Below are positions 1 through 64,000 of a DNA stretch of 64,000 nucleotides, in pieces. Position 1 is the stretch's first letter; each line of letters starts with the position of its first letter. The notes below the pieces were generated by a model that was not told the DNA's origin, did no database searches, and saw only the letters and a program-made list of their open reading frames with translations. This stretch comes from Candidatus Aenigmatarchaeota archaeon. GTDB taxonomy: Archaea; Aenigmatarchaeota; Aenigmatarchaeia; CG10238-14. The DNA is taken from positions 17,768-81,767 of the forward strand of contig JAFCCM010000012.1 in NCBI GenBank assembly GCA_017610225.1, in the 5' to 3' direction. The translations under genes were made by a program, and so were the position numbers.

Positions 1-392
1 TTATACTTAACATTCTTTTTACAATCAACCATTAAATACCTTGATGAAATATATAATCTTACATCTATTTCTCTCCTTCGATCATATGTATAATCTCGAC
101 AATCCAAAACTAACTCACATGGAGGGATTTTTGTTTTCCCTTCAATAAACTTTTCATTTAAAGTTATAATTGTTAAGTCTGGATTTTTATGAGATAATAT
201 ATCTGTTAATGCTTCTACCTTTGTCATACCAACATCAATTTGTCGATAGATGGAGTTTTTGAGATTCTTTGCTTCAACTTTATCGTGGTCTATAACTATA
301 AGAGTCTCAAGAGTTTCAATATTAGAAAGTGCATTGGCAACAAATCCTCCAAGGGTTCCAATGCCAATAACTGCGATTGTTTTATATACCAC
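1..392 (-). CDS. E1/ThiF-like Rossmann protein, second copy (3' end outside window)
   Basis: Read by hand on the minus strand from a GTG start at 392, preceded by AGGAG; the reading frame leaves the window after 130 codons. The N-terminus VIGIGTLGGF is a glycine-rich nucleotide-binding loop, followed by a strand ending in VIDHDKVEAKNL. This is the ThiF/E1 pattern of an acidic residue binding ATP ribose and a following basic/Asn motif. It lies just downstream of the Ub-like gene and is a second E1-like protein beside the one at 955-1638. It lacks the clear RQxF motif of that paralogue, so it may be an accessory or inactive partner. The family call is fair; its role is inferred from neighbours. 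Confidence 0.75.
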   Translation of the reverse strand, partial: MVYKTIAVIGIGTLGGFVANALSNIETLETLIVIDHDKVEAKNLKNSIYRQIDVGMTKVEALTDILSHKNPDLTIITLNEKFIEGKTKIPPCELVLDCRDYTYDRRREIDVRLYISSRYLMVDCKKNVKY

Positions 393-414
393 GGTCTCAT
401 TGTTCTCCTGTTAT

Positions 415-446
415 ATTAAAATAGGGGGGTCTGAATCGACCCCCCT
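415..446 (-). terminator. Intrinsic terminator after the Ub-like gene
   Basis: Perfect GC-rich hairpin (six G, TC, short loop, GA, six C; stem at 424-445), followed on the minus strand by TATTTTAAT. It lies between the Ub-like gene and the second E1-like gene. Confidence 0.7.
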
Positions 447-470
447 CTAACACGTTAAGCGTTAATATAG

Positions 471-935
471 TTAGCAGCCTTTCTTTCCTGCGGGTTTCAG
501 GAACTCAAGGTTATCGCTTTGTTTTAGAACATAGTCTCCGTCAACTTCTTTACCATTGATAAGTCCGGTAGAGAGTTGATCAACATTAAGAACCTCACGT
601 AGAAATTCTCCAACCTGTTTTACGGTACGTCCAACAACAGGGAAGTTTCCAGAAGAGGCACCACAAGAAACATGAATAGTAGTGGTAGCACGAGCACCGA
701 ATGCTCCGTCAGGTTTGGTTATAACGCTACGACCTGTAAATTCAATACCTGTTACAGGTCCACTCTTAGAGATGCTTGCGCTGGCTGGTGCGCCATATTC
801 TGCCATAATGGCAGCGATGACCACATCCTTGGTTTTCTTTGTCATACCAGGAATATTCAGCTCATATACACACATTCTCTTTAGTTCTCTTGAAGTTTTG
901 TCTTCTAGTTGATCTTTAGTAAAAGTTGTTCCCAT
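471..935 (-). CDS. Ubiquitin-like modifier with N-terminal SAP-like helices (PRTRC-C/Prok_Ub type)
   Basis: A 154-residue protein. Residues about 8-48 (KTSRELKRMCVYELNIPGM then TKKTKDVVIAAI) look like a SAP/helix-extension-helix DNA-binding fold. The C-terminal ~75 residues resemble a beta-grasp ubiquitin-like domain (VGRTVKQVGEFLREVL, then INGKEVDGDYVLKQSDNLEFL). The protein ends in GKKGC, so a glycine is followed by one residue that a JAMM peptidase could remove. Its position directly after E1, JAMM and E2-like genes supports a modifier role. The start has a strong GGAG site. The fold calls are by eye; the SAP part is the less certain. Confidence 0.72.
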   Translation of the reverse strand: MGTTFTKDQLEDKTSRELKRMCVYELNIPGMTKKTKDVVIAAIMAEYGAPASASISKSGPVTGIEFTGRSVITKPDGAFGARATTTIHVSCGASSGNFPVVGRTVKQVGEFLREVLNVDQLSTGLINGKEVDGDYVLKQSDNLEFLKPAGKKGC

Positions 936-954
936 TTTTAAATCTCCTTCGATT

Positions 955-1638
955 TTAGTTTATTGATCTAATTTTAGAGTTTGTATTCATAGTCAGAATA
1001 TCAAAATAAACTTCTGACCGTTCATAGGACTCTTTGACAACGGCATTGTAAAAAGTCCAACACATGATAGTTGCAACTCCCAAATTCGCAAAGTAGAGTT
1101 GCGGTTCTGACACAGATAGTTCCTCACAGGACATTTCGGTAGGTAACTTATCATCGGGATTTGCGATTTCTGGATGGTATTTGCACAAGTCAGGCGTGAG
1201 ATCTTTGCTTTCTCTTCGCACATACAGTTGTACATTTCCATCTGTAAAATCATTCCCACCGGATATTAAAATAACATTTTTCATTTCTTTACAGTAATTT
1301 GATATGACCATCCGGGTTTTGTGATTATCTACACACATAAATATAATATCGCCTTCATGAATAACCTCACCAACATTTTCTGGTGTGATATATTCTTCAA
1401 AGACGTCAAACCGCAGTCTATCGAATTTAGCCTCCAATTCAGTCGCTTTTATGTCTGCCTTATTTCCAAGTCTTGTGAACTCTTGTCTTTCATAGTTCTT
1501 CGGTTCATAATCATCGCCGTCCACAAGCAAGATATCTGCGGCCATATCTTGTGAAAAGTTCATAAATCGGCATAAGCGTTCAATAAGAATAGACCCAATA
1601 CCACCAAGCCCAATAACAACAATATTATGGTCGACCAT
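955..1638 (-). CDS. E1-like ubiquitin-activating enzyme (ThiF family, PRTRC type)
   Basis: ThiF-fold adenylating enzyme expected to activate the C-terminus of the neighbouring Ub-like protein. It shows VVIGLGGIGS at residues about 7-16, LLVDGDDYEPKNYERQEF (acidic ribose-binding residue plus the Asn-x-x-Arg-Gln motif), and the later MSCEELSVSEPQ, whose Cys is a candidate thioester site. I chose ATG 1638 rather than the upstream GTG because GGAGG lies five bases before it. The gene overlaps the end of the JAMM gene by 14 bases, which implies translational coupling. Confidence 0.85.
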   Translation of the reverse strand: MVDHNIVVIGLGGIGSILIERLCRFMNFSQDMAADILLVDGDDYEPKNYERQEFTRLGNKADIKATELEAKFDRLRFDVFEEYITPENVGEVIHEGDIIFMCVDNHKTRMVISNYCKEMKNVILISGGNDFTDGNVQLYVRRESKDLTPDLCKYHPEIANPDDKLPTEMSCEELSVSEPQLYFANLGVATIMCWTFYNAVVKESYERSEVYFDILTMNTNSKIRSIN

Positions 1639-3247
1639 CTTTACCTCCAAACACACGTCTGAATTTTGACATTAATGATCCATCGTGTCGTGGATCAACA
1701 GGAATTTCTGTGATTGGAATTTGTGGTTCACTTGGATCTGGGATTTTTATTATAGTTTCTTCAATAGCTAGAGCATTTGCTTCTTCTGATTCAGTATCTA
1801 AAAATGCTCCTGTATCCATCTCTGATTGAGAGATTCTTTCTTCCTCTGTATCAACTCCTTTGATATCTTCTTCCTCAATCAATGAATAGCAAAATGGACA
1901 TATTGTTTCACCTGCAAAAGCATGGAAAGAATTTCCACATGTGTTGCATGTGAGATACTCTGTATCCTCTTTAAGACCAGGTTCCTTTTGTAGATGTGAC
2001 TGGTCAAGTTCGCTAATATAATTCTCAGGCAAGTCTTCCTCATCTAAAGGAATGAGATAGTCATCCGTTTTGCATATCGGACATAGTGGCATATCAATAG
2101 ATTCAGTATCCTCAATAACAACAGTTTCACATTGTTTACAGATATAAATTTCAGGTTCGTAATCTTCACCTGCTTCCTCAGCTAAGAATTTATGACCTCT
2201 GAATACACATGTTTGACATGGAATGAACTCATCATCTTCGCTATCTGTAACTTCAACCTTATGCATAGGAAACTTAATTACATTTCCAGACTTTGTATCA
2301 GGTAACGCTGAAGGTTTTGTAACACCTGGTTTGGATTGCGGAGGAACAAATCCTGCTTGTTTCCATAAATCAGCATCATAATGACCACCGTAACCACCGT
2401 AACCACCATACCCATACCCAGGATAACCAGGATATGTTACTCCACCTGATCTTCCAGCATACTTGTAAGTATAAGTTCCCTTTTCAACCATTTCCATCCA
2501 TTGAGGAATTACTCTATGATATTTATCAGATACATTAACTGTAAAACGTTTGTCTAGTTTTCGATAGGAATATGAGGATTGTTTGCCTGCTACAATATCT
2601 TCAACCATTTTCCCATGTTCCCATTTGAATACTCGCCTTATCGGTCTGTTTTCCATCTTATCAATATCCACGGTTTTAACTAACCGCTCAACATAGTCTT
2701 CTGGATTAATAACAAATCTATGCCCATTTGCAACAATCGAAGCTGTGATACTCACATCCTCATCTTTCATGTTTCCAATGGTAATATGAAGACCATCGAA
2801 ATGTTTTTCATCTGAATCATCAGTTCCAGAATGAAATGCAGACATATTAGCATGACTGTGAATTGTACCAATCATCTGCATACCATCTATAGTTATTCCT
2901 TTATTGTAATCACACGCAGCACCTGTAACCTTTTGATGAGGCGGGACAATTTTATATACTCTTTTTACTTCATCATAGAAAAGCAATACAATTGCTTCCC
3001 CATAATACTCGGCATATACTGCACGAAAGAAAGCAATAACCCTGGCAAATTGACCACCAGGGATTTTCTTAATGTTCATTCGTGCCATTGAATCGACGCT
3101 TTCTAATATAGAAATGTTATCAACTGGGGCAATGCTTTCCATTATCCCAACTTTCTTTTTGAGAAATACACCTTCCTTTGCCACAATGTAACATATATCA
3201 TCGTTTGGAATATCTGTCGTCCCATCATTAACATGTACTGGAAACAT
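1625..3247 (-). CDS. JAMM/MPN metallopeptidase with C-terminal zinc ribbons (Prok-JAB)
   Basis: A 540-residue probable Ub-like-processing or deconjugating peptidase. A full JAMM motif is visible: Glu near residue 84 (YYGEAIVLLF), then HSH at 130-132, Ser140 and Asp143 (HSHANMSAFHSGTDD). After the peptidase domain comes a Tyr/Gly-rich linker (GYGGYGGYGG), then five CxxC pairs (CQTC, CKQC, CPIC, CNTC, CPFC), enough for two or more zinc ribbons, in an acidic background. Usual Prok-JAB proteins are much shorter, so the ribbon tail is an extension, perhaps for substrate or modifier binding. It overlaps the upstream E2-like gene by 20 bases. Confidence 0.85.
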   Translation of the reverse strand: MFPVHVNDGTTDIPNDDICYIVAKEGVFLKKKVGIMESIAPVDNISILESVDSMARMNIKKIPGGQFARVIAFFRAVYAEYYGEAIVLLFYDEVKRVYKIVPPHQKVTGAACDYNKGITIDGMQMIGTIHSHANMSAFHSGTDDSDEKHFDGLHITIGNMKDEDVSITASIVANGHRFVINPEDYVERLVKTVDIDKMENRPIRRVFKWEHGKMVEDIVAGKQSSYSYRKLDKRFTVNVSDKYHRVIPQWMEMVEKGTYTYKYAGRSGGVTYPGYPGYGYGGYGGYGGHYDADLWKQAGFVPPQSKPGVTKPSALPDTKSGNVIKFPMHKVEVTDSEDDEFIPCQTCVFRGHKFLAEEAGEDYEPEIYICKQCETVVIEDTESIDMPLCPICKTDDYLIPLDEEDLPENYISELDQSHLQKEPGLKEDTEYLTCNTCGNSFHAFAGETICPFCYSLIEEEDIKGVDTEEERISQSEMDTGAFLDTESEEANALAIEETIIKIPDPSEPQIPITEIPVDPRHDGSLMSKFRRVFGGKDGRP

Positions 3248-5825
3248 TTATTAAACTCCTTTCATCTTTTAACAAGATGTATGGCGATATCTTACTTTCC
3301 ATAAATAAACCATGAAAGTTTGGCCATGCTTTAACTGATTCTAGTTTAGCTTGCTCGCTTTGCCCAATCCGTGGATTAGGAATACAATCAAATACAGTAT
3401 GATTCTTTACATAATTATCTACCTTATAATCACTTGCGTGGGAGGCATATGCCCCAAGGGACACTATACGTGGATTCTTATATTGTTGTACTCTGCTTAC
3501 CATCCACCCAGTGCTGCTTCTAAAATCAGATAAACCCAATAACAAATCTCCACATTGTAATTTGATTTTTGTAATATCAATAGGAGCATGTGCTAATTCT
3601 GGCCATTTTTTAGATTTCATAGTTACTCGTTTAAAGTTTTCCATCATTTCACTATACCATAATGTACAGCAATTAGAGCATAAGACTAATGGGTCCTCTC
3701 CACCTGTATCTGTAATAAAACCAATAATTATATTCACATCCTTCTTTGGAAAGTGTGGAATATATCCTTTTTCTGCTACAATTTTTGTTCCTGCTGAAAC
3801 CCTCCCATATTTATTTGTGATTTTTCTTATTTTTCCAACATGAATATATGCTGCAGTTCCGCCAGATCCAGTACCATTAATATATACAACTTCTGTCAAT
3901 CTACCTTCCTTATCAGAAAGTACAAAGCTCAAGCTGTGACTGTCACCATCTGTTTTAAAACCTTCAATAGTTCTAGGTATTAGCATGTTGATAGGATTAT
4001 CCCAATCTGCATAAACAACTTTATCACCAACATTGAATGTTATATCAAGATCAAAACTTTCAATGTGAAGAGTTGTTCCAGAATTGATCAACAGATGTTT
4101 TATAACATCTGTTATGGTTGGTGTTGATACAGAATAATTATTGTTAAATGCTATCCCTTCTGGTGTTCCCCATGCATACCCGCTTTTAGGATGTCCATCA
4201 AATTTATAAGCTAGGAGTCTACGCCCACATCTAAATACTGGAGACATTAACTTTGTATGTTCTTTATTATATAGTGGTTTTTGTTCTCCAGATTGAGCAT
4301 CAATAACTATAGGTCGATCTACTTTACCTACTCCTACTGTTTGAAATTCTAATAATAGATTATTATTTCCTTCATTAACAGTCAGACCAGAAAATTTGAC
4401 TTCTTGCCCCGAGTTCATAATCCCTCCACTATTTGTGGAAGTAAAGATAATATATCTATCCTTTTTATTCAGTTCTACTCCATAGTAAGTTGGGTTGTCT
4501 ACATCAAGTACTTTACCTACTGTATTCTCCAAAATGTAGAATGAATTACCAAGGCGTGCTTCAGTTATACCATCTCTTGATTTTCTGATAAAGTAAACTC
4601 TTTTATAGACATCCCTACCTAGATGATTTTTAATTACAACAATATCATCTTCTTTAATAACTATTCCATTTTTCAATGTACCTTGTTCTTCAAACCTGAG
4701 TTTCTTAATAGCGTCATGAATAAAGGTTTTTACCTTTGGAGTTAACCTTACATTAATAAGACGTTTGTTTTCAAGCTCAAGTTGAATATAACGGATTTTA
4801 TCAGAATCATAAAATCCAATGAATGAATTGATAAATGCGGTTTGTTTCCCCCAAGCAATCGGGTCGCCAACATGAATATAAAAAGTCCTTGTAAGATATA
4901 TTCCTTGTGCAATATCATAATATAATGACTGTGTCTTACGTGCTTTTGGTGTTGGTTTTTCCTTCTTACCAGTGTCAACACTTTGTGTAAATATTCTAGA
5001 TAGCTCTCTATATTGTATATTTCCAGTTGCGGTATTATTATAATTAGTTTTGATAGAGGAGATTGTTTCATAGAGAGTTGGTTTTATTCTGATCCAATCA
5101 ACATTATAAATAAACATTGGATCTATTTTAGACATTGCTTCCCAACCAATATATGTATTTACTCCGGGAATGGAATCATACGCAGTATAGTTATATGTGT
5201 AATCTCCATTAAATTCCGCAGACCAAAATACCATAATTGCATTTTCGATTCCAGCATTTAAACTCTGTTGTCTTGTGTGTGCTTTGTCTCCAAAACAAAT
5301 TGATTGTTCTCCGCTTATATTCATCATTGGCATTTTTAGCAAGTAATCGCTATACCCTGCCAATCTTGCATTTCGTAGATATACGTGCCCCACCATTAAT
5401 GATGAATGTTTATCAAACATAAGAATGAAAATTGTATAAGGAAATGCTAATGTAAAGCTGAATGGTGCGTTATGTCCATCTTTATAATATGCAGCATTGA
5501 TCCCATACTCTTCAATCTTTCCTTCACCTTCAAGAGTTTTAAGCTCTCTATCCATACCATAGTTAACTTTTATGGTTCTGTATGCAGGAGGTTCTTCAAT
5601 AACCACAATATGACCATTTTGTAATTTTTCAAGGTATCTGCAATTCGGAGGAAGAATCCCTTGTTGTGTAATCCCCGAAGTTATCTTTTGCAAATAACCA
5701 TCTGTTCTTGTAACATGATGCCTGATCTTCGGTGTTGCAATGTCTTTCGATGTTTGGGCAAATTCCGAAGTTACATGCTGTACATAATTTGAATTAATTC
5801 TTATTTCATCCAACATTTCTGTCAT
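3228..5825 (-). CDS. Large protein with an E2-like N-terminal region (PRTRC-B/Prok-E2_D type)
   Basis: An 865-residue protein that opens the cassette. Residues about 70-185 resemble PRTRC protein B: FPYTIFILMF, then VYLRNARL, then NISGEQSICFGD, with Cys177 as the candidate catalytic cysteine. The remaining ~650 residues are rich in beta strands with repeated short motifs such as KEDDIVVIKN and FNVGDKVVYADW that suggest SH3-like barrels, plus a Cys-rich patch (CSNCC) near the end. A normal family member is about 250 residues, so this is a fusion. The E2 assignment rests on pattern and gene order. A structural protein cannot be excluded. Confidence 0.55.
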   Translation of the reverse strand: MTEMLDEIRINSNYVQHVTSEFAQTSKDIATPKIRHHVTRTDGYLQKITSGITQQGILPPNCRYLEKLQNGHIVVIEEPPAYRTIKVNYGMDRELKTLEGEGKIEEYGINAAYYKDGHNAPFSFTLAFPYTIFILMFDKHSSLMVGHVYLRNARLAGYSDYLLKMPMMNISGEQSICFGDKAHTRQQSLNAGIENAIMVFWSAEFNGDYTYNYTAYDSIPGVNTYIGWEAMSKIDPMFIYNVDWIRIKPTLYETISSIKTNYNNTATGNIQYRELSRIFTQSVDTGKKEKPTPKARKTQSLYYDIAQGIYLTRTFYIHVGDPIAWGKQTAFINSFIGFYDSDKIRYIQLELENKRLINVRLTPKVKTFIHDAIKKLRFEEQGTLKNGIVIKEDDIVVIKNHLGRDVYKRVYFIRKSRDGITEARLGNSFYILENTVGKVLDVDNPTYYGVELNKKDRYIIFTSTNSGGIMNSGQEVKFSGLTVNEGNNNLLLEFQTVGVGKVDRPIVIDAQSGEQKPLYNKEHTKLMSPVFRCGRRLLAYKFDGHPKSGYAWGTPEGIAFNNNYSVSTPTITDVIKHLLINSGTTLHIESFDLDITFNVGDKVVYADWDNPINMLIPRTIEGFKTDGDSHSLSFVLSDKEGRLTEVVYINGTGSGGTAAYIHVGKIRKITNKYGRVSAGTKIVAEKGYIPHFPKKDVNIIIGFITDTGGEDPLVLCSNCCTLWYSEMMENFKRVTMKSKKWPELAHAPIDITKIKLQCGDLLLGLSDFRSSTGWMVSRVQQYKNPRIVSLGAYASHASDYKVDNYVKNHTVFDCIPNPRIGQSEQAKLESVKAWPNFHGLFMESKISPYILLKDERSLINVSSTC

Positions 5826-6208
5826 TATTCACCTCTTAAGTATTTGTACTGTTTCGCATAACCGGTTAATATTTTTTCAGGACGTTGTTCATCAATAACC
5901 CAAACCTTTTGCCGCTTCAATCCTGAATCTGGATTAGACAATTGTGAGATTGAAATTGTATAGAGAGCTACCATATAAGTATTTTCAGTTTCTCTTTCTA
6001 ATGTTAAATACGCAACTTCTTTATCATTTCTTCCAGGAACTTCTAATGCAAGAAAGATATTAGGTCCTACTGGAACATGTGAATCATGTTCAATAGTTTT
6101 GATTTCTTCTTCAAGAATTATATCACAGAGTTCTCTGATCTGTTGAAGTTCATCTTTTCCTTCTACTTTCATTTGTTTAATTAGTTTTGTTAGAATCGTC
6201 ACTATCAT
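5825..6208 (-). CDS. Hypothetical protein
   Basis: A 127-residue soluble protein I do not recognise: a helical N-terminal third and then alternating strands. The stop overlaps the start of the E2-like gene by one base and the start has GAGGTAA before it, so it is probably co-translated with the Ub-like cassette. Confidence 0.75.
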   Translation of the reverse strand: MIVTILTKLIKQMKVEGKDELQQIRELCDIILEEEIKTIEHDSHVPVGPNIFLALEVPGRNDKEVAYLTLERETENTYMVALYTISISQLSNPDSGLKRQKVWVIDEQRPEKILTGYAKQYKYLRGE

Positions 6209-6213
6209 TTACC

Positions 6214-6549
6214 TCACTTCTTTGGTTTGACATAATACCTTTCTTCGGCAGTATCCATATATTCAACTCTTTCAAATGGTACAGACCTCCAAGCTTTTTT
6301 ATCAAGATCATACACATGCATGATTTTGTTTTTCTGAATAAGTCCTATAATTTTTTGTATATTGACTCCTTTTGGCTTGTCTATATCAGGCACCTTTTTA
6401 AAATCAAGTGTGCATCTCATGAGTCTAGTCGAGCCATCTTTTTTTGTGAATTTGATGCTTACTTCTTTTTCATCATAAACTTTTTTCCAAAATTGTAATG
6501 CGCTTACGATTACATTAGCATCAATTTCATTATTATCGTTTTCTGCCAT
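6214..6549 (-). CDS. Phage SH3-barrel/WYL-like protein
   Basis: A 111-residue protein with the pattern VSIKFTKKDGSTRLMRCTL ... MHVYDLDKKAWRSVPFERV, which I recognise from a widespread small phage family annotated as SH3 beta-barrel fold proteins. A ligand- or nucleic-acid-binding regulator is likely, but its partner is unknown. It ends six bases before the next gene. Confidence 0.75.
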   Translation of the reverse strand: MAENDNNEIDANVIVSALQFWKKVYDEKEVSIKFTKKDGSTRLMRCTLDFKKVPDIDKPKGVNIQKIIGLIQKNKIMHVYDLDKKAWRSVPFERVEYMDTAEERYYVKPKK

Positions 6550-7608
6550 TTATACTTTCTCCCTTTTGTCGGCATGAATTAAATCATCTTCTCCATCGCC
6601 CGACTCATCAATATATCGACTCATTAACAAACATGAGTGATTGCATAACCTACAAAACTTCTTTTTATCATATGTTATTGTCTCTTGAAAAACATCATTT
6701 AATGTTCCTGGATTACTTTTGTCGAAGAGATTTGTTATAGAAAATACTTTTGGTGTGGTTGTTCCTCTAATCCTTAAACATAATCTGATTGTTCCATCGG
6801 CATCAACTGTTATATTATGTATGCCTTTCTCAAGACCGCAATCCATATTTGAAGGTAACGTGTCAAACATTGCTGGTAATAGCATATCTTTCATATGTAT
6901 TAATAATGACTTATCATTATACATATCCATTAATGTAGATGCTAACTCCCAAGTTGGTTTAACTAATTGTGAATAGTCTCTAATGTTTGAAAAATCATAA
7001 TATGGATTTTTTGCAATATCAACAAATGTAATATCACTGTATATGCCTTCTGAGCTTAGATTTTTAACCAGATTATATAAAAGATGTTGATTTTCGTTCA
7101 TGACAGTTATCTCTGCAACAACATCTTTTACTTTACCACTTGTTTGAAGTTCTTTTAATTTTTTAAACCCCCAAATACTTTTCCATATTCGATCTTCTGC
7201 AAACCTATCATCAGTATCAAATTGTACTGGATCCACAGAGCTTGTAAAACCTTCTATATAATCAACTTCCTCAAATAACCGTTTTATTAATGGTTGTATT
7301 TCATCAGTATTATTGCTAATAATAGTATAATGAATATTATTATCATTACAATAGTTAATTATATCTGCAAGATCTTTCCTTAGTGTTGGCTCGCCTCCAT
7401 ACCAGATATGAAATGCTTCTGGATTATGTTTTTTGAAATTTGCTAAAGCTTTAATAATAACTTCTAAAGACATTTCATTTTTTATATAATGCTCCATCTT
7501 TGGATAGACTGATGGCATATCAGGATAATTTTTAACGATAGAACAATAATCGCAATTAATATTACATTTACGTGTTATTAACCAATTGACAATTCTAATT
7601 TGACTCAT
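6550..7608 (-). CDS. Radical SAM enzyme with C-terminal cysteine cluster
   Basis: A 352-residue radical S-adenosylmethionine protein. Cys15, Cys19 and Cys22 form CxxxCxxC (ITRKCNINCDYCS) for the 4Fe-4S cluster, and WYGGEPTLR near residue 70 is the SAM-contact GGEP motif. The C-terminal third has further cysteines (NMDCGLEKG, IRLCLRIRG, CRLCNHSC) as in SPASM/Twitch enzymes that modify peptides or proteins. It is not QueE-like, because the cysteine spacing is standard. The stop/start overlap with the HNH gene means the HNH gene sits directly upstream. The substrate is unknown; see the NSSS-protein finding. Confidence 0.85.
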   Translation of the reverse strand: MSQIRIVNWLITRKCNINCDYCSIVKNYPDMPSVYPKMEHYIKNEMSLEVIIKALANFKKHNPEAFHIWYGGEPTLRKDLADIINYCNDNNIHYTIISNNTDEIQPLIKRLFEEVDYIEGFTSSVDPVQFDTDDRFAEDRIWKSIWGFKKLKELQTSGKVKDVVAEITVMNENQHLLYNLVKNLSSEGIYSDITFVDIAKNPYYDFSNIRDYSQLVKPTWELASTLMDMYNDKSLLIHMKDMLLPAMFDTLPSNMDCGLEKGIHNITVDADGTIRLCLRIRGTTTPKVFSITNLFDKSNPGTLNDVFQETITYDKKKFCRLCNHSCLLMSRYIDESGDGEDDLIHADKREKV

Positions 7609-8219
7609 TTGTTTTCCTTTCTATATATATCCCATCCAGAATCTACTATATAAAATCCTGTTTTATCATTAGATAAATGAAGATTGTTTTCTCTACAAAA
7701 TTTACTTAAATTTTTTATTTTAAGTAATTCGCCATTTGGATTTGTAATGAGCCAATTCTTAGATGTATAAATTGATGGGTCAAAATCTGAATTATCCTTA
7801 ATCCAGTTTTTAACTCCTATGCTGATTTTATCACGTTTTTCTGATGAGCACTCAACACCATAACTTGCATTATTCTTACCTGCTAAAGTACCCGCTTTTC
7901 TTAAATCTCTCATATTATCAAGATGAGTTCCTGTATATAGATGTTCTGGATTAACACATAATTTATTATTACACCCATGACATACCATCATATCAGGCAA
8001 AACATCTTTAATGAATAGAATATATGAAGCTCTATGTGCTGGATATGGTTTTCCTTTCATGTAAAAATCGCCATACCCCTGTTTGGGTTTTCCAGTCCAG
8101 TTCCAACATCCTGTTTTTAAATCAATTTTATACTTCTTCCTAAACCTTTTAATAATAGTTTCTCTCAAGTTGGCATTTTTCTTTACATATGTTGAACCGA
8201 ACTTTCTACCCTTTGGCAT
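7605..8219 (-). CDS. HNH homing-type endonuclease
   Basis: A 204-residue HNH_3-type nuclease: WNWTGKPKQGYGDFYMKG, AHRASY, then VCHGCNNKLCVNPEHLYTGT, the Cys/His signature of phage HNH proteins related to NUMOD families. A short region near the end (ELLKIKNLSKFCRENNL) looks like a NUMOD DNA-binding repeat. It probably acts as a free-standing mobile gene. Confidence 0.9.
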   Translation of the reverse strand: MPKGRKFGSTYVKKNANLRETIIKRFRKKYKIDLKTGCWNWTGKPKQGYGDFYMKGKPYPAHRASYILFIKDVLPDMMVCHGCNNKLCVNPEHLYTGTHLDNMRDLRKAGTLAGKNNASYGVECSSEKRDKISIGVKNWIKDNSDFDPSIYTSKNWLITNPNGELLKIKNLSKFCRENNLHLSNDKTGFYIVDSGWDIYRKENK

Positions 8220-8231
8220 TCAATATACTCC

Positions 8232-8612
8232 TTACAACATTTCGGCCAGCATATCAGAATAATATTTTGATCCTTCAAATTTCTCACATATATTATAATC
8301 AACTGCCACCAATATAACTTTATGACCATCATTTATAGCTTTTAAAGATTTATCAAAAGCTTCTTGCTCCATATTTATAAGTCTTGCAGCCATTGCTTTT
8401 GAAGCCCAATCATATGGCCGTTCTGTTGCATATTCATATAATTCTTTCTTTGTATCTAACCGTTTCCAGATCTGAACGCCTTCATTTGTAGCTTCAGGAT
8501 CGCCATCCAGCTTATTGATATATTTTTCAAAACCAGGAATATCATCTTCATTAAGAGACATAATATATGCTGCTGATGAACTGTTCGCTATAAAATCTAA
8601 CTTTACTTTCAT
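8232..8612 (-). CDS. NSSS-motif protein, copy 1
   Basis: A 126-residue protein beginning MKVKLDFIANSSSAAYIM. This start is shared with four genes at 12039-13496 and with hypothetical proteins I have seen in other bacteria. The remainder is soluble and unlike the other copies. Function unknown. It lies immediately downstream of sbcC-like, separated from the other four copies by the SbcCD pair. Confidence 0.8.
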   Translation of the reverse strand: MKVKLDFIANSSSAAYIMSLNEDDIPGFEKYINKLDGDPEATNEGVQIWKRLDTKKELYEYATERPYDWASKAMAARLINMEQEAFDKSLKAINDGHKVILVAVDYNICEKFEGSKYYSDMLAEML

Positions 8613-8625
8613 TCAGAAAAACCTC

Positions 8626-10815
8626 CTATGTGAATGCTAAAATTTCATCTGCTTCTAAATGATTTTGATGCTGATGTGAAATGATATAAACTGAGTTACC
8701 AAATTTAATTTTCGATAATACTCTGGAAACATACTGGATGTTTTGTTCATCAAGCGCATCGAATATTTCATCAAACAGTAGAATGTTAAATGAAACATTT
8801 TGAATCCTTGATAATAAATCTCCTAGAGTTAAAATAATTGCTATATCAATAATACGTGTTTGTCCACCAGATAATTGAACTCTGGAATCTGCTCTAGTTT
8901 GTGTATCCAGAACATGTACAGAAATTTTATCTCTGAACTCTTTAGATTTTATTTCAGACAAAGTATCGAATGATACAACATATCGAGAATTGGTTAACAT
9001 ATCTAAATAGTAATCAACTCGTTCATTCATATATGGAATCGCTTCATCAATAAGCATTGAAGGAATCCCAGCTGATGAAAAACCTGTTTTCCAAAATTTT
9101 AACATTTCTATTGTCTTATCAATTGATATCATTGACGTTTTCAAGTCTGATATTTCTTTTGATAAGTCTATATCTTTTTTATAATAAGAGTTGAGCTGTG
9201 TTTCGTCATATTCAAGAGATTCTTGGTGACGAATTTGATCACCACATGATATAATAGCTCCTTCAAAATTACTAACATTAAGTTCAATTTTATGTAGCTC
9301 TTTTCTCAACTCTTCTTTTCTGCTTATTTCAAGATTTAATTGAAATTGTCTTTCCTGTAGTTCCTGTGTTTGGTCATTTGATTTTGATATGATTTTCTTT
9401 TCTTCAACTTTAACTAACTCAGAAACTTTTTCTTCTGCAACTTTAAATCTATAATCAATCTTTTCGTATTCTTCTTGCTCTTCCCGTTTGCATCTTCTTA
9501 TTTCTCGATCAACCATTGCAATCATTGTATTGTATTTTTCAGCTTCTTTCTTATATGCACCGCCGATTTTCTTTAATTCAATACCACATTCAGACTCTTC
9601 CTTCATAAGTTTTTTGAGATTTAATTTATATAATGCAACTTTCTGAAGCAATTTTTCTCTTGCAACATCTGTTACTTCTTGTTCACATGTTGGACATATT
9701 GAATTTTCTGTGTCCGATACATTTGATTCAAGCTCATATAAATTCTCTGTCATTAAATCAATGTCATGTATAGCATTTGATTGTTTCGTCTCAACCGTAT
9801 GAATTTGTTTCTGAAATCGTGTAGATGATTCATTAGCTTCTGTTACAAGACTATTTTTATTTTCATTCATTGATTCAAGATCTGCAGCTGTTATATTAGC
9901 AACTTCAACCTTACTTGCTGATGCAATCGCTTGAAGGTCTGATAACTTTGTTTTCTTCTGTTGATCTAATTGATCAATCATCTCTTTGAATTTTCTTGCT
10001 GAGTTTTTTAGACTATTATCAATGCCTAATAATTCTTTTTGTGGAGTTTCAATATCTATATCTTTATCGTCAAAAAGATCAAGTTCTTTTTTCCACTTGT
10101 CTAACATTCGTTCATTATCTTCTTTTTCTTTATTTTGGCGGAGAAGATCTTTTTCTTTTTTATCATGAAATTGTCTTTTAGAATTTTTAAGAATTTCAAT
10201 TTGTGACAATGCATCATCAAGAATACCTTGTTGAATTTTTACATCATTATTCAAAACTCCATGATCAGTTTCAGAAAGTTTTAATTTATAATCTGATTCT
10301 TTGTAATATAAAAGATAATGTCCAAGACCTATGATTTTTCTAAAGATTTCTTTTTTATCAGAATCGACTAAGTCTGTAAAGAAGTCTTTAACTTTTTGTC
10401 CAAACATTAAAGCATTCATAAACGCTTGCTTCGGGCAAATGAGTCTTTCAATATATGGCAATACTTCTCGATGACCTTTAAGTATATCAACTTTATTTTG
10501 ACTTACTATAACTGTATTTCCAAGTTTGGTATATTTATGGTATCGTGTTACTACATATTGCTCATCGTTAACTTTAAATTTTACCCAAGTTTTACAATTC
10601 TTTCCAACTTTATTATTAACCATATCATCGCCTTTTACACCTTTACTTGTCACTCCATAAAGAGTAAAAGGTATTGCCTCAATAGACAATGTTTTTCCGA
10701 TACCATTCGGACCTGTGATTAATGTTAGTTTGTCATTAACGAATGTCAACACCATCGGATCAATATAAGGTCCATAATTTTCCATCCCTACTTCTTGAAA
10801 GATTATGTTTTTCAT
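8626..10815 (-). CDS. SbcC/Rad50-like recombination endonuclease ATPase (T4 gp46 type)
   Basis: A 729-residue SMC-type ATPase that would pair with the SbcD-like nuclease to process DNA ends during recombination-dependent replication. Walker A GPNGIGKT is at 35-42. Long coiled coils surround a zinc hook CPTC near 374. The ABC signature LSGGQ is near 648 and Walker B ILLFDEIFD near 680. Its start overlaps the end of the SbcD gene by four bases, which suggests balanced co-translation. Confidence 0.95.
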   Translation of the reverse strand: MKNIIFQEVGMENYGPYIDPMVLTFVNDKLTLITGPNGIGKTLSIEAIPFTLYGVTSKGVKGDDMVNNKVGKNCKTWVKFKVNDEQYVVTRYHKYTKLGNTVIVSQNKVDILKGHREVLPYIERLICPKQAFMNALMFGQKVKDFFTDLVDSDKKEIFRKIIGLGHYLLYYKESDYKLKLSETDHGVLNNDVKIQQGILDDALSQIEILKNSKRQFHDKKEKDLLRQNKEKEDNERMLDKWKKELDLFDDKDIDIETPQKELLGIDNSLKNSARKFKEMIDQLDQQKKTKLSDLQAIASASKVEVANITAADLESMNENKNSLVTEANESSTRFQKQIHTVETKQSNAIHDIDLMTENLYELESNVSDTENSICPTCEQEVTDVAREKLLQKVALYKLNLKKLMKEESECGIELKKIGGAYKKEAEKYNTMIAMVDREIRRCKREEQEEYEKIDYRFKVAEEKVSELVKVEEKKIISKSNDQTQELQERQFQLNLEISRKEELRKELHKIELNVSNFEGAIISCGDQIRHQESLEYDETQLNSYYKKDIDLSKEISDLKTSMISIDKTIEMLKFWKTGFSSAGIPSMLIDEAIPYMNERVDYYLDMLTNSRYVVSFDTLSEIKSKEFRDKISVHVLDTQTRADSRVQLSGGQTRIIDIAIILTLGDLLSRIQNVSFNILLFDEIFDALDEQNIQYVSRVLSKIKFGNSVYIISHQHQNHLEADEILAFT

Positions 10816-11840
10816 AGTTCATCTCCCTTCCTTATAATTTCCATAGCAACATTCATATATAACTCATGTTGATCTTCAGGAATTTCTTTTATCTCCAAAT
10901 ATTTTTTCAACTTATCTTCAGTTGACATATTACTTGTTATTCCACGATCAGTAATATCTCTATCCCTCTTATCAATAATATTAAATTCACCTTTTAGTTC
11001 AGATACGTCAACTGTTTCTGTCATGAGTACTTTTACATGATCGCCAGCTGCTCTAGCATCAAATGCTGCCTTGATAGCTTCATCTCTATTATCTGGAGCA
11101 ATTTCAATTTGAATATGTTTTTTATAACTTGAAATTGGGATACTATCAACTTTTAATGTATCAGTGTCAACAACCAAGAAACGTTTAAATTCATTTTTTT
11201 CACCCCAGTCCAATTGAATCAAAGACCCAACATAATATAAGGTAATTCCGTCACCTCTAAGCTCCTGTGGTTTATGATAATGTCCCAATAATACCAACTC
11301 GTACTTTCCTATCAAATCTCTCATTGATACATCTGAAACAATACTCATACCTGAATTTAATACGCCTTCACTTAAACCAAAATGTGATATAAGGATTCTT
11401 GCCTTATTATCTTTAATTATTTGTGGAAGGTCTTTAGAATAAGGAACAAACAGAATGTCTTCATTATCCATTCTATATGTTTCTGAAAATTTAACCCATT
11501 TAACATTTGGAATGTTCTTTAAAGATTTTAAAGCTGATACGACTTCAACTCCCTTTCCAGATACATCGTGATTCCCATCTAATACGATGAAATGTATATC
11601 GGTGAAATCTTCGAAGAAGTCAATCATAATATCTTGAGCGATTGCATAAATAATGGATTTTCCATGAAGTGTATCGCCACCGACTATCGCTGTGGTTATT
11701 TCATGTGCTCTACAATATTCTCCTACTTCATACAATGCATTTTTTATACTATGTAATCGCTCAGGTAAATGACTTGTGTCTTCAATTTTATCTTGACCGT
11801 ATTTTGATAAATGAATATCAGCAAAATAGGCAAATTTCAT
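10812..11840 (-). CDS. SbcD/Mre11-like nuclease (T4 gp47 type)
   Basis: A 342-residue calcineurin-like phosphoesterase. Metal-binding motifs appear in order: FADIHLS (Asp8, His10), VGGDTLHG, LDGNHDVSG, ISHFG and LLGHYHKP. It forms the nuclease half of the gp46/47 complex with the downstream gene. Four bases overlap on each side with its neighbours. Confidence 0.95.
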   Translation of the reverse strand: MKFAYFADIHLSKYGQDKIEDTSHLPERLHSIKNALYEVGEYCRAHEITTAIVGGDTLHGKSIIYAIAQDIMIDFFEDFTDIHFIVLDGNHDVSGKGVEVVSALKSLKNIPNVKWVKFSETYRMDNEDILFVPYSKDLPQIIKDNKARILISHFGLSEGVLNSGMSIVSDVSMRDLIGKYELVLLGHYHKPQELRGDGITLYYVGSLIQLDWGEKNEFKRFLVVDTDTLKVDSIPISSYKKHIQIEIAPDNRDEAIKAAFDARAAGDHVKVLMTETVDVSELKGEFNIIDKRDRDITDRGITSNMSTEDKLKKYLEIKEIPEDQHELYMNVAMEIIRKGDEL

Positions 11841-12061
11841 AGTCTGTTTTCCTCTTTATCAATCTCAGTTTTTGTTTCGATGGGAGTCGGGTTCTGTTCT
11901 TGTTCTTGTGTGATAAGTTCAACCTGTTTGTTTAATTCTCGCCGATTTAAAAAATTTTGTATTTGCGGAATGGCAATAGCACATATAATTCCCATTATTG
12001 CAATCACGATCATAAGTTCTATAAGAGTAAATGCCTTACTATTTTTTATTCTCTTTATCAT
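11837..12061 (-). CDS. Type IV prepilin-like protein
   Basis: A 74-residue protein with a short basic leader (MIKRIKNSKA), then FTLIELMIVIAIMGIICA, the class III prepilin signal with Glu at +5 and a following hydrophobic helix. Cleavage would fall after Ala10, before Phe. The mature part is only about 64 residues with a charged C-terminal tail, as in very short pilins or pseudopilins. It overlaps the SbcD-like start by four bases and so belongs to the operon. Processing would need the host prepilin peptidase. Confidence 0.85.
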   Translation of the reverse strand: MIKRIKNSKAFTLIELMIVIAIMGIICAIAIPQIQNFLNRRELNKQVELITQEQEQNPTPIETKTEIDKEENRL

Positions 12062-12482
12062 TTTCCACCTTTATCAAATCTGTTAAGATAGTGTTATTAA
12101 TAAGTATTTCAGAAACCTTTTCCTCTTTTATTCCGAGAATAATATCCTCTCCATCACCTGGCATATCTGCGGAATTAAGAAACAATCCAGCTCCATCTAA
12201 AGCAGTTTGTATAACTGCCCATACTTTTCTATCAACTCCATCTCCGTATGAGTTACTGTAAATGCTATCTCCTGCTTTCAATGATTCAATAGAGTCATCA
12301 ATTTCTTTTCTCATATCTTTAACTGTTGGAAATTCTTCTTCTTCATCGTCCGGTTCCCACCAAGTCATTTCAGCATCTATTCCTTCTTGTATCATTTCAT
12401 CTGTAATGATAAATGAACTTGGAATAAAGACAATATAACATACTGATGAACTGTTTGTTACAAAATCAAATTTAAATTTCAT
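12039..12482 (-). CDS. NSSS-motif protein, copy 2
   Basis: An acidic protein of about 147 residues starting MKFKFDFVTNSSSVCYIV. I chose ATG 12482 because it restores the conserved start; an upstream GTG/ATG would add three residues. Later parts are acidic (WWEPDDEEEEFP) and predicted soluble. Function unknown. Confidence 0.78.
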   Translation of the reverse strand: MKFKFDFVTNSSSVCYIVFIPSSFIITDEMIQEGIDAEMTWWEPDDEEEEFPTVKDMRKEIDDSIESLKAGDSIYSNSYGDGVDRKVWAVIQTALDGAGLFLNSADMPGDGEDIILGIKEEKVSEILINNTILTDLIKVENDKENKK

Positions 12483-12487
12483 CACTA

Positions 12488-12754
12488 TCACCCATCATCT
12501 TTTATATGATCATCTTCAACACCGATCATTTCTAAAAACCAGTACATATCAAAATTATCCATTGTTGTACTACCACTGATTTCTGTTTCTGTTTCTGATA
12601 TTCTCCACGGTTGCTCATAGATACTTGCACCAAACATTTTAGATGCCTGAATATGATTCCGAATAAGATTTATTTGAAGTTCTGTTAAATTTTCCTTTAA
12701 GATTATAAAACTAGAACTTGAGCTATTAGTTACAAAGTCAATTTTTGCTTTCAT
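12488..12754 (-). CDS. NSSS-motif protein, copy 3
   Basis: An 88-residue protein starting MKAKIDFVTNSSSSSFII, the shortest of the five. Outside the first 18 residues it shows little resemblance to its neighbours. Function unknown. Confidence 0.78.
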   Translation of the reverse strand: MKAKIDFVTNSSSSSFIILKENLTELQINLIRNHIQASKMFGASIYEQPWRISETETEISGSTTMDNFDMYWFLEMIGVEDDHIKDDG

Positions 12755-12759
12755 AATAT

Positions 12760-13110
12760 TTACCTCAGGTATTCACAAAACCTCCAATTGAAATTTTTTG
12801 ATGAACCCCCGTCCCTTAATATATAATCAAATACATTCCCAACAATAGTTCCATCCTCATCACCAAACACACAATACGTTGCTTTGCCTGCTTCGAAAAC
12901 TTCATCCCTATATTTTTCCGCTGACTCAATTAGTTTTTCTTGTGTGTAGTTTGAATTATCTTTATACCAATCGTATGTTCTTAAAAATTCATCAATCAAC
13001 TGAGGATTTTCTTTTACGAAATCAGCTATAGTCAATTCATGGTCACTTAAGTTTGTGATAATGAATGCTGTTGATGAACTGTTTGTTACGAAATCCCCTT
13101 TAAATTTCAT
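12760..13110 (-). CDS. NSSS-motif protein, copy 4
   Basis: A 116-residue protein starting MKFKGDFVTNSSSTAFII. Soluble, with a mixed alpha/beta pattern after the motif. Function unknown. Confidence 0.78.
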   Translation of the reverse strand: MKFKGDFVTNSSSTAFIITNLSDHELTIADFVKENPQLIDEFLRTYDWYKDNSNYTQEKLIESAEKYRDEVFEAGKATYCVFGDEDGTIVGNVFDYILRDGGSSKNFNWRFCEYLR

Positions 13111-13118
13111 ATTATCTC

Positions 13119-13496
13119 CTATGGTCCGTCATAAAATTTATATTCAATATCTGATCCTGAAAAGAATTGGCTTATTGGTTCAGCAGTATCTTCCCAATAA
13201 AAGTGTACAGATTCCCCTCTAAGTAAGCCACTAACTATTGCTTTATATTCTTCTTCTGATAAATCTTTTAATTTCCCCTCTTTGTCCACATATTCTCTCC
13301 ACGGAGAGTCTGAATTTTCTATTTTTTCATATCTTTCTATAAATGTGTTAATATCCTCAAATGTAATGCTAACATTATCCATAAAATCAATAGTAGTTGT
13401 AACCTCCATAACTTTTCTATCAGGGACATCTCTTGAATCGAATACAATATAATTTGCTGAACTACTGTTAGTTATAAAATCAAGCTTGACTTTCAT
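13119..13496 (-). CDS. NSSS-motif protein, copy 5
   Basis: A 125-residue protein starting MKVKLDFITNSSSANYIV, identical at nine of the first ten positions to copy 1. Acidic and soluble. It directly follows the helicase gene. Function unknown. Confidence 0.78.
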   Translation of the reverse strand: MKVKLDFITNSSSANYIVFDSRDVPDRKVMEVTTTIDFMDNVSITFEDINTFIERYEKIENSDSPWREYVDKEGKLKDLSEEEYKAIVSGLLRGESVHFYWEDTAEPISQFFSGSDIEYKFYDGP

Positions 13497-13497
13497 C

Positions 13498-14898
13498 TTA
13501 TCTTCCTTCTAAAATATCCAATGCAATTTGTTTATCTATTTTTTTCATTTGATTGTTTGTAAATAATATGTATTGGACATTCCATTGTTTGCTTTCATAA
13601 AAGTTTAATCGAGTATGTAAAGTCTTAGCTATTTCAGGACACCCATAATCAACCATATCAATTATTGCAGGAGTTAGTTTGTTTGGATATGTTCTCACAA
13701 CACGACCGCTTAACTGCTCAATGTTAGAGATTGGAGACGTCATTATAATTGCATCCTTCCACGGAGCATCAATCCCATCTCTACATTTTCCAGGTGTTGC
13801 AAATGTAAACCGTTTATTTAATTCAGCTAATGATGCTGATTTATAAAATTTTGATTTACTGTCAAATGGTAACCAATCATAAAGTTCATCAATCTGTTTT
13901 GTTCTTTCAAGTATCATAATTGTATTACGATCTGTTTTGAGTTTATTCATTAAACTCTTTGCCACTGTATCAAACGGTTTTGATTTCTTTATCATATTTA
14001 AATATCTTGCTCTTTGAAATTGACCGCCCCATCGAATGTATTTACTTCTTCCGGCCGAATCAATTAAATAATCAAGCATAACTACTGTAACATTTGCTGG
14101 CATTGTTCCCTCTGTATCATCGTCTTCGAATATATCACCAAGATGAAATTCAATAATATCTCCATTTCCATCATACCTATATGGAGTTGCACTTAATCCA
14201 TATACATATCTTGATGGCATGTGTATTGAACATTCCGAAAATGTTGGAGCTCCGACTGATGTATGAACTTCATCAGCGACAAATACTCCAATGTTTGCTT
14301 CATTCAATGCTATTAAAAATTCTTCTCGTTTTCTTTTTAATAATGACATGAACGTCTGTGTGGTCGCAATAATTATAGGATTTTCTAAATCCTTTTGAAA
14401 CGATGCAGATTTTAATCTAGAGATATCATCATATGATATATTTGTAAAGTCCATGAATCTTTGTCGCCATTGTTCTGCAAGACTATCCCGATGAACAAGG
14501 ATTAAACTTTTCTTTTTTCTTGTACCGATCATATAAATTGTTATAACAGTTTTTCCTACACCAGGTGATAATTGTAAAATACCTGATTCGTTTTCTAACA
14601 TGTATTGGATTGCTGCTTTTTGAGTTTGACTTCTCGGAGTAATGATATGTTCAATATCTATATCCTCTCCATCGTGTGTATAATCATCAACCTCATAATT
14701 AAAAGTATATTGTTGAAGTGGAAAGTTTCTTGGTATTAAAAGATACTTTTCCGATTCAATATAAAATGTATTAATAATGAATGATGATCTATTATACTCT
14801 TGAACCCTGCGCTGTAGGAACTCCCTGATTTTTATATAAAAATCTTCATACTGATATTTCTTTGGGATTAGCAATCCGGAGCGCTTTATAATTTTCAT
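13498..14898 (-). CDS. UvsW-like superfamily 2 helicase
   Basis: A 466-residue SF2 helicase. Motif I SPGVGKT is at 111-117, motif II ADEVH near 208, motif III YGLSATPYR near 230, and motif VI QLSGRVVRT towards the C-terminus. Size and order fit the T4 UvsW/T5 D10 group, which unwinds branched recombination intermediates. It lies in the recombination block with SbcCD. Confidence 0.9.
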   Translation of the reverse strand: MKIIKRSGLLIPKKYQYEDFYIKIREFLQRRVQEYNRSSFIINTFYIESEKYLLIPRNFPLQQYTFNYEVDDYTHDGEDIDIEHIITPRSQTQKAAIQYMLENESGILQLSPGVGKTVITIYMIGTRKKKSLILVHRDSLAEQWRQRFMDFTNISYDDISRLKSASFQKDLENPIIIATTQTFMSLLKRKREEFLIALNEANIGVFVADEVHTSVGAPTFSECSIHMPSRYVYGLSATPYRYDGNGDIIEFHLGDIFEDDDTEGTMPANVTVVMLDYLIDSAGRSKYIRWGGQFQRARYLNMIKKSKPFDTVAKSLMNKLKTDRNTIMILERTKQIDELYDWLPFDSKSKFYKSASLAELNKRFTFATPGKCRDGIDAPWKDAIIMTSPISNIEQLSGRVVRTYPNKLTPAIIDMVDYGCPEIAKTLHTRLNFYESKQWNVQYILFTNNQMKKIDKQIALDILEGR

Positions 14899-15315
14899 TT
14901 ATTCTGTATAGGTTGCCTGTGAAGTATCTGTTTCATAAACTGTTATGTAATCCATCTGAACGGGTGATTTTAATTTTCTTTCAACGTGTACATAGATATC
15001 TTTTGCCATATTTTCTGCTGTTGGATCATAAGGTGAAGATACTATTTTTAAATCTGGCAACACATCAATTAACTTTTCAATCATTGGTTTATCAAGAGCA
15101 TTAATCATAAGAGCATGGTCAAACTTAATTATCATTTCATTTACAATATACTTCAGTTCTCCAAAATCCATAATCATGCCCGCATCATTTAGATGTTCGC
15201 TCTTTATTCCAACAATTACTTTATAATTATGACCATGGAAATTTTTACATAATCCTTTATGCCAACGAAGTCTGTGCCCCATTGCGAAGCTAAACTCTTT
15301 TGATATTTTATACAT
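14899..15315 (-). CDS. queD: QueD-like 6-carboxytetrahydropterin synthase
   Basis: A 138-residue enzyme of the PTPS/QueD family, acting early in 7-deazaguanine (preQ0/queuosine) synthesis. It shows the zinc ligands His14, His27 and His29, the catalytic Cys23 (CKNFHGHNY), the substrate region MDFGELK, and the late Glu in VYETDTSQATY. No QueC, QueE or FolE homologue is visible here, so any pathway would be completed elsewhere in the phage or by the host. Confidence 0.9.
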   Translation of the reverse strand: MYKISKEFSFAMGHRLRWHKGLCKNFHGHNYKVIVGIKSEHLNDAGMIMDFGELKYIVNEMIIKFDHALMINALDKPMIEKLIDVLPDLKIVSSPYDPTAENMAKDIYVHVERKLKSPVQMDYITVYETDTSQATYTE

Positions 15316-15325
15316 ATAGTCCTCC

Positions 15326-15649
15326 TTAAAATTTTGTATTTATAGTGTATCTCCACCGATCATCTATGGGTTCTTGTTGAATACTAACAGTAATTATTTG
15401 ATCTAATTTCATTCCTTCCTCTCTGATCAAATGCATTAGTCTGTGAATATTTTCATGAGAAATATGATATTGTAATGATCTCTTCTCATCTGCACGTTTC
15501 CCCATAGCATGATCAATCCAATCTTGACCGCCATTTCCATTACATTTTGGGCATATTTCCATAATCGTTCCTGGATGTTCCTTAGATGGAACAATTCTTC
15601 TTCCTCTACATTCTTTACATTCAATAATTCCTTTATCATTAAAATGCAT
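15326..15649 (-). CDS. Small protein with half of a DnaJ-type zinc finger
   Basis: About 107 residues from ATG 15649, chosen because GGAG lies seven bases upstream. CKECRG and CPKCNGNG form one DnaJ-type CxxCxGxG zinc site. The following segment is helical, with no J domain. It overlaps the topoisomerase gene by 11 bases. Possibly a small chaperone-like adaptor; the role is unknown. Confidence 0.7.
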   Translation of the reverse strand: MHFNDKGIIECKECRGRRIVPSKEHPGTIMEICPKCNGNGGQDWIDHAMGKRADEKRSLQYHISHENIHRLMHLIREEGMKLDQIITVSIQQEPIDDRWRYTINTKF

Positions 15650-16937
15650 TGTATTGCTCCAAAACATATTCATTTAAATTAGCAAGATGATGTTGTAATT
15701 CTTTCTTTGATTTATTTAATTCAGATGTATCTGTATCAAGAGTTAAAAGTTTTCTAATTTTATATTTATTCATCAATCCTTTTGATACCTCTTGTAGCAC
15801 GCCTGTCTTGGTTTCTATTTCAGCAAGGGTTTCATCTGTGCTCATCTTCTTTCCAATACACCTTGAAAGTACTGGTCTTATTTTTGCAAGGGTTTGATAT
15901 TCTATAATCATGTTATTAACATTTTCGATTTCATGAGTAAGCATACTTTCATTTGCTTGTTTGAATGATTCGAATGTATCTAATAACATTTGGTCAACTG
16001 ATTTGGTTAAGACAATACTGTCTCTATCAACAACAATTAATTCAAATGAAATAAACCCTTTATTGACTTCATATAACTTTTCAAGAAATTGTTCAAATAT
16101 TCTATCTCGATTTCTTTCACGGATAACTTGAAAAACTATATTTGTTTCTTCAACTGATAAATCTGTAAATCCAATCATTCCATCGTTTAGTTCTTTATCG
16201 AACTTATTTAGAAATGTTTGGAATCTTTTACCTGGAGGCCATGCTTTAATAGAAGCTGTGTTATTTCTTTTGTTTATTTCTACAACCCCTTCAACTTCTA
16301 TTCTTGCTTTGCCTGTTGTCAATAATTTTTCTAATTGTTTTTTATCATCAATAATATTACAATCTGATATTGGAACAATTGTTGGTTTTCTTTTTCGTAT
16401 TCCAAGTAACCATAACAATCTCTGATATAAATCCTTTACATGATAACATGGTATATATGTTTTAAACCCAAAACCAATACCTTGTGTATAGTCTGTACCC
16501 ATTAAACATATTGGAAACATTGTTGGCAAATATATTGGCTCTGTATCGCCTAATTCACTTTCAATCCAAGGAACATGCTTGACATATTTAAATGCCATAT
16601 CAAGAGTTTTCGGATGCATTTTACATTCTGTATATCTTGGAGCCGCCGGTCCTACAGGTTCGACTCCAACATTTGTTCCGAAGTTTCCTTGACCGATTAA
16701 AAATCCTTGACGAACCAATTGCACTACGGTCCCATAACATTCTCCATGAGGATGATAATGACCAATAGTATAAGCATCAATCTGTCTTGATTTTACAAGT
16801 TTCTCTCTTCCAATTTTATATGCTGAAAGTAATACTCTTCTCTCAACCGGTTTTAATCCATCAATATCTAATGGAAAATTCCTATAGTTGGAGTATTTTC
16901 CATAATCCTTGTAAAGAAGAGGTAAAAGTTTATCCAT
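15639..16937 (-). CDS. Type II topoisomerase cleavage subunit (GyrA/ParC-like, T4 gp52 type)
   Basis: A 432-residue DNA-cleaving subunit. DGLKPVERRVL and IGHYHPHGECYGTVV are canonical GyrA motifs, and the catalytic tyrosine is Tyr102 in AAPRYTECK. It stops before any GyrA-type C-terminal wrapping domain, as in T4 gp52. It would pair with the ATPase/TOPRIM subunit at 22528-24312; the two genes are separated by about 5.6 kb of small genes, a methyltransferase and an HNH gene. Confidence 0.93.
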   Translation of the reverse strand: MDKLLPLLYKDYGKYSNYRNFPLDIDGLKPVERRVLLSAYKIGREKLVKSRQIDAYTIGHYHPHGECYGTVVQLVRQGFLIGQGNFGTNVGVEPVGPAAPRYTECKMHPKTLDMAFKYVKHVPWIESELGDTEPIYLPTMFPICLMGTDYTQGIGFGFKTYIPCYHVKDLYQRLLWLLGIRKRKPTIVPISDCNIIDDKKQLEKLLTTGKARIEVEGVVEINKRNNTASIKAWPPGKRFQTFLNKFDKELNDGMIGFTDLSVEETNIVFQVIRERNRDRIFEQFLEKLYEVNKGFISFELIVVDRDSIVLTKSVDQMLLDTFESFKQANESMLTHEIENVNNMIIEYQTLAKIRPVLSRCIGKKMSTDETLAEIETKTGVLQEVSKGLMNKYKIRKLLTLDTDTSELNKSKKELQHHLANLNEYVLEQYNAF

Positions 16938-17823
16938 TTTGGTTATCCTTTTTACAAATTATTTGAGATAAATTCCATGCATCACATTCTGTTCCTGTTT
17001 TATGTCCAATTTCATAATGACATTTTTCACATAAAACTATTCCATTAGTTGGGTCTAAAGCTAACATTGGTTCTACTTTAACTGGTTGAATATGATGGCA
17101 ATGTAAATTTTCTTTTGATGCACATTTTTGACAAGTATAATTATCTTGTTCTAAAACTACTTGTCTCCAAATTTGATATTCTTGTTCTGTAAATGGAGAT
17201 TTAAATTCTTCTTTAAATGGATCATCTCTTAATTTATATAAAATACATGAATCTTTGCATTTATTAGAACAATAGAAATATGAACCATCATTACCATATT
17301 CTTTTTCTAATTGTCTTATTCGTTCATAAAACTGTGTTTTTGTAGGTGTAAACCATCCACCTTTTTCTTTTGAATTTGGACAATCATGATTTTTACAATG
17401 TACTTGTATTTCTTTTTCTTCCTGTTTATCAGGATTATATCTCATTTCTTCTTCTTTAGCAAATATTAAATATTGTTTTTTTAATTTTTTTATAGTTAAA
17501 AAGCTATGATTATTTTTTCCCAATTTAGCTTTTCGTCTAATTTCTTTTAGTAATATAGCTTTGTCTTCTCCATAAATTTCTTCATATGTTTTATTATTTC
17601 TAATTAACCTCATTTTATTTTTTGTTTCTTTAGTAATAATCTGCCCAAGATGTGAATTTCTCATTTTTTCTTTGGTTTTATCAGAATGCTTTTTATCCAA
17701 ATGCCCTTTTCTATCTTTTTCTTTATTTATAGGGCATTGACTTGTATATTTACTACAACAAAATTTGCCATTTTTAAATTGGTATTTGGCTTGTTGCCCA
17801 CACCCATAATCACATAGGTTCAT
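16930..17823 (-). CDS. HNH endonuclease with N-terminal zinc finger and NUMOD3 motifs
   Basis: About 297 residues. Starts with NLCDYGCGQQAKYQF (Cys-rich finger), then NUMOD3-like repeats (KTKEKMRNSHLG, ETKNKMRL), a second Cys domain (FYERIRQLEKEYG, SYFYCSNKCKDSC) and a C-terminal HNH (CQKCASKENLHCHHIQPV ... CEKCH). ATG 17838 is an alternative start. It shares its middle Cys domain with the HNH protein at 47093-47809. It overlaps both flanking genes slightly and is probably a mobile insertion upstream of the topoisomerase gene. Confidence 0.88.
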   Translation of the reverse strand: MNLCDYGCGQQAKYQFKNGKFCCSKYTSQCPINKEKDRKGHLDKKHSDKTKEKMRNSHLGQIITKETKNKMRLIRNNKTYEEIYGEDKAILLKEIRRKAKLGKNNHSFLTIKKLKKQYLIFAKEEEMRYNPDKQEEKEIQVHCKNHDCPNSKEKGGWFTPTKTQFYERIRQLEKEYGNDGSYFYCSNKCKDSCILYKLRDDPFKEEFKSPFTEQEYQIWRQVVLEQDNYTCQKCASKENLHCHHIQPVKVEPMLALDPTNGIVLCEKCHYEIGHKTGTECDAWNLSQIICKKDNQNG

Positions 17824-18256
17824 TACTTGTATAACCATACTCCCGCAATAACTCCTCTGTTTTCATTAGTTGATCGGGTAGCATAGTTGGAAAATTTGGA
17901 GTTCCGTATAATTCTATACTTTCCATTATACTATATCCTTGTAAAATTTTGAGTGGGTCGGTTACATAGTCTACACCTGATTGATACATTACAACTTTTT
18001 CTCTTGCAGTATCAAACATATATGTATAGTCTGTTATGCGACTGTCTGCCCAAGGATGATCCCATTTATCTCCTCGGTCTGCAATAACACTATCACTTTT
18101 TTTCAAGAAATCCAGAGTCAATTCTTCAAACATAGTTTGATTGACTTGGATTAGAATATTTAGTGGTATGTGACAAACATCTCCATCCTTAAAAATGCTT
18201 CCCAACCATTCCATATCATTTCCAGTTCCTACATAAAAATCTGCTTTAGTTCCCAT
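17810..18256 (-). CDS. Conserved phage hypothetical protein
   Basis: A 148-residue soluble protein beginning MGTKADFYVGTGNDMEWLGS, a start I recognise from hypothetical proteins of other large phages. No catalytic motif is visible. Confidence 0.8.
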   Translation of the reverse strand: MGTKADFYVGTGNDMEWLGSIFKDGDVCHIPLNILIQVNQTMFEELTLDFLKKSDSVIADRGDKWDHPWADSRITDYTYMFDTAREKVVMYQSGVDYVTDPLKILQGYSIMESIELYGTPNFPTMLPDQLMKTEELLREYGYTSNEPM

Positions 18257-18269
18257 AACAGCTCCTTAA

Positions 18270-18518
18270 TTAAACATCTCCGTTTTCTGTTATCTTTTTA
18301 TTTTCGTATGGAGCCAACAATCTGCGCCTTATTTCTTCGCCTGCTTCGTTAAGTTCTCCGAGAAAGTTTTTGTAATTCCCATATCCGGGTTCAACATGAT
18401 ATTTAGCAAACTTATAGAGTATATAATTCAAATCTCCATTCGCTTCAACACCAGCATCGAACATGGCCCGTACTACTTGGTCCATTGCTAAACGTTTACC
18501 TTCTTTAATGTATGGCAT
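18270..18518 (-). CDS. Small conserved protein (DUF6899-like)
   Basis: An 82-residue protein with MPYIKEGKR at the start, GDLNYILYK in the middle and PYENKKITENGDV at the end. This matches a small family (DUF6899 pattern) common in large phages and some bacteria. Function unknown. Confidence 0.78.
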   Translation of the reverse strand: MPYIKEGKRLAMDQVVRAMFDAGVEANGDLNYILYKFAKYHVEPGYGNYKNFLGELNEAGEEIRRRLLAPYENKKITENGDV

Positions 18519-18522
18519 ATTA

Positions 18523-18675
18523 TCACCTTTTCAATTTGCATCGTAATGCTTTTTTACCTTTTGCAGCATACATAATTTTTGGGGTTTGTCCCCAGTTACA
18601 TACAAAATTTGTATTGTTATCTACTTTGCATAGTTTACAATTAACACAATCAATCGTAAGGGCTTTGTTTCTCAT
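18523..18675 (-). CDS. Cysteine-rich 50-residue protein
   Basis: Found by hand-translating the gap. ATG 18675 to TGA 18523 encodes DCVNCKLC near the start, then FVCNWG and LRCKLKR, a likely single zinc-binding unit with a basic tail. It overlaps the upstream gene by 26 bases and its stop lies five bases before the next start. Probably genuine because it fills the only space between coupled genes. Function unknown. Confidence 0.6.
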   Translation of the reverse strand: MRNKALTIDCVNCKLCKVDNNTNFVCNWGQTPKIMYAAKGKKALRCKLKR

Positions 18676-19039
18676 AACGTGGTCCTTTTTTAAAATTATT
18701 TGATTTCCAATTGATATACCTTTTCATTCTATCTTCACATGTTTCATTGAACTTGTGCTCATCAAAATTATCAGCAATGAATTGTGATGCTTCTTTCTGC
18801 TTGGTTCCTGTAAATTTAATCTCTAACCTTTTTTCAATATCCTTTATGAGTCTATATTGTTTTCCGGTGATATTGTTAAATTTGAGATTATTTTTGATTT
18901 TAAATTGTTTGTTTTCTTCGGCATACTTCTGAAGAAATAAATCAGCACCTTTTCTGGTATTATAACCTGTAAATTTAACATTCAAATTTCTTTCGATATC
19001 TTCAACATATTTTCTTTGAACCTTGGTCATAACAGCCAT
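18650..19039 (-). CDS. Protein with two internal repeats
   Basis: 129 residues with two copies of a roughly 40-residue unit: VEDIERNLNVKFTGYNTRKG and later IKDIEKRLEIKFTGTKQKEA. Each has a helix, the IxFTG core and a second helix. Such small helical repeats occur in DNA-binding modules, but no function can be named. Confidence 0.75.
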   Translation of the reverse strand: MAVMTKVQRKYVEDIERNLNVKFTGYNTRKGADLFLQKYAEENKQFKIKNNLKFNNITGKQYRLIKDIEKRLEIKFTGTKQKEASQFIADNFDEHKFNETCEDRMKRYINWKSNNFKKGPRYEKQSPYD

Positions 19040-19245
19040 TGTAGCTTTCTCCTATTATCATAAATCCAACTTGCTGCGTTTCTTGCTTCATATGATGATA
19101 AATCAGATTTGATATGATATAAGATCTTATATTTTCCTCGTTCCACAGTTTCCAAAATACCCAATCTTGATAAAATTCCTCTATAGTTATCATCTGTTGT
19201 ACGATATGCTGATGTACGGGAATATAGTGTTTTATTTTTTGCCAT
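19027..19245 (-). CDS. Hypothetical small basic protein
   Basis: 72 residues (MAKNKTLYSRTSAYRTTDDN onward). Chosen over an overlapping 83-codon frame with a better-spaced AAGGAAG because its amino-acid use and third-base pattern look like the neighbours. Helical and basic; function unknown. Confidence 0.55.
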   Translation of the reverse strand: MAKNKTLYSRTSAYRTTDDNYRGILSRLGILETVERGKYKILYHIKSDLSSYEARNAASWIYDNRRKLQWLL

Positions 19246-19264
19246 TTGTTCATTGTCAGCTTCC

Positions 19265-19516
19265 TTATTTTATCTTATATAAGAGTCTGCCTTTTTTATC
19301 ATATATCCTTGACCCATATTTATTAGTACGAATCTTTCCTACATATTTTCCTTTTTTATCATATATCCTTGACTCATGTTTATTAACATGAATCTTCCCT
19401 GCATAACTCCCATCCTTATTATAAATTCTATGTCTTTCAGGAAAGTCATACAAGGTCCCAGTAGTTATGCACCCACATATGAAAATGGTGCATAACATAC
19501 TCATAAATAGTTTCAT
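19265..19516 (-). CDS. Small lipoprotein with three YDKKG repeats
   Basis: 83 residues. A short hydrophobic N-terminus ends in FICGC, a plausible lipobox with acylated Cys16. The mature part carries three tandem copies of about 20 residues built on RIYDKKGKYVGKIR, the last one shortened. Tyr-Asp/Asn-Lys-Lys/Asp-Gly turns of this kind form beta-hairpin repeats. An exported surface or envelope protein is likely; its role is unknown. Confidence 0.75.
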   Translation of the reverse strand: MKLFMSMLCTIFICGCITTGTLYDFPERHRIYNKDGSYAGKIHVNKHESRIYDKKGKYVGKIRTNKYGSRIYDKKGRLLYKIK

Positions 19517-19548
19517 TTTATTGGTCTCCTTATTTTAGGAATCCAAAT

Positions 19549-19915
19549 TTATATACTCTTTGGTATAACCGTGTTTTTATCAATCAACCCAACTTCAGGG
19601 ATTAATCTTGTGTTCATATCAAGATTCATAACCATTTCTTTATTTTCTGGAATTATATATTTCCAACCGATAGCGGTTAATACCTTTAAAATTCTTGATA
19701 CATCCTCGAATGGTTCCAGTTGGATTTTCTTTCATGACTTTAAAGTTTACATCAGTCATTGTGGCTGTTTTTGTTTTTTTATTTATTTTTAATGAGTAAT
19801 GTGATGTTATCCATATAAATCCATCTGTTTGGTCATTTAAAAAATTTTCAGTCCATTCAAGATCAGATTTGTTTGGGGTCCATTTACTAAAATTTAACAT
19901 TTTGTTCGTGTCCAT
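19549..19915 (-). CDS. Hypothetical gene interrupted by an apparent +1 frameshift
   Basis: The first frame (from ATG 19915) reads MDTNKMLNFSKWTPNKSDLE and is convincing to about TDVNFKVMK. It then continues poorly to a stop at 19640. In the +1 frame, coding continues with KIQLEPFEDVSRILKVLTAI and LIPEVGLIDKNTVIPKSI to TAA at 19549. The two halves together give about 120 residues. This is either a single-base sequence error or a decayed gene near 19720-19735. Function unknown. Confidence 0.6.
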
Positions 19916-19924
19916 TATTCTCCT

Positions 19925-20704
19925 TTATTTTAAAAAACCAAATTTATAAACTCCTTCCCTCATTCGATCTTCGAATGTTTTGTAGAGAATAGCAAACTTG
20001 TCTAAATCATTTTTGAAGTATTTTTCCAATACAAAGTTTTTTATTTGCCACCATCCAGCATCCCATCTATCTAAATTCCAATGAGGGGTTTTTTGATGTA
20101 CAATTTTTCTTGCCTCAATGGACATCTTTATCAAGGATGCAGCTGTTGTCAAAACTTCTTCAGCATCTGAAGACAATCTTAAATTATGAATATTATGATG
20201 GTTCAGTAAAAATCTTTCGTTATTATCTTGATATGAATTTTGAACTAACTCTGTAAAATTTATAGATGAGGAAAGATCAACCATTTCTTCTTTTTTTATA
20301 AAGAACCATTGATTCAGTATATTAAATTTTTCATTCTTGAATGAAAATTGATAGCTTTTTGTATTAAATAAACAATATATGATCGAATCTATATACCATT
20401 GAAAATAATCTTCTTGTGAATCGTCTGGCCATACATATTCTTGTATTCTCTCATAAAAATGAGTCCATTTATCTGTCAATAAATTAGCGGTAGCAGCAGG
20501 CACAACTTTATGAAAATTAGATCTATCCACATAAATTCCACCGGTTACTGTCAAATTTGTTGATGATATTGCAATATTCGCTTCCTCTCTATTATATGCT
20601 AATGTAACATATCCTAAATATGGAAGTTCTTTCTTTGATTCGATTTCATACCCAGTTCCATTTGAAAATAATTTTTTTGGGGATGTAATTATCATTGTTG
20701 TCAT
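19925..20704 (-). CDS. C-terminal part of an adenine methyltransferase, encoded separately
   Basis: 259 residues that look like the specificity/C-terminal half of N6-adenine DNA methylases: KKLFSNGTGYEIESK, GGIYVDRSNFHKVVPAA and FNILNQWFFIKKEEM, corresponding to the post-catalytic region. The start overlaps the stop of the catalytic gene as ATGA, a standard coupled-start arrangement, so the two chains may assemble. It carries no catalytic motif of its own. Confidence 0.55.
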   Translation of the reverse strand: MTTMIITSPKKLFSNGTGYEIESKKELPYLGYVTLAYNREEANIAISSTNLTVTGGIYVDRSNFHKVVPAATANLLTDKWTHFYERIQEYVWPDDSQEDYFQWYIDSIIYCLFNTKSYQFSFKNEKFNILNQWFFIKKEEMVDLSSSINFTELVQNSYQDNNERFLLNHHNIHNLRLSSDAEEVLTTAASLIKMSIEARKIVHQKTPHWNLDRWDAGWWQIKNFVLEKYFKNDLDKFAILYKTFEDRMREGVYKFGFLK

Positions 20705-22506
20705 AGAGTTACCTCACTAACTACACGTTCCTTTAAACAATTTTGCATTTCATCACAATTATATAGTTTTATTTTTCCATTAGATTCTAAATTTTTATCA
20801 TATAAATCAAATTCAAATTCATATTTAGATGTTTCTTCTTTAGGGGAAAAGATGCAAAAACACATTACAAAGTCATCAGTTAAAGATGGAAAAACTGTTG
20901 CTGGAAACATAACTCCTTTTTCCATCTTATAATAGTTAAACCATAAATTTCTAAAATCTCTATTATTAAATCCTGTAAAGAAAGTACCTAATAGAAATGT
21001 TGAAACATATTGATTATCATTTTTATAGTATCTTCTATTAAATAAAATTCTATATAGAAAATTGATGTATAGTTCTGAGTTAACACGGGCCAATTCTGGA
21101 TCCTCTTTCATATAAAGTTTGGTAATATCATTTTCATCAGGAAAAAGACGTTCTTTTTCATTATATCCGCCTGGCGTACTCATTGGAGGATTTTGTAATA
21201 TGTGAATATTTTTATTTTGTAACATTGCCAATATTAAGTCAACCGGAATTTTTGAATTTTCATGAAAAATCAAGGAAGATGAGTTCTGCATATTTTTAAA
21301 AACTTTTTTGATTTCACTTTTATCAACTGTTATTTTGCCTTTTTTATTTATTTTTTTAACAACTGATAAATCATCATTTAAGAAATCTAATTGAAATTTA
21401 ATAGCATTAATATTATTTTCTTTTGAAATTGTAAAATCGTCCTTAAATAAATTTGAACAATATAATCTCTCAATTGCATATCCGTATTTATGGTTAGTTA
21501 GATTTTGTGTTGCACAACATGTATCCCACCACCACAATTCATTGAATGGATTAATGTCAATTCCTTCAAAATAAGGAAGAATATATTTCTCATATAGAAA
21601 TTCCGCCAAAGGTATAGGTGTGTAATATTCGCCTGTTGCTCTTCTATATTTATCTTCGCTAAGATCATCAAATTCACTTGAAATATTATCTAACGTTTCT
21701 TTATTTGAAATTGGAAAATCATATTTTGATATAAACATTGATAATGCTAAAGGAATTATTTCTAGATCATAAATGATATTATCAACTGTAGTTATCATTA
21801 TTTTTTCATCTACATGATACTTGCCTAAAATAATAGCATGATAAAAAATTACTTTTAATTGATTAAAGTTATATTTTTCTTGATCTGATAGAACTGTATT
21901 TTTAAATTCTCTATATATAAGACTCAGATTTTTCATACTCACAACCTTTTTATTAATCTTTAGTTTTCCACTTTTAAAACAATATTCAATATAATTATAA
22001 ATATCATCGACACTAGTTTCTTTATTTTCAAAATATGTGATTTTATTAAAGTCCAGTATCTCTTTTTTTATATCATATCTTAACCATTTATAATTATTCT
22101 CTGTATCATCATATAATTTTCTGGCTGAACTTGTTGGGATTCTTTCATCGTGAAAATATTTTTCTATATTTTTTGTTTCTAAAATAAAACAAAAATCTTT
22201 TAAAACCCCAACTAACAATGATGGATTCTCTTGTGGAAGATTATTTATAGCTTTTGCATACACAATTAACTGTGATATAACTCGACTACACTCATCTTCA
22301 GACAAATTGATGTTTTTCCCCTCAACTAAAAATGAGAAATCAAGAACATAGTGATATCCATCACTATTCACTAAAGATATATTTGTAGTTCCTCGCTTTT
22401 TTAATCCACTATTAATAATTTCTAATATATCAGTCTCAACTAAGTTTGTAGGTATTTTTAATTCTTCTTTTTCTTTTATTAAATATGTAATTGTTTCTTT
22501 TTGCAT
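20701..22506 (-). CDS. N6-adenine DNA methyltransferase-like protein with altered catalytic motif
   Basis: About 601 residues from ATG 22506, chosen because GGAG sits six bases upstream. ATGEYYTPIPLAEFL (the GxYYTP element before motif I), WWWDTCCATQNL (motif I, SAM binding) and HILQNPPMSTPG (motif IV) identify a type I/IIG-like N6-adenine methylase. Motif IV reads NPPM rather than the usual NPPY/F, which may weaken activity. About 250 N-terminal residues are unassigned. No nuclease motif is seen, so this looks like a solitary DNA-protection enzyme. Confidence 0.75.
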   Translation of the reverse strand: MQKETITYLIKEKEELKIPTNLVETDILEIINSGLKKRGTTNISLVNSDGYHYVLDFSFLVEGKNINLSEDECSRVISQLIVYAKAINNLPQENPSLLVGVLKDFCFILETKNIEKYFHDERIPTSSARKLYDDTENNYKWLRYDIKKEILDFNKITYFENKETSVDDIYNYIEYCFKSGKLKINKKVVSMKNLSLIYREFKNTVLSDQEKYNFNQLKVIFYHAIILGKYHVDEKIMITTVDNIIYDLEIIPLALSMFISKYDFPISNKETLDNISSEFDDLSEDKYRRATGEYYTPIPLAEFLYEKYILPYFEGIDINPFNELWWWDTCCATQNLTNHKYGYAIERLYCSNLFKDDFTISKENNINAIKFQLDFLNDDLSVVKKINKKGKITVDKSEIKKVFKNMQNSSSLIFHENSKIPVDLILAMLQNKNIHILQNPPMSTPGGYNEKERLFPDENDITKLYMKEDPELARVNSELYINFLYRILFNRRYYKNDNQYVSTFLLGTFFTGFNNRDFRNLWFNYYKMEKGVMFPATVFPSLTDDFVMCFCIFSPKEETSKYEFEFDLYDKNLESNGKIKLYNCDEMQNCLKERVVSEVTL

Positions 22507-22527
22507 GATAAACTCCATTTTATACAC

Positions 22528-24312
22528 TCATGATATCAGTTTCCTTTTTTCTTCTGCACTTGAAAACAATATTGATAACTTGTCGATATCTTTACTATAT
22601 TCAATCGGTATTAGATTTCTTGTTGCTTCATCAAGTAAACATATTCTTAATTGTGCAGGATTCATTTCCCCAAGTCCTTTGTACCTTTGAATCTTTCGAC
22701 CCTTTGCTCTAGCTTTTTCCAATTCTTTTTCTGACCATAAAGGGATAAATGTTTTTCCTTCATGAATTGCAAACAAAGGAGTTTGAGCGATAAAATAGTT
22801 TCCTGCTTGAACAATTTCTGGAACTAAGATTCCCATAACCATTGATACAAGACATGCAATATGATTTCCATCATGATCAGCATCAGTCGAACATACGATT
22901 TTGTCATACCTTAATTTACTAATATCAAAGTCTGGACCAACTCCAGTTCCCAACGCTTTAATTAATTCTCCTACTTCTTTATTTTCGAGAATGTTTTTCT
23001 TTGTTGTGACATTCGGAATTGATTTTCCTCTTAGTGGAAGGATTGCATGAATGGTTGGATTCCTTGATTGTATAATTGAACCACCTGCTGAATCTCCCTC
23101 AACTATAAATAATTCACCATTTCGACTTGTACAGTCTCTTAGTTTTGTGAATTGTGTAGATGCTCTTCTTCCTCCTGATCCGTTTGTTTTCAACTTCTTT
23201 GCATCTAAACGTTTTCTATATTCAGAAAATCGTTCAAGCCATTCAATCATTAATGGTTCTTGAACCTGTGCAAATTCTTCCAGTTGTGATCTGAAATCTT
23301 TTGCGAATTTATCAAAATCTGTTTTTCGATTTGTTAGTTTATCTTTTGTCTGCCCTGAAAACTTTGGTTCAATTAAATTCAACATCAGATATGCTCGTAA
23401 ACCATACAAACAATCATTTGGTTGAAATGATAAACCATGTTTCTTTGCTTTTGATGTGAAGAACTCTTTCAAAATATCTTGAAATAATAAAACATGTGTA
23501 CCGCCTGCATTAACAGGTAGTAGATTCACAGATGAAATCATTTTTGGAGATACTGATCCATCTGTTTCATAAGCAAATAATACATGAAATTTTTCAGGTG
23601 CTTTGTCTGAATTTAAAAATGTTGCTATAGTTTTGCCTTTACCTGTCAAGCAATTACGAGCAAAATGTTCTTCAATGCTTAATTGAAATACTTCCTTTTC
23701 GCCATCGACAATCAACACGAAGCTAATATCATTTGACATTTCTGCTGATGCTGTTGTTAAGCGTCTTCTAATTCTATCAAGATCAGGTGTTAGTGTTTCG
23801 AAGAATTTAGCATCAGGAGTAAACTCAATTTTTGTTGAGAATGGTCTTTCGTCTTTATAAGGTTCAATTTTCGAACGTTTTAATTTAGCATTGTTAAACT
23901 CGAATATACCATATTGCTTATCTCGATATACTTCAACTGTATAATCTGTGCTTAGAGCATTAACAACAATCAATCCAACACCGTGTAATCCTGAACTTAT
24001 TTCATATGCTGTTTTTCTATCTTGAAACTTTCCCCCTGAGAATAGTTTTGATGAAATTATGATCGGAGTGTTATCATCAAGTGGGATTCCTCTCCCATCA
24101 TCAAGTACTGAAAATTTATTTAATTTTGTGTCTATTATAACAGCAATAATTTTTGCATGACCGGATAAAGCCTCATCAAGAGAATTATCTAAAATTTCTT
24201 CAAGCAGATGTGTTGGAGTCTCACTAGATCCAATGTACATACCAGAATTTAACTGTATATGTTCTATTTCTTCAAGAACTTGAATATCTTTTGCCGTGTA
24301 TCTTTTTGCCAT
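22528..24312 (-). CDS. Type II topoisomerase ATPase/TOPRIM subunit (GyrB/ParE-like, T4 gp39 type)
   Basis: 594 residues. GHKL ATPase motifs: EEILDNSLDEAL, DDGRGIPLD, SGLHGVGLIVVNALS. TOPRIM motifs: IVEGDSAGGS near 405 and STDADHDGNH near 475. The end carries RYKGLGEMNPAQL. It acts with the cleavage subunit at 15639-16937. In T4 this subunit is split (gp39/gp60); here it is a single chain. Confidence 0.95.
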   Translation of the reverse strand: MAKRYTAKDIQVLEEIEHIQLNSGMYIGSSETPTHLLEEILDNSLDEALSGHAKIIAVIIDTKLNKFSVLDDGRGIPLDDNTPIIISSKLFSGGKFQDRKTAYEISSGLHGVGLIVVNALSTDYTVEVYRDKQYGIFEFNNAKLKRSKIEPYKDERPFSTKIEFTPDAKFFETLTPDLDRIRRRLTTASAEMSNDISFVLIVDGEKEVFQLSIEEHFARNCLTGKGKTIATFLNSDKAPEKFHVLFAYETDGSVSPKMISSVNLLPVNAGGTHVLLFQDILKEFFTSKAKKHGLSFQPNDCLYGLRAYLMLNLIEPKFSGQTKDKLTNRKTDFDKFAKDFRSQLEEFAQVQEPLMIEWLERFSEYRKRLDAKKLKTNGSGGRRASTQFTKLRDCTSRNGELFIVEGDSAGGSIIQSRNPTIHAILPLRGKSIPNVTTKKNILENKEVGELIKALGTGVGPDFDISKLRYDKIVCSTDADHDGNHIACLVSMVMGILVPEIVQAGNYFIAQTPLFAIHEGKTFIPLWSEKELEKARAKGRKIQRYKGLGEMNPAQLRICLLDEATRNLIPIEYSKDIDKLSILFSSAEEKRKLIS

Positions 24313-24386
24313 TCAGAGTCCTCCTTTAATACTCTAATACAAGTCCATCCATTTTTATGGCTACTTATTTTATTATTAGCAACTAA

Positions 24387-25049
24387 TTACATACACCCAT
24401 AATTTAATTTATTCTCGTTACAAAACATTTTTAAATTATAAACTTCATATATAAGTTCATTTGGAGAAGTACATACATACTTAAATTTAGTTCTTCCAGT
24501 TAAAGAATCACTGAGTTTTTCTCTAGCTCCCGGTTTATGCATAGATGGTTTTTGTTTCATAAACATAGAATGATCTGGTCTTTTTCTTCCCTTTAAAGTA
24601 TTTGCATGCTTTATACATTCATCGGGGTTATTCATCCTACCACGTCCTTTATTTATCATATCCTGAGCATTATCTTTAGAAGTTCCAACAAACAAATGAT
24701 CTGGGTTTACACAATAAGTTATATCACACTTATGACAAATATACATATCATTAGGAATAGATCCCACATATAATTCATAAAAAATTCTATGAGCTTGATT
24801 ATCATTATAACAACCATAATTATTATTTTTCTTTCCTTGTATCCATTCCCAGCAATTAGTTTTATCATTTATAATATATCTATCTGCTAATTCTATCTTT
24901 AAATATTCTTTTAACAGACTTGAATGCTCATTCCAATAAATCTCTTTATTTGGATGATCTAGCATACGAGTTAAATGTTGGTTTAAATATCTAAGAGACC
25001 TGAATGTTTTTCCGCAAATTTTACAGTTAAAAATGTTTTCCTCTGTCAT
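24387..25049 (-). CDS. HNH endonuclease with N-terminal C2H2-type finger
   Basis: 220 residues. CKICGKTFRSLRYLNQHL is a C2H2-like finger; CWEWIQGKKNNNYGCY and ICHKCDITYCVNPDHLFVGT form the HNH_3 catalytic unit; later repeats (TLKGRKRPDHSMFM and KLSDSLTGR) are NUMOD-like. It sits just upstream of the topoisomerase ATPase gene, a common niche for homing genes. Confidence 0.9.
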   Translation of the reverse strand: MTEENIFNCKICGKTFRSLRYLNQHLTRMLDHPNKEIYWNEHSSLLKEYLKIELADRYIINDKTNCWEWIQGKKNNNYGCYNDNQAHRIFYELYVGSIPNDMYICHKCDITYCVNPDHLFVGTSKDNAQDMINKGRGRMNNPDECIKHANTLKGRKRPDHSMFMKQKPSMHKPGAREKLSDSLTGRTKFKYVCTSPNELIYEVYNLKMFCNENKLNYGCM

Positions 25050-25079
25050 TTCCCATCGTTTGCCTCCTTTAAAATTATA

Positions 25080-25116
25080 GTAACCAGACTTAAAACTAAT
25101 TTTTAAGTCTGGTTAC
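25080..25116 (-). terminator. Strong hairpin between a small membrane gene and an HNH gene
   Basis: A perfect 16-bp inverted repeat (GTAACCAGACTTAAAA and its complement) around a short loop. It lies between the stop at 25125 and the HNH start at 25049. The downstream bases are AT-rich but lack a clean T run, so it may also be an RNA-end stabiliser or processing hairpin. Confidence 0.6.
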
Positions 25117-25124
25117 CATTTTGA

Positions 25125-25295
25125 TCAGTCCTGTGTGTTTTGATCATATGGAAATACTGGGTACCATTTAACACACATAAAATAAACATATAATATATCA
25201 ACGGCTAATAGAACCGTATTTCCTGTAATACCTGCAACCATAGCTAATCTCCATGCAGCCATCCATAGTAACATAACCCAAATTATATGTAACAT
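25125..25295 (-). CDS. Small membrane protein
   Basis: 56 residues, found by hand-translation: ATG 25295, preceded by AAGGATAT, to TGA 25125. A hydrophobic start (WVMLLWMAAWRLAMVAG) and a second stretch (TVLLAVDILYVYFMCV) suggest two membrane helices. It begins four bases after the metallopeptidase/VWA gene, so it is probably in the same operon. Function unknown. Confidence 0.65.
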   Translation of the reverse strand: MLHIIWVMLLWMAAWRLAMVAGITGNTVLLAVDILYVYFMCVKWYPVFPYDQNTQD

Positions 25296-25298
25296 AGT

Positions 25299-26732
25299 CT
25301 ATATCCTTACCACATATCCAGTCTTGTTCACAGCATCAGCAGTACCATTAGGAGTTATAACCCAAATTAATTTATTCGGGAGAAGCTTCCGTGGTATTTC
25401 ATTAATGTTTTCAGTGTAACCATCTGTAAAAGCAAGGCACACATCACAACATAATTCTTTTGCTCTTTTAAGACCAGGATATAATGTTGTTCCACCTCGA
25501 CCTTTAATGTCGAATTGGATGTCTCGAAGTTTCTTTACAGCATATTCTTTCTCAACTACGGCATCAACTTCAAGAACTGTTGTATAACAATGTCTATCTT
25601 TTTCGATTATATTCTTAACGCCTGACAATCCTTCTAAAATATCATCAGACGACATACTACCAGACGTATCAATCAAAACACAAATATCAAATGTCATGTC
25701 TCGAGTCTTACCCGGAAATGGAGATATTTGAGGAACATTCTTGTTGTCCTTCAATAGAAAAGTATATGTTCTCTTTCGATTTATTTTTGTAGGGGAACGT
25801 CTGAATTTACTGAATCGTGTACCCCTTACAAGTTTTCTGATTATCTGATAGTAAGGTGCCTTTGGTGGTGCTAAAGCACTTTGTATTAATTGTGAAATGT
25901 GTGATGGAATCGACCCTCGATCTTTATTAAAACTTTTCACAGATTCTTTAACAATGTTCGAAATGTGTTGATCAATTTTTCTGGATAATGCACTTAAATC
26001 GGGAACACCTTTTGTTCCATTAATCCAATCCCTATGAGTATCAAGTCCACCATGTGCAGGACACCCTTCGGCACCAAAACCAGGGCATGAGTTATCTTCT
26101 GATTGATCAGATTTTCCTTCGCCCTGACCTTTACCCTGACCTTCTTCTTTTCCTTCGCCTTTTCCATCACCATCACATTTATCACCATCCTGATTGTTAT
26201 TTTTTGGACAGCTTTTACACATTTGTTGTATTAACTGTTGTATAGTTTCATCATGATTTTGAAGTAAGTGTAGATAATATTCTTCTGTTACCTTTCCTTC
26301 CTCCATATCATATGTTGCAGGCAATTGGGGTGGCCACGCTTTCCCTGCAACAATTATAGGTTCTCTTATATTGGCTTGAACATTAACTGAACAATCAGCA
26401 GCAATATTCCAAGCCTGGATTTTTAAAGCTTTTCTATCGTTGATAGTCTCATTTGCTAATATTCTTAACAAACGTGTGATATGCTTATTTAATAAATGCA
26501 TACCCTCATGTTCAATGATTTTATATATTTCTTTATCATCTGTTGCCATAAAGAGATCAGGTTCATATAATAATGTTATTGTTCCGTCAGGTTGAGGAGC
26601 AACACCCATAATAGAACCAAAGTTCTTTGCAGGTTTTCTTCTGACTCTTGAAAACAGATATCCCCAGTAATTATACTTCAATACGAATCTTGCAATTAAT
26701 TGTTTTAATCTATCTCCGGCATTCTGTTCCAT
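25299..26732 (-). CDS. Putative metallopeptidase/VWA protein (DUF2201 type)
   Basis: 477 residues. The N-terminal half has EHEGMHLLNKH (zinc motif His75-Glu-Gly-Met-His79). A low-complexity Gly/Lys/Glu linker follows (KGEGKEEGQGKGQGEGK), then a Cys/His cluster. The C-terminal half is a VWA fold with MIDAS motif DTSGSMS near 350 and FTDGYTEN. This combination is DUF2201, which normally pairs with a MoxR-type ATPase, exactly the gene directly upstream. The pair is thought to act as a chaperone or remodelling module; the phage target is unknown. Confidence 0.85.
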   Translation of the reverse strand: MEQNAGDRLKQLIARFVLKYNYWGYLFSRVRRKPAKNFGSIMGVAPQPDGTITLLYEPDLFMATDDKEIYKIIEHEGMHLLNKHITRLLRILANETINDRKALKIQAWNIAADCSVNVQANIREPIIVAGKAWPPQLPATYDMEEGKVTEEYYLHLLQNHDETIQQLIQQMCKSCPKNNNQDGDKCDGDGKGEGKEEGQGKGQGEGKSDQSEDNSCPGFGAEGCPAHGGLDTHRDWINGTKGVPDLSALSRKIDQHISNIVKESVKSFNKDRGSIPSHISQLIQSALAPPKAPYYQIIRKLVRGTRFSKFRRSPTKINRKRTYTFLLKDNKNVPQISPFPGKTRDMTFDICVLIDTSGSMSSDDILEGLSGVKNIIEKDRHCYTTVLEVDAVVEKEYAVKKLRDIQFDIKGRGGTTLYPGLKRAKELCCDVCLAFTDGYTENINEIPRKLLPNKLIWVITPNGTADAVNKTGYVVRI

Positions 26733-26741
26733 AGCAACTCC

Positions 26742-28007
26742 TTATAAAGAACCTTCGCCAGCCTGCACAACTGGATCATAGAAATTTTTCTTATATGACT
26801 TTGAACTCTTCAACAATACCATGTGAATTTTTGTCATATACATAAATGCTGGCGATGACCTATCAAAAGAATCAATCTGCGAAATAAATAACGCCGCAGT
26901 ATCAATTGGCATAATCAATAGAAAATCAAGCACGTTTTTCAATTTCTTATCATCATATTTAGGCATTGTTGTTGTCATATATGTGCAAAACCCAACCATC
27001 AATTCACTCAATTTTGAGTTATCATTGTCTTTCAACAATTTATTAATTTCAGGTTTAACAGCGCGGAAATTATGAAATACATCTTTTGGGTTAATGTCTT
27101 TCTTATCCCTTGCAAATTCAATGAATAATCGAGTCATGTGGGTATTTAAAAGACCTGATGCCTTGACTTCGATTTCAGCAAAGTCAATTGTTTTTCTTCG
27201 CATTTCCATTTTCCACAGAATATCTGAAAGTTTTTCATAACTTGCAGGGTTGGCATAAACTGATCCCAACTTTTGAGATTGAAAATCATATAGATATTCA
27301 GGATGAGTTTGAATAAACTCAACAATGTATGGATGAAAATCATGTTCAATTGCATAGTTCAAAAAGTCTACTGCACTAACTTCTGTATAAACATGAAGCT
27401 GCCGTCTAAGTCCTGCGGCATCCTCAAGGTTATCCATAGAATACTCAGAATCATCAGGGTTGTCAATTGATATAACAAACCATCCTTTTGGAAAGGGATA
27501 CCGATGAACTGAGTATTCATCTTGGATTTGCCACAATAACTGTTGTAATTGATGGTCTCCACGTGAAAATTCATCAATAACAAATATTCCATATGTATCT
27601 TCATATTTCGGAACGAAGTCCGAATATAACATTTTGAATGAAAATTGTTCATCCCCTTCAACTTCAACTGGGAATGGAATAATAAAATCGTCCCTTGAAA
27701 GAACAGGGGACTTAACCATAATACAACCGAAATCTTTTATATTGTCCGGATTCTTTTTGTTATGGCTACCAAACATTTCTTCCTGTAATTCATTTGCGAT
27801 TTGGTAGCAGATTTGAGTTTTACCAACTCCCGCTGGTCCGATGATGTGGTAACATTGTCTGACAACATCTCGCCCCAAATTCCATGTGGCGACTGTGTCC
27901 ATGATATCATTTTTGATTAAGCTTTTAATTTTATCAATTGATAAAACAGAGATATTTAAACGTTCGTGATATTTTAATTCAGCATCTTTTGTATTTTCAT
28001 CAGCCAT
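26742..28007 (-). CDS. MoxR-family AAA+ ATPase
   Basis: 421 residues. Walker A GPAGVGKT is at 57-64, Walker B IFVIDEFSRGD near 144, sensor region VISIDNPDDSEYSM, and an Arg-rich DAAGLRRQLHVY segment. The size and the VWA partner nine bases downstream fit the MoxR/RavA-like group, which uses ATP to remodel or load cofactor into protein partners. It is upstream in the same operon. Confidence 0.88.
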   Translation of the reverse strand: MADENTKDAELKYHERLNISVLSIDKIKSLIKNDIMDTVATWNLGRDVVRQCYHIIGPAGVGKTQICYQIANELQEEMFGSHNKKNPDNIKDFGCIMVKSPVLSRDDFIIPFPVEVEGDEQFSFKMLYSDFVPKYEDTYGIFVIDEFSRGDHQLQQLLWQIQDEYSVHRYPFPKGWFVISIDNPDDSEYSMDNLEDAAGLRRQLHVYTEVSAVDFLNYAIEHDFHPYIVEFIQTHPEYLYDFQSQKLGSVYANPASYEKLSDILWKMEMRRKTIDFAEIEVKASGLLNTHMTRLFIEFARDKKDINPKDVFHNFRAVKPEINKLLKDNDNSKLSELMVGFCTYMTTTMPKYDDKKLKNVLDFLLIMPIDTAALFISQIDSFDRSSPAFMYMTKIHMVLLKSSKSYKKNFYDPVVQAGEGSL

Positions 28008-28043
28008 TATTTGTAACTCCTTATCGGAATAAATTATTTATGG

Positions 28044-29018
28044 TTAAAATTCGATATCATCAAAGCTGAATGTTTTCTTTTCTTCAGCTGCTGGTGTTGC
28101 TGCTTGGGTTTCTGTTTGACCTGCATCTCCTGATGAAACTTGTGGTTCAGCTTCAGATGAAACAGGTTCTCCAATTTCCATAATCCCTTCTGGTCTGCTT
28201 CCATAACCGGTAGACGCTGCTTGCTTACTGTTTGCCCAGTTGAACTTACTTACGAATTGCTCGAGAGTATCCTTAGACAGCTTCAATATTTTCATGACAG
28301 CTTCTTTTGGAATTTCTGTTCCCTTGGTCAATTCGAATACATTAACATCATTTCCAAATGATGATCGTGCTGTTGATTTTGTCAACCTGGTAACAAAGCG
28401 TTTGTTGTTTACAATAGATTTTTCAAATTGTTTACTTTGATCAGTAACCGGTTCAAATATTGGATCTAAATCCTCATTGTAACGATCATTCAGATATTCA
28501 GAAACATTTGAATACTTCATTCCTTTACCACGGATAAATACAAAGATTGGTTTCTTTGCATCTGTTAATATAGGACTTCCATATGCATCACAGTAAATGC
28601 CTGCAACTAAAATTTGAGCACGACATTCACTACAGAAATCATTTGCTGCTCTTTCTGCTGATGTTAATGGGCAAGCACGATTACTTCCATCTGGTAAAGT
28701 TGATGTTCCGTACCACGGTGCAGAACCATCTTTATAAGAAAAACATTTAATGTTATCACGACCTTGTTCATTTTTGATTTTTGCTAAAATGTCCTTGGTA
28801 TGGGTAATCACTAAATTCACTTCATCCAAATTGTATTCAACACCACGAACCTGAAACTTGTCTTCAGCTTCTTCGATATTGATATGGTTCTTTCGAGTCT
28901 TTCCAGAAATATAAACACTATGGAAAAACTCATCTTCCGGAGCAGTAGCTTCTCCGCCTCCACCTTGAAACCCTGTTCCTGATAAATCTTGATAATCTTC
29001 AAAAGACTGTTGCGACAT
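28044..29018 (-). CDS. Single-stranded-DNA-binding protein candidate
   Basis: 324 residues. The C-terminus is a long disordered Ala/Glu/Ser region ending FSFDDIEF, closely resembling the acidic DDIPF tip that bacterial SSB uses to recruit partners. A central Cys region (ACPL ... FCSECRAQ) could bind zinc, as T4 gp32 does. Surrounding replication genes support this. The OB fold cannot be confirmed by eye, so the call rests on the tail, the zinc site and context. Confidence 0.65.
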   Translation of the reverse strand: MSQQSFEDYQDLSGTGFQGGGGEATAPEDEFFHSVYISGKTRKNHINIEEAEDKFQVRGVEYNLDEVNLVITHTKDILAKIKNEQGRDNIKCFSYKDGSAPWYGTSTLPDGSNRACPLTSAERAANDFCSECRAQILVAGIYCDAYGSPILTDAKKPIFVFIRGKGMKYSNVSEYLNDRYNEDLDPIFEPVTDQSKQFEKSIVNNKRFVTRLTKSTARSSFGNDVNVFELTKGTEIPKEAVMKILKLSKDTLEQFVSKFNWANSKQAASTGYGSRPEGIMEIGEPVSSEAEPQVSSGDAGQTETQAATPAAEEKKTFSFDDIEF

Positions 29019-29046
29019 AAATTGTCCCTCCTTCTTATTTTTCTGG

Positions 29047-29622
29047 TTACTTATTTGAGATTAAGCACCAGTTTTGACCATTTCGATCTTCGGGTATTGT
29101 TATAAGCGAAAACTCATTGCTAAACCAACACCTCAAATTCTTATCTAATAAATCTGACGAAATAAATTCGTGCACCTTGTCATAAGGCGGTAAACTTGTT
29201 AACTCTGGATCTTCAATTGTTATCGGATTGATCTTTCTTGTTTTTGAATCAGTAATCTCTCCGGTAATCAATTTTGGATGTGGACAATATACGATAACCA
29301 ATCTCTTGCCAACCATTCTGTATATCTCATTTCGGTATAGATAAACATTGGTATCTAAATCATATGCCACATTGTTTGCATTAAGGACTCGATCAATTGA
29401 TGTATGCTGTCTGCATAAGACTCCATCAGATTTCTTTTCTTCACAAATCTTGCAGTCTGAATGATCTACTGTATATTTAACTCGAAGTTCAAATGATTCA
29501 TCTGCAGCTTTCGAGAAGTATGACAGAATCCTTCTTTTGTTCAATAGGAATTTTACTATTGTAATTGGGTAAACTGATGCCCCCAATTTCTCAATAAATT
29601 TTTCCACCGAAACTTGTTTCAT
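29047..29622 (-). CDS. Hypothetical protein with CxxC/CxxH motif
   Basis: 191 residues from ATG 29622, preceded by AAGGAG with eight-base spacing. HSDCKICEEKKSDGVLCRQH is a compact zinc-binding candidate; later parts are strand-rich. It lies upstream of the SSB-like gene. Not recognised. Confidence 0.75.
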   Translation of the reverse strand: MKQVSVEKFIEKLGASVYPITIVKFLLNKRRILSYFSKAADESFELRVKYTVDHSDCKICEEKKSDGVLCRQHTSIDRVLNANNVAYDLDTNVYLYRNEIYRMVGKRLVIVYCPHPKLITGEITDSKTRKINPITIEDPELTSLPPYDKVHEFISSDLLDKNLRCWFSNEFSLITIPEDRNGQNWCLISNK

Positions 29623-29677
29623 TAACATAACTCCTTCACATTTGGTTTTAGAACAAAAAACCTTTTAATTTTATAGG

Positions 29678-29747
29678 CACATGTGGCTGTCGACTAATAA
29701 TATTATTCAATAATTCGAATAACAGTATTGCCAACAGCCACTATGTG
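29678..29747 (-). terminator. Bulged long hairpin, probable terminator
   Basis: CACAT-GTGGCTGT pairs with ACAGCCAC-(T)-ATGTG, leaving one bulged base, around an AT-rich interior with smaller pairings. On the minus strand it is followed by an A-rich stretch and TTTTTTGTT. It sits between the small gene at 29759-29929 and the gene at 29047. Confidence 0.5.
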
Positions 29748-29758
29748 ACAGGACGGTA

Positions 29759-29929
29759 CTATTCATTCATATCATATTCTCCATACTTATACCTTAAAGC
29801 TTTTGGAACACTTATACCACAAATAACTGCAATCTTAATTAATACAGCTGGAGTAGTATGTCGTAAAAAATCTTCGATCCTACGCCTCAGCTTTCTGGTT
29901 TGTTTTTCAAGAAGATCAGATTCAGTCAC
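29759..29929 (-). CDS. Small basic helical protein
   Basis: 56 residues with a GTG start at 29929 preceded by AAGGAG, found by hand-translation. The charged N-terminal helix (LLEKQTRKLRRRIEDFLR) is followed by a short hydrophobic stretch and a segment (CGISVPKALRYKYGEY) that resembles a helix-turn-helix. It follows the ARPP-1-like gene by ten bases. Possibly a small regulator; unknown. Confidence 0.6.
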   Translation of the reverse strand: MTESDLLEKQTRKLRRRIEDFLRHTTPAVLIKIAVICGISVPKALRYKYGEYDMNE

Positions 29930-29939
29930 ATTATACTCC

Positions 29940-30908
29940 TTATAATACTAATGATAAATAAACTGGAGTATTGTTTTGCTGAATCAAATCTCCGCCACCG
30001 CCAGATGTTGTTTCTAACATAGTTGTCCTGAGTGAGTCATCAGTACTCATTATTCCTTGAGCTTTAATATCAATTGACTCCAATATTGGAAGAATCTCTG
30101 ATCTTAAATGCTGACCAAAATCTTCTAACGTTTTCTTGACAACCTCTGCTGACGCACCTTTAGGAATCTCAGGTAATATCAATGCAGTTTCCTGAAGTTT
30201 TCCAAGCATTTTTAATCGGAGCATTTCAGCTCCATAACAACCACGAAGCAGAAGCTTCCAATAAGCTTCCCAATGTTCACTTGAGGGCATTATTTCAATA
30301 CCGACAGGAACTCCAGAAAACATAATGATGGCACCTATTTGCCCGTCAACAGGTTCAAATTCTGCTGCAAACTGTTCAAGAGCATCTTTGATTTCTGGTG
30401 TATCATAGAAATACCTAAGATGAGCAGCGTTTCTTTTTACTGAAAGAGGCAATCCACTCAACCATGTTTTGATTGATCCCCAAAGTTTGCTGTAACTATT
30501 CGCTTGTCGTAACGATGGATTTACTAATGCTTTTCGCAGGGCAATTGGTAGAATATCTTCTTCGTTTTTATCACCACGAAGATATCCTCCTTGCTCTTGT
30601 TCAATACAACATGCAGTATCAAAACTACCACTTGCATTTGCCTGAATAACTCCAGAACCTGCCATTGCATGATCCTGACCTGCTTTTCCTCGTACCATCA
30701 TATTGGATGGAACAATTGCTGGCATTCCTATATCATCATTATCAAATACCATTGTTCCATAATCCGAGGTAGTTCTGAACTTCAAATGTTCAGGTCCTGC
30801 TATTTCCCCTCTGCTATCTCCAAGTATCGGAACGACGGTCATCTCATTGACTGATTGTACGTTGCCAATTTCTATGCCAGTGAACTTCAACTTATTAAAA
30901 ATGTTCAT
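29940..30908 (-). CDS. ARPP-1-like protein
   Basis: 322 residues. The N-terminal half resembles the ARPP-1 domain: a VPSNMMVRGKAGQDHAM segment and ASGSFDTACCIEQEQGGYL, matching the N-x-G-x-x-x-x-Q and C-x-E-Q-G signatures I associate with that family. The rest is helical, ending in a Gly-rich tail. It follows the TROVE/VWA gene by 14 bases and is probably in one operon with the upstream structured RNAs. Its biochemical role is not established; I infer a role in the RNP module. Confidence 0.58.
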   Translation of the reverse strand: MNIFNKLKFTGIEIGNVQSVNEMTVVPILGDSRGEIAGPEHLKFRTTSDYGTMVFDNDDIGMPAIVPSNMMVRGKAGQDHAMAGSGVIQANASGSFDTACCIEQEQGGYLRGDKNEEDILPIALRKALVNPSLRQANSYSKLWGSIKTWLSGLPLSVKRNAAHLRYFYDTPEIKDALEQFAAEFEPVDGQIGAIIMFSGVPVGIEIMPSSEHWEAYWKLLLRGCYGAEMLRLKMLGKLQETALILPEIPKGASAEVVKKTLEDFGQHLRSEILPILESIDIKAQGIMSTDDSLRTTMLETTSGGGGDLIQQNNTPVYLSLVL

Positions 30909-30922
30909 AATTTAATGACCTC

Positions 30923-32443
30923 CTATCCGAGTAATGTTTGATATTTTTGAACTAACAATGACTTGACCATATCACGATTTTGTAACATTCGATTAAAAAT
31001 AATCTCAGTTTCCAAAAATCTATAATCGGTCAATGGCATTGCATCAACCCCTTCTACCAAACTACGAGTTGTACCGCTTTTTGCATCTGCTGAAAATACT
31101 GGATTTAAATGAAGAAGGTTAAATTTCGCACCTTCACTTTTAAAGTGTTTATAGGTATGTTCAAACATACCTTTTATTTCATTTTCATATCCGTCAGACA
31201 CGACCACGATATTTTCAACCCCTGTTTGAATAGCATCAACAAGTCCGCTCCACAAATTAGTTGCACCATTTGGAACCAACACATTGACTTTGCTTTTGGT
31301 TGGAGTTTCTACAACTTTACCGCCTATGTAAAAGACATCCTTGATATTGTCCAATGCCGATACTAAACATAGTGATGTGATAAATGGATGCAATGGACGC
31401 TGTTCACTTCCTATCATTGATTTTGATGCATCAATGATAACAACACATTCTCCTATGGTGAGACGTTTCTGTCTACCGCTTACTACAACGATAGCTTCTT
31501 CTATCTCATCCATATTATCAGATTCATCGTTTAGAAGTTTATAGTAGAAAGATTTCCATAGATCATACAAGTCCTGTTTCTGATAATCGACTTTGAATGA
31601 TGTTGCTCCACTTTTCTTGGCTGCGCTTTCCAGCTGAATCTTTTCACGATCAGTCATCTTTGCAGTTGAATATATTTCTGAAATATCAATATCAACTCCA
31701 TAAGTATTACGAAATCCCATAACTGTTCGCTGAGGCATACCCTTCATATATTTTCTAAATGAAGTAGTAAGACCTGATTGCGCTGCTTGTCTTAAAGACC
31801 AATAGTTATCAATCTTTGGAAAATATGTTGAGAGTCCTTCACGACGAGGTTCTTTATCAAAGATGTGACAAAATACAGGATATGATTCCATATTGTATCT
31901 TCCAATCCACTTTGAGAAAAGTTTCATGTCACCATTCAATATTTTGAATAAGTCCTGTTTACCTAATGCATGTCGTACAAGGGTTTTCAATTTTCCTTTA
32001 TAGTTTACTGCCAGTCCATCAAGATCTCTGGAATCACGGTCGAAGATAAAACTCAATATAAGTTTTCTTGTTCTTGCATTATTAACTCTATTAAATCCTT
32101 CTGCACCTGTTAGCATTAAAAGATTTTTTAATGCTCTTGGGATACGCTCTTTTGACAGATTGTAAAGAATGACTTTCGATTCATAATCAAAGGAAAGACC
32201 ATCAACAGCAGGAAGATTACTTGAAGGTACAGGATTACCAAGTAACATATGTGTCATTGCACCTTTCGAAAAACCTGTTCCTTTAAGAAGAGTTATTAAA
32301 CAGAATAGCGTTCTATCATAATTGAATAAATCGCTCCACATTTGAACTACACGGCTAAATTGTTCGTCTGCATCCTCATAATATGCGCCTTTTGGTACGT
32401 ATTGAAGAATCCCTGAGTCAATTTTGGTTTTGCTTAAATCCAT
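30923..32443 (-). CDS. TROVE/Ro-like protein with VWA domain
   Basis: 506 residues. The first ~300 residues are repeated helices (KERIPRALKNLLMLTGAEGF, NARTRKLILSFIF, NYKGKLKTLVRHALG, FRKYMKGMPQRTVMGFRNTY) resembling the HEAT-like TROVE ring of Ro60/Rsr proteins. The C-terminal part is a VWA fold with MIDAS DASKSMIG near 336 and later VVSDGYEN. Ro proteins bind the ends of misfolded RNAs and Y RNAs. The four tRNA-like or stem-loop RNAs directly upstream independently support this. The TROVE match is by eye; a generic VWA protein is the alternative. Confidence 0.65.
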   Translation of the reverse strand: MDLSKTKIDSGILQYVPKGAYYEDADEQFSRVVQMWSDLFNYDRTLFCLITLLKGTGFSKGAMTHMLLGNPVPSSNLPAVDGLSFDYESKVILYNLSKERIPRALKNLLMLTGAEGFNRVNNARTRKLILSFIFDRDSRDLDGLAVNYKGKLKTLVRHALGKQDLFKILNGDMKLFSKWIGRYNMESYPVFCHIFDKEPRREGLSTYFPKIDNYWSLRQAAQSGLTTSFRKYMKGMPQRTVMGFRNTYGVDIDISEIYSTAKMTDREKIQLESAAKKSGATSFKVDYQKQDLYDLWKSFYYKLLNDESDNMDEIEEAIVVVSGRQKRLTIGECVVIIDASKSMIGSEQRPLHPFITSLCLVSALDNIKDVFYIGGKVVETPTKSKVNVLVPNGATNLWSGLVDAIQTGVENIVVVSDGYENEIKGMFEHTYKHFKSEGAKFNLLHLNPVFSADAKSGTTRSLVEGVDAMPLTDYRFLETEIIFNRMLQNRDMVKSLLVQKYQTLLG

Positions 32444-32543
32444 TATTCGTTAGTCCTCCCTTATTAAATTTCATTCCAACGTAAGTAAAACATATCCAAT
32501 TTTTTAGTGTGAAAAATAAAAATCAATAATGCACCTCAAATAA

Positions 32544-32614
32544 TTGGGTGGACTAGTTATTAGTATAATTACAATAGTTATCTATTATAGTTACCTAACA
32601 CTAATCCACCCCAA
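32544..32614 (-). other. Hairpin with bulged G in the leader of the TROVE/VWA gene
   Basis: On the minus strand TTGG-(G)-GTGGA (32614-32605) pairs with TCCACCCAA (32552-32544), leaving one bulged G; a small AATAG/CTATT hairpin lies inside. The CCACCC arm can alternatively pair with GAGGTG just downstream. It lacks the ACTT loop of the four upstream RNAs. It could end the RNA cluster, or act as a leader structure on the protein mRNA. Confidence 0.45.
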
Positions 32615-32624
32615 GCTAAGGAGG

Positions 32625-32755
32625 TTTCTTGAAAGTGTAAATGTATTATGTTTGGGTGAAAAACAGGTATCGAAACCTGCTACCTATTGCTTTAAATGCA
32701 ATTGCTCTACCAAATGAGCTATTTTCAGAAAATACAAAAAGTCTTTCAAGAGAAA
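32625..32755 (-). ncRNA. Y-RNA-like RNA 4, enclosing a tRNA-like module
   Basis: 131 bases. Outer stem: TTTC-(TC)-TTGAAAG with CTTTCAAGAAA, the TC bulged. Then internal loop ACTTTTT opposite ATTTACA, and inner stem GTATT/AATAC. Inside is a cloverleaf-like unit: TGAAAA/TTTTCA, D-arm GCTC-ATTTGGTA-GAGC, anticodon-like arm ATTGC-ATTTAAA-GCAAT, and T-arm with TTTCGATA between CAGG and CCTG. The anticodon position reads UUA. The T-loop has one extra base, there is no CCA, and the module is embedded in extra stems, so a tRNA mimic fits better than a tRNA. Confidence 0.65.
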
Positions 32756-32760
32756 AATAG

Positions 32761-32820
32761 ATGGAGGAATATATGCAGTTGTTGATTTTAAAGTAATCTG
32801 AATCTGCATAAAGTCTCCAT
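32761..32820 (-). ncRNA. Y-RNA-like RNA 3, simple stem-loop
   Basis: 60 bases. Outer stem ATGGAG/CTCCAT, internal loop ACTTT opposite ATATTC, inner stem ATGCAG/CTGCAT, and a 25-base loop with no tRNA features. It repeats the architecture of the neighbouring RNAs while sharing almost no stem sequence, as expected for a structure-conserved family. Confidence 0.6.
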
Positions 32821-32836
32821 GAAATAAACATAGTGA

Positions 32837-32908
32837 AATAGAAGCTGTAAATGTAATTGTAGTTATTTTCTCCAAATGAAAAACAGAAATTACATTAAGT
32901 CTTCTATT
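32837..32908 (-). ncRNA. Y-RNA-like RNA 2, simple stem-loop
   Basis: 72 bases. Outer stem AATAGAAG/CTTCTATT (8 bp), internal loop ACTTA opposite TTACAG, inner stem ATGTAATT/AATTACAT (8 bp), 29-base loop. The junction GAAG-ACTT is identical to that of RNA 1. Confidence 0.62.
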
Positions 32909-32920
32909 AGAAATTTTGAA

Positions 32921-33029
32921 GCCCGAAGTGGAAATTGTATTATGTTGAGGGACTTGAACCCTATACGCTTGTTTATCATACAAGTGCTGAACCAATCAGC
33001 TATCAGAAAATACAAAAAGTCTTCTGGGC
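32921..33029 (-). ncRNA. Y-RNA-like RNA 1, enclosing a tRNA-like module
   Basis: 109 bases. Outer stem GCCC-(A)-GAAG with CTTCGGGC: a 4-bp helix, a single bulged A and a second helix, the same plan as the Ro-binding helix of Y RNAs. Then internal loop ACTTTTT opposite AATTTCCA, inner stem GTATT/AATAC, and a tRNA-like interior: D-arm GCTG-ATTGGTT-CAGC, anticodon-like arm CTTGT-ATGATAA-ACAAG (GAU at the anticodon), T-arm AGGG-TTCAAGT-CCCT. The bases where an acceptor stem should lie do not pair, so it is not a working tRNA. Bacterial YrlA RNAs are known tRNA mimics of this kind. Confidence 0.68.
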
Positions 33030-33090
33030 ATAAATGATAATAAAAAATGATATTGGAGTTGAATCCAAAATAGTTTTTGCCGATAATCAT

Positions 33091-33116
33091 TCATTCAGTT
33101 ATTAATATATATAGAC
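33091..33116 (-). promoter_or_regulatory. Recurrent phage promoter-like motif, copy A
   Basis: Minus strand reads CTATATATATTAAT, then AAC, then TGAATGA. Same motif at 43295-43320 and 47049-47074, always in a gap and oriented toward the next genes. This copy precedes the Y-RNA-like cluster by about 60 bases. Confidence 0.65.
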
Positions 33117-33135
33117 AATAATTTTTAAAATGAAT

Positions 33136-33396
33136 TTATGTGGCGTCTACGAGGACAGGTTTTTTTGCATCACCCAAATCAAATATTAACTTTCTGCCTG
33201 GGTAATTGTCAGCAGTAGATGACATAATTTGTTTTACAGAATGAGGCATAGAATTATTTGTGTAATATAATTGGACCCCGCCTTTAAAATTAAATACAAT
33301 TCCATCATGAGTCTCTGAAACATCTACTAACTCACTTCTATCGACACTTAAATTTAAAGATTTATGTTTGATTATTATTTGTGTGTTGTCTGCCAT
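33136..33396 (-). CDS. Hypothetical small protein
   Basis: 86 residues, strand-rich (IIIKHKSLNLSVDRSELVDV, then GGVQLYYTNNSM). Not recognised. It lies seven bases after the 33403-34020 gene and is the last gene of the RNA-polymerase block before promoter motif A. Confidence 0.75.
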   Translation of the reverse strand: MADNTQIIIKHKSLNLSVDRSELVDVSETHDGIVFNFKGGVQLYYTNNSMPHSVKQIMSSTADNYPGRKLIFDLGDAKKPVLVDAT

Positions 33397-33402
33397 TCTT
33401 TT

Positions 33403-34020
33403 TTACTCCTTTCGTATTAATGTTATTAAAATAGAACTTCTCAAATTCTTTGATTTTTTACAAAACCATTTGATAATGTTGTCTTTATTATATGTTCTTA
33501 AAAAATCAGCAATCATCTCAGAGTAATAATGCAGATCTAATTGTTCCTCAATCTCTCGAATTATTTTGATATCATTATGTTCGCAGAACTTTTCAACTTG
33601 GAACGAGTTAGTATCTGGATTTAAAAGACTCCATATATCAACTATAAATTTTTCATGATCATATTCGACAAATTCTATAAATTTATACAATTCATTTATA
33701 TCATCTTGATTATAGAATGGATCAAGATTTATTGAAAATTCAAAATCATATTTTTCAGGCATTTTCTGAACAATTGAAAATGCAAGTACCCTTTGATATG
33801 CAAGAGGAAACTTTTTGATCTTTCCAATAACAGATTGATAGTTTGTCATAAATTCTGGATGACCCATGTAATCCGTAACATTCACATAATAGAATTGCAT
33901 AAGTCCTGAGTCGATTACAGAATTTCCATAATATTCATCTATCTCTGTATCGTCAATTTCCATTTCTGGTTCTTCAATTGTGTTTCCACATAATACTTTT
34001 AATTCTTCTGAGTCATACAT
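33403..34020 (-). CDS. Hypothetical protein downstream of RNAP beta
   Basis: 205 residues with an acidic N-terminal tail (EEPEMEIDDTEIDEYYG) and a helical body ending in a basic patch. It begins three bases after the RNAP beta stop, so it is co-translated. An RNAP accessory factor is possible from position only; no sigma or alpha motif is seen. Confidence 0.78.
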   Translation of the reverse strand: MYDSEELKVLCGNTIEEPEMEIDDTEIDEYYGNSVIDSGLMQFYYVNVTDYMGHPEFMTNYQSVIGKIKKFPLAYQRVLAFSIVQKMPEKYDFEFSINLDPFYNQDDINELYKFIEFVEYDHEKFIVDIWSLLNPDTNSFQVEKFCEHNDIKIIREIEEQLDLHYYSEMIADFLRTYNKDNIIKWFCKKSKNLRSSILITLIRKE

Positions 34021-34023
34021 TCT

Positions 34024-37000
34024 TTAATCCCTCGTCAACATTAATGATATAAAATATGAGTTTAATAAATCTCTTGCAGGTGATGTTTTTGGTTCACGAT
34101 ATTCGGCACCACCAGTTTTAATAATTTCTGCTAACATTTCTTCTTTTGTTATATAATCATCTGATAGTGGACCCATGAACTCTGCAAGCACGCTAGGACA
34201 GTTATAAGAAATGAATGAATAGGTATCAAGCTCTCCTAACCTCTGTCCTCCTTCACGCCTTTTACCAGCAGTAGGTTGTGCTGTTTTTCCTGTCATTGGT
34301 CCTGTTGAACGTCCGTATATTTTTGCATCGCCCATATGCTCCAACTTTGCTATATACATATAACCTACTGGAACAGCATGAGTAGTAGATGTATTATATT
34401 CAGGTAGTTTTAATTTATATGTTGATTTCAATCCAATAGATTTTAATGCATTTTCAATATCTTTATGACTTGGTGCTTTAAAAGGTGGAATAATAATTGG
34501 ATAGAATCCACTTTTCTTAATTTCAGCTATGAATTTAGTATATGCTGTTGCACTCAAACTTGATATATTCTTACCGAGTCTTTCTGTTGTTTCTTTATTT
34601 TTTGACTTATCTAAATGACCATATACTTTTTTAATTAAAGCAACAACTTGTGTTTTTGTTTTCAGAGTTGGAATGATTTTTCCAAGTTCTTTTGCTATTA
34701 GTCCACAATACATTTCATACAATTGCCCGATATTCATTCGACCTAATAACCCAAGAGGATTCAAAAGAATTTCAACACGGTCACCATTTGGCATTCTTGG
34801 CATCAATTCATCTTTTTCAATTATTGAAATGATACCCTTGTTTCCATAACGGTTGCAGAGTTTATCACTTACTTTAATATCTAACTCTTGTTCAATTTTA
34901 AATCGAATATAAACTCCCTTTATTGTTTCACCTTTATATGTAAATTTATCTTTTGGAAGTTTTGGATTTCGTTTGTTTGTCCTTGCAATGAGATCTTTTA
35001 ACATTGGAAATTTAGAATCACCAACATTAGAAAATATATCAATATCAACAATTCGACCACCCTGACTCTTTTTAATAAATTGACCTGAATGCATATCAGT
35101 AGTTTCATCTTCTTCAAAGCCAATAATATCTTCAACGTCTCCAAATGTCTTTCTTAATATTGGTTTTCCTTTTGCAATTGAATCGCCGACCTCTGCAATA
35201 TAAAGAAGTCTGTCATTTTCAGCAACTATAACTTCTTCTTCAATTCCATGAAGGGATGTTAGTTTTCCTTCTTTAGCAACACTCTCACTTATAACAGCAC
35301 CATCCTCAAAGTTATATCCTTTGTATGGCATTAAGGCAGCTAGTAATGGTCTACCTAATGCAATTGCACCATTAGACATACAAGCACCTTCTGCAATAAC
35401 TTGGTTTTCTTTGACTCTTTCATTCTTTTCAACAACAGGATTGAATACACTCAAGGTATTCTTTCCTGAACCAGAACGAAGATGTACAGGTGATATATCG
35501 ACCGTCTTAGACCCCTTAGAACCGCATTGAATCTTAATTGCATCCTTGGATATACTTAGTATCTTACCGTTGCATGGGGACCGCTTTACGAAGTTGTCAG
35601 ACAGAACGTCCGTAAGGATTGACTCGTATCCTGACTGTACAATAGGCGCTTGAGGATCCTTTAATGGAACCATCTGCTTTGCTTGATTTGCAAGCATTAT
35701 TATTCTAGCACCATCTACATTTTCAAGGAATGGCACCATTGATGTAGTCGTTGACAACATTCCTGATTTTTCGGTATTGGTTATATTTTTACTTGAGAAC
35801 ATGCCACGTGAAGATGAGATTAAAGCATCAATTGTTAGCTGTTGAGCAATACCAATATTATCACTTTCAGGAGTATCTAATGGATCAATATTTCCAAAAT
35901 AGCTTGGGTGAATATTACGAGCTATTGTTTGAATTGCTCTCTTATCAGGTATGCCGCCTACCTTTTGGCCAACAGGAGAAACTCGAGTCATAGTTGACAT
36001 CTCTTCAATTGGATTTGCGTATTCCATATCAACAACTAATTCTGTCATTAAGAAATCGCTTAATACTTTTGTTGATGGAATTTCAAATTGTGCTTGTTCA
36101 TTTCCTGATAATACTTGTTCTTTATACACTGTATATGCAGCAAGAATTTGTTTCTGTGTTAAATGAACCAATACTTCTGAATTTCTAATACGTTGATTTG
36201 ATAAATCATTACGTTCAATGACATATCCTTGTACAACTTTATCAGCCATATAGTTCATAATCAAATCAAGACTAGTTGGAAACTGTTGACTTTTCAATAC
36301 TTGCTTTGCAACAGGATCAACAATATTTTGTAAGTTTGAACTGATTAAGAATGTTGAGTTCATTCTTCCAGTTAGACTAATAATTAAATCTTCAAAGTAT
36401 TCTTTTGATGGAAATTCTTTTTCAATTGTATATTGTTCTGGTTTCCCATGTATAAAACCTACAACCATTTGCTCTTGAAGTTCAGTGTTTATATTTTTAA
36501 ATACACAATACTGCCCTTCTTTGATTTTAGCAAAATACTTTTCACCTGTTGGTTTTGTATCAACAATTTCATATTTTATTTTGTATTGGTTACATGTTTT
36601 TTCAAAACCAAAACTAAATGATAATAAGAAAAACAAAGGCATTTTATATGACATAAATGCTTCTAGATATTTAACACGTCTTAAACTTTTAACATAGATT
36701 CTAAATACAGAATATGAACTTTCGAATCGTGAATGTCCTGGTTTCGGAAACGTTATCGGATTCTGTACAATTTGATTAACAAGACATTTTTGTTTTCCAT
36801 TTAATCTAAAGACTCCTGTACTTGGATTAATACGTGGAAGTTCTAGTTTGATATTATGTACATTGCCAAATTGATCTTTCAATGTAACGGTTGCAATGTT
36901 AATATCTGATTTTAATATTTCTCCAGCTCGTCCTGGTTTATGAGAAATAGAAAATTTTTCAAACTTCAATGGAAGATCTTTTGATTCCAATACCTTAAAT

Positions 37001-38112
37001 GAACTAATCAAATCTTTTCTTAGATTTGTTTCAAAGTCTAACTGTCTTTTCTTAAATATATGTTTTGGAGCTTTTCCGTCAACCATCTTTACAGGATCGT
37101 ATGTTTTGATGGTTTCGTTTATTGCTAAACTTTCTGCTTTTGTAGGAGGAATTATATCCCCCGCTAATGTTGAACTGATTGCAGTTAAAGCTTTTGTTTT
37201 CCCTTTAGCTGGAATTTTCTTTGCAATAGCTGTAGCTCTGTTTATATCTCCACTAGTTCCATATAAAATAGAAGATGTTGCAATGGTTTTAATTTCATCT
37301 GCATTTGCATCACCAGAGACAATTTTTGTAACCTCATCAGGATCTTTTTGTAAGTATGTTTGGATTGCTCCTTTTATGCTAGCTACATTTTTTGAGTCAA
37401 TATTTTTATCGAGTACTTTCATTATAATTTTTGTAGCTTTATTTGTTTCTGTTTCTTGTTCTGTATCAGTCAGGACACCTTTTAAATTTCTTACATAATG
37501 AAGTACTCTTTGAAATGTAAATTCTCCATCCTTTACAAGAAGTCTATAATTTGATTTTCCATTAGTTACTGTATTCAATATCATATCATCAAATAGAAAA
37601 CTTCCATCTTTCATATCACGAACAATTGGAAATATCTTTCTATTGACAAATGTATTAACTTCTCTATTTAAATCTATAGAATATAAAAGAATTTTTTGAT
37701 AGTTGTCTGGGAACTGTGCAGTTGCTGTCTTTAAAATATTTTTTAATAGAAACCCAGCTCTTTGTCTGTAGTTGGTTGGTTTATGCATTACATCAATAGC
37801 ATTTGTGTATTGTGATAAATCAAGGATAACGTTTTTTCCTGGTGGGACTTTTTGGTTGGCTGCATATGGTATTAATTTTAAAGCACGATATGCTCTCACA
37901 AGATCAGGAGTCATTCTTGTTCTTGGAACTGTTGTCAATGGAACTGATACATTCTTAAAATCAATCTTCCTCAAATTCATTTTCGCATAATCTTCAATAA
38001 AATTTGAGTTCTCAGGAAAATATATTAAAAGAAACGGTTCTTTTATATCCTGTGGAAATCTAACTCCATCAACAATATGTGTATATTGTCTCCAATTTTT
38101 AAATTGAATCAT
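34024..38112 (-). CDS. Multisubunit RNA polymerase beta subunit, unsplit
   Basis: 1362 residues, full-length RpoB-like. Landmarks in order: NPSTGVFRLNGKQKCLVNQ, HPSYFGNIDPLDTPESDNIG near 730-750, MPYKGYNFEDGAVISES, RYGNKGIISIIEKDELMP near 1090 (the catalytic beta region), NPLGLLGRMNIGQLYE, and near 1280 RSTGPMTGKTAQPTAGKRR then GGQRLGELD. About 300 N-terminal residues are poorly conserved. Phages of the phiKZ/AR9 type usually split this subunit over two genes; here it is one. It transcribes phage genes with the beta' product of the gene three bases upstream. No alpha, omega or sigma gene is in the window. Confidence 0.97.
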   Translation of the reverse strand: MIQFKNWRQYTHIVDGVRFPQDIKEPFLLIYFPENSNFIEDYAKMNLRKIDFKNVSVPLTTVPRTRMTPDLVRAYRALKLIPYAANQKVPPGKNVILDLSQYTNAIDVMHKPTNYRQRAGFLLKNILKTATAQFPDNYQKILLYSIDLNREVNTFVNRKIFPIVRDMKDGSFLFDDMILNTVTNGKSNYRLLVKDGEFTFQRVLHYVRNLKGVLTDTEQETETNKATKIIMKVLDKNIDSKNVASIKGAIQTYLQKDPDEVTKIVSGDANADEIKTIATSSILYGTSGDINRATAIAKKIPAKGKTKALTAISSTLAGDIIPPTKAESLAINETIKTYDPVKMVDGKAPKHIFKKRQLDFETNLRKDLISSFKVLESKDLPLKFEKFSISHKPGRAGEILKSDINIATVTLKDQFGNVHNIKLELPRINPSTGVFRLNGKQKCLVNQIVQNPITFPKPGHSRFESSYSVFRIYVKSLRRVKYLEAFMSYKMPLFFLLSFSFGFEKTCNQYKIKYEIVDTKPTGEKYFAKIKEGQYCVFKNINTELQEQMVVGFIHGKPEQYTIEKEFPSKEYFEDLIISLTGRMNSTFLISSNLQNIVDPVAKQVLKSQQFPTSLDLIMNYMADKVVQGYVIERNDLSNQRIRNSEVLVHLTQKQILAAYTVYKEQVLSGNEQAQFEIPSTKVLSDFLMTELVVDMEYANPIEEMSTMTRVSPVGQKVGGIPDKRAIQTIARNIHPSYFGNIDPLDTPESDNIGIAQQLTIDALISSSRGMFSSKNITNTEKSGMLSTTTSMVPFLENVDGARIIMLANQAKQMVPLKDPQAPIVQSGYESILTDVLSDNFVKRSPCNGKILSISKDAIKIQCGSKGSKTVDISPVHLRSGSGKNTLSVFNPVVEKNERVKENQVIAEGACMSNGAIALGRPLLAALMPYKGYNFEDGAVISESVAKEGKLTSLHGIEEEVIVAENDRLLYIAEVGDSIAKGKPILRKTFGDVEDIIGFEEDETTDMHSGQFIKKSQGGRIVDIDIFSNVGDSKFPMLKDLIARTNKRNPKLPKDKFTYKGETIKGVYIRFKIEQELDIKVSDKLCNRYGNKGIISIIEKDELMPRMPNGDRVEILLNPLGLLGRMNIGQLYEMYCGLIAKELGKIIPTLKTKTQVVALIKKVYGHLDKSKNKETTERLGKNISSLSATAYTKFIAEIKKSGFYPIIIPPFKAPSHKDIENALKSIGLKSTYKLKLPEYNTSTTHAVPVGYMYIAKLEHMGDAKIYGRSTGPMTGKTAQPTAGKRREGGQRLGELDTYSFISYNCPSVLAEFMGPLSDDYITKEEMLAEIIKTGGAEYREPKTSPARDLLNSYFISLMLTRD

Positions 38113-38114
38113 TC

Positions 38115-41100
38115 TTATCTCCTACGTTTTTTAGTTTCAACCAATGTTCCTGTAAGGACTTTTTCAAGAATACTTGGGTCACCACCATCATCTGTAATGA
38201 GTCCAGTTTTTATAGCTTCGTTTACATTTTCGAATGCCAGTCCCTGGATAAAACTTGTTTTGAATACAATTTGTTTTATGTTAATCATTGTGGGATCCCA
38301 TTTCTGTCCAAGTCTTGCTGGAATGCTTTGATTCTTTTTATCTCTCAATGCTTGTGATAATAAGACTTCAAGGTGTACAGAATCCATATTTCTCAATGTT
38401 CCATAAACAGCAAACAGTTTTAAGAATAAATGATTTGCATCTTTATAGATTTCTCGACCACCTAATAAACGTCTTACATATTGAATTTGTGCTTTTGTAT
38501 CGTCAGTCTGTATTGGTATTTCTAATACAGTACTATTTGCTTCATATGATATCTTTGTAAATTCTTTTCCTACTTTTTCATCATTATATGTTTTTAGAAT
38601 GGCTGGATAATCTAATATAATATTAAAAATAGAATCATCATATTCAACCTTACATACTAATGCTTTAACAATAATTTCATTATCAATTTCATTATAAACT
38701 AAATCATCAGGTAAAGGATAATCTTCTTTATTTAAAGTCAGTACCATAGGACGTTTTGTAAATAATTCAGTATTATTCTGACCCAAATTTTTCATGATAT
38801 TTTCTTTTGTGGTTAATGGATCGTTTTGAATAATGTCATATCTGATATCTCTATCTTTAATCTTTACTGCTCCACCTGTATGGAATGATTTCATGATTGT
38901 TTGTGTACCTGCTTCTCCAACAAGCTGTGCTGCTAAAACTCCAACGTAAGGACTTTTGTGTCGTTTTAATAAATCACCATAACAAGTATGACATAATTTA
39001 GTAGACTCACATAATATAGGACTTCTTAAATTAACAACATCTCCAACTTTTGTTTTACCTGGATCAAATCTTTCAACAGAATTTCCATTTAGGATATATC
39101 TACCTGTGAATATTCCTTTCATTTCTTTTGTCATTCTGAAACTCAAATGACGTTTTGTTTTGCAATCTTTTAAACTCCTATCAATTTCAACAGTATTTAA
39201 AACATATGCAAGCTGGCGTGACATATAACCTGTATCAGCAGTATTTAAAACACGATCAATTATACCTTTTCTTGAACCAGATGCTGCTGTAAAATATTCT
39301 TTATTTGTTAGACCATCTGCAAACGAACCTTTAATTGCAGGAAGCACTTTTCCAGTTGGATCAGCAATCAATCCTTTTGCAACTAAAATTTGCATTGGTT
39401 GAGTCCATCCTTTTCCAGATCCAGATTGGACCAGATCATATAGTCCTGTACCCTTTAAATGTTCAACTAATAATTTTTCCATCTCTTCTAACAATACGGC
39501 AGCTTCTTCTGTTGTTGCACCATCTAACTTTTTCTTTAATTGTAGAATTGATGTTGGTAATTGAATATCATCTAATGTTATACTTGGTGAAGAAATTGTT
39601 GCAAATTTAAAACCTATTGTTTTCAATGCTGAGAATGTATTGATTGCTTGTTCACGCCCATACATTTCAAGAATTACAGGAATAAGACCATTTACAATTT
39701 TGCTATTAACTTCTTGATCAATAAAAGGATACGATAGTGGGAATGTACTATTGAATATTGCTTTTCCCATAGTTGTAGTTTTCCCACGATATTTAACAGG
39801 GATATATGGATCAGATGCATTTTGTAAATCTGTATTAGTAACAGAAATGGGTGGTGCTGTTCTTTTGACATTTTTTGTGATTGTATATAAACCAACACAC
39901 ATTTCTTTTGACAACTCAAATGTTACGGCAGTGGCAGAGTCTCCACTTTCTCCATTCATCATTTTACTTATAACTTCAGCTTGTGCTTCAGTTGTTATAG
40001 GATGATAAATTGCCATTGTGTCTCCATCAAAATCAGCATTGAATCCGCCTACTTGGAGAGTACATAATCGTACTGTATTTCCATCAACTAAAATTGGTTT
40101 GAATCCACGAACAGATTCAGGTCGAAGTGCAGGATCACGTTTTGCTAATACACTACGATTCATCATTGCTACTTCTGCCGCATCCCATATAATTTTATAT
40201 AACTCTGGTGGAAGAACATCTCCACTTCCTACAGCTTTAAATACAGATTTAATACTATCAATTGATAATTCTAATTCTGTATGCTTTGTTACAGCTGCTG
40301 CTAATTTTGCTTGATCTACTTGACCAGAATAAAACAACCGATGAATAATAAAAGGTTCAAACAAACTTATTGCTAACCTTAACGGGATACCAATCTCATT
40401 TACTTTTAAGTCTGGACCAGGCGTAATAACAGCGCGACCAGAAAAGTCTGTACGTTTGGCTAATAGACTTGAACGAATCAACCCATTCTTCTTTTGAATT
40501 AATTTACGAATGAATCCATCATGGGCAATTACTGCCTTTTGAAGTTCATAATTTAAAAGATCGAATAAAGGTCCTGATTTAGATGCACTCTTAATTTGAT
40601 ATGCTCGTCTAATTAAAGAAATGTAATGATCATTTATTGGATCGTATATCCACATTCCTTTCTCATCCTGATATGCATCACGTTGTTCGGGTGGAATGAC
40701 AGGAACTGTATCAATAAATAGATTGTTTTCTTTTATAGATTGTTTTATCTTTTTAATGAATTTATCTCTAGTTTCTGTCCCGCCTCTAAATTTTATCTTT
40801 GGTAGAATCTTAATAAACTCTGAAATGCCTGTTACTCCATCAGGGTCAGTAATCAATAATCCTTGTGAATTAACTTTATATGTTTCCTCAGTTGATAGGA
40901 ATTTTTCAATCTTTCTATCTAGCTGAAGTAATAACATATATGCTGATGGATGAATAACTAATGCATTTAGTTTAATATATGAAAATGTCTTTTTACGATC
41001 TGTAGACTCTTCTGGACCAAAAATAATTTCTGAAAACAACCCCTCAGGATGCCATTCGCCTGGCTTTGAGAAAAACTCTGTTGTAGTAACAGGAGTAAGT

Positions 41101-41138
41101 CCTTGTTTGAACTTTTTGATATCCAAAAATTGTATCAT
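38115..41138 (-). CDS. Multisubunit RNA polymerase beta' subunit, unsplit
   Basis: 1007 residues. LAKRTDFSGRAVITPGPDL, the metal-binding NADFDGD near 368 (three Asp), GSRKGIIDRVLNTADTGYMS (bridge-helix region), and VGEAGTQTIMKSFHTGGA near 745 (trigger loop) are all present. The N-terminal zinc ribbon of bacterial beta' is absent (GPEESTDRKK where cysteines would lie), while the second cysteine cluster (LCESTKLCHTC) is kept. It is shorter than bacterial RpoC (about 1400 residues) because insertions are missing. It is immediately upstream of beta. Confidence 0.97.
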   Translation of the reverse strand: MIQFLDIKKFKQGLTPVTTTEFFSKPGEWHPEGLFSEIIFGPEESTDRKKTFSYIKLNALVIHPSAYMLLLQLDRKIEKFLSTEETYKVNSQGLLITDPDGVTGISEFIKILPKIKFRGGTETRDKFIKKIKQSIKENNLFIDTVPVIPPEQRDAYQDEKGMWIYDPINDHYISLIRRAYQIKSASKSGPLFDLLNYELQKAVIAHDGFIRKLIQKKNGLIRSSLLAKRTDFSGRAVITPGPDLKVNEIGIPLRLAISLFEPFIIHRLFYSGQVDQAKLAAAVTKHTELELSIDSIKSVFKAVGSGDVLPPELYKIIWDAAEVAMMNRSVLAKRDPALRPESVRGFKPILVDGNTVRLCTLQVGGFNADFDGDTMAIYHPITTEAQAEVISKMMNGESGDSATAVTFELSKEMCVGLYTITKNVKRTAPPISVTNTDLQNASDPYIPVKYRGKTTTMGKAIFNSTFPLSYPFIDQEVNSKIVNGLIPVILEMYGREQAINTFSALKTIGFKFATISSPSITLDDIQLPTSILQLKKKLDGATTEEAAVLLEEMEKLLVEHLKGTGLYDLVQSGSGKGWTQPMQILVAKGLIADPTGKVLPAIKGSFADGLTNKEYFTAASGSRKGIIDRVLNTADTGYMSRQLAYVLNTVEIDRSLKDCKTKRHLSFRMTKEMKGIFTGRYILNGNSVERFDPGKTKVGDVVNLRSPILCESTKLCHTCYGDLLKRHKSPYVGVLAAQLVGEAGTQTIMKSFHTGGAVKIKDRDIRYDIIQNDPLTTKENIMKNLGQNNTELFTKRPMVLTLNKEDYPLPDDLVYNEIDNEIIVKALVCKVEYDDSIFNIILDYPAILKTYNDEKVGKEFTKISYEANSTVLEIPIQTDDTKAQIQYVRRLLGGREIYKDANHLFLKLFAVYGTLRNMDSVHLEVLLSQALRDKKNQSIPARLGQKWDPTMINIKQIVFKTSFIQGLAFENVNEAIKTGLITDDGGDPSILEKVLTGTLVETKKRRR

Positions 41139-41141
41139 TCT

Positions 41142-41603
41142 TTAGTCACCCATTGCTTTCGTTTTATTCATGTCCAAATGTTGTTTAATATTTTTGAACA
41201 TTCTTGTTACTTTAGCTTTCTTAGCTCCCATACTCATGGGTTTCGGTACAGTTTTTGATAAAATGCTATTTCTATGATTCAATTGATTCAATACTTTTTG
41301 AATATCATTTATATCGAACATATCGCTTTTCTCAGCCATAAGTTTCTGAACCATTTTAAGTGCAATTGCAATAACTTTCGGATCTTCAAAACCTGCTCTA
41401 TTACATAACGGTAGTAGATACGGTGAAGTATCACGACCAATAGGTAACAGTTTTAAGAAACATTTTGGCTTCTCGCCATACAAACGATCTCTTATATCTT
41501 TCTTCTGAAGATATGCTACAGAATCTTCTGGATTAATTAATTCATTCGCTTTTCTAATTAATTCAGATAAATGCTGAATATCTTGTTTTATATCATCTCT
41601 CAT
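41142..41603 (-). CDS. Hypothetical protein upstream of RNAP beta'
   Basis: 153 residues, mostly helical with a basic C-terminus (MGAKKAKVTRMFKNIKQHL). It ends three bases before the beta' gene start. Position suggests an RNAP-associated protein, but no known transcription-factor motif is visible. Confidence 0.78.
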   Translation of the reverse strand: MRDDIKQDIQHLSELIRKANELINPEDSVAYLQKKDIRDRLYGEKPKCFLKLLPIGRDTSPYLLPLCNRAGFEDPKVIAIALKMVQKLMAEKSDMFDINDIQKVLNQLNHRNSILSKTVPKPMSMGAKKAKVTRMFKNIKQHLDMNKTKAMGD

Positions 41604-41664
41604 CTAACAAATCCTCCATTGTGGGTGGATGTATCCTATTTGTTTTTTGTTCTGAATTTATAGA

Positions 41665-41701
41665 TACAAAAAAATAAAATGGGGGACTTACATCCCCCAA
41701 A
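41665..41701 (-). terminator. Intrinsic terminator upstream of the RNAP operon
   Basis: GGGGG/CCCCC hairpin at 41681-41698, followed on the minus strand by ATTTTATTTTTTT. Textbook form. It separates the 482-residue gene from the RNAP block. Confidence 0.88.
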
Positions 41702-41705
41702 TCAT

Positions 41706-43154
41706 TTAAAAATCAGCATTCATTAACTTTGTCATAACTGCAATTTCATCTTCCATCTTATTTGCGAAATATAATGTGAAGAATTGTATCATACTATGTT
41801 CAATCTTTGATAATGGAATACCACCAAGTTTCCTTCCTGAAAGTAAATCACGAAAGTCAACTCTAGATACTCTACCAACATAGTGACAAAGTAATGTATG
41901 TGGAAGAATCTTTACATTAAACCCATAGAAGTCTTGATGTTTATCTGCTGCAGCAATAAATTCATGAACAGACTTAATCTTATATGTAGTTGTTAACGAT
42001 GGACTTCTTGTTGGATAATAATTCAATAATGCAAATAAATCCTTATAATCAGTTGAAAATGCAAGTCTAAATAGATTTTGCATATAAACTGAAATGACAG
42101 CTGAATGTTCAGGTGATAATGTCTTAAAGTGATGATATGGTATTTGCGTCATCTTTGACAATATTGGGTATATCAATGTTTCAGATAATGGTGAAATAAA
42201 TTCGATTTCACTTGCTCTTTCATGAAAGGTTATAATATCTTTATCGCTTTCATCCGGTTTATTATCAACAGTCAATGTTACCTGTTTCTGAAGCAATTCA
42301 TATATCTTCTCATATGCAATGCCTTTCAACCGACCCAATGTATCATTGAAACTATATGTCTTTAAGTTATCTGTATTAATTCCCTGAATATCCTCAGTTG
42401 AAATACTATCATCATAAACAATTGACCCTTTATAAACTGATCGAAGAAACCATTTTACCGATTCATCAATTACCCCAACAAAATATGTAATCGGATTTTT
42501 GTCTTCTTCACACAGGATTAGAATATGATTCATGATAAAGTTAAATATTTCAACAACATGTATTCCGATATCTTTACCTTGAACATTTTTAATATATTCC
42601 CACATAAATCTATCTGTGAGATTGTATCTAAATGTTTTAGTTTTGATAACATCATAAATTTTTCTTACAACATCTGATTCAACAATTTCAGAAGCTAACT
42701 TATTGTAAACTTCACGATGCAAGGTTTGCCCTAACTTTAACTTTTCGTTATTCGATATAGCTGAATATATTTTTAAATAGCACGATAAACGAATAATTGT
42801 TTCAATTTCATCGGGCATAAATAGAATTGAATTTTTCTTAGCTTTAGTTATATCAACAAACTGTGAAAAATCAATTTGTCTATAGTCTAAATATTTATTA
42901 ACATATTCTTTAAGTTTTGGAATATTATCAATAATAGCTTTCGGTCTTAATTCTTCGTCCTCGCAATCAGTCAATAATTTCATAAACCAGTCACTGAACT
43001 CTTCTCCACATAATTCAGCAACGCCCTCTATAAATTTAGTTACAATAAAATATTTATTTGTAACAGAAGAAGATAAGAGCATGAGTTTTATTGGTTCATG
43101 TTTTTCATCAATTACTGTCCATTGTTTCGGACCACCCTGTTCGATTCGTAGCAA
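41706..43154 (-). CDS. Hypothetical protein with TTG start
   Basis: 482 residues, helical, no recognised motif. The start is TTG at 43154, seven bases after GGAGG (protein begins LRIEQGGPKQWTVIDEKHEP). Its leader carries promoter motif copy B and two structured hairpins, and it ends in a strong terminator, so it is a monocistronic unit just before RNAP. Dedicated control suggests a major product, perhaps structural. Confidence 0.82.
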   Translation of the reverse strand: MLRIEQGGPKQWTVIDEKHEPIKLMLLSSSVTNKYFIVTKFIEGVAELCGEEFSDWFMKLLTDCEDEELRPKAIIDNIPKLKEYVNKYLDYRQIDFSQFVDITKAKKNSILFMPDEIETIIRLSCYLKIYSAISNNEKLKLGQTLHREVYNKLASEIVESDVVRKIYDVIKTKTFRYNLTDRFMWEYIKNVQGKDIGIHVVEIFNFIMNHILILCEEDKNPITYFVGVIDESVKWFLRSVYKGSIVYDDSISTEDIQGINTDNLKTYSFNDTLGRLKGIAYEKIYELLQKQVTLTVDNKPDESDKDIITFHERASEIEFISPLSETLIYPILSKMTQIPYHHFKTLSPEHSAVISVYMQNLFRLAFSTDYKDLFALLNYYPTRSPSLTTTYKIKSVHEFIAAADKHQDFYGFNVKILPHTLLCHYVGRVSRVDFRDLLSGRKLGGIPLSKIEHSMIQFFTLYFANKMEDEIAVMTKLMNADF

Positions 43155-43180
43155 AAAATACCTCCTATGGCATGTAGTGA

Positions 43181-43218
43181 AATAACCCCGACATATAATT
43201 AAATATGCCGAGGTTATT
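43181..43218 (-). ncRNA. Leader hairpin 2 of the 482-residue gene
   Basis: A 16-bp stem that is complete only as minus-strand RNA, where two positions become G-U pairs; on the plus strand they would be C/A mismatches. It lies about 25 bases before the TTG start. Either a leader stabiliser or part of a small RNA. Confidence 0.55.
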
Positions 43219-43223
43219 CTAAT

Positions 43224-43268
43224 GGTCTTCCATTGTTGTCAGGGTTGGGGTGATTTCAACAGAAGACC
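43224..43268 (-). ncRNA. Leader hairpin 1 of the 482-residue gene
   Basis: Minus-strand RNA: outer stem GGTCTTC/GAAGACC, inner stem TGTTG/CAACA offset by a three-base bulge, and an 18-base C/A-rich loop (ATCACCCCAACCC). It lies directly after promoter motif copy B. Confidence 0.55.
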
Positions 43269-43294
43269 AAAATTATACAGCGAACAATTCCCAT

Positions 43295-43320
43295 CTATTC
43301 AATAATTAATATATATAGTT
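43295..43320 (-). promoter_or_regulatory. Recurrent phage promoter-like motif, copy B
   Basis: Minus strand CTATATATATTAAT, then TAT, then TGAATAG. Located 140 bases upstream of the TTG start of the 482-residue gene, ahead of its two leader hairpins. Confidence 0.68.
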
Positions 43321-43337
43321 GAGTATTGTATAATTGA

Positions 43338-44249
43338 TTATTTTTCAATGATATGTTTAAAGGGTTTCATAAAAAGTCTCTTTGATACAACAGTTGTCCC
43401 TGGTTGAGTAACAACATCCTGAGCACATCTATTTGCATGTCTTGCCGCATCCAATTCTTTTACTCCCATTGCAATACATACTGACATAACAGCAACAACT
43501 GTATCCCCTGCACCAGAAACATTATAAATTTCAACTGGTTCCGCAGGGATGCGCCAATAATAATCACCTCCAGATTTAATCAATGTCATTCCATCTTTTC
43601 CCTTTGTTACAAGAAAGAATTGAACATCAGTTAGTATATATGAAGAAGAAACTTGCATAGTATCCCATTCTTTTTCATTTGGGGTCATCATATAAACACC
43701 ATTATACATATAAGCATTAATGGGTTTTGGATCAACAATTATTTTTACATTTTTTGATTTTAAATAAACCATCAAGTCTTCTGTGATCATACCTTTTGCA
43801 TAATCCGAAATGACAATCATATCATAATCATTAATGTTTATACTTTCAAGTCTTTTGATAGCTGATTCAGCTTTAACAGGTCTAATTGTTTCCCGATCTA
43901 TTCTCAACATTTGAACTTGTCTTTGATCTGAAATGATTCTTTCTTTGGCTATTGTTTGATAAGAACCCATTAATATTAGATTGGTATTTACTCCAATGTG
44001 ATTAAGTTCATCCAAAACTTTTTTACCATCACGGTCACCTCCAATTGAAGCTAGGCAATCAACCGTTGCGCCTAGTTCTCTTATGTTTCTTGCAACATTA
44101 CCACACCCTCCAAGAGTATGATATTCCTCAGAAACATTAACAATAGGAACTGGTGCTTCAGGTGAAATTCTTGATACATCTCCAACAACATATTTGTCAA
44201 GCATGATATCGCCAACAACTAAAATTCTAACATCCTCTGGGGTTTTCAT
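43338..44249 (-). CDS. HldE/RfaE domain I-like heptose-phosphate kinase (PfkB family)
   Basis: 303 residues, ribokinase fold. RILVVGDIMLDKYVVGDVSR and SPEAPVPIVNVSEE are typical of the D-glycero-beta-D-manno-heptose 7-phosphate kinase domain; GGCGNVARN is the substrate motif, MTPNEKEW follows, and VSGAGDTVVAV is the catalytic GAGD motif. The adenylyltransferase domain of bacterial HldE is absent. It would act on precursors of the LPS inner core. A terminator precedes it and promoter motif B follows its stop, so it is probably its own unit. Confidence 0.9.
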   Translation of the reverse strand: MKTPEDVRILVVGDIMLDKYVVGDVSRISPEAPVPIVNVSEEYHTLGGCGNVARNIRELGATVDCLASIGGDRDGKKVLDELNHIGVNTNLILMGSYQTIAKERIISDQRQVQMLRIDRETIRPVKAESAIKRLESININDYDMIVISDYAKGMITEDLMVYLKSKNVKIIVDPKPINAYMYNGVYMMTPNEKEWDTMQVSSSYILTDVQFFLVTKGKDGMTLIKSGGDYYWRIPAEPVEIYNVSGAGDTVVAVMSVCIAMGVKELDAARHANRCAQDVVTQPGTTVVSKRLFMKPFKHIIEK

Positions 44250-44272
44250 ATATCTTAATGCTCCTTTATATT

Positions 44273-44311
44273 ACAAAAAAAGAGTGAGGATAACTATCAT
44301 CCCCACTCTTT
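44273..44311 (-). terminator. Intrinsic terminator after the exported-protein gene at 44345
   Basis: AAAGAGTG ... CACTCTTT stem (44279-44311), with further pairing inside, then a run of seven T on the minus strand. Confidence 0.88.
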
Positions 44312-44344
44312 ATTATGTTCTAACTACTGGTAAAATCGACCGGT

Positions 44345-45059
44345 CTATCTGGTCATTTTCTTCTTTACGGGTTGTTCAAGGTCGTAATCAACCAGAGCAA
44401 AACCTTGCAACCAGGGTAGATCTCTTGTTCCAGCTTGGGCACTTGAATATCCCATGCCGCTGGAACTTACATTTGTGTGACCTGCACCATTGACCTGAGC
44501 TTGAGTCGTATTAAGACCAACGCCCCAACCAGATGAGAACACATCACGTACAGCACCCTGAGCTGTGAAATGAATCACGTTGGCGCCTGCTTCTAATGCT
44601 TCCTTAGCAGCTGCGGCCATAACTTCAACCATAGTTGCATTTCGGCCATCGGACTTGGCAGTAACATAACCCGATTTTGATATACCGAGTGTCGCCGTTT
44701 TCTCTGCGGGTCGGTGCATCGTTGTAAGTAAGATCAGCTATTTCAAGTTCGGCCTCAGCATCATCAAAACCCTTGAGTATACTGTCCAAAGCACCATCGC
44801 TAAACCAACATACATACATCAGTATGGTTTCAACGGGCTGGAATCCTTCACTCGGTAATGGTTTGCCGAAGTAGTTAATGGCCGGACCGTATGCAGCACC
44901 ACCGGGAATCGGGGCGGCAATACTTGTATTGTAAGAGTTAATGGGACCCTGAGTTATATCAGCATCAGACACAGCATCAGCGTCACTATCAGCCATGGCC
45001 GGGATTGCAAACAGAATGAACATTGCTGCAATTACACTTACGAAAATATTTTTCATCAT
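44345..45059 (-). CDS. Exported protein gene with an apparent frameshift
   Basis: The first frame (from 45059) encodes a clear signal peptide (KNIFVSVIAAMFILFAIPAM, ADS cleavage) and continues to about DLTYNDAP before ending at 44625. The second frame (+1) continues from about 44719 with KTATLGISKSGYVTAKSDG to 44345. Together they make one exported protein of roughly 235 residues, Ala/Gly-rich, ending PVKKKMTR. Base composition is clearly more GC-rich than the neighbours. Not recognised. The break near 44700 is a sequence error or decay. Confidence 0.65.
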
Positions 45060-45099
45060 TATTTTTTGAACTCCTGTATTTAGGTGTTTATATTTTAAA

Positions 45100-45133
45100 G
45101 AATGTGACAGATAAATATTTATCTGTCACATTC
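45100..45133 (-). terminator. Palindromic terminator
   Basis: A 34-base perfect palindrome (GAATGTGACAGATAAAT and its complement), followed by TTTAAAATAT on the minus strand. Located between the two exported-protein genes. Confidence 0.75.
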
Positions 45134-45157
45134 AACATAAGTCAATCAAATCTGATA

Positions 45158-46075
45158 TTACCTGGGGTCACCTATTGACCCGTTAACTGTTGCTTGTGAA
45201 GAACCATGAACAGATATTACAGTCATGTTACCGGTCGTAGATATATTCCCATTTAGAGAAGCATTACCAGAACCTGAAACTCCACCGTTATAAGAGAAAG
45301 TGGTGGTACCGCCGGCAAAGCTATTTCCATTAGTAATTATACCACTGACCATACCAGAACCGGACACATTTGAAGCTACCAGATTCTTAGCATTTGTAGT
45401 AACACTATTTTGAGCATAACCGGAGATGCTTACACCCGGATTGATTGTAACAATGCTACTACCTTGGGTAGAAATTCCACCACTCAAACAATCAGCGCCG
45501 ATTGCAAGACCGCGTCCAGAAGCATAGTCACTACTTTCGTTCATGAAATAACCATTACTCATTTGCTGGGCACCGATACCACTTCCATTAGGGTATCCAA
45601 TTTCGTTGACCCAGGTTTCCTGAGCAACGTTCCCACTAACACTGAGGTTAGTAACTACGGTTTCACGATCTCCACACAATCCAAGAGCAAGGCCGCCACC
45701 AATAATATGGCCATTGGTTGCTGCACTCGCTTCCGCTGCTGATGTATAACCGGAATCATTTACATCTGTCTTGGCACTGGACTCATCCATTCCTGTGAGA
45801 CCGCCTGTCTCATATGCATATCCGGGAATCGTAAAACACCAAATTTTAATCGGCGCTGCTGAGGCCGATGTGGCAACTGTTCCATATGCAATACCGTTCG
45901 ACGAGGCGATGGCACCATCATTACCTGGGGTTTTACTGGAATAATCGTCAGATGCTGCTCCACCTTCATAAAAACCGGTAACGGTTGCATTACCAGATCC
46001 ACCACCTGCGATTGCCAAACTACCAAAACTGAACATCAGTCCTGCTGCGATTAACGCAATAATTCTTTTCTTCAT
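45158..46075 (-). CDS. Exported Gly/Ser/Asn-rich protein
   Basis: 305 residues. Signal peptide KKRIIALIAAGLMFSFGSLA, cleavage near AIAGG. The mature protein is built from short strand-turn units rich in Gly, Ser, Asn and Thr (SGNVAQ, VSGSGMVSGI, VSGSGNASLNGN, SSQATVNGSIG), suggesting a repetitive beta structure, with a few Cys. More GC-rich than the phage background. Exported by the host Sec system; function unknown, possibly outer-surface. Confidence 0.8.
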   Translation of the reverse strand: MKKRIIALIAAGLMFSFGSLAIAGGGSGNATVTGFYEGGAASDDYSSKTPGNDGAIASSNGIAYGTVATSASAAPIKIWCFTIPGYAYETGGLTGMDESSAKTDVNDSGYTSAAEASAATNGHIIGGGLALGLCGDRETVVTNLSVSGNVAQETWVNEIGYPNGSGIGAQQMSNGYFMNESSDYASGRGLAIGADCLSGGISTQGSSIVTINPGVSISGYAQNSVTTNAKNLVASNVSGSGMVSGIITNGNSFAGGTTTFSYNGGVSGSGNASLNGNISTTGNMTVISVHGSSQATVNGSIGDPR

Positions 46076-46172
46076 TTTAAAACTCCTTGCTATTTAAGGT
46101 TTATGTTTCAATTTGTTATAAGCTTATACTAAATTCCTACTTCCATGCAGACCTCATGATTAGTCTGCGGCA

Positions 46173-46430
46173 TCAGTTCTTTTGACGATCTGATACTTCT
46201 TTGATACGATCCTCTGTTGCCGGAGTAATCGCACCTTCTTCAACTCTATCCTGAATGTTCGTTTCATTATCAGATGTTTCTTTGGGTGGTTCTGCTGTCC
46301 AGAGATAATGGGGACCAAGCAATTCCGGTGATACAATTGTATTTGGAATCGGGGTCTTTTCATCATCTGCAAAAGCAATCCCAGTGATAATAAAGCATAC
46401 AAGCATTAATGCAACAGCGATCTTCTTCAC
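46173..46430 (-). CDS. Small exported protein
   Basis: 85 residues with signal peptide KKIAVALMLVCFIITGIAFA, then a short acidic, proline-containing mature chain (about 64 residues). Not recognised. It shares the operon with the two neighbouring exported proteins. Confidence 0.75.
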   Translation of the reverse strand: MKKIAVALMLVCFIITGIAFADDEKTPIPNTIVSPELLGPHYLWTAEPPKETSDNETNIQDRVEEGAITPATEDRIKEVSDRQKN

Positions 46431-46447
46431 GATCTCACCTCCTTTCT

Positions 46448-46981
46448 TTAATTGGTTAATCTATAATTGATATTCCCGAAATGCATAATTGGGAAATTAT
46501 CAACTGTAACTAAGTCCACTCCATATTGAATCTTGCCTATATCTTCTTTATGGAATGGAAGGTTAATTATAAACTGTCTGTAAGGCAAATCGCTTATACC
46601 CACAACCTTCCTGTTATATTTTGCATAACTTTCATGTTTCTTCATAGTCGTAATTTTTTCAACAAGTTTATACTCTATACGCTTCGGATTTCTAACTTCA
46701 ATCGTAAGGCATACATGTGAATATTTTTTCATTGAAAATTTATAATCCTTGGTATAAGGAATGAAGGTTGGATGTTGAATAATTGACCCATCTAAATCTT
46801 GTTTCGATTTAAATGTTGCCCAATATGATACTGTTTGAATGTTTAAATCAGATGTGCTCATTAACATATAATGAGGAGTTGGTATTTGTCTTCCGGTTGG
46901 ATCAATTAGTTGAATGTTTTTGACACCGCATCCTGAAAATAACAAGATGCTCAATAATAAGATACCCCAATATTTTAACAT
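46448..46981 (-). CDS. Lipoprotein
   Basis: 177 residues from ATG 46981 (AAGGATG upstream). MLKYWGILLLSILLFSGC is a lipoprotein signal with the lipobox LFSGC. The mature part is strand-rich. First gene after promoter motif copy C, heading the exported-protein cassette. Function unknown; envelope protection against other phages is a possibility. Confidence 0.82.
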   Translation of the reverse strand: MLKYWGILLLSILLFSGCGVKNIQLIDPTGRQIPTPHYMLMSTSDLNIQTVSYWATFKSKQDLDGSIIQHPTFIPYTKDYKFSMKKYSHVCLTIEVRNPKRIEYKLVEKITTMKKHESYAKYNRKVVGISDLPYRQFIINLPFHKEDIGKIQYGVDLVTVDNFPIMHFGNINYRLTN

Positions 46982-47048
46982 TTTACATCCTTTCATTTTT
47001 ATAGGTTGATTCAATAGTTATAAAAAATTAACGAAATACCCTTCATTA

Positions 47049-47074
47049 TTATTCACTAATTAATATATATAGAT
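47049..47074 (-). promoter_or_regulatory. Recurrent phage promoter-like motif, copy C
   Basis: Minus strand CTATATATATTAAT, then TAG, then TGAATAA, about 70 bases upstream of the lipoprotein start. Confidence 0.68.
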
Positions 47075-47092
47075 CTGTATGGATTTAAATGG

Positions 47093-47809
47093 TTACTTAA
47101 AAGATAGTAAAGTTTCTAATGTAATAGTTGAATGGATACTTTTGGATCTGTTTAATTGTTTTGGAATGACTTGTAAATTTTTATGGTGAGCTATTTTATT
47201 TGGAGGGATATTATTCAAAAACCCATCATATATAGAATATATATGATCTAATTCATAATTATATTTATTCCCTCTTAAGTTGAGGTTGTTTATTTTAAAA
47301 AAATATTTTTTTAAAGTTTTGTAAGTTTCTCGATGCACTAATGAAGAATATCGTTTGAATTTTTCAAGTTGTTTAGGATCAACTTTTCTATCAAATTCTT
47401 CACATTTATCTTTACAAATTTCTGAGCAATAGAAATAGCTATTCCCGCTCACTTCATAATTTCGATCAAATCTTCTTAATCTTTCATATAATTGTGATCT
47501 TGTTGGTGTAAAATATTTATCACAGAATTTACATTTTACTTTAATTTGTCCATTTTCAAATTTTGGATTTTCTTCCTTAATAAAGGTTGGGTATTTTTCT
47601 TTATATTCTTCTATTGTGTATATTCTTGATTTGCTTACTGCTTTTGCATTTTTTCTAACTCGTTCATCAGTTTCTTTTGTCAGTCCTTTATTCCATGTAC
47701 TTTTTCCTTTTCTTACTTTTTTAAAATGTTTGCTTCTCTGTTCTCTCAAAAGTTTAGCTTTTTCAGGACCATGAATTTTTTCATATGTTTTTCCTTTTAA
47801 CGATGCCAT
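47093..47809 (-). CDS. HNH endonuclease with NUMOD-like N-terminus
   Basis: 238 residues. NUMOD-like basic N-terminal part, a Cys domain (CKFCDKYFTPTRSQLYERLR, YFYCSEICKDKC) and an HNH-like end (YELDHIYSIYDGF ... HHKNLQVIPKQLNRSKS). The middle Cys domain matches that of the 16930-17823 protein, so the two are paralogues. Its ATG overlaps the amidase stop by one base. Confidence 0.85.
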   Translation of the reverse strand: MASLKGKTYEKIHGPEKAKLLREQRSKHFKKVRKGKSTWNKGLTKETDERVRKNAKAVSKSRIYTIEEYKEKYPTFIKEENPKFENGQIKVKCKFCDKYFTPTRSQLYERLRRFDRNYEVSGNSYFYCSEICKDKCEEFDRKVDPKQLEKFKRYSSLVHRETYKTLKKYFFKINNLNLRGNKYNYELDHIYSIYDGFLNNIPPNKIAHHKNLQVIPKQLNRSKSIHSTITLETLLSFK

Positions 47810-48327
47810 TATTTAATTACAAACCTTCTTACTTGTGTAATAAGTCTATCTTTATCAAAAAACTCTCCGGGACAATATACATCTTTATCTGTTGATACTT
47901 CTTTATGAAGTTTAATTTTACTTGGTGTGATGTTAAACATTTTCATCATTGGATTTACTAATCTGTAAGCCATAATTTCATATAATCGTTTTGGTGGGAT
48001 TTTAAAATCATAATTACCTAAAATACTAATATGAATCGCTCTCGAATTTATTTCATCTGGAATTGAATCCCACTCACAAAGATATGGATATGGACGAGTT
48101 GCAATAGCTACGTAATCTTCTTTAATCTTTTCAATAACATAATGATAATTTACATCGCCTTGTTTTAATTCTAATACTCCTTTAAATATTCCAGGCATTT
48201 GATATTTCGGATTGTCAATACGTGCTTCAGGATTCTTATACATTTCTGCCGTATGATGTATGATAATCCACTTGACCGACTGTCGTCTTATCTTTAATAA
48301 AGAAGGTCTTAAAATAATTTTGGCCAT
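47809..48327 (-). CDS. N-acetylmuramoyl-L-alanine amidase (PGRP/Amidase_2), probable endolysin
   Basis: 172 residues. VKWIIIHHTAE gives the first zinc histidine, VNYHYVIEK the active-site strand, and LHKEVSTDKDVYCPGE the second zinc His and Cys. It would cut the amide between muramic acid and the peptide. It lacks a signal peptide or binding domain, so release would need a holin not seen here, or it may be a tail-associated lysin, being beside the baseplate block. Confidence 0.92.
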   Translation of the reverse strand: MAKIILRPSLLKIRRQSVKWIIIHHTAEMYKNPEARIDNPKYQMPGIFKGVLELKQGDVNYHYVIEKIKEDYVAIATRPYPYLCEWDSIPDEINSRAIHISILGNYDFKIPPKRLYEIMAYRLVNPMMKMFNITPSKIKLHKEVSTDKDVYCPGEFFDKDRLITQVRRFVIK

Positions 48328-48336
48328 TGTAACTCC

Positions 48337-49266
48337 TTATAATATAATATCTAAACTAGCTGAAACATATCTATTCTTACCAAGTTCCATTGATGCTAAC
48401 ATGCATATAACTTCTGATGGATAAAAGAGCTCCTGATATGGTGTTGTTGCTGCATCAAATTTAAATGCGACTTTATACGCTTTCATGAGACCTCGAAATA
48501 TAAATGGATATTTGTTAATTATACTATTTAAGTTTGAGTCATTAGCACCATAAGACTCAAATGCATATTCTAATATAGCATTAACTCTAGTATCGAAAGC
48601 ATCTCCTGAAAATTTTGAATATGGTTTAACTGCATTTATAATTTTATCGGCATACACTTTTCCATTTAATTTAACATTTCCAGTTTCAAACCTTCGAATA
48701 TACATTATCCAATCAAGAATTGATTTTTTATCGTTACCCTTCATATCAAATATTATATCTAAAAAGTTTGAATAATATTGATGTAATGGAACAATATTTA
48801 TTCTAGTGAATTTAGTTTGGTTTTTTTCAGCAGCCATATGCATACATTCATGTAATGTTACACTTGCTAAATGTTTATCAGGAACCCAAGTAAGAATTTT
48901 ATAACTCGTGTCAATTAAAACAATTATTGTGTTGCTATCATGCATATAGATGCCATATGCTCCAGAATATTTATGCTTTAGACCGGTGAAGAAATGTTTT
49001 AAATAATATGAAAAACTTGATTTAGTCAAAAATGCAGGAATGATAGTTTTTTCATTAACCAATTTTATAACTGTTTTATGACTTTTTACTGGAGTATTTT
49101 TTAACAAACTTAATATAAACTTTTGTCTTAATTTTTCATTTGTATAAAACTCAACTCCACCAAGCTTTATAGTTTCCCTATCTTTTCTTGTAATGCCGGG
49201 AGTAGTAGCCATTTCGTTTTGGGTATATTTAAAATTAATTTCTTTTAAATCATCCTCGTAACTCAT
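48337..49266 (-). CDS. Putative zinc metallopeptidase in the tail block
   Basis: 309 residues. VTLHECMHMAAEK matches HExxH with a helix, preceded by strands (DSNTIIVLIDTSYKI). The rest is helical. Located between amidase and PAAR genes; proteases of this kind can be virion proteins that process or carry the tail tip. The third zinc ligand is not certain. Confidence 0.7.
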   Translation of the reverse strand: MSYEDDLKEINFKYTQNEMATTPGITRKDRETIKLGGVEFYTNEKLRQKFILSLLKNTPVKSHKTVIKLVNEKTIIPAFLTKSSFSYYLKHFFTGLKHKYSGAYGIYMHDSNTIIVLIDTSYKILTWVPDKHLASVTLHECMHMAAEKNQTKFTRINIVPLHQYYSNFLDIIFDMKGNDKKSILDWIMYIRRFETGNVKLNGKVYADKIINAVKPYSKFSGDAFDTRVNAILEYAFESYGANDSNLNSIINKYPFIFRGLMKAYKVAFKFDAATTPYQELFYPSEVICMLASMELGKNRYVSASLDIIL

Positions 49267-49276
49267 GCTCTTCTCC

Positions 49277-49573
49277 TTAACCAGTTATGTGTGTTGGATT
49301 ACCTGCAGTTATTGATCCTATTAAACATCCTGTGGTAGTACTTCCGACATGTGCTTTTGATTTTCCGTTTGTAAAATTTGTTGCACTACCTGAATTAATA
49401 GTTCCTGTATGTCCACATTTGCCTTGCACAGTATCTCCTACTCTTGCTACTGCTGGTCCACCAGAAAAATGATCTGGGCTTCCAGTTATAATCACACCAG
49501 TCATAGGAGTTGGCTGTTGATGACATATACATATTCCTACCCATGGATCTCCTATCCTTGCTACATCTGGCAT
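49277..49573 (-). CDS. PAAR-repeat spike-tip protein
   Basis: 98 residues with PAAR features: ARIGDPWVGICICH, ITGSPDHFSGGPAVARVGD, KCGHTG, and repeated HVGS/HITG turns. It caps the gp5/VgrG-like spike and sharpens the membrane-piercing tip, with a metal held by Cys/His. It lies next to the gp5-like gene block. Confidence 0.92.
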   Translation of the reverse strand: MPDVARIGDPWVGICICHQQPTPMTGVIITGSPDHFSGGPAVARVGDTVQGKCGHTGTINSGSATNFTNGKSKAHVGSTTTGCLIGSITAGNPTHITG

Positions 49574-49593
49574 TATATAATCTCCTAGATACT

Positions 49594-51234
49594 CTATGAT
49601 ATGTTTTCAAGTATTCTATCAACTTCTGTGTTTGTTACTGGAGGCCATTTCTTAATAGCTTGTCTTAGTGCTTCCTTCATGAGAGCGGGAATTATAGTTG
49701 TGTCGCTTATCCATTCAGATGAAGGTATTTTATCTGAATATGTAACTCCTACATTACCAAAATTGTCTCTGAATATAGGTCTAAATCTTCCAGTAGTCAA
49801 GTTTCTTATACTAAGATTACCAGACATAAATCCTCCAACTGCCCAATAATTATGTTTCACTCCATCTATCATTTTTTCTTTTAGTTCATGCACCAATGAA
49901 TAAACATATGTTGAAATATCTACAGTTAGTTGGTCGGGGGAAGGTAAATCTATAATAATTTTCCATACCAAATGATTATATGCATCTGACATAAAAACTG
50001 GTTTCCATGATCTGTTTGGATCATAGTCAGTATAATTGTTAGCATATTTAGTATAAAACAATCCCTGATCTACAACATATTTAGCTAATGCTACTTTCGG
50101 AGGTGGTGGATCAGGTGGCTCGCCAGGTGTTACTAATACTGGTTGATAAGGTTCTGGTGCCGGCATCTCTACTAATCTTGCTGGAGTACTTCCTGAATCT
50201 GGTTTTACAAATACAGTTTTTGAATTATCTTCCATGTATTGTTTTTTTATAGCTATAGAATCAGATTGTGTTTTGCCCATTGCAGATGATTCAACCGTTA
50301 ATGTGTTTGCTCCCATTTTTACTGCTGCCTGTGTATTGCCTTGACTTTTTGCTTGAAGATTCATACCCTTTTTAATGTTACTTGCTTTAATTGGATCAAC
50401 ACCAAGTAAAAATTTATCAATATCAAATTCTCCATAATTTGATTTGGCTGGATCACTGTGTAACCCAACTGTGTCATAAAAACAATCAAGTTCTGCTGTC
50501 ATGCCATCAACTTGATCTGCAAAAGCAGAACCTCCAATTGAATTAGTACATTCGACCATTGAGTCCATCATTTTTAAACTTTTTGCTACGTCACTAACAA
50601 CTGTTTTCCTTATATTGACTTCACTAAATCCTGAAGGGATTACATCACTTGCTGCTTCAGCAGGATCTGTAACTGATGTTTTCGGAATACTATTTGAAGG
50701 TCGTGGTGCGCCAGCTAGAGTATCTAGTTCAGCACCAAGTCCTAATTCTTCAAAAGGTACACCCGGAAATTCTTTTTTCATTTCGTCAATTACATCATTA
50801 ACTACCTGTGTAGTATTTGTACTTGCTCCTGCATTTAAAGCATCAGTTAACTTACCTGGTTCTGAAAACTTTGGAACTTCCGTAGCATAAGATGCGAAGA
50901 AACTACATTTGTTAATTGTATCTGTTATATTGTTCGCCAGCGCATCAGAGGTTGCCCACGCCGAACTTCCATACGCAGCATCTAATGAATTTACCATCAT
51001 CGAATTAATAACGGTGGGTGGACTTGTTTTACAGTTGGTTATTCTTGATTTTATATCACTTAACTGTCCTTCTAACTCACTACATTTACTAGTCAAAGGA
51101 CCCATAAAAGAATCAAATTCATCAACTAATGTATTAGCAACAGAAGCATCAAATGCACCTGTTGAATCATAAACAATAATAGTAGTTGTATCATAGAAAG
51201 ATGTTGTGTCAATGTATGCTGTTGAGTCTGCCAT
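49594..51234 (-). CDS. Probable baseplate/tail structural protein
   Basis: 546 residues, low in charged motifs, with helical (FDSFMGPLTSKCSELEGQLSD) and proline-rich (PGEPPDPPPPK) parts. Placed between PAAR and the gp5-like spike, with a one-base overlap to the latter. No family recognised. Confidence 0.7.
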   Translation of the reverse strand: MADSTAYIDTTSFYDTTTIIVYDSTGAFDASVANTLVDEFDSFMGPLTSKCSELEGQLSDIKSRITNCKTSPPTVINSMMVNSLDAAYGSSAWATSDALANNITDTINKCSFFASYATEVPKFSEPGKLTDALNAGASTNTTQVVNDVIDEMKKEFPGVPFEELGLGAELDTLAGAPRPSNSIPKTSVTDPAEAASDVIPSGFSEVNIRKTVVSDVAKSLKMMDSMVECTNSIGGSAFADQVDGMTAELDCFYDTVGLHSDPAKSNYGEFDIDKFLLGVDPIKASNIKKGMNLQAKSQGNTQAAVKMGANTLTVESSAMGKTQSDSIAIKKQYMEDNSKTVFVKPDSGSTPARLVEMPAPEPYQPVLVTPGEPPDPPPPKVALAKYVVDQGLFYTKYANNYTDYDPNRSWKPVFMSDAYNHLVWKIIIDLPSPDQLTVDISTYVYSLVHELKEKMIDGVKHNYWAVGGFMSGNLSIRNLTTGRFRPIFRDNFGNVGVTYSDKIPSSEWISDTTIIPALMKEALRQAIKKWPPVTNTEVDRILENIS

Positions 51235-52238
51235 TATAATTCTCTACTCCCATCTGGATTTGATGGTGAAGCAGGAGTTGCATCAACAGTGGTTGCAGGT
51301 GGTGGGGTTGATGCTCCTGAATTATCTTGAATAGTAGGGGATGCATCTCTAGCAATCATACCACCAGATTGAGTATGCATATCTCCAGCAGATTGCACAT
51401 ACAGTTCATCTCCAACCTTTGTAATTTTTGTCCCACCTACTTCTTCAATAGCATGAGATCCACTTTTTACATTATATTCACCTGATGATTGACTGTTGAT
51501 TGTACCTCCAGATAAGAAATTAATATCTTTTGTTGCTGTAAGATACATTGCACCTCCAGATAAAAAATGTTGATCTCCACTGGTTGTTACTAATAAGTGA
51601 CCACCTGATTTTATATGAATATCACTAGCCACTTGTATTTCAATAGTTCTATCATCAATGTCTAATTTAATAAAGTCGCCTTTATATGTTTTGATTAATA
51701 ATTTTTGTTTGTCAACTCTTTCATCAAGTAATATTGTGGTTTGATTATCTTCAATTTCAAATACAGAAACTGTATCTCCAGAAGGAGGATTTGTCAGCTT
51801 TCTTTTTCTACCTGTTATTTCAGTCCTTTCATCATCGGGATCATCAGAGACAACAATTGCTCTACCGTCTCCACTTTTAATTAATGTCCATTTATTTTCA
51901 AAATTTGATCCTACCTGATTTTCCGGTAAGACTTTTGTATTTTCTAAATCTAGTGCACCAAAATAATATGGTCTGTTAATATTACCACCTTCAAAAAATA
52001 CAAAAACCCAAGCCCCTTTTTGTGGAATGTATGATGATCCAGCATAGTAGTTATCCATATTATCTTCTTTATTTCTTCCACCAAGAGGATTGTTTGCGGG
52101 TCTTGCCCAAATTCCTTTTGTTCTGTCAACCTCAGGCATAAAATCAGGAATGTGTACAAGGACTCTACCGAACTGCTCTTTATCTTTATTGTTAACAACA
52201 ACAGCTCTATAGTTTCCAAATGCAGATGCTTTTTCCAT
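51234..52238 (-). CDS. gp5/VgrG-like baseplate spike protein
   Basis: 334 residues. The N-terminal OB-fold (FGRVLVHIPDF ... GIWARPAN, GAWVFVFFEGG, NRPYYFGAL) is typical of gp5/VgrG. The later part contains repeated short strands (DIHIKSGGHLLVTTSGDQHF, LSGGAMYLTATKDINFLSGG) matching the triple-stranded beta-helix needle. It ends in a Pro/Thr/Ser-rich tail. No lysozyme domain is fused, unlike T4 gp5. Forms the central spike. Confidence 0.9.
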   Translation of the reverse strand: MEKASAFGNYRAVVVNNKDKEQFGRVLVHIPDFMPEVDRTKGIWARPANNPLGGRNKEDNMDNYYAGSSYIPQKGAWVFVFFEGGNINRPYYFGALDLENTKVLPENQVGSNFENKWTLIKSGDGRAIVVSDDPDDERTEITGRKRKLTNPPSGDTVSVFEIEDNQTTILLDERVDKQKLLIKTYKGDFIKLDIDDRTIEIQVASDIHIKSGGHLLVTTSGDQHFLSGGAMYLTATKDINFLSGGTINSQSSGEYNVKSGSHAIEEVGGTKITKVGDELYVQSAGDMHTQSGGMIARDASPTIQDNSGASTPPPATTVDATPASPSNPDGSREL

Positions 52239-53138
52239 TTATTTCCTTTTAAATATAACTTTAGAAATTTCTAATATTTTTGAAAACTCTCTTTCATTAT
52301 ATTTTGATAAATATGTTGATATGACATTACTTCCTTTAATATCAGAAGTTGCAATTGTAGCGATGAATCTTGAACAATCCTCAAATGCAGGCATTACATT
52401 TAAACCAAAGAATCTCAATAACTTAGCTGCAAATACATGTTTATTTATATTTGGCATTACACCAAAATCTGATAATGCTTGAATGAAATTGCTTATGTTT
52501 TCAAAGTCATATTTCTTTAAATCACTCTCAATTTCTTTATAATCAAATGCAGATGCAGAGGATGCTTTTCTATATGCATACGTCCCGTGTTTTCCAAAAA
52601 ATGCAGTTAACACATAAAGGTTTGTCAAAAATTTCATTTTTGGAATTTCAGTTGAGAAACTTCCTAATAATCCATACTGTTTTCCAAATAGTCTCATTAA
52701 AACACTAAGAAGATAATTTGATATTACTTCACTATATTTGTCTGTGATTGGTATCTTACCTGATATCAACTCACTAAAAACAATACCATATACCATAAGA
52801 GCATATAAATTAAATGTTCCTGGTTTTGTTGTTTCTATATCAGTAACACCAAAAGGACTAACATTTAATATCATACTTTTTGTTGGGATATTATATGTGA
52901 TTGGTAATGGGTAATCTGGCATGTTCACAACATTGATAAATTTCCGTTCGTTTAAATTTGTTAATTTGTTAAACACCTTATCTTTTGTATAATGACTTAT
53001 TCTGTTTTTCATTAATTCAACCATTACAAAAATTCTACGTGGCCCATTTTCGACAGTATATTTTGCAATAGTTGCCTTAGGCATTCTTAAAATATTATCA
53101 ACTCCCTTTAATAAATCAAACTTTTCTTTAACTATCAT
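52239..53138 (-). CDS. Hypothetical baseplate-region protein
   Basis: 299 residues with a helical C-terminal half. Sits between the gp5-like and gp53-like genes, abutting both. Not recognised; structural or assembly role inferred from position. Confidence 0.75.
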   Translation of the reverse strand: MIVKEKFDLLKGVDNILRMPKATIAKYTVENGPRRIFVMVELMKNRISHYTKDKVFNKLTNLNERKFINVVNMPDYPLPITYNIPTKSMILNVSPFGVTDIETTKPGTFNLYALMVYGIVFSELISGKIPITDKYSEVISNYLLSVLMRLFGKQYGLLGSFSTEIPKMKFLTNLYVLTAFFGKHGTYAYRKASSASAFDYKEIESDLKKYDFENISNFIQALSDFGVMPNINKHVFAAKLLRFFGLNVMPAFEDCSRFIATIATSDIKGSNVISTYLSKYNEREFSKILEISKVIFKRK

Positions 53139-53530
53139 TACCAGCTTACCTCCTCAAGTTCACTGACAGGTCGTTTTGGGAATTTGTCCTTTAACATTTC
53201 TGTTATTGCAGACATTGTAGGTATAATAACAGTCTCTAGCTCAAAAAATTCAATTGATGGTACAGCATTTACATACATTAATAATTGTGCGAGAGCAACT
53301 GTTCCATATTCATCGTAACTAAGATAATCCGGACGCATCAAATATTGTCTTTCAAATTTTACTTCTTTTGAATTTGTTAATAAAAAATATAAATATTGGT
53401 CAATTGTTTCAAGTGCCGGCGCAGGGAATGTAAAATATCCATTTGCAGTTCGATATCTATCTCCTGAGAAATTGATATCAATTGCTAAATTTGCCCTTTG
53501 ACGACTTTCTCTATCAATTGTTTCTGCCAT
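53138..53530 (-). CDS. gp53-like baseplate wedge protein
   Basis: 130 residues. YLMRPDYLSYDEYGTVALAQ LLMYVNAVPS is the characteristic gp53 segment (arginine-proline-aspartate, then tyrosine-glycine-threonine). FFELETVIIP follows, as in the LysM-like end of gp53. It joins wedges around the hub. Confidence 0.82.
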   Translation of the reverse strand: MAETIDRESRQRANLAIDINFSGDRYRTANGYFTFPAPALETIDQYLYFLLTNSKEVKFERQYLMRPDYLSYDEYGTVALAQLLMYVNAVPSIEFFELETVIIPTMSAITEMLKDKFPKRPVSELEEVSW

Positions 53531-53541
53531 ATATTATCCGC

Positions 53542-54198
53542 CTAATTAGAAACAGCTTCTTTTATTTCTTCTTGATAGTTGTTTCTACTCCATGAACAAT
53601 TATGTTCTTTAATAGCTAACCTCGATTGTATTGTTTCAATGTCACCCTCATCCAAATATTTTGAATGGTTTCTTATAAAGTTATTATAATCTCCTTGTAC
53701 AAGTTCAATCGGAATATCAAGTCTGCCATTGTGGAATTTTTCATGCATACTTTTTATTAAAGTTGTATAACCAACTCTATTTTGAAAATGAAGTTCGATT
53801 GCTTCTTGACAAATATCAAACGTACAGAACTCCTCATTTTCTTCAATGTGTTTGTTAACTAATGCTGTTACGAGAACAAAAAGGGATGGAAGGTGATGAT
53901 GGACTTCTATTGTTACCTCGTCCATTCTTTCGTGGGTAATCATACATTCGTTGATTTGAAGTACGTCAACAATGTAATTTCTCCAATCTTTATATTCAAT
54001 ACTTCTCCTAATTGACATTTCACAGTTTTTAACGAACTTCTTATATTCAGCTTCATTTTCAAAATTATTAATTCTTAAAGAAAGACTAAACGGATGTCTT
54101 TCACTATAAATTTCTAAGATATCAGGATTACTTTGAATATCTCCATTACTTTTTGTATCTTCAATAAGAGCATCTAAATTAATATCTGATCCGCCCAT
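53542..54198 (-). CDS. Conserved large-phage protein with HHH motif
   Basis: 218 residues. EVHHHLPSLFVLVTALV, then FDICQEAIELHFQNRVGYTT and LIKSMHEKFHNGRLDIP, give conserved histidines that could bind metal. I recall similar hypothetical proteins from other large phages. No assigned function. Confidence 0.75.
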   Translation of the reverse strand: MGGSDINLDALIEDTKSNGDIQSNPDILEIYSERHPFSLSLRINNFENEAEYKKFVKNCEMSIRRSIEYKDWRNYIVDVLQINECMITHERMDEVTIEVHHHLPSLFVLVTALVNKHIEENEEFCTFDICQEAIELHFQNRVGYTTLIKSMHEKFHNGRLDIPIELVQGDYNNFIRNHSKYLDEGDIETIQSRLAIKEHNCSWSRNNYQEEIKEAVSN

Positions 54199-54201
54199 AA
54201 T

Positions 54202-55227
54202 TTATTTTCCTTGTATTAACTCTAAGTATTTGTCTACTGATGTTTTTGATTCAGAAAACGCCTTACGTCTGTTAGTTCTCATATTGAAAAATGGTCCAGA
54301 CGCTTTTTTAAGATCCTCTAGATCTTCATATGCTTGGTTCATATCTTTTCCAAGTGATGTGAACATGTAATTAAAAGGTACTACTGAACATACTCCCTTA
54401 AATTCTTTCATACAGAAAGTGGCTCTTCTGTTTACATCATCAACAATAATAAATGATGCCCAACCAAGTTTTTGTACCTTTTGAACATTTGCTGGGCTTG
54501 AGAATACTTCATCATTATCTAAATCCATTTGATTCATACAAATGAACATGTTCTTTCCGTAAACACTTTGACCTAACAAAACATCTTGCCTTGGATCTCC
54601 TGTAATTGGTTTGTCTTTTAGAACTGGAACCTTCAGTTTCTTCATTAATCTAAAGACTACTCTTACCATACCACGAGTATACTTGGTCCCTAAATAGCTC
54701 AAAAATTTTAGTTGCACATCCTTCATTACGAGTGATGTAATTGGTTCAGATGATTTAATTCTAAAGGGAACTACTTTAACACCTAGAAGTTGCAATCCTT
54801 TCTTTTGAGTAGTAACTTGAAGCCATGTAGGTTCAAGTGAAATGGCATCACCTCTTGGAATATCGAGTGATGGTTTTACTCCACCTCCACCTCCACCTCC
54901 GGTTTTAACTGTAACGTTTACAGGTTTAGTTGGTTGTGGTTTAGTTTTAGACGTTGGAGCTTCTGATATTGGATTTCCATCCTCTATTGTATTGTCGAAA
55001 AACTTTTTAGCTAAGTATCCTCCAGCTCCAGCTGCTACGGCACCTGCCACTCCGGCAATAACTTTTCCTCCGGTTGACATGATTTTACCTGCGGTTGAGA
55101 CGCCTGCTGCTTTTAAGACTTCATCGGTATTGTATAATAAGATATATTTTTCAACCGCTTTAACAAGTCCCGGTAACACATTTGGAGAAATGCTTTCTGA
55201 GGTTAACATTGGGTATACTATAATCAT
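54202..55227 (-). CDS. Hypothetical protein with Gly-rich hydrophobic helix
   Basis: 341 residues. KVIAGVAGAVAAGAGGYLAK is a glycine/alanine-rich hydrophobic segment, followed by a Pro/Thr linker and a seven-Gly run. The C-terminal ~200 residues form a mixed alpha/beta domain. Not recognised; in the tail/nuclease neighbourhood. Confidence 0.75.
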   Translation of the reverse strand: MIIVYPMLTSESISPNVLPGLVKAVEKYILLYNTDEVLKAAGVSTAGKIMSTGGKVIAGVAGAVAAGAGGYLAKKFFDNTIEDGNPISEAPTSKTKPQPTKPVNVTVKTGGGGGGGVKPSLDIPRGDAISLEPTWLQVTTQKKGLQLLGVKVVPFRIKSSEPITSLVMKDVQLKFLSYLGTKYTRGMVRVVFRLMKKLKVPVLKDKPITGDPRQDVLLGQSVYGKNMFICMNQMDLDNDEVFSSPANVQKVQKLGWASFIIVDDVNRRATFCMKEFKGVCSVVPFNYMFTSLGKDMNQAYEDLEDLKKASGPFFNMRTNRRKAFSESKTSVDKYLELIQGK

Positions 55228-55239
55228 TTTAATTATCTC

Positions 55240-56199
55240 CTATAATAAAAACACTGTATCATCATGCTTTGGTTTATCTTCCTTTGGTGTGTCTTTATTT
55301 TTTTTCTTTTTTATAAAAGGTGGAACGAGTTTAACAGTTTCATCGTTTACACAATAATCCTTATAAGGGCACCATTGACATGAGTCTTTTGTCGCCCCAA
55401 TCGGATCAGGTGGAACATTATCTGCAAGCGCTGTTAATAATACTGGAGCTCTTTGAAGGAACTTTTCAGCTAATTTTAAATCTACATCTAAATCAAAAGC
55501 TCTTACAGTTTTCAAATCTCTCAAGACATATATAATTGTAATCTTATCAATTGTATATCCGTATTCAGTAATCAATATATAAGCATATATCAATCCCTGA
55601 AACCAATGTTCTTTGATAAATTTACCTTTATATTTTTTTGGATCTATACTTTTTATTTCATATAAGTTCGATCCTTTTATTGCATCAACTCGTCCTTTGA
55701 CTTTAAACTTTTCACTTACAACAGTTTTTTCAACCTCAGAAAAGTTGTACAACTTTTGAAAAATATCATGTATTACATCTCCTATCTTTTGTATTAAATA
55801 CAAATAAGAAAATTTAAACTGAGATGTTATATCTATTTGATATCTACTTCTTGCATAATACGATTGTCTAAGACAATTATATAATTCACTACAAGAAATA
55901 TAAGGTCTTTCATAAGTCTGACTTGTTTTATATTTCTCAACAAGTTTTGATCTCATCATTGATTCAAATTCAAGAACACTAAACCCGTCAGACCCCCCTT
56001 CAACTTGATTGTGCGTATGAGGAATCTCTATGAAATCATTAATAGTTGATTCCTCTAAAATCTGCTTAGTGGTTACAGAAGCTTTTGCCTTTTTTATTTC
56101 TTTTTTTCTTTCTTTTTTATTCTTAACTGGACTGGTGGCACCTTTCTCATTTTCTAAATAACGTAAAAGTTTTTCGTATTCATTTGATAATTCTACCAT
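55240..56199 (-). CDS. Cas4/RecB-like PD-(D/E)XK exonuclease
   Basis: 319 residues. KGRVDAIKGSNLYEIKSI holds the catalytic Asp and Glu-x-Lys of the PD-(D/E)XK fold. Cysteines CSELYNCLRQSYY upstream and CQWCPYKDYC at the end form a Cas4-type iron-sulfur cluster site. N-terminal ~55 residues are a basic coil. Probably an end-processing exonuclease in phage recombination; no CRISPR array is present. Confidence 0.85.
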   Translation of the reverse strand: MVELSNEYEKLLRYLENEKGATSPVKNKKERKKEIKKAKASVTTKQILEESTINDFIEIPHTHNQVEGGSDGFSVLEFESMMRSKLVEKYKTSQTYERPYISCSELYNCLRQSYYARSRYQIDITSQFKFSYLYLIQKIGDVIHDIFQKLYNFSEVEKTVVSEKFKVKGRVDAIKGSNLYEIKSIDPKKYKGKFIKEHWFQGLIYAYILITEYGYTIDKITIIYVLRDLKTVRAFDLDVDLKLAEKFLQRAPVLLTALADNVPPDPIGATKDSCQWCPYKDYCVNDETVKLVPPFIKKKKNKDTPKEDKPKHDDTVFLL

Positions 56200-56224
56200 T
56201 CGTCACCTTTCAGTTAATTATTGT

Positions 56225-56992
56225 TTAACTGGGTTTTTTCATGCTTGCTTTAACACATTCTTTATATTTTGCTTTATCTTCTTTATGTTGACCACATGCT
56301 TTTTTAGCTCTACTTTTTAAAGCCAGCCACTTAGCACCTTTTGCAGCAGCTAATGCTCCAATAGCACCGGCAGCAGCTGCAGGTCCGGCACCTATTTCAG
56401 ATACTTCTTCTTCTTTAGTTAACTTTTTTTTTACTTCGTCGTCAGTAACATCATAAAGAATTTGATAAGCAGATTCTACAAGACTATCACGAAGAATCTT
56501 ATATGAATCTTCAACAATACGACCTTCCCATTCATTCATCTTTTCAGGTTGTTTTGCCTCAGTTAAAGAACGTGCAACCATCAGATTATCAACAGCAAGA
56601 CCAAATGCTTTTGAGCGGATTGCTTTTTCAACAATACCACCAACATCAGCATCAGGATCACTTTTCAATTCATCCTGTAAAGATTCCTTGATGTTACCTC
56701 TTGATTTTTGTGTAGTAACGATTTTTTCTGAATTTTCACGAGCAATGTTTGCTGATTTCTTAGCCATTGTATTAAGAACTTTGCCATCAATAGATTCTTG
56801 AACTGTTCCTGGTTTATGGTCAAGTATTTTTAACATTTCAACAAATACTGATAGAAGTGCGCCTTTGACAGAAAGATATTCTTCTTTCACAATAGGGCAG
56901 CACATCTCTACTTCATTAACTGGTTTCCCGAAGAAAATATAGTCAAGTGCATAGAAATTTTCTAACACTCTAATTTTAGACTCTTTTAACAT
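56225..56992 (-). CDS. Hypothetical protein with Ala/Gly-rich helix
   Basis: 255 residues, helical. IGAGPAAAAGAIGALAAAKG near the end is a short hydrophobic helix; the C-terminus is basic with two Cys. Not recognised. Confidence 0.75.
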   Translation of the reverse strand: MLKESKIRVLENFYALDYIFFGKPVNEVEMCCPIVKEEYLSVKGALLSVFVEMLKILDHKPGTVQESIDGKVLNTMAKKSANIARENSEKIVTTQKSRGNIKESLQDELKSDPDADVGGIVEKAIRSKAFGLAVDNLMVARSLTEAKQPEKMNEWEGRIVEDSYKILRDSLVESAYQILYDVTDDEVKKKLTKEEEVSEIGAGPAAAAGAIGALAAAKGAKWLALKSRAKKACGQHKEDKAKYKECVKASMKKPS

Positions 56993-57007
56993 TTTTTAAA
57001 CCCCCTA

Positions 57008-57298
57008 TTATTTGTATGAAAACTCTGTGTCTTCATCCTCCAGAACTTCAAGCATAATTCGTCTTGAATCTTCTGGATATTGTGTATTTTTAATATTTAA
57101 GCACTGGACCTTCATTGAATCAATAGATCGTCCTTGTTTCCCTATAATCTTCCCACAATCACTTTCGTGAACTCTTATTTGAATAATAATTGATTTGGTA
57201 GACATTGATGTTTTGACTTCTACTTCTTCTGGTCGGTCAACACTTAGTTTTGCAAGATATTCAACAACTTCTTTTAATAAACTTGTCATCTCACCCAT
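57008..57298 (-). CDS. KhpA-like KH-domain RNA-binding protein
   Basis: 96 residues. LLKEVVEYLAKLSVDRPEEV and SDCGKIIGKQGRSIDSMKV give the N-terminal helix and the GxxG loop of KhpA/YlqC. Bacterial KhpA is about 75-80 residues. In bacteria it binds sRNA and mRNA. It is in the same strand block as the recombinase; a link to the structured RNAs of this phage is possible but not shown. Confidence 0.85.
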   Translation of the reverse strand: MGEMTSLLKEVVEYLAKLSVDRPEEVEVKTSMSTKSIIIQIRVHESDCGKIIGKQGRSIDSMKVQCLNIKNTQYPEDSRRIMLEVLEDEDTEFSYK

Positions 57299-57378
57299 TT
57301 TAATATTCTCCCTTTCGATTGTCTCATTTCAATCTATAACATATTTACTTTTTGTTCTAAAATAATGAAAGTGTTAGA

Positions 57379-58566
57379 TTATATCTCTGGTGAATACTTC
57401 CCAATTATTTCAGTATTTAATGCTTCTTCTACAGAATCTTTAAATGCGGATTTGTTTTGTATTTATGAGGAGCATCTTTAGTTCTGAACTTATATTTAGG
57501 GTCAGGTAATGTTATTAAATAGTTCCATGCTCCTGACTTCAACCTCTTCGTATTTTTCAAGAAATTATAGTTTGTCCAGAAATTTGAAAATCCTGATACA
57601 AATGAACCAACAAGTTCAATTTCAATATTTGGTGGAAAGAGTTTGTTTTTAACACACTTCAATTTACAGATTACACCTTCAAATCCATATTTATTAGAAT
57701 CTTCTGCTTTACCTGGAGCAATTGCAGACTTAACTTTCATCTCAACTAGGTGAAATGCATTGTATTTTAATATTGTTCCACCAGGCATGTCTTTTGTATT
57801 ACTCATAAATTTTAAATCTTTAGGAGCACCATAAGGACCCATAGATAAAACATCTCTCAATTGATTAACTGCGATCAATGCAATATTATTCTGAGCAACA
57901 TTTTGCAACATACTTCGGTATTAATAATGAAAGAGTTCTAGCTTTTCTACCAATGACCTGATTTATATCATCTGCTTCAATTTCAGCTTGACATAATGTA
58001 TTTGCAATACTATCCCAAACTACCATTGAAGGAGTGTCAAGAATATCTTTTTCTTGTTTGAATAAACATACCCCTTCAATAACTTTGAATACTTTCTCTA
58101 CTGTAATATCAGAGATAGGTTCTATTGGTGGATAGTTAACTCCTAGATTTGAAAGTCTTATTTTTGTTGTTGCTTCTTCTGAATCAAGAAACAATGGGAT
58201 CATCTTTCCCTTATATTGTCTTTCTCCAGCTCCCATTGTCTGAATTGCAAGCATTGACTTTCCACTGCCTGGTTGACCAACAATAATACTTAAAGCTCCG
58301 ATAGCAAATCCACCACCGAGAATAGCATCTAATAGATCAATTCCTGTAGAAATTGTTTGTTTGATTCCAGTATCACCCTTAATTTCAGTAGTTTTTTCAA
58401 GAAAAGAACTAAACTCTGAATATAGGTCCATAGCTTCTTCACTATTATCAACCTTTAATTCTTCTGCATCCAAATCAATGATTTCAGGATCTTCATTTGA
58501 AGGTAATGCTTCTTCTTCTGTTTCAACGTTTTTTAAAATTTCTTGTGCCTCATTTTCGTTTGTCAT
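57379..58566 (-). CDS. UvsX/RecA-like recombinase, reading frame interrupted twice
   Basis: The ATG 58566 frame has Walker A GQPGSGKS at 97-104, Walker B SMVVWDS near 186, then ARTLSLLIPKYVAK, and stops at 57886. The recombinase continues in the +1 frame with NVAQNNIALIAVNQLRD (core NQ motif) down to about 57450. A -1 shift then opens KSAFKDSVEEALNTEIIGKY to TAA 57379. Joined length is about 395 residues, the normal UvsX size. The first break is at 57885-57905, the second at a run of A at 57450-57460. Sequence error or true interruption cannot be told apart here. Confidence 0.78.
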
Positions 58567-58578
58567 AAACTTCCTCCG

Positions 58579-59019
58579 TTAACCGCTTTCTTGAACGGTT
58601 ACAATTTCGCTTGCGATTTCATCTGTTTCTCTCTGAGCTTTCTCAAGAGTTTTGTGACGCATCTTTTTACGATCATCTTGAAATGTTTCAACCCTATCTG
58701 CTAATTGTCTTATATCAATAATCTTTTCGATATCCCTTTCATCATCAACTACATTAACCTTTCTACGAATATCAATTTCTTCTTTAAGACTTTTTTGAAT
58801 TTCTTTCCTCATCTCCAAAAGAGTTTTAAACAATTCGGTTACTGACTTAATTTTTTCTTCAAAAAATCTAGCATAACGAGCATCAAGTTTTTTTGGAATC
58901 AGTCTATCAATATCCTGTTTGATTACTTCAAGGTCATTGATCATAACCATTATAGCATCTCGATGTGATCGAAATTCTGTTAGAAGTTCAAAAATAATAT
59001 CGGCATTTGATTGTTCCAT
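58579..59019 (-). CDS. Coiled-coil protein upstream of the recombinase
   Basis: 146 residues from ATG 59019 (AAGGTGG upstream), almost entirely charged helix (FEEKIKSVTELFKTLLEMRK, VETFQDDRKKMRHKTLEKAQ). Its position next to uvsX suggests a mediator such as UvsY, but the sequence alone does not identify it. Confidence 0.75.
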   Translation of the reverse strand: MEQSNADIIFELLTEFRSHRDAIMVMINDLEVIKQDIDRLIPKKLDARYARFFEEKIKSVTELFKTLLEMRKEIQKSLKEEIDIRRKVNVVDDERDIEKIIDIRQLADRVETFQDDRKKMRHKTLEKAQRETDEIASEIVTVQESG

Positions 59020-59050
59020 GATTACCACCTTTTTTATATTTTGTTCTTAA

Positions 59051-59251
59051 TTATTCCAGAATGATTTTCATTCTTCCTGTTTTATCTCCTGGTATTCTCA
59101 TTGAATGCCCATCAAGTATTTTACCATCTTTAACATAATCACAAACAAATTCATTGTCTCTTCCTGACTTAGCTCCAAAACAACTGTCATTTGAATTATA
59201 TGGACATTGTATAGCTAATGAACATATTTCATATTCTTTTAAAATCATCAT
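59051..59251 (-). CDS. Small Cys-containing conserved phage protein
   Basis: 66 residues. CSLAIQCPYNSNDSCFGAKS and FVCDYVKDGKI give four spaced Cys, a candidate zinc site. The arrangement is familiar from other large phages. Function unknown. Confidence 0.72.
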   Translation of the reverse strand: MMILKEYEICSLAIQCPYNSNDSCFGAKSGRDNEFVCDYVKDGKILDGHSMRIPGDKTGRMKIILE

Positions 59252-59265
59252 TGTTTATATACTCC

Positions 59266-59649
59266 TTAATCAATATTTTCCGGTATTTCATTTGGTTTTA
59301 AATATTTACTTAACTTAACTACTTCGTATCGTATGATAGAATTAATAATATCAGACCATGTATCTTCATCAAATATGCCATCTGCCAAATCATTACCACG
59401 TAACCAATCTTCACCAGCTCTTGCTTTTCTTACTTGGACTTGACAACCAAGATATCCCTCATCTTTTTCTCTATCTATTGCAATTATAAAATATTGATAT
59501 TCTTCTGTGTAAAATGCAAATCTTCGATATACTTCTACGCCTGGTTCGCATTGTCCTTCTATATCCTGTATAAAATCTGAAAGTTTACCAGGATATATTA
59601 ATTGATTGAGCCAACGGTCTAGTTGCTGCATTTTGGTTTCTTCATCCAT
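59266..59649 (-). CDS. Conserved phage hypothetical protein
   Basis: 127 residues, acidic; segments YQYFIIAIDREKDEGYLGC and WLRGNDLADG. A conserved phage protein by recollection, no motif. It precedes the small Cys protein by 14 bases. Confidence 0.75.
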   Translation of the reverse strand: MDEETKMQQLDRWLNQLIYPGKLSDFIQDIEGQCEPGVEVYRRFAFYTEEYQYFIIAIDREKDEGYLGCQVQVRKARAGEDWLRGNDLADGIFDEDTWSDIINSIIRYEVVKLSKYLKPNEIPENID

Positions 59650-59653
59650 TTCA

Positions 59654-60028
59654 TTACTCCTTCCATAACTGAAATATTGGGTCTATCCATTCAGGGCACT
59701 TTGACCTAGCAAATATAACTACTCCCTGTATGTTCATTTTTGAAGACAAGACATGTTCTTTTTTTGCTTGTTCCATTGATTTTCCTGTTGTTAACACATC
59801 ATCTACAATAAGAATGGTTTCATATTGATCATTACAATATTGTTTTAGTTCGTTTGCTAATTTAATACCGCCAGTTGGAATACCATATATATATATATAT
59901 TTAAAATTGTATTTTTGCGCTATTATATATGCTATAGTTTGTGTATCTTCGTCTATTAAACTATCACATTCAATTTTAAAATATAGATTTAAACCAGAAT
60001 GTGAAACAAAGTCTTTTCGTATAAACAT
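59654..60028 (-). CDS. Phosphoribosyltransferase
   Basis: 124 residues, type I PRTase. TILIVDDVLTTGKSMEQAK is the PRPP-binding motif (two Asp then TTG), and GIPTGGIKLANEL the earlier loop. The size and absent hood domain fit an OPRT/ComF-like enzyme; the acceptor base is unknown. It lies right after the ribonucleotide reductase gene, implying nucleotide salvage. Confidence 0.85.
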   Translation of the reverse strand: MFIRKDFVSHSGLNLYFKIECDSLIDEDTQTIAYIIAQKYNFKYIYIYGIPTGGIKLANELKQYCNDQYETILIVDDVLTTGKSMEQAKKEHVLSSKMNIQGVVIFARSKCPEWIDPIFQLWKE

Positions 60029-60038
60029 CTAATTCTCC

Positions 60039-61769
60039 TTATATTTCACAAGATCCTGTTCCACACTTGACCTGATCTTCATTAAGATTATTATCTGTAT
60101 CAGAATCACTTTTAATATAAGATATAACCTCTTCTTCTGACACTCTATTTAAAATCTGGCCTTCTCTTGATCCGTCACGATAAACAGTAACACCTTTTAG
60201 ATCATGAATATATTCTAACAACAAATTACTTAAATCTGCATCCGTTGTTTTATTTGGAAGATTGATTGTTTTACTTACAGATGCATCACAGAACTTTTGA
60301 CATGCAACCTGCATTTCAAAATGATCTTTTGGTTCAAGATCAAATGAATCAACAAACCATTCAGGAACTTCTTCATCGTTTAAAATCATATCTTGATATT
60401 GTGGATGAACATACATTCTATCTCCAACTCTATCTTTACGAATCATTGCTTTTGCAAACAAGGGTTCGATTGCACTTGTATAATCAGCAATAAGAGAAAT
60501 GGTTCCTGTTGGTGCGAGCGCCATTGAAGTACAATTACGGATGCCACGTTTCTTTATATCCATTCTTAATGTAGCTGGAAGTTTTCTAACAAATGATGCT
60601 TTTCCATATGAGATTGGATCAAATTGTGGGAATGCTCCCTTTTCAATTGCCAGTTCCATTGATGCTTGATAACATGAGTTTCTAATGAATTGCATTAACC
60701 TTTCAGTTTCATCTACTGCTTTTTGAGATCCATATCGAACTTTTTTAGCAAATAGATATTCTGCTAATCCAATAACACCAATACCAATACGTCTGGATTT
60801 ATGAGCATTAATATCAATATCTTTTAATACATATTTATTTACTTCAATTACATTATCAAGAAAACGAACTACAAGTTTAATTGTTGCTTCAAGTTTTTTC
60901 CAGTTTGTATTAATGTTTCCTGTAATGAAATTAGGTAGGACTAATGAACCAAGATCACAAACTCCATATGGTCCGAGGGTTGTTTCTCCGCATGGATTTG
61001 TACCCATAACAGGTTCAAAATAATATGAATTGTTCTTTGAGAAATTTGTCCAATTGATAAGACCTGGTTCAGCACAATCAACCATATTCGTTACAATCTT
61101 ATTCCAAATATCTCTAGCTTTAATTTTACCATAATCTTTTTGTTTGAATTTAAATGTCCAATATATATCCGCTTCAACTGCTAATAAGAAATCATCATTA
61201 ACAGAAACAGATATATTAAAATGCGAAAGTTTTCCATGTGCTAACTTTGCATCAATAAAATCAATAACTTCAGGATGTGAAACATCAACATGAGCAATTG
61301 CTGCTGCACGTCTTGATCCTCCACTTTCAATTGTGTCTGCTACTCGATCAAATGATTCTAAGAAACTCACAAGTCCTGATGAGGTTCCACCCTTACCAAA
61401 TATACGATCTCCAGCTGGTCTTAAAGGTGTAAAATTGATCCCTACTCCACCACCTTCACTCCATAAAATTAAACTATCTTTTAAACATTGCCCGATTTCT
61501 TCAATTGAATCTCCTATTGGTAAATGATAACAATTGAATAATGAACCACGTGGTCGTCCGCAATTTCTTAAAATACGTCCGCCGGGAAGAAAGTCCATAT
61601 TGTATATCATACTTGCAAAGTCATCATTATATTTTTCTCTTTGATTTACCTCTGGTAATGATATTGTGTTAGCTACACGCTCAGCACACTTTTCCCAATT
61701 CTCACCATCCATAAAGTATCTACTGTTTGCTACTTCTAATGCATTATCAGATAATGTCACTTGTTTCAT
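60039..61769 (-). CDS. nrdJ: Adenosylcobalamin-type (class II) ribonucleotide reductase
   Basis: 576 residues from ATG 61769 (AGGAGAC upstream; the longer frame overlaps the previous gene). FLPGGRILRNCGRPRGSLFN and SEGGGVGINFTPLRPAGD start the barrel, NPCGET holds the catalytic Cys, APTGTISLIADYTSAIEPLF closes it, and CGTGSCEI at the end carries the redox pair. This layout matches B12-dependent NrdJ; no small subunit is nearby. It supplies deoxynucleotides and needs B12 from the host. Confidence 0.88.
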   Translation of the reverse strand: MKQVTLSDNALEVANSRYFMDGENWEKCAERVANTISLPEVNQREKYNDDFASMIYNMDFLPGGRILRNCGRPRGSLFNCYHLPIGDSIEEIGQCLKDSLILWSEGGGVGINFTPLRPAGDRIFGKGGTSSGLVSFLESFDRVADTIESGGSRRAAAIAHVDVSHPEVIDFIDAKLAHGKLSHFNISVSVNDDFLLAVEADIYWTFKFKQKDYGKIKARDIWNKIVTNMVDCAEPGLINWTNFSKNNSYYFEPVMGTNPCGETTLGPYGVCDLGSLVLPNFITGNINTNWKKLEATIKLVVRFLDNVIEVNKYVLKDIDINAHKSRRIGIGVIGLAEYLFAKKVRYGSQKAVDETERLMQFIRNSCYQASMELAIEKGAFPQFDPISYGKASFVRKLPATLRMDIKKRGIRNCTSMALAPTGTISLIADYTSAIEPLFAKAMIRKDRVGDRMYVHPQYQDMILNDEEVPEWFVDSFDLEPKDHFEMQVACQKFCDASVSKTINLPNKTTDADLSNLLLEYIHDLKGVTVYRDGSREGQILNRVSEEEVISYIKSDSDTDNNLNEDQVKCGTGSCEI

Positions 61770-61782
61770 AATTGTTTGTCTC

Positions 61783-62655
61783 CTAATAATCTGTAGTGAT
61801 TGTAAGATGGAATTTTTCTGTTGCTTGATGTCTCTTTGTAAATAAATACCCATCAACTTCAGCTATATTCCATTCAGTTAATTTACATAGTTCTCGCATT
61901 GCGAGTATTGTCGCCGAACGGATCTCACATTCTTCTTTTGAGTTTTTTGGAATTAGTTTGTCTTCAGTAATGGACATTGAAAGGTAAGGATGATATGTAA
62001 TACAATCAAGCGATTCTAACATTTTAGGGATTTGATAATCCGCAGGAACATGTAACATTTTTAATTCCTCTTTGAACCAACCAAATCTTCTGTTTAGTTG
62101 GATAAAAAATAACGATGCTCGTTTTAAAAATATGTCTGATGCAAAACCTGGGAATGATATAATCATTAACTTAAAAAAATCTTCAAATTCATGATAACGA
62201 CTCATACCAATAGTATAACAATTGTCAATTTCATTGCAAAAATCAAGTGCTCCATTTTTTAATTCATTGAGATGTTTGATTCTTTCTTCTAATAGTGGAA
62301 ATCTTTGAATCGCTAAATGTTTTACAAATGTATCAATACAACTTGAAAATCGTTTTGCATTTGGTATAAAGTTATAAAAGCTCTCATCCAATAGTTCATA
62401 CATAACTGTTGATGATGCACCATTCGGTCTCACCGTACTTTTACCATACCAATAACAATAATTTATTGATGCTGCTACCAGTTCCATTACAACACCCTTG
62501 AGCGAGTCCGTTACAACCGGTAGCGGGAATTTTGGTGGGTCTGCTGAAGTCATTGTTCGTGCTAATTCGCTTAAATTCTCATAGTTTATCTTAACCCATT
62601 CTGAGTCAGACATAAACTGTTCTGCAATTTCATAAACGTTATTTATCAAATTCAT
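61783..62655 (-). CDS. Queuosine-salvage glycosidase-like protein (Qng1/DUF2419)
   Basis: 290 residues from ATG 62655 (AAGGAG). ASINYCYWYGKSTVRP, then FLKRASLFFIQLNRRFG, YQIPKMLESLDCITYHPYLS and CEIRSATILAMREL match the pattern of DUF2419/Qng1, which releases queuine from queuosine nucleotides. Together with QueD at 14899-15315 it points to 7-deazaguanine metabolism, for tRNA or phage DNA. Assigned by eye to the family; activity is not shown. Confidence 0.75.
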   Translation of the reverse strand: MNLINNVYEIAEQFMSDSEWVKINYENLSELARTMTSADPPKFPLPVVTDSLKGVVMELVAASINYCYWYGKSTVRPNGASSTVMYELLDESFYNFIPNAKRFSSCIDTFVKHLAIQRFPLLEERIKHLNELKNGALDFCNEIDNCYTIGMSRYHEFEDFFKLMIISFPGFASDIFLKRASLFFIQLNRRFGWFKEELKMLHVPADYQIPKMLESLDCITYHPYLSMSITEDKLIPKNSKEECEIRSATILAMRELCKLTEWNIAEVDGYLFTKRHQATEKFHLTITTDY

Positions 62656-62713
62656 ACCTTCTCCTTTCACATTTACAAACATTTGTTCTAAATTCTTATG
62701 AGGATGACCAATC

Positions 62714-63166
62714 TTATTCTTCGTGGTCTACTCCAGCTTCTTTCTCCATTTTTGATAATCGAGTATAATAATCAGGGATTTCTGCTAAGTGATCCCATGC
62801 TATCTTTTCAGAAATTGTTGGACACGTTGTATGCTCCATTTCAACTTTAATGCCCATCTTAATTTGCTCTGGATCATAATTACTATTTTTTCCTTTTGAC
62901 CTTCCTTCGCTTAATATGGAACTTAAGACTGCATAAATATACTTTTCAAATTCATGTTTATCAATTCCCATTTCATTTGCAAGTTTATGAATAGCATCAT
63001 CATTCGGATAAGGATTTTTCATAAACCATAAAACAATTGATTTCTTTATTTCGTTTTCCTTTTGATTATCCTGTTCCATTAATATTTGTTCTTTATTTTC
63101 GATCTTTAACTTTTTTGGGTTACTTGTATTTAGATCTTTTAAAGCGCTTAAATATTGTGGATCCAT
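62714..63166 (-). CDS. DUF5661-like protein
   Basis: 150 residues. The C-terminal half GIKVEMEHTTCPTISEKIAW, then DHLAEIPDYYTRLSKMEKEAG, fits DUF5661; the N-terminal part is a helical extension. Common in phages; function unknown. Confidence 0.78.
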   Translation of the reverse strand: MDPQYLSALKDLNTSNPKKLKIENKEQILMEQDNQKENEIKKSIVLWFMKNPYPNDDAIHKLANEMGIDKHEFEKYIYAVLSSILSEGRSKGKNSNYDPEQIKMGIKVEMEHTTCPTISEKIAWDHLAEIPDYYTRLSKMEKEAGVDHEE

Positions 63167-63190
63167 TTTAATATACTCCTTAGAAATTTA

Positions 63191-63685
63191 TTAATTCTTT
63201 AAATATGTCATTTTCTTTTCAATAATCTTATATCTAGAGTCATCTGGAAATATAATGTCTCTAATCGGTATGTCTTTTAAGTATAAATATTCATCAAATA
63301 GTTTTTGTTCAAGTTTTTTAGGGTTTAAATAATCCAAGTATTTACTTTCAACTTTAACTAATAATACTGGACCTCTATGCTTCTTAAATAATTCAGCTTT
63401 TATACTCATACCTATAGAAAATGATTTAGCAAATTTATAATATGATGTTACCCATAGTACCTTAGCATTGTAATATTTACCTTTAGGTTTAAATTCAGGA
63501 TAACCTGTATAATCCTTCATATGTTCTCTTTTTAAACCTTGCCTTTTAATAACTGATTCATTCTTTTTAATAGTCCCATGATACAACCACATATATTTAT
63601 TCTTTAACTTGTATGTTAATACCTCTTTCCTTTCAGCTTCATTAAGATATGCTAAGTATTTATCAATCATCCTATCTTGTTTCAT
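63191..63685 (-). CDS. ADP-ribosyltransferase-like (YHGT) protein
   Basis: 164 residues. MWLYHGTIKKNESVIKRQGL, then LWVTSYYKFAKSFSIG and GPVLLVKVESKYL, recall the fold of ADP-ribosyltransferases and RNA 2'-phosphotransferases (H-Y motif with a following GL, then AxxFS). The catalytic acidic residue is not clear. It may modify host proteins or RNA. The ATG shares one base with the stop of the upstream HNH gene. Confidence 0.5.
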   Translation of the reverse strand: MKQDRMIDKYLAYLNEAERKEVLTYKLKNKYMWLYHGTIKKNESVIKRQGLKREHMKDYTGYPEFKPKGKYYNAKVLWVTSYYKFAKSFSIGMSIKAELFKKHRGPVLLVKVESKYLDYLNPKKLEQKLFDEYLYLKDIPIRDIIFPDDSRYKIIEKKMTYLKN

Positions 63686-64000
63686 TAATATACTCCTATA
63701 TCCTTTAAAAATTTATCAATATCAAGTTGTTTCATTCTGATTCTAAAGAACTCTGATATAGTTGGTGCATATGGTTGTACTTTCATATACATTTTTGCTT
63801 CAGTTGGGGTTCTGTCATTTTTCTTATTGTTGCATGATCGACATGAGGCAACGCAATTTTCAAATGATGATTTTCCACCTCTTGAAGATGGAATAATATG
63901 ATCAACTGAAAGATCATGAATACTCCCACAATATACACATTTATTGTTATCCCTTGTTAAAACATTTTTCTTGCTATAAGGAACACGATTACGGTATATC
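63685..64000 (-). CDS. HNH endonuclease (5' end outside window)
   Basis: The C-terminal 104 residues are in the window, read by hand. CVYCGSIHDLSVDHIIPSSR then GGKSSFENCVASCRSCNNKK is a standard McrA-type HNH with two CxxC pairs. Stop TAA at 63685-63687. Confidence 0.88.
   Translation of the reverse strand, partial: IYRNRVPYSKKNVLTRDNNKCVYCGSIHDLSVDHIIPSSRGGKSSFENCVASCRSCNNKKNDRTPTEAKMYMKVQPYAPTISEFFRIRMKQLDIDKFLKDIGVY

Follow-up and report, generated by a model that had tools for sequence, protein, structure and literature searches.

A predicted phage version of the Ro ribonucleoprotein, with an array of partly tRNA-like RNAs and an ARPP-1 partner

Why bacteria and phages keep the Ro60 protein together with Y RNAs that mimic tRNAs is an open question, and the locus described here bears on it. 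It belongs to a large phage and lies in the window, that is, the 64,000-nt stretch of contig JAFCCM010000012.1 (assembly GCA_017610225.1) that was analysed, where it adjoins the phage's own RNA polymerase genes. The original prediction placed four tandem structured RNAs directly upstream of a gene for a 506-residue protein and of an ARPP-1-like gene, all on the minus strand, and the coordinates bear this out (Table 1). The same arrangement, with predicted small structured RNAs first, then a Ro-like gene and then an ARPP-1 gene, was found in 22 related virus loci, the window's phage included, with up to eight units per locus (four in the window). The linkage between these three elements is fixed. 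Left out of this count were L008, whose upstream region is identical to that of L007; L021 and L026, from the same contig and with a Ro-like protein 100% identical to that of L002; L031, L032, L039 and L041, judged by tblastn figures equal to those of L030, L027 and L040 rather than by base-by-base comparison; and L012–L020 and L043–L051, whose contigs were already represented. A homolog of the window's 56-residue basic protein is found 3′ of ARPP-1 in every locus of a close group except L004 (eight of nine); the 12 loci scanned from a more distant group yielded none.

Table 1. Features of the module, in window positions
Feature	Position	Strand	Details
Small basic protein, 56 aa	29759..29929	-	homolog after ARPP-1 in close loci
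ARPP-1 protein, 322 aa	29940..30908	-	PF20208, E 1.7e-21
Ro60/Rsr-like protein, 506 aa	30923..32443	-	predicted helical ring domain and VWA domain, intact putative MIDAS
Promoter-like motif P2	32477..32501	-	AATTGGATAT-N7-TTACGTTG; before Ro-like gene
Additional long hairpin	32543..32613	-	MFE -32.5, z -6.9
RNA 4	32625..32753	-	common base and tRNA-like head, normal order; Rfam tRNA 47.7 bits, full model
RNA 3	32761..32820	-	common base and small hairpin head; R1 training unit; MFE z -4.55
RNA 2	32836..32909	-	common base and small hairpin head; R1 training unit; MFE z -4.5
RNA 1	32921..33029	-	model R1 E 0.0054; Rfam tRNA 31.3 bits, partial model 8-63; MFE -28.9
Promoter-like motif P1	33095..33115	-	TCTATATATATTAATAACTGA; exact match, 5′ of RNA array

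The 506-residue protein had been described as a TROVE–VWA protein, and this description stood only in part. Structure prediction against Ro60/Rsr gave a Ro fold, with the ring-type helical domain and the VWA domain that define that family, whereas none of the family members scanned (0 of 29 and 0 of 18) matched Pfam TROVE (PF05731), and a profile search with the Ro-like family retrieved no PDB Ro chain. Membership is therefore assigned from the predicted fold only: the protein likely folds as a Ro60 ring, and is Ro-like by its modelled fold and not a member of PF05731. Residues D338, S340, S342, T356 and D417, which we take to be the MIDAS (DxSxS..T..D) of the VWA domain, were invariant in 29 members; all except T356 were also invariant in a set of 18 diverse members. 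A tblastn search of the INPHARED phages with three Ro queries yielded no relative except the uncultured LR756500. The assignment of the partner gene was made by sequence: the window's ARPP-1 protein scored 77.3 bits against PF20208 (gathering cut-off 27), all 16 members scanned, this one included, matched that family, and Q18, Q78, H80, C101 and E185 were invariant.

Each of the four RNAs folds as proposed, with an outer stem, an ACUU(U) loop on the 5′ side and an inner stem, at MFE z-scores of -2.8 to -4.6. RNA 1 is built of an outer stem with one bulged A, an ACUUU loop, an inner stem, the strand UUCUGA and a tRNA-like head that carries D, anticodon and T arms and lacks a separate acceptor stem. 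The two tRNA-like modules foreseen correspond to RNAs 1 and 4, both above the Rfam tRNA gathering score; RNA 4 (MFE z -4.0) is called 'tRNA-Stop' by ARAGORN. Beyond the four units, a fifth and different hairpin, without their shared core, lies between RNA 4 and the Ro-like gene.

That such units are more frequent than expected by chance follows from a stem-plus-motif caller, which found 48 units within nine arrays totalling 7,640 nt. In 326,382 nt outside the arrays, both strands included, it called 70, and 20 shuffled versions of the arrays gave 1.35 units on average and at most 3. A caller blind to sequence was much less telling in its counts (56 units versus 23–26 in three shuffles), and the loop of its units began with ACT in 34 of the 56, against one case across the three shuffles. 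Covariation in the stems of related phages, on which the original prediction had staked its reading, is present: in the close group all 14 of 14 pairs had changed on both sides, and the two helices flank an asymmetric loop. The base of the RNAs (outer stem, ACU loop, inner stem and UUCWG strand) is common and covarying in this group. The suggested covariance-model search was performed with a model, R1, whose training units included RNAs 2 and 3, and it found only the four units in the window's 81,767-nt record, with RNA 4 at E 0.004 when that record was searched alone and 0.33 in another search. The same model found no units in L002 and L021, of the distant group, and over 14 distant-group sources gave one weak match only (E 0.9), on a called unit of L028. 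Since R1 misses the units of the distant group, the core common to both groups rests on the stem-plus-motif caller, which was written after the distant-group sequences had been inspected. At least one called core unit lies upstream of the Ro-like gene in 22 of 22 loci, L029, L030 and L042 having a single unit each above the threshold of the stem-plus-motif caller.

About half of the predicted units hold tRNA look-alikes, and a tRNA-like element is present upstream in each of the 22 loci; the T-arm pattern was missing in 41 of 81 units, one of which, RNA 4 of the window, is tRNA-like by Rfam. These heads occur in normal order or circularly permuted, with several different permutations within the family, and both kinds stand together in the L038 array. 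The promoter-like motif announced before the array is there and recurs: P1 has three sites in the window at up to three mismatches (0.01 expected), and its core precedes the first RNA in nine of nine close loci. P2 is the sole window match at up to three mismatches (0.21 expected), and a looser pattern of it precedes the Ro-like gene in seven of the nine close loci, being absent from L003 and L010.

These observations can be integrated by assuming that the locus is a phage version of the Ro ribonucleoprotein whose heads would capture enzymes acting on tRNA, a reading that we consider fairly probable; the predicted fold, the covarying base, the fixed linkage and the tRNA-like heads all support the Ro/Y-RNA-like module of the original prediction. 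Transcription of the array would yield separate RNAs. Ro60/Rsr binds Y RNA on its outer surface and takes up RNA ends in its channel, and by the same token the Ro-like protein likely binds the common stem-loop base of each neighbouring RNA. For enzymes of tRNA cleavage, processing or modification, whether from host or phage, the tRNA-like heads would then act as tethers or decoys, and the particle would catch or divert such enzymes during infection. ARPP-1, with its invariant Cys and Gln, probably acts on RNAs held by the particle, at their ribose or ADP-ribose groups, which is the least supported step. A more specific and rather unlikely version is an anti-defence particle, with one Ro ring and swappable tRNA decoys against tRNA-cutting defences. 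The same Ro-binding handle would sit at each of the cloverleaf's junctions (acceptor end, acceptor/D, D/anticodon, anticodon/T), each decoy would hide one face of the tRNA and leave the remaining faces open to anticodon nucleases and further enzymes of this kind, and ARPP-1 would chemically treat the damaged or ADP-ribosylated ribose ends collected by the particle.

A different role for a Ro ring is known from Deinococcus Rsr (PMC7790460, in the part consulted), and, as a less likely alternative, the phage module would be a degradation machine resembling the Deinococcus Ro60/Y RNA/PNPase particle. Its RNAs would tether the ring to a 3′-5′ exonuclease and gate its channel, feeding structured RNAs (rRNA, tRNA, host mRNA) to the nuclease, with tRNA likeness serving folding or stability only. 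The 41 units without the T-arm pattern would suit this degradation machine, but no exonuclease was recognised among the nine window neighbour proteins scanned, the conserved partner is ARPP-1, and it leaves unexplained why tRNA heads occur intact, in varied forms and permuted. These heads might instead be working tRNA genes in hairpin-rich spacers, the stems being processing signals, as the ARAGORN and Rfam tRNA calls on several of them, and the acceptor stem and CCA kept in some, would suggest. This is highly improbable, given that RNA 1 of the window and units of L007, L009 and L011 fold without a separate acceptor stem, that 13 units have a closed acceptor hairpin, that two anticodons would read stop codons (tta in the window, tca in L036), and that the same base also bears heads without tRNA likeness.

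In the close group the array shares the strand of the Ro-like gene and lies immediately 5′ of it, as would be expected of a cis-acting leader through which the protein binds stems in its own mRNA and regulates itself. Such a leader is nonetheless improbable: P2 stands between array and gene in most close loci, one to three called ORFs intervene in L034, L038 and L040, the best unit of L002 ends about 1.4 kb 5′ of the gene with ORFs between, and up to eight units with diverse heads are more than a leader needs. Hairpin repeats in AT-rich spacers are, as a matter of general knowledge, frequent in phages, and the units could be selfish or structural repeats comparable to REP palindromes, of no use to the Ro-like protein. 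We give this very little credence, because the units share one strand orientation and are restricted, in 22 of 22 loci, to a single site close to a single gene, their compensatory changes are unit-specific and loop sequences are conserved. The many copies that this reading predicts elsewhere in the genome are not seen in the window's 81,767-nt record, where R1 found these four only.

Returning to the capture of tRNA-acting enzymes by a phage Ro particle, this lineage offers a compact and conserved module in which many natural head variants sit on one constant base. The natural series, including tRNAs permuted at different junctions, makes it possible to ask directly which face of the tRNA has to be presented by the heads. 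It also cautions that unusual tRNA calls next to Ro-like genes of huge phages may represent mimics. ARPP-1, a predicted but orphan enzyme of conflict systems, becomes tied to Ro ribonucleoproteins, a link for which no precedent was found in the literature searched.

Among known systems, the rsr–Y RNA loci (Rsr/Y RNA of Deinococcus radiodurans, rsr-yrlBA-rtcBA of Salmonella) likewise have a Ro-fold gene beside small RNAs. The RNAs described here share the features of bacterial Y RNAs, namely a position beside a Ro-like gene, a terminal stem with an asymmetric loop and a tRNA-like head in at least one RNA. YrlA (Rfam RF02553; structure 6CU1) has a tRNA-like head circularly permuted relative to tRNA, as stated in the consulted part of PMC11472068, whereas normal order plus several permutations occur here. 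RF02553 matched neither the window's array (E ≤5) nor its record (E ≤10), nor L003, L006, L010, L011 or L034 (E ≤1); units of L038 matched at E 2.7e-6 and 2.1e-5, under the gathering score. The vertebrate Y RNA helix has 7 bp, a single bulged C and a 3-nt bulge opposite (PMC4726728, in part). RNA 1 does carry the similar bulge that had been noted in its outer stem, but this does not hold as a general trait: of the 46 units called, only 3 show a single-base bulge. The Ro fold is also known in phage proteins (Thermus phage phiLo, PDB 9l5y; TROVE of crAss001; Rsr of Listeria phage CKA15; a jumbo phage TROVE); PDB 9kop bears only the title 'Trove domain'. For CKA15, three abundant unknown RNAs are reported upstream of the gene for the Rsr-like protein, at a distance of 2 kb or less (PMC12282133, in part), and for known phage Ro proteins the portions of the literature searched described neither a link to ARPP-1 nor an array of covarying RNAs. 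ARPP-1 neighbourhoods in PMC9503650 comprise ARG, HIRAN, WYL and deacetylase, and a term search of its main text found no mention of TROVE, Ro60 or Y RNA. The ARPP-1 proteins described there share with ours the PF20208 match and the invariant Cys and Gln. No RtcB or RtcA was recognised among the window neighbours scanned. Unlike bacterial rsr loci, the phage module has an ARPP-1 partner, up to eight RNAs per locus and a protein that lies outside Pfam TROVE by sequence.

In each of the four RNA units upstream of the Ro-like gene, the outer stem ends in G and the 5′ loop starts with ACU; an inner stem, a UUCUG or UUCAG strand and a 3′ loop of 5–6 nt complete the unit, and the MFE folds (z −2.8 to −4.6) agree with this structure. 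The tandem arrangement of the original prediction, with an outer stem, an ACTT(T)-type internal loop and an inner stem in every unit and tRNA-like modules enclosed in two of them (units 1 and 4), was recovered. A profile scan yielded nine related viral loci, eight of them distinct (L003–L007 and L009–L011), whose Ro-like proteins share 52–73% identity. Together with the window, they hold 48 units (window 4, L003 4, L004 5, L005 5, L006 5, L007 6, L009 5, L010 8 and L011 6). A hairpin without the core consensus lies between the window's core RNAs and the Ro-like gene, and comparable ones occur inside the arrays of L007, L009 and L010.

The original prediction had named stem covariation in related phages and a covariance-model search as checks, and in the close group the stems covary and such a model detects the units. 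Run on 24 short-headed units, RNAalifold gave 14 pairs, identical to the 14 named beforehand, and all 14 stay paired through changes on both sides. Pairing cells amounted to 92.3% under the named structure vs 68.9% in shuffles (none of 500 as high) and 38–50% in slid structures, and the covariation score was 0.772 vs 0.298, figures that are favored by selection because these units had been chosen by pairing. When 3′ strands were swapped among 45 of the 46 called units (one low scorer was left out), the mean outer stem shortened from 6.98 bp to 4.33 bp, no mean among 1000 swaps exceeding 4.88 bp, and the maximum mean was 4.80 bp when swaps were confined to one array. R1, the covariance model trained on these 24 units, returned 54 matches with E up to 10 in 178,325 bases. 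Array units in the expected orientation account for 47 of the matches (all with E no higher than 0.33), and 23 of these had not been used in training; the strongest of the remaining matches (E 0.49) was the antisense of window unit 2. On the whole window record, R1 matched the four window units only.

The close loci also share, by ORF calls, one gene order: a long gene at the place of the RNA polymerase beta gene, proteins of ~200 and ~86 aa, the noncoding array, the Ro-like gene and ARPP-1, followed by proteins of ~190–215 aa, ~318 aa and two of ~406–442 aa, the last two corresponding to the window's AAA ATPase and VWA protein. The long gene is a single ORF of 1198–1361 aa in L003, L004, L005, L007 and L010 and is broken up in L009 and L011; the L006 sequence begins inside the array. 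In the window, which covers bases 17768–81767 of a virus record of 81,767 nt, two large RNA polymerase subunit genes lie just upstream of the module on the same strand. The promoter-like motif P1 precedes the first RNA in 9/9 close loci, and the P2 pattern precedes the Ro-like gene in seven of nine. P1 is probably a phage promoter class; extra copies precede two genes, of 482 aa and 188 aa. Beyond ARPP-1 and the small-protein gene comes a long hairpin that may be a terminator or a further RNA of the module; by eye, relatives have similar hairpins there, several containing stretches that resemble CACATAGTGG or CTTTTAGT, frequently ahead of a T-run. The P0051 protein has a partial relative (61% identity) labelled as a Thermoplasmata archaeon MAG, either a binning error or a host clue.

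Features of the window (plain positions) and of related virus loci (L-numbers)
Feature	Position	Strand	Remarks
RNA 1	32921-33029	minus	tRNA-like head
RNA 2	32836-32909	minus	short hairpin head
RNA 3	32761-32820	minus	short hairpin head
RNA 4	32625-32753	minus	tRNA-like head (Rfam)
RNA polymerase beta subunit gene (multi-subunit type)	34024-38112	minus	NF001616, E 1.6e-101, under NCBI curated cut-off
RNA polymerase beta prime subunit gene	38115-41138	minus	TIGR02386, E 9.1e-87, under NCBI curated cut-off
Extra P1 copies	43299-43319; 47053-47073	minus	3 and 2 mismatches, respectively
Phage sugar kinase resembling HldE domain I	43338-44249		TIGR02198, E 3e-78, under curated cut-off
VWA/metallopeptidase-like protein and AAA ATPase	25299-28007		downstream; similar-sized protein pair at matching place in close loci
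Core-less hairpin, window	32543-32613		long
Core-less hairpins, relatives	L007:5749-5815; L009:5741-5816; L010:5188-5244
Hairpin past ARPP-1	29680-29760		long
Head opens between acceptor and D arm	L003:5421; L006:253; L010:4776		read from folds
Head opens between D and anticodon arm	L038:4620; L038:4777; L011:5506		read from folds; D arm not clear in L011:5506
Head opens between anticodon and T arm	L034:4448; L035:2663; L038:3913; L038:4428; L040:4261		read from folds

A more distant group was reached from an INPHARED tblastn search with the window's Ro-like protein, in which the only phage matched was the uncultured LR756500 (L002; 462 kb, 26% identity). Here, ARPP-1 lies directly 3′ of the Ro-like gene, and an RNA at L002:3299-3429 has outer and inner stems of 11 bp each, an ACAGA and a head identified by ARAGORN as tRNA-Leu. 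That call (taa; L002:3325-3400) lies within the Y-like RNA, so tRNAs called automatically next to Ro-like genes of huge phages may be mimics. A profile seeded with the LR756500 protein gave 26 loci, reduced to 12 new ones when repeats were dropped; 11 of these and L002 aligned to the window's Ro-like protein at 20–26% identity. ARPP-1 follows the Ro-like gene in 12/12 new loci (11 by phmmer, L027 by tblastn), and hence in 22/22 when L002 and the nine close loci are included.

Stem-loop units occur in the distant upstream regions too; their loop follows the pattern [A/G]C[T/G], and they have a strand of the type ..CAG or ..TAG. At score 26, the unit caller found 48 units in 7,640 nt of close arrays vs 70 in 326,382 nt elsewhere, and 31 in 9,771 nt of distant arrays vs 131 in 331,297 nt elsewhere (both strands), with means of 1.35 and 2.60 on shuffled close and distant arrays (maxima 3 and 5, 20 shuffles). 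Every distant locus has at least one called unit (L029, L030 and L042 just one each), and the distant outer stem averages 7.05 bp with its own pairs vs no more than 3.93 across 500 swaps (41 units, including low scorers). Nevertheless, one core common to both groups is a reading, tested less firmly than the close group's own core, because the caller was written after the distant regions had been inspected and R1 found none of the distant units except for one weak match (E 0.9) that falls on a called L028 unit.

The heads were surveyed in 81 units, 48 close and 33 distant (30 scoring at least 26 and three lower ones retained by eye). A T-arm was found in 40 by a pattern that misses window RNA 4. 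For 15 of these, the seven bases 3′ of the T-arm pair at six or more positions with a stretch 3–13 nt further on, the acceptor being closed as a hairpin, and in 10 all seven pair. Shuffled tails gave means of 2.46 and 0.14 such units, respectively (maxima 8 and 3, 2000 runs), and of 32 T-arms that lie outside the arrays and have a perfect normal acceptor, one reached six of seven and none seven. Two candidates, L006:539 (a 7/7 case) and L030:5661, were dropped, as their MFE folds show a normal acceptor. The remaining 13 are spread across nine loci, and 10 carry NCCA after the acceptor strand or, in L010, one base later. The folds place the opening of the head at three different positions (see table); L037:5655 has no clear opening place, and L038:4202 matches the Rfam YrlA model in full length (E 2.7e-6, 37.3 bits vs a gathering score of 69). 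The single array of L038 holds normal-order heads together with different permutations. The order in the YrlA model, read from its alignment, is T arm, closed acceptor and D arm, and the structure of a bacterial Y RNA can be superposed on tRNA with a circular permutation (PMC11472068), so permutation in Y RNA was already known. No account of several permutations beside normal-order heads in one family, or in one array as in L038, was found among the openly licensed papers searched.

As for the partner gene, the 322-aa protein matches PF20208 (77.3 bits, cut-off 27), as do all 16 members scanned, its own included; Q18, Q78, H80, C101 and E185 are among the residues invariant in them. The paper defining ARPP describes a Cys and a Gln as absolutely conserved, suggests ribose moieties as the target and lists ARG, HIRAN, WYL and deacetylase neighbours; a term search of its main text gave no mention of TROVE, Ro60 or Y RNA (PMC9503650). 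No paper naming ARPP-1 and TROVE together was found among the openly licensed papers searched, and a predicted ARPP-1 model (10 sequences, pLDDT 86.7) had no credible PDB match. An enzymatic action of ARPP-1 in this module is what we infer. Eleven of the 16 proteins (alignment A7) also match Pfam ARPP-2 (best E 4.8e-14), so the two families may be related.

We propose a Ro RNP in which the constant RNA base would dock on the ring and the variable heads would catch tRNA-acting enzymes, be it for decoy, tethering or repair. TROVE proteins occur in some jumbo phages (PMC7824862), crAss001 has an early TROVE gene (PMC8375218), and in Listeria phage CKA15 the 2 kb upstream of an Rsr-like gene hold three highly transcribed regions (PMC12282133). 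In Deinococcus, Y RNA tethers Rsr to PNPase, and the YrlA tRNA-like domain has been suggested to inhibit an anticodon nuclease competitively (PMC7790460).
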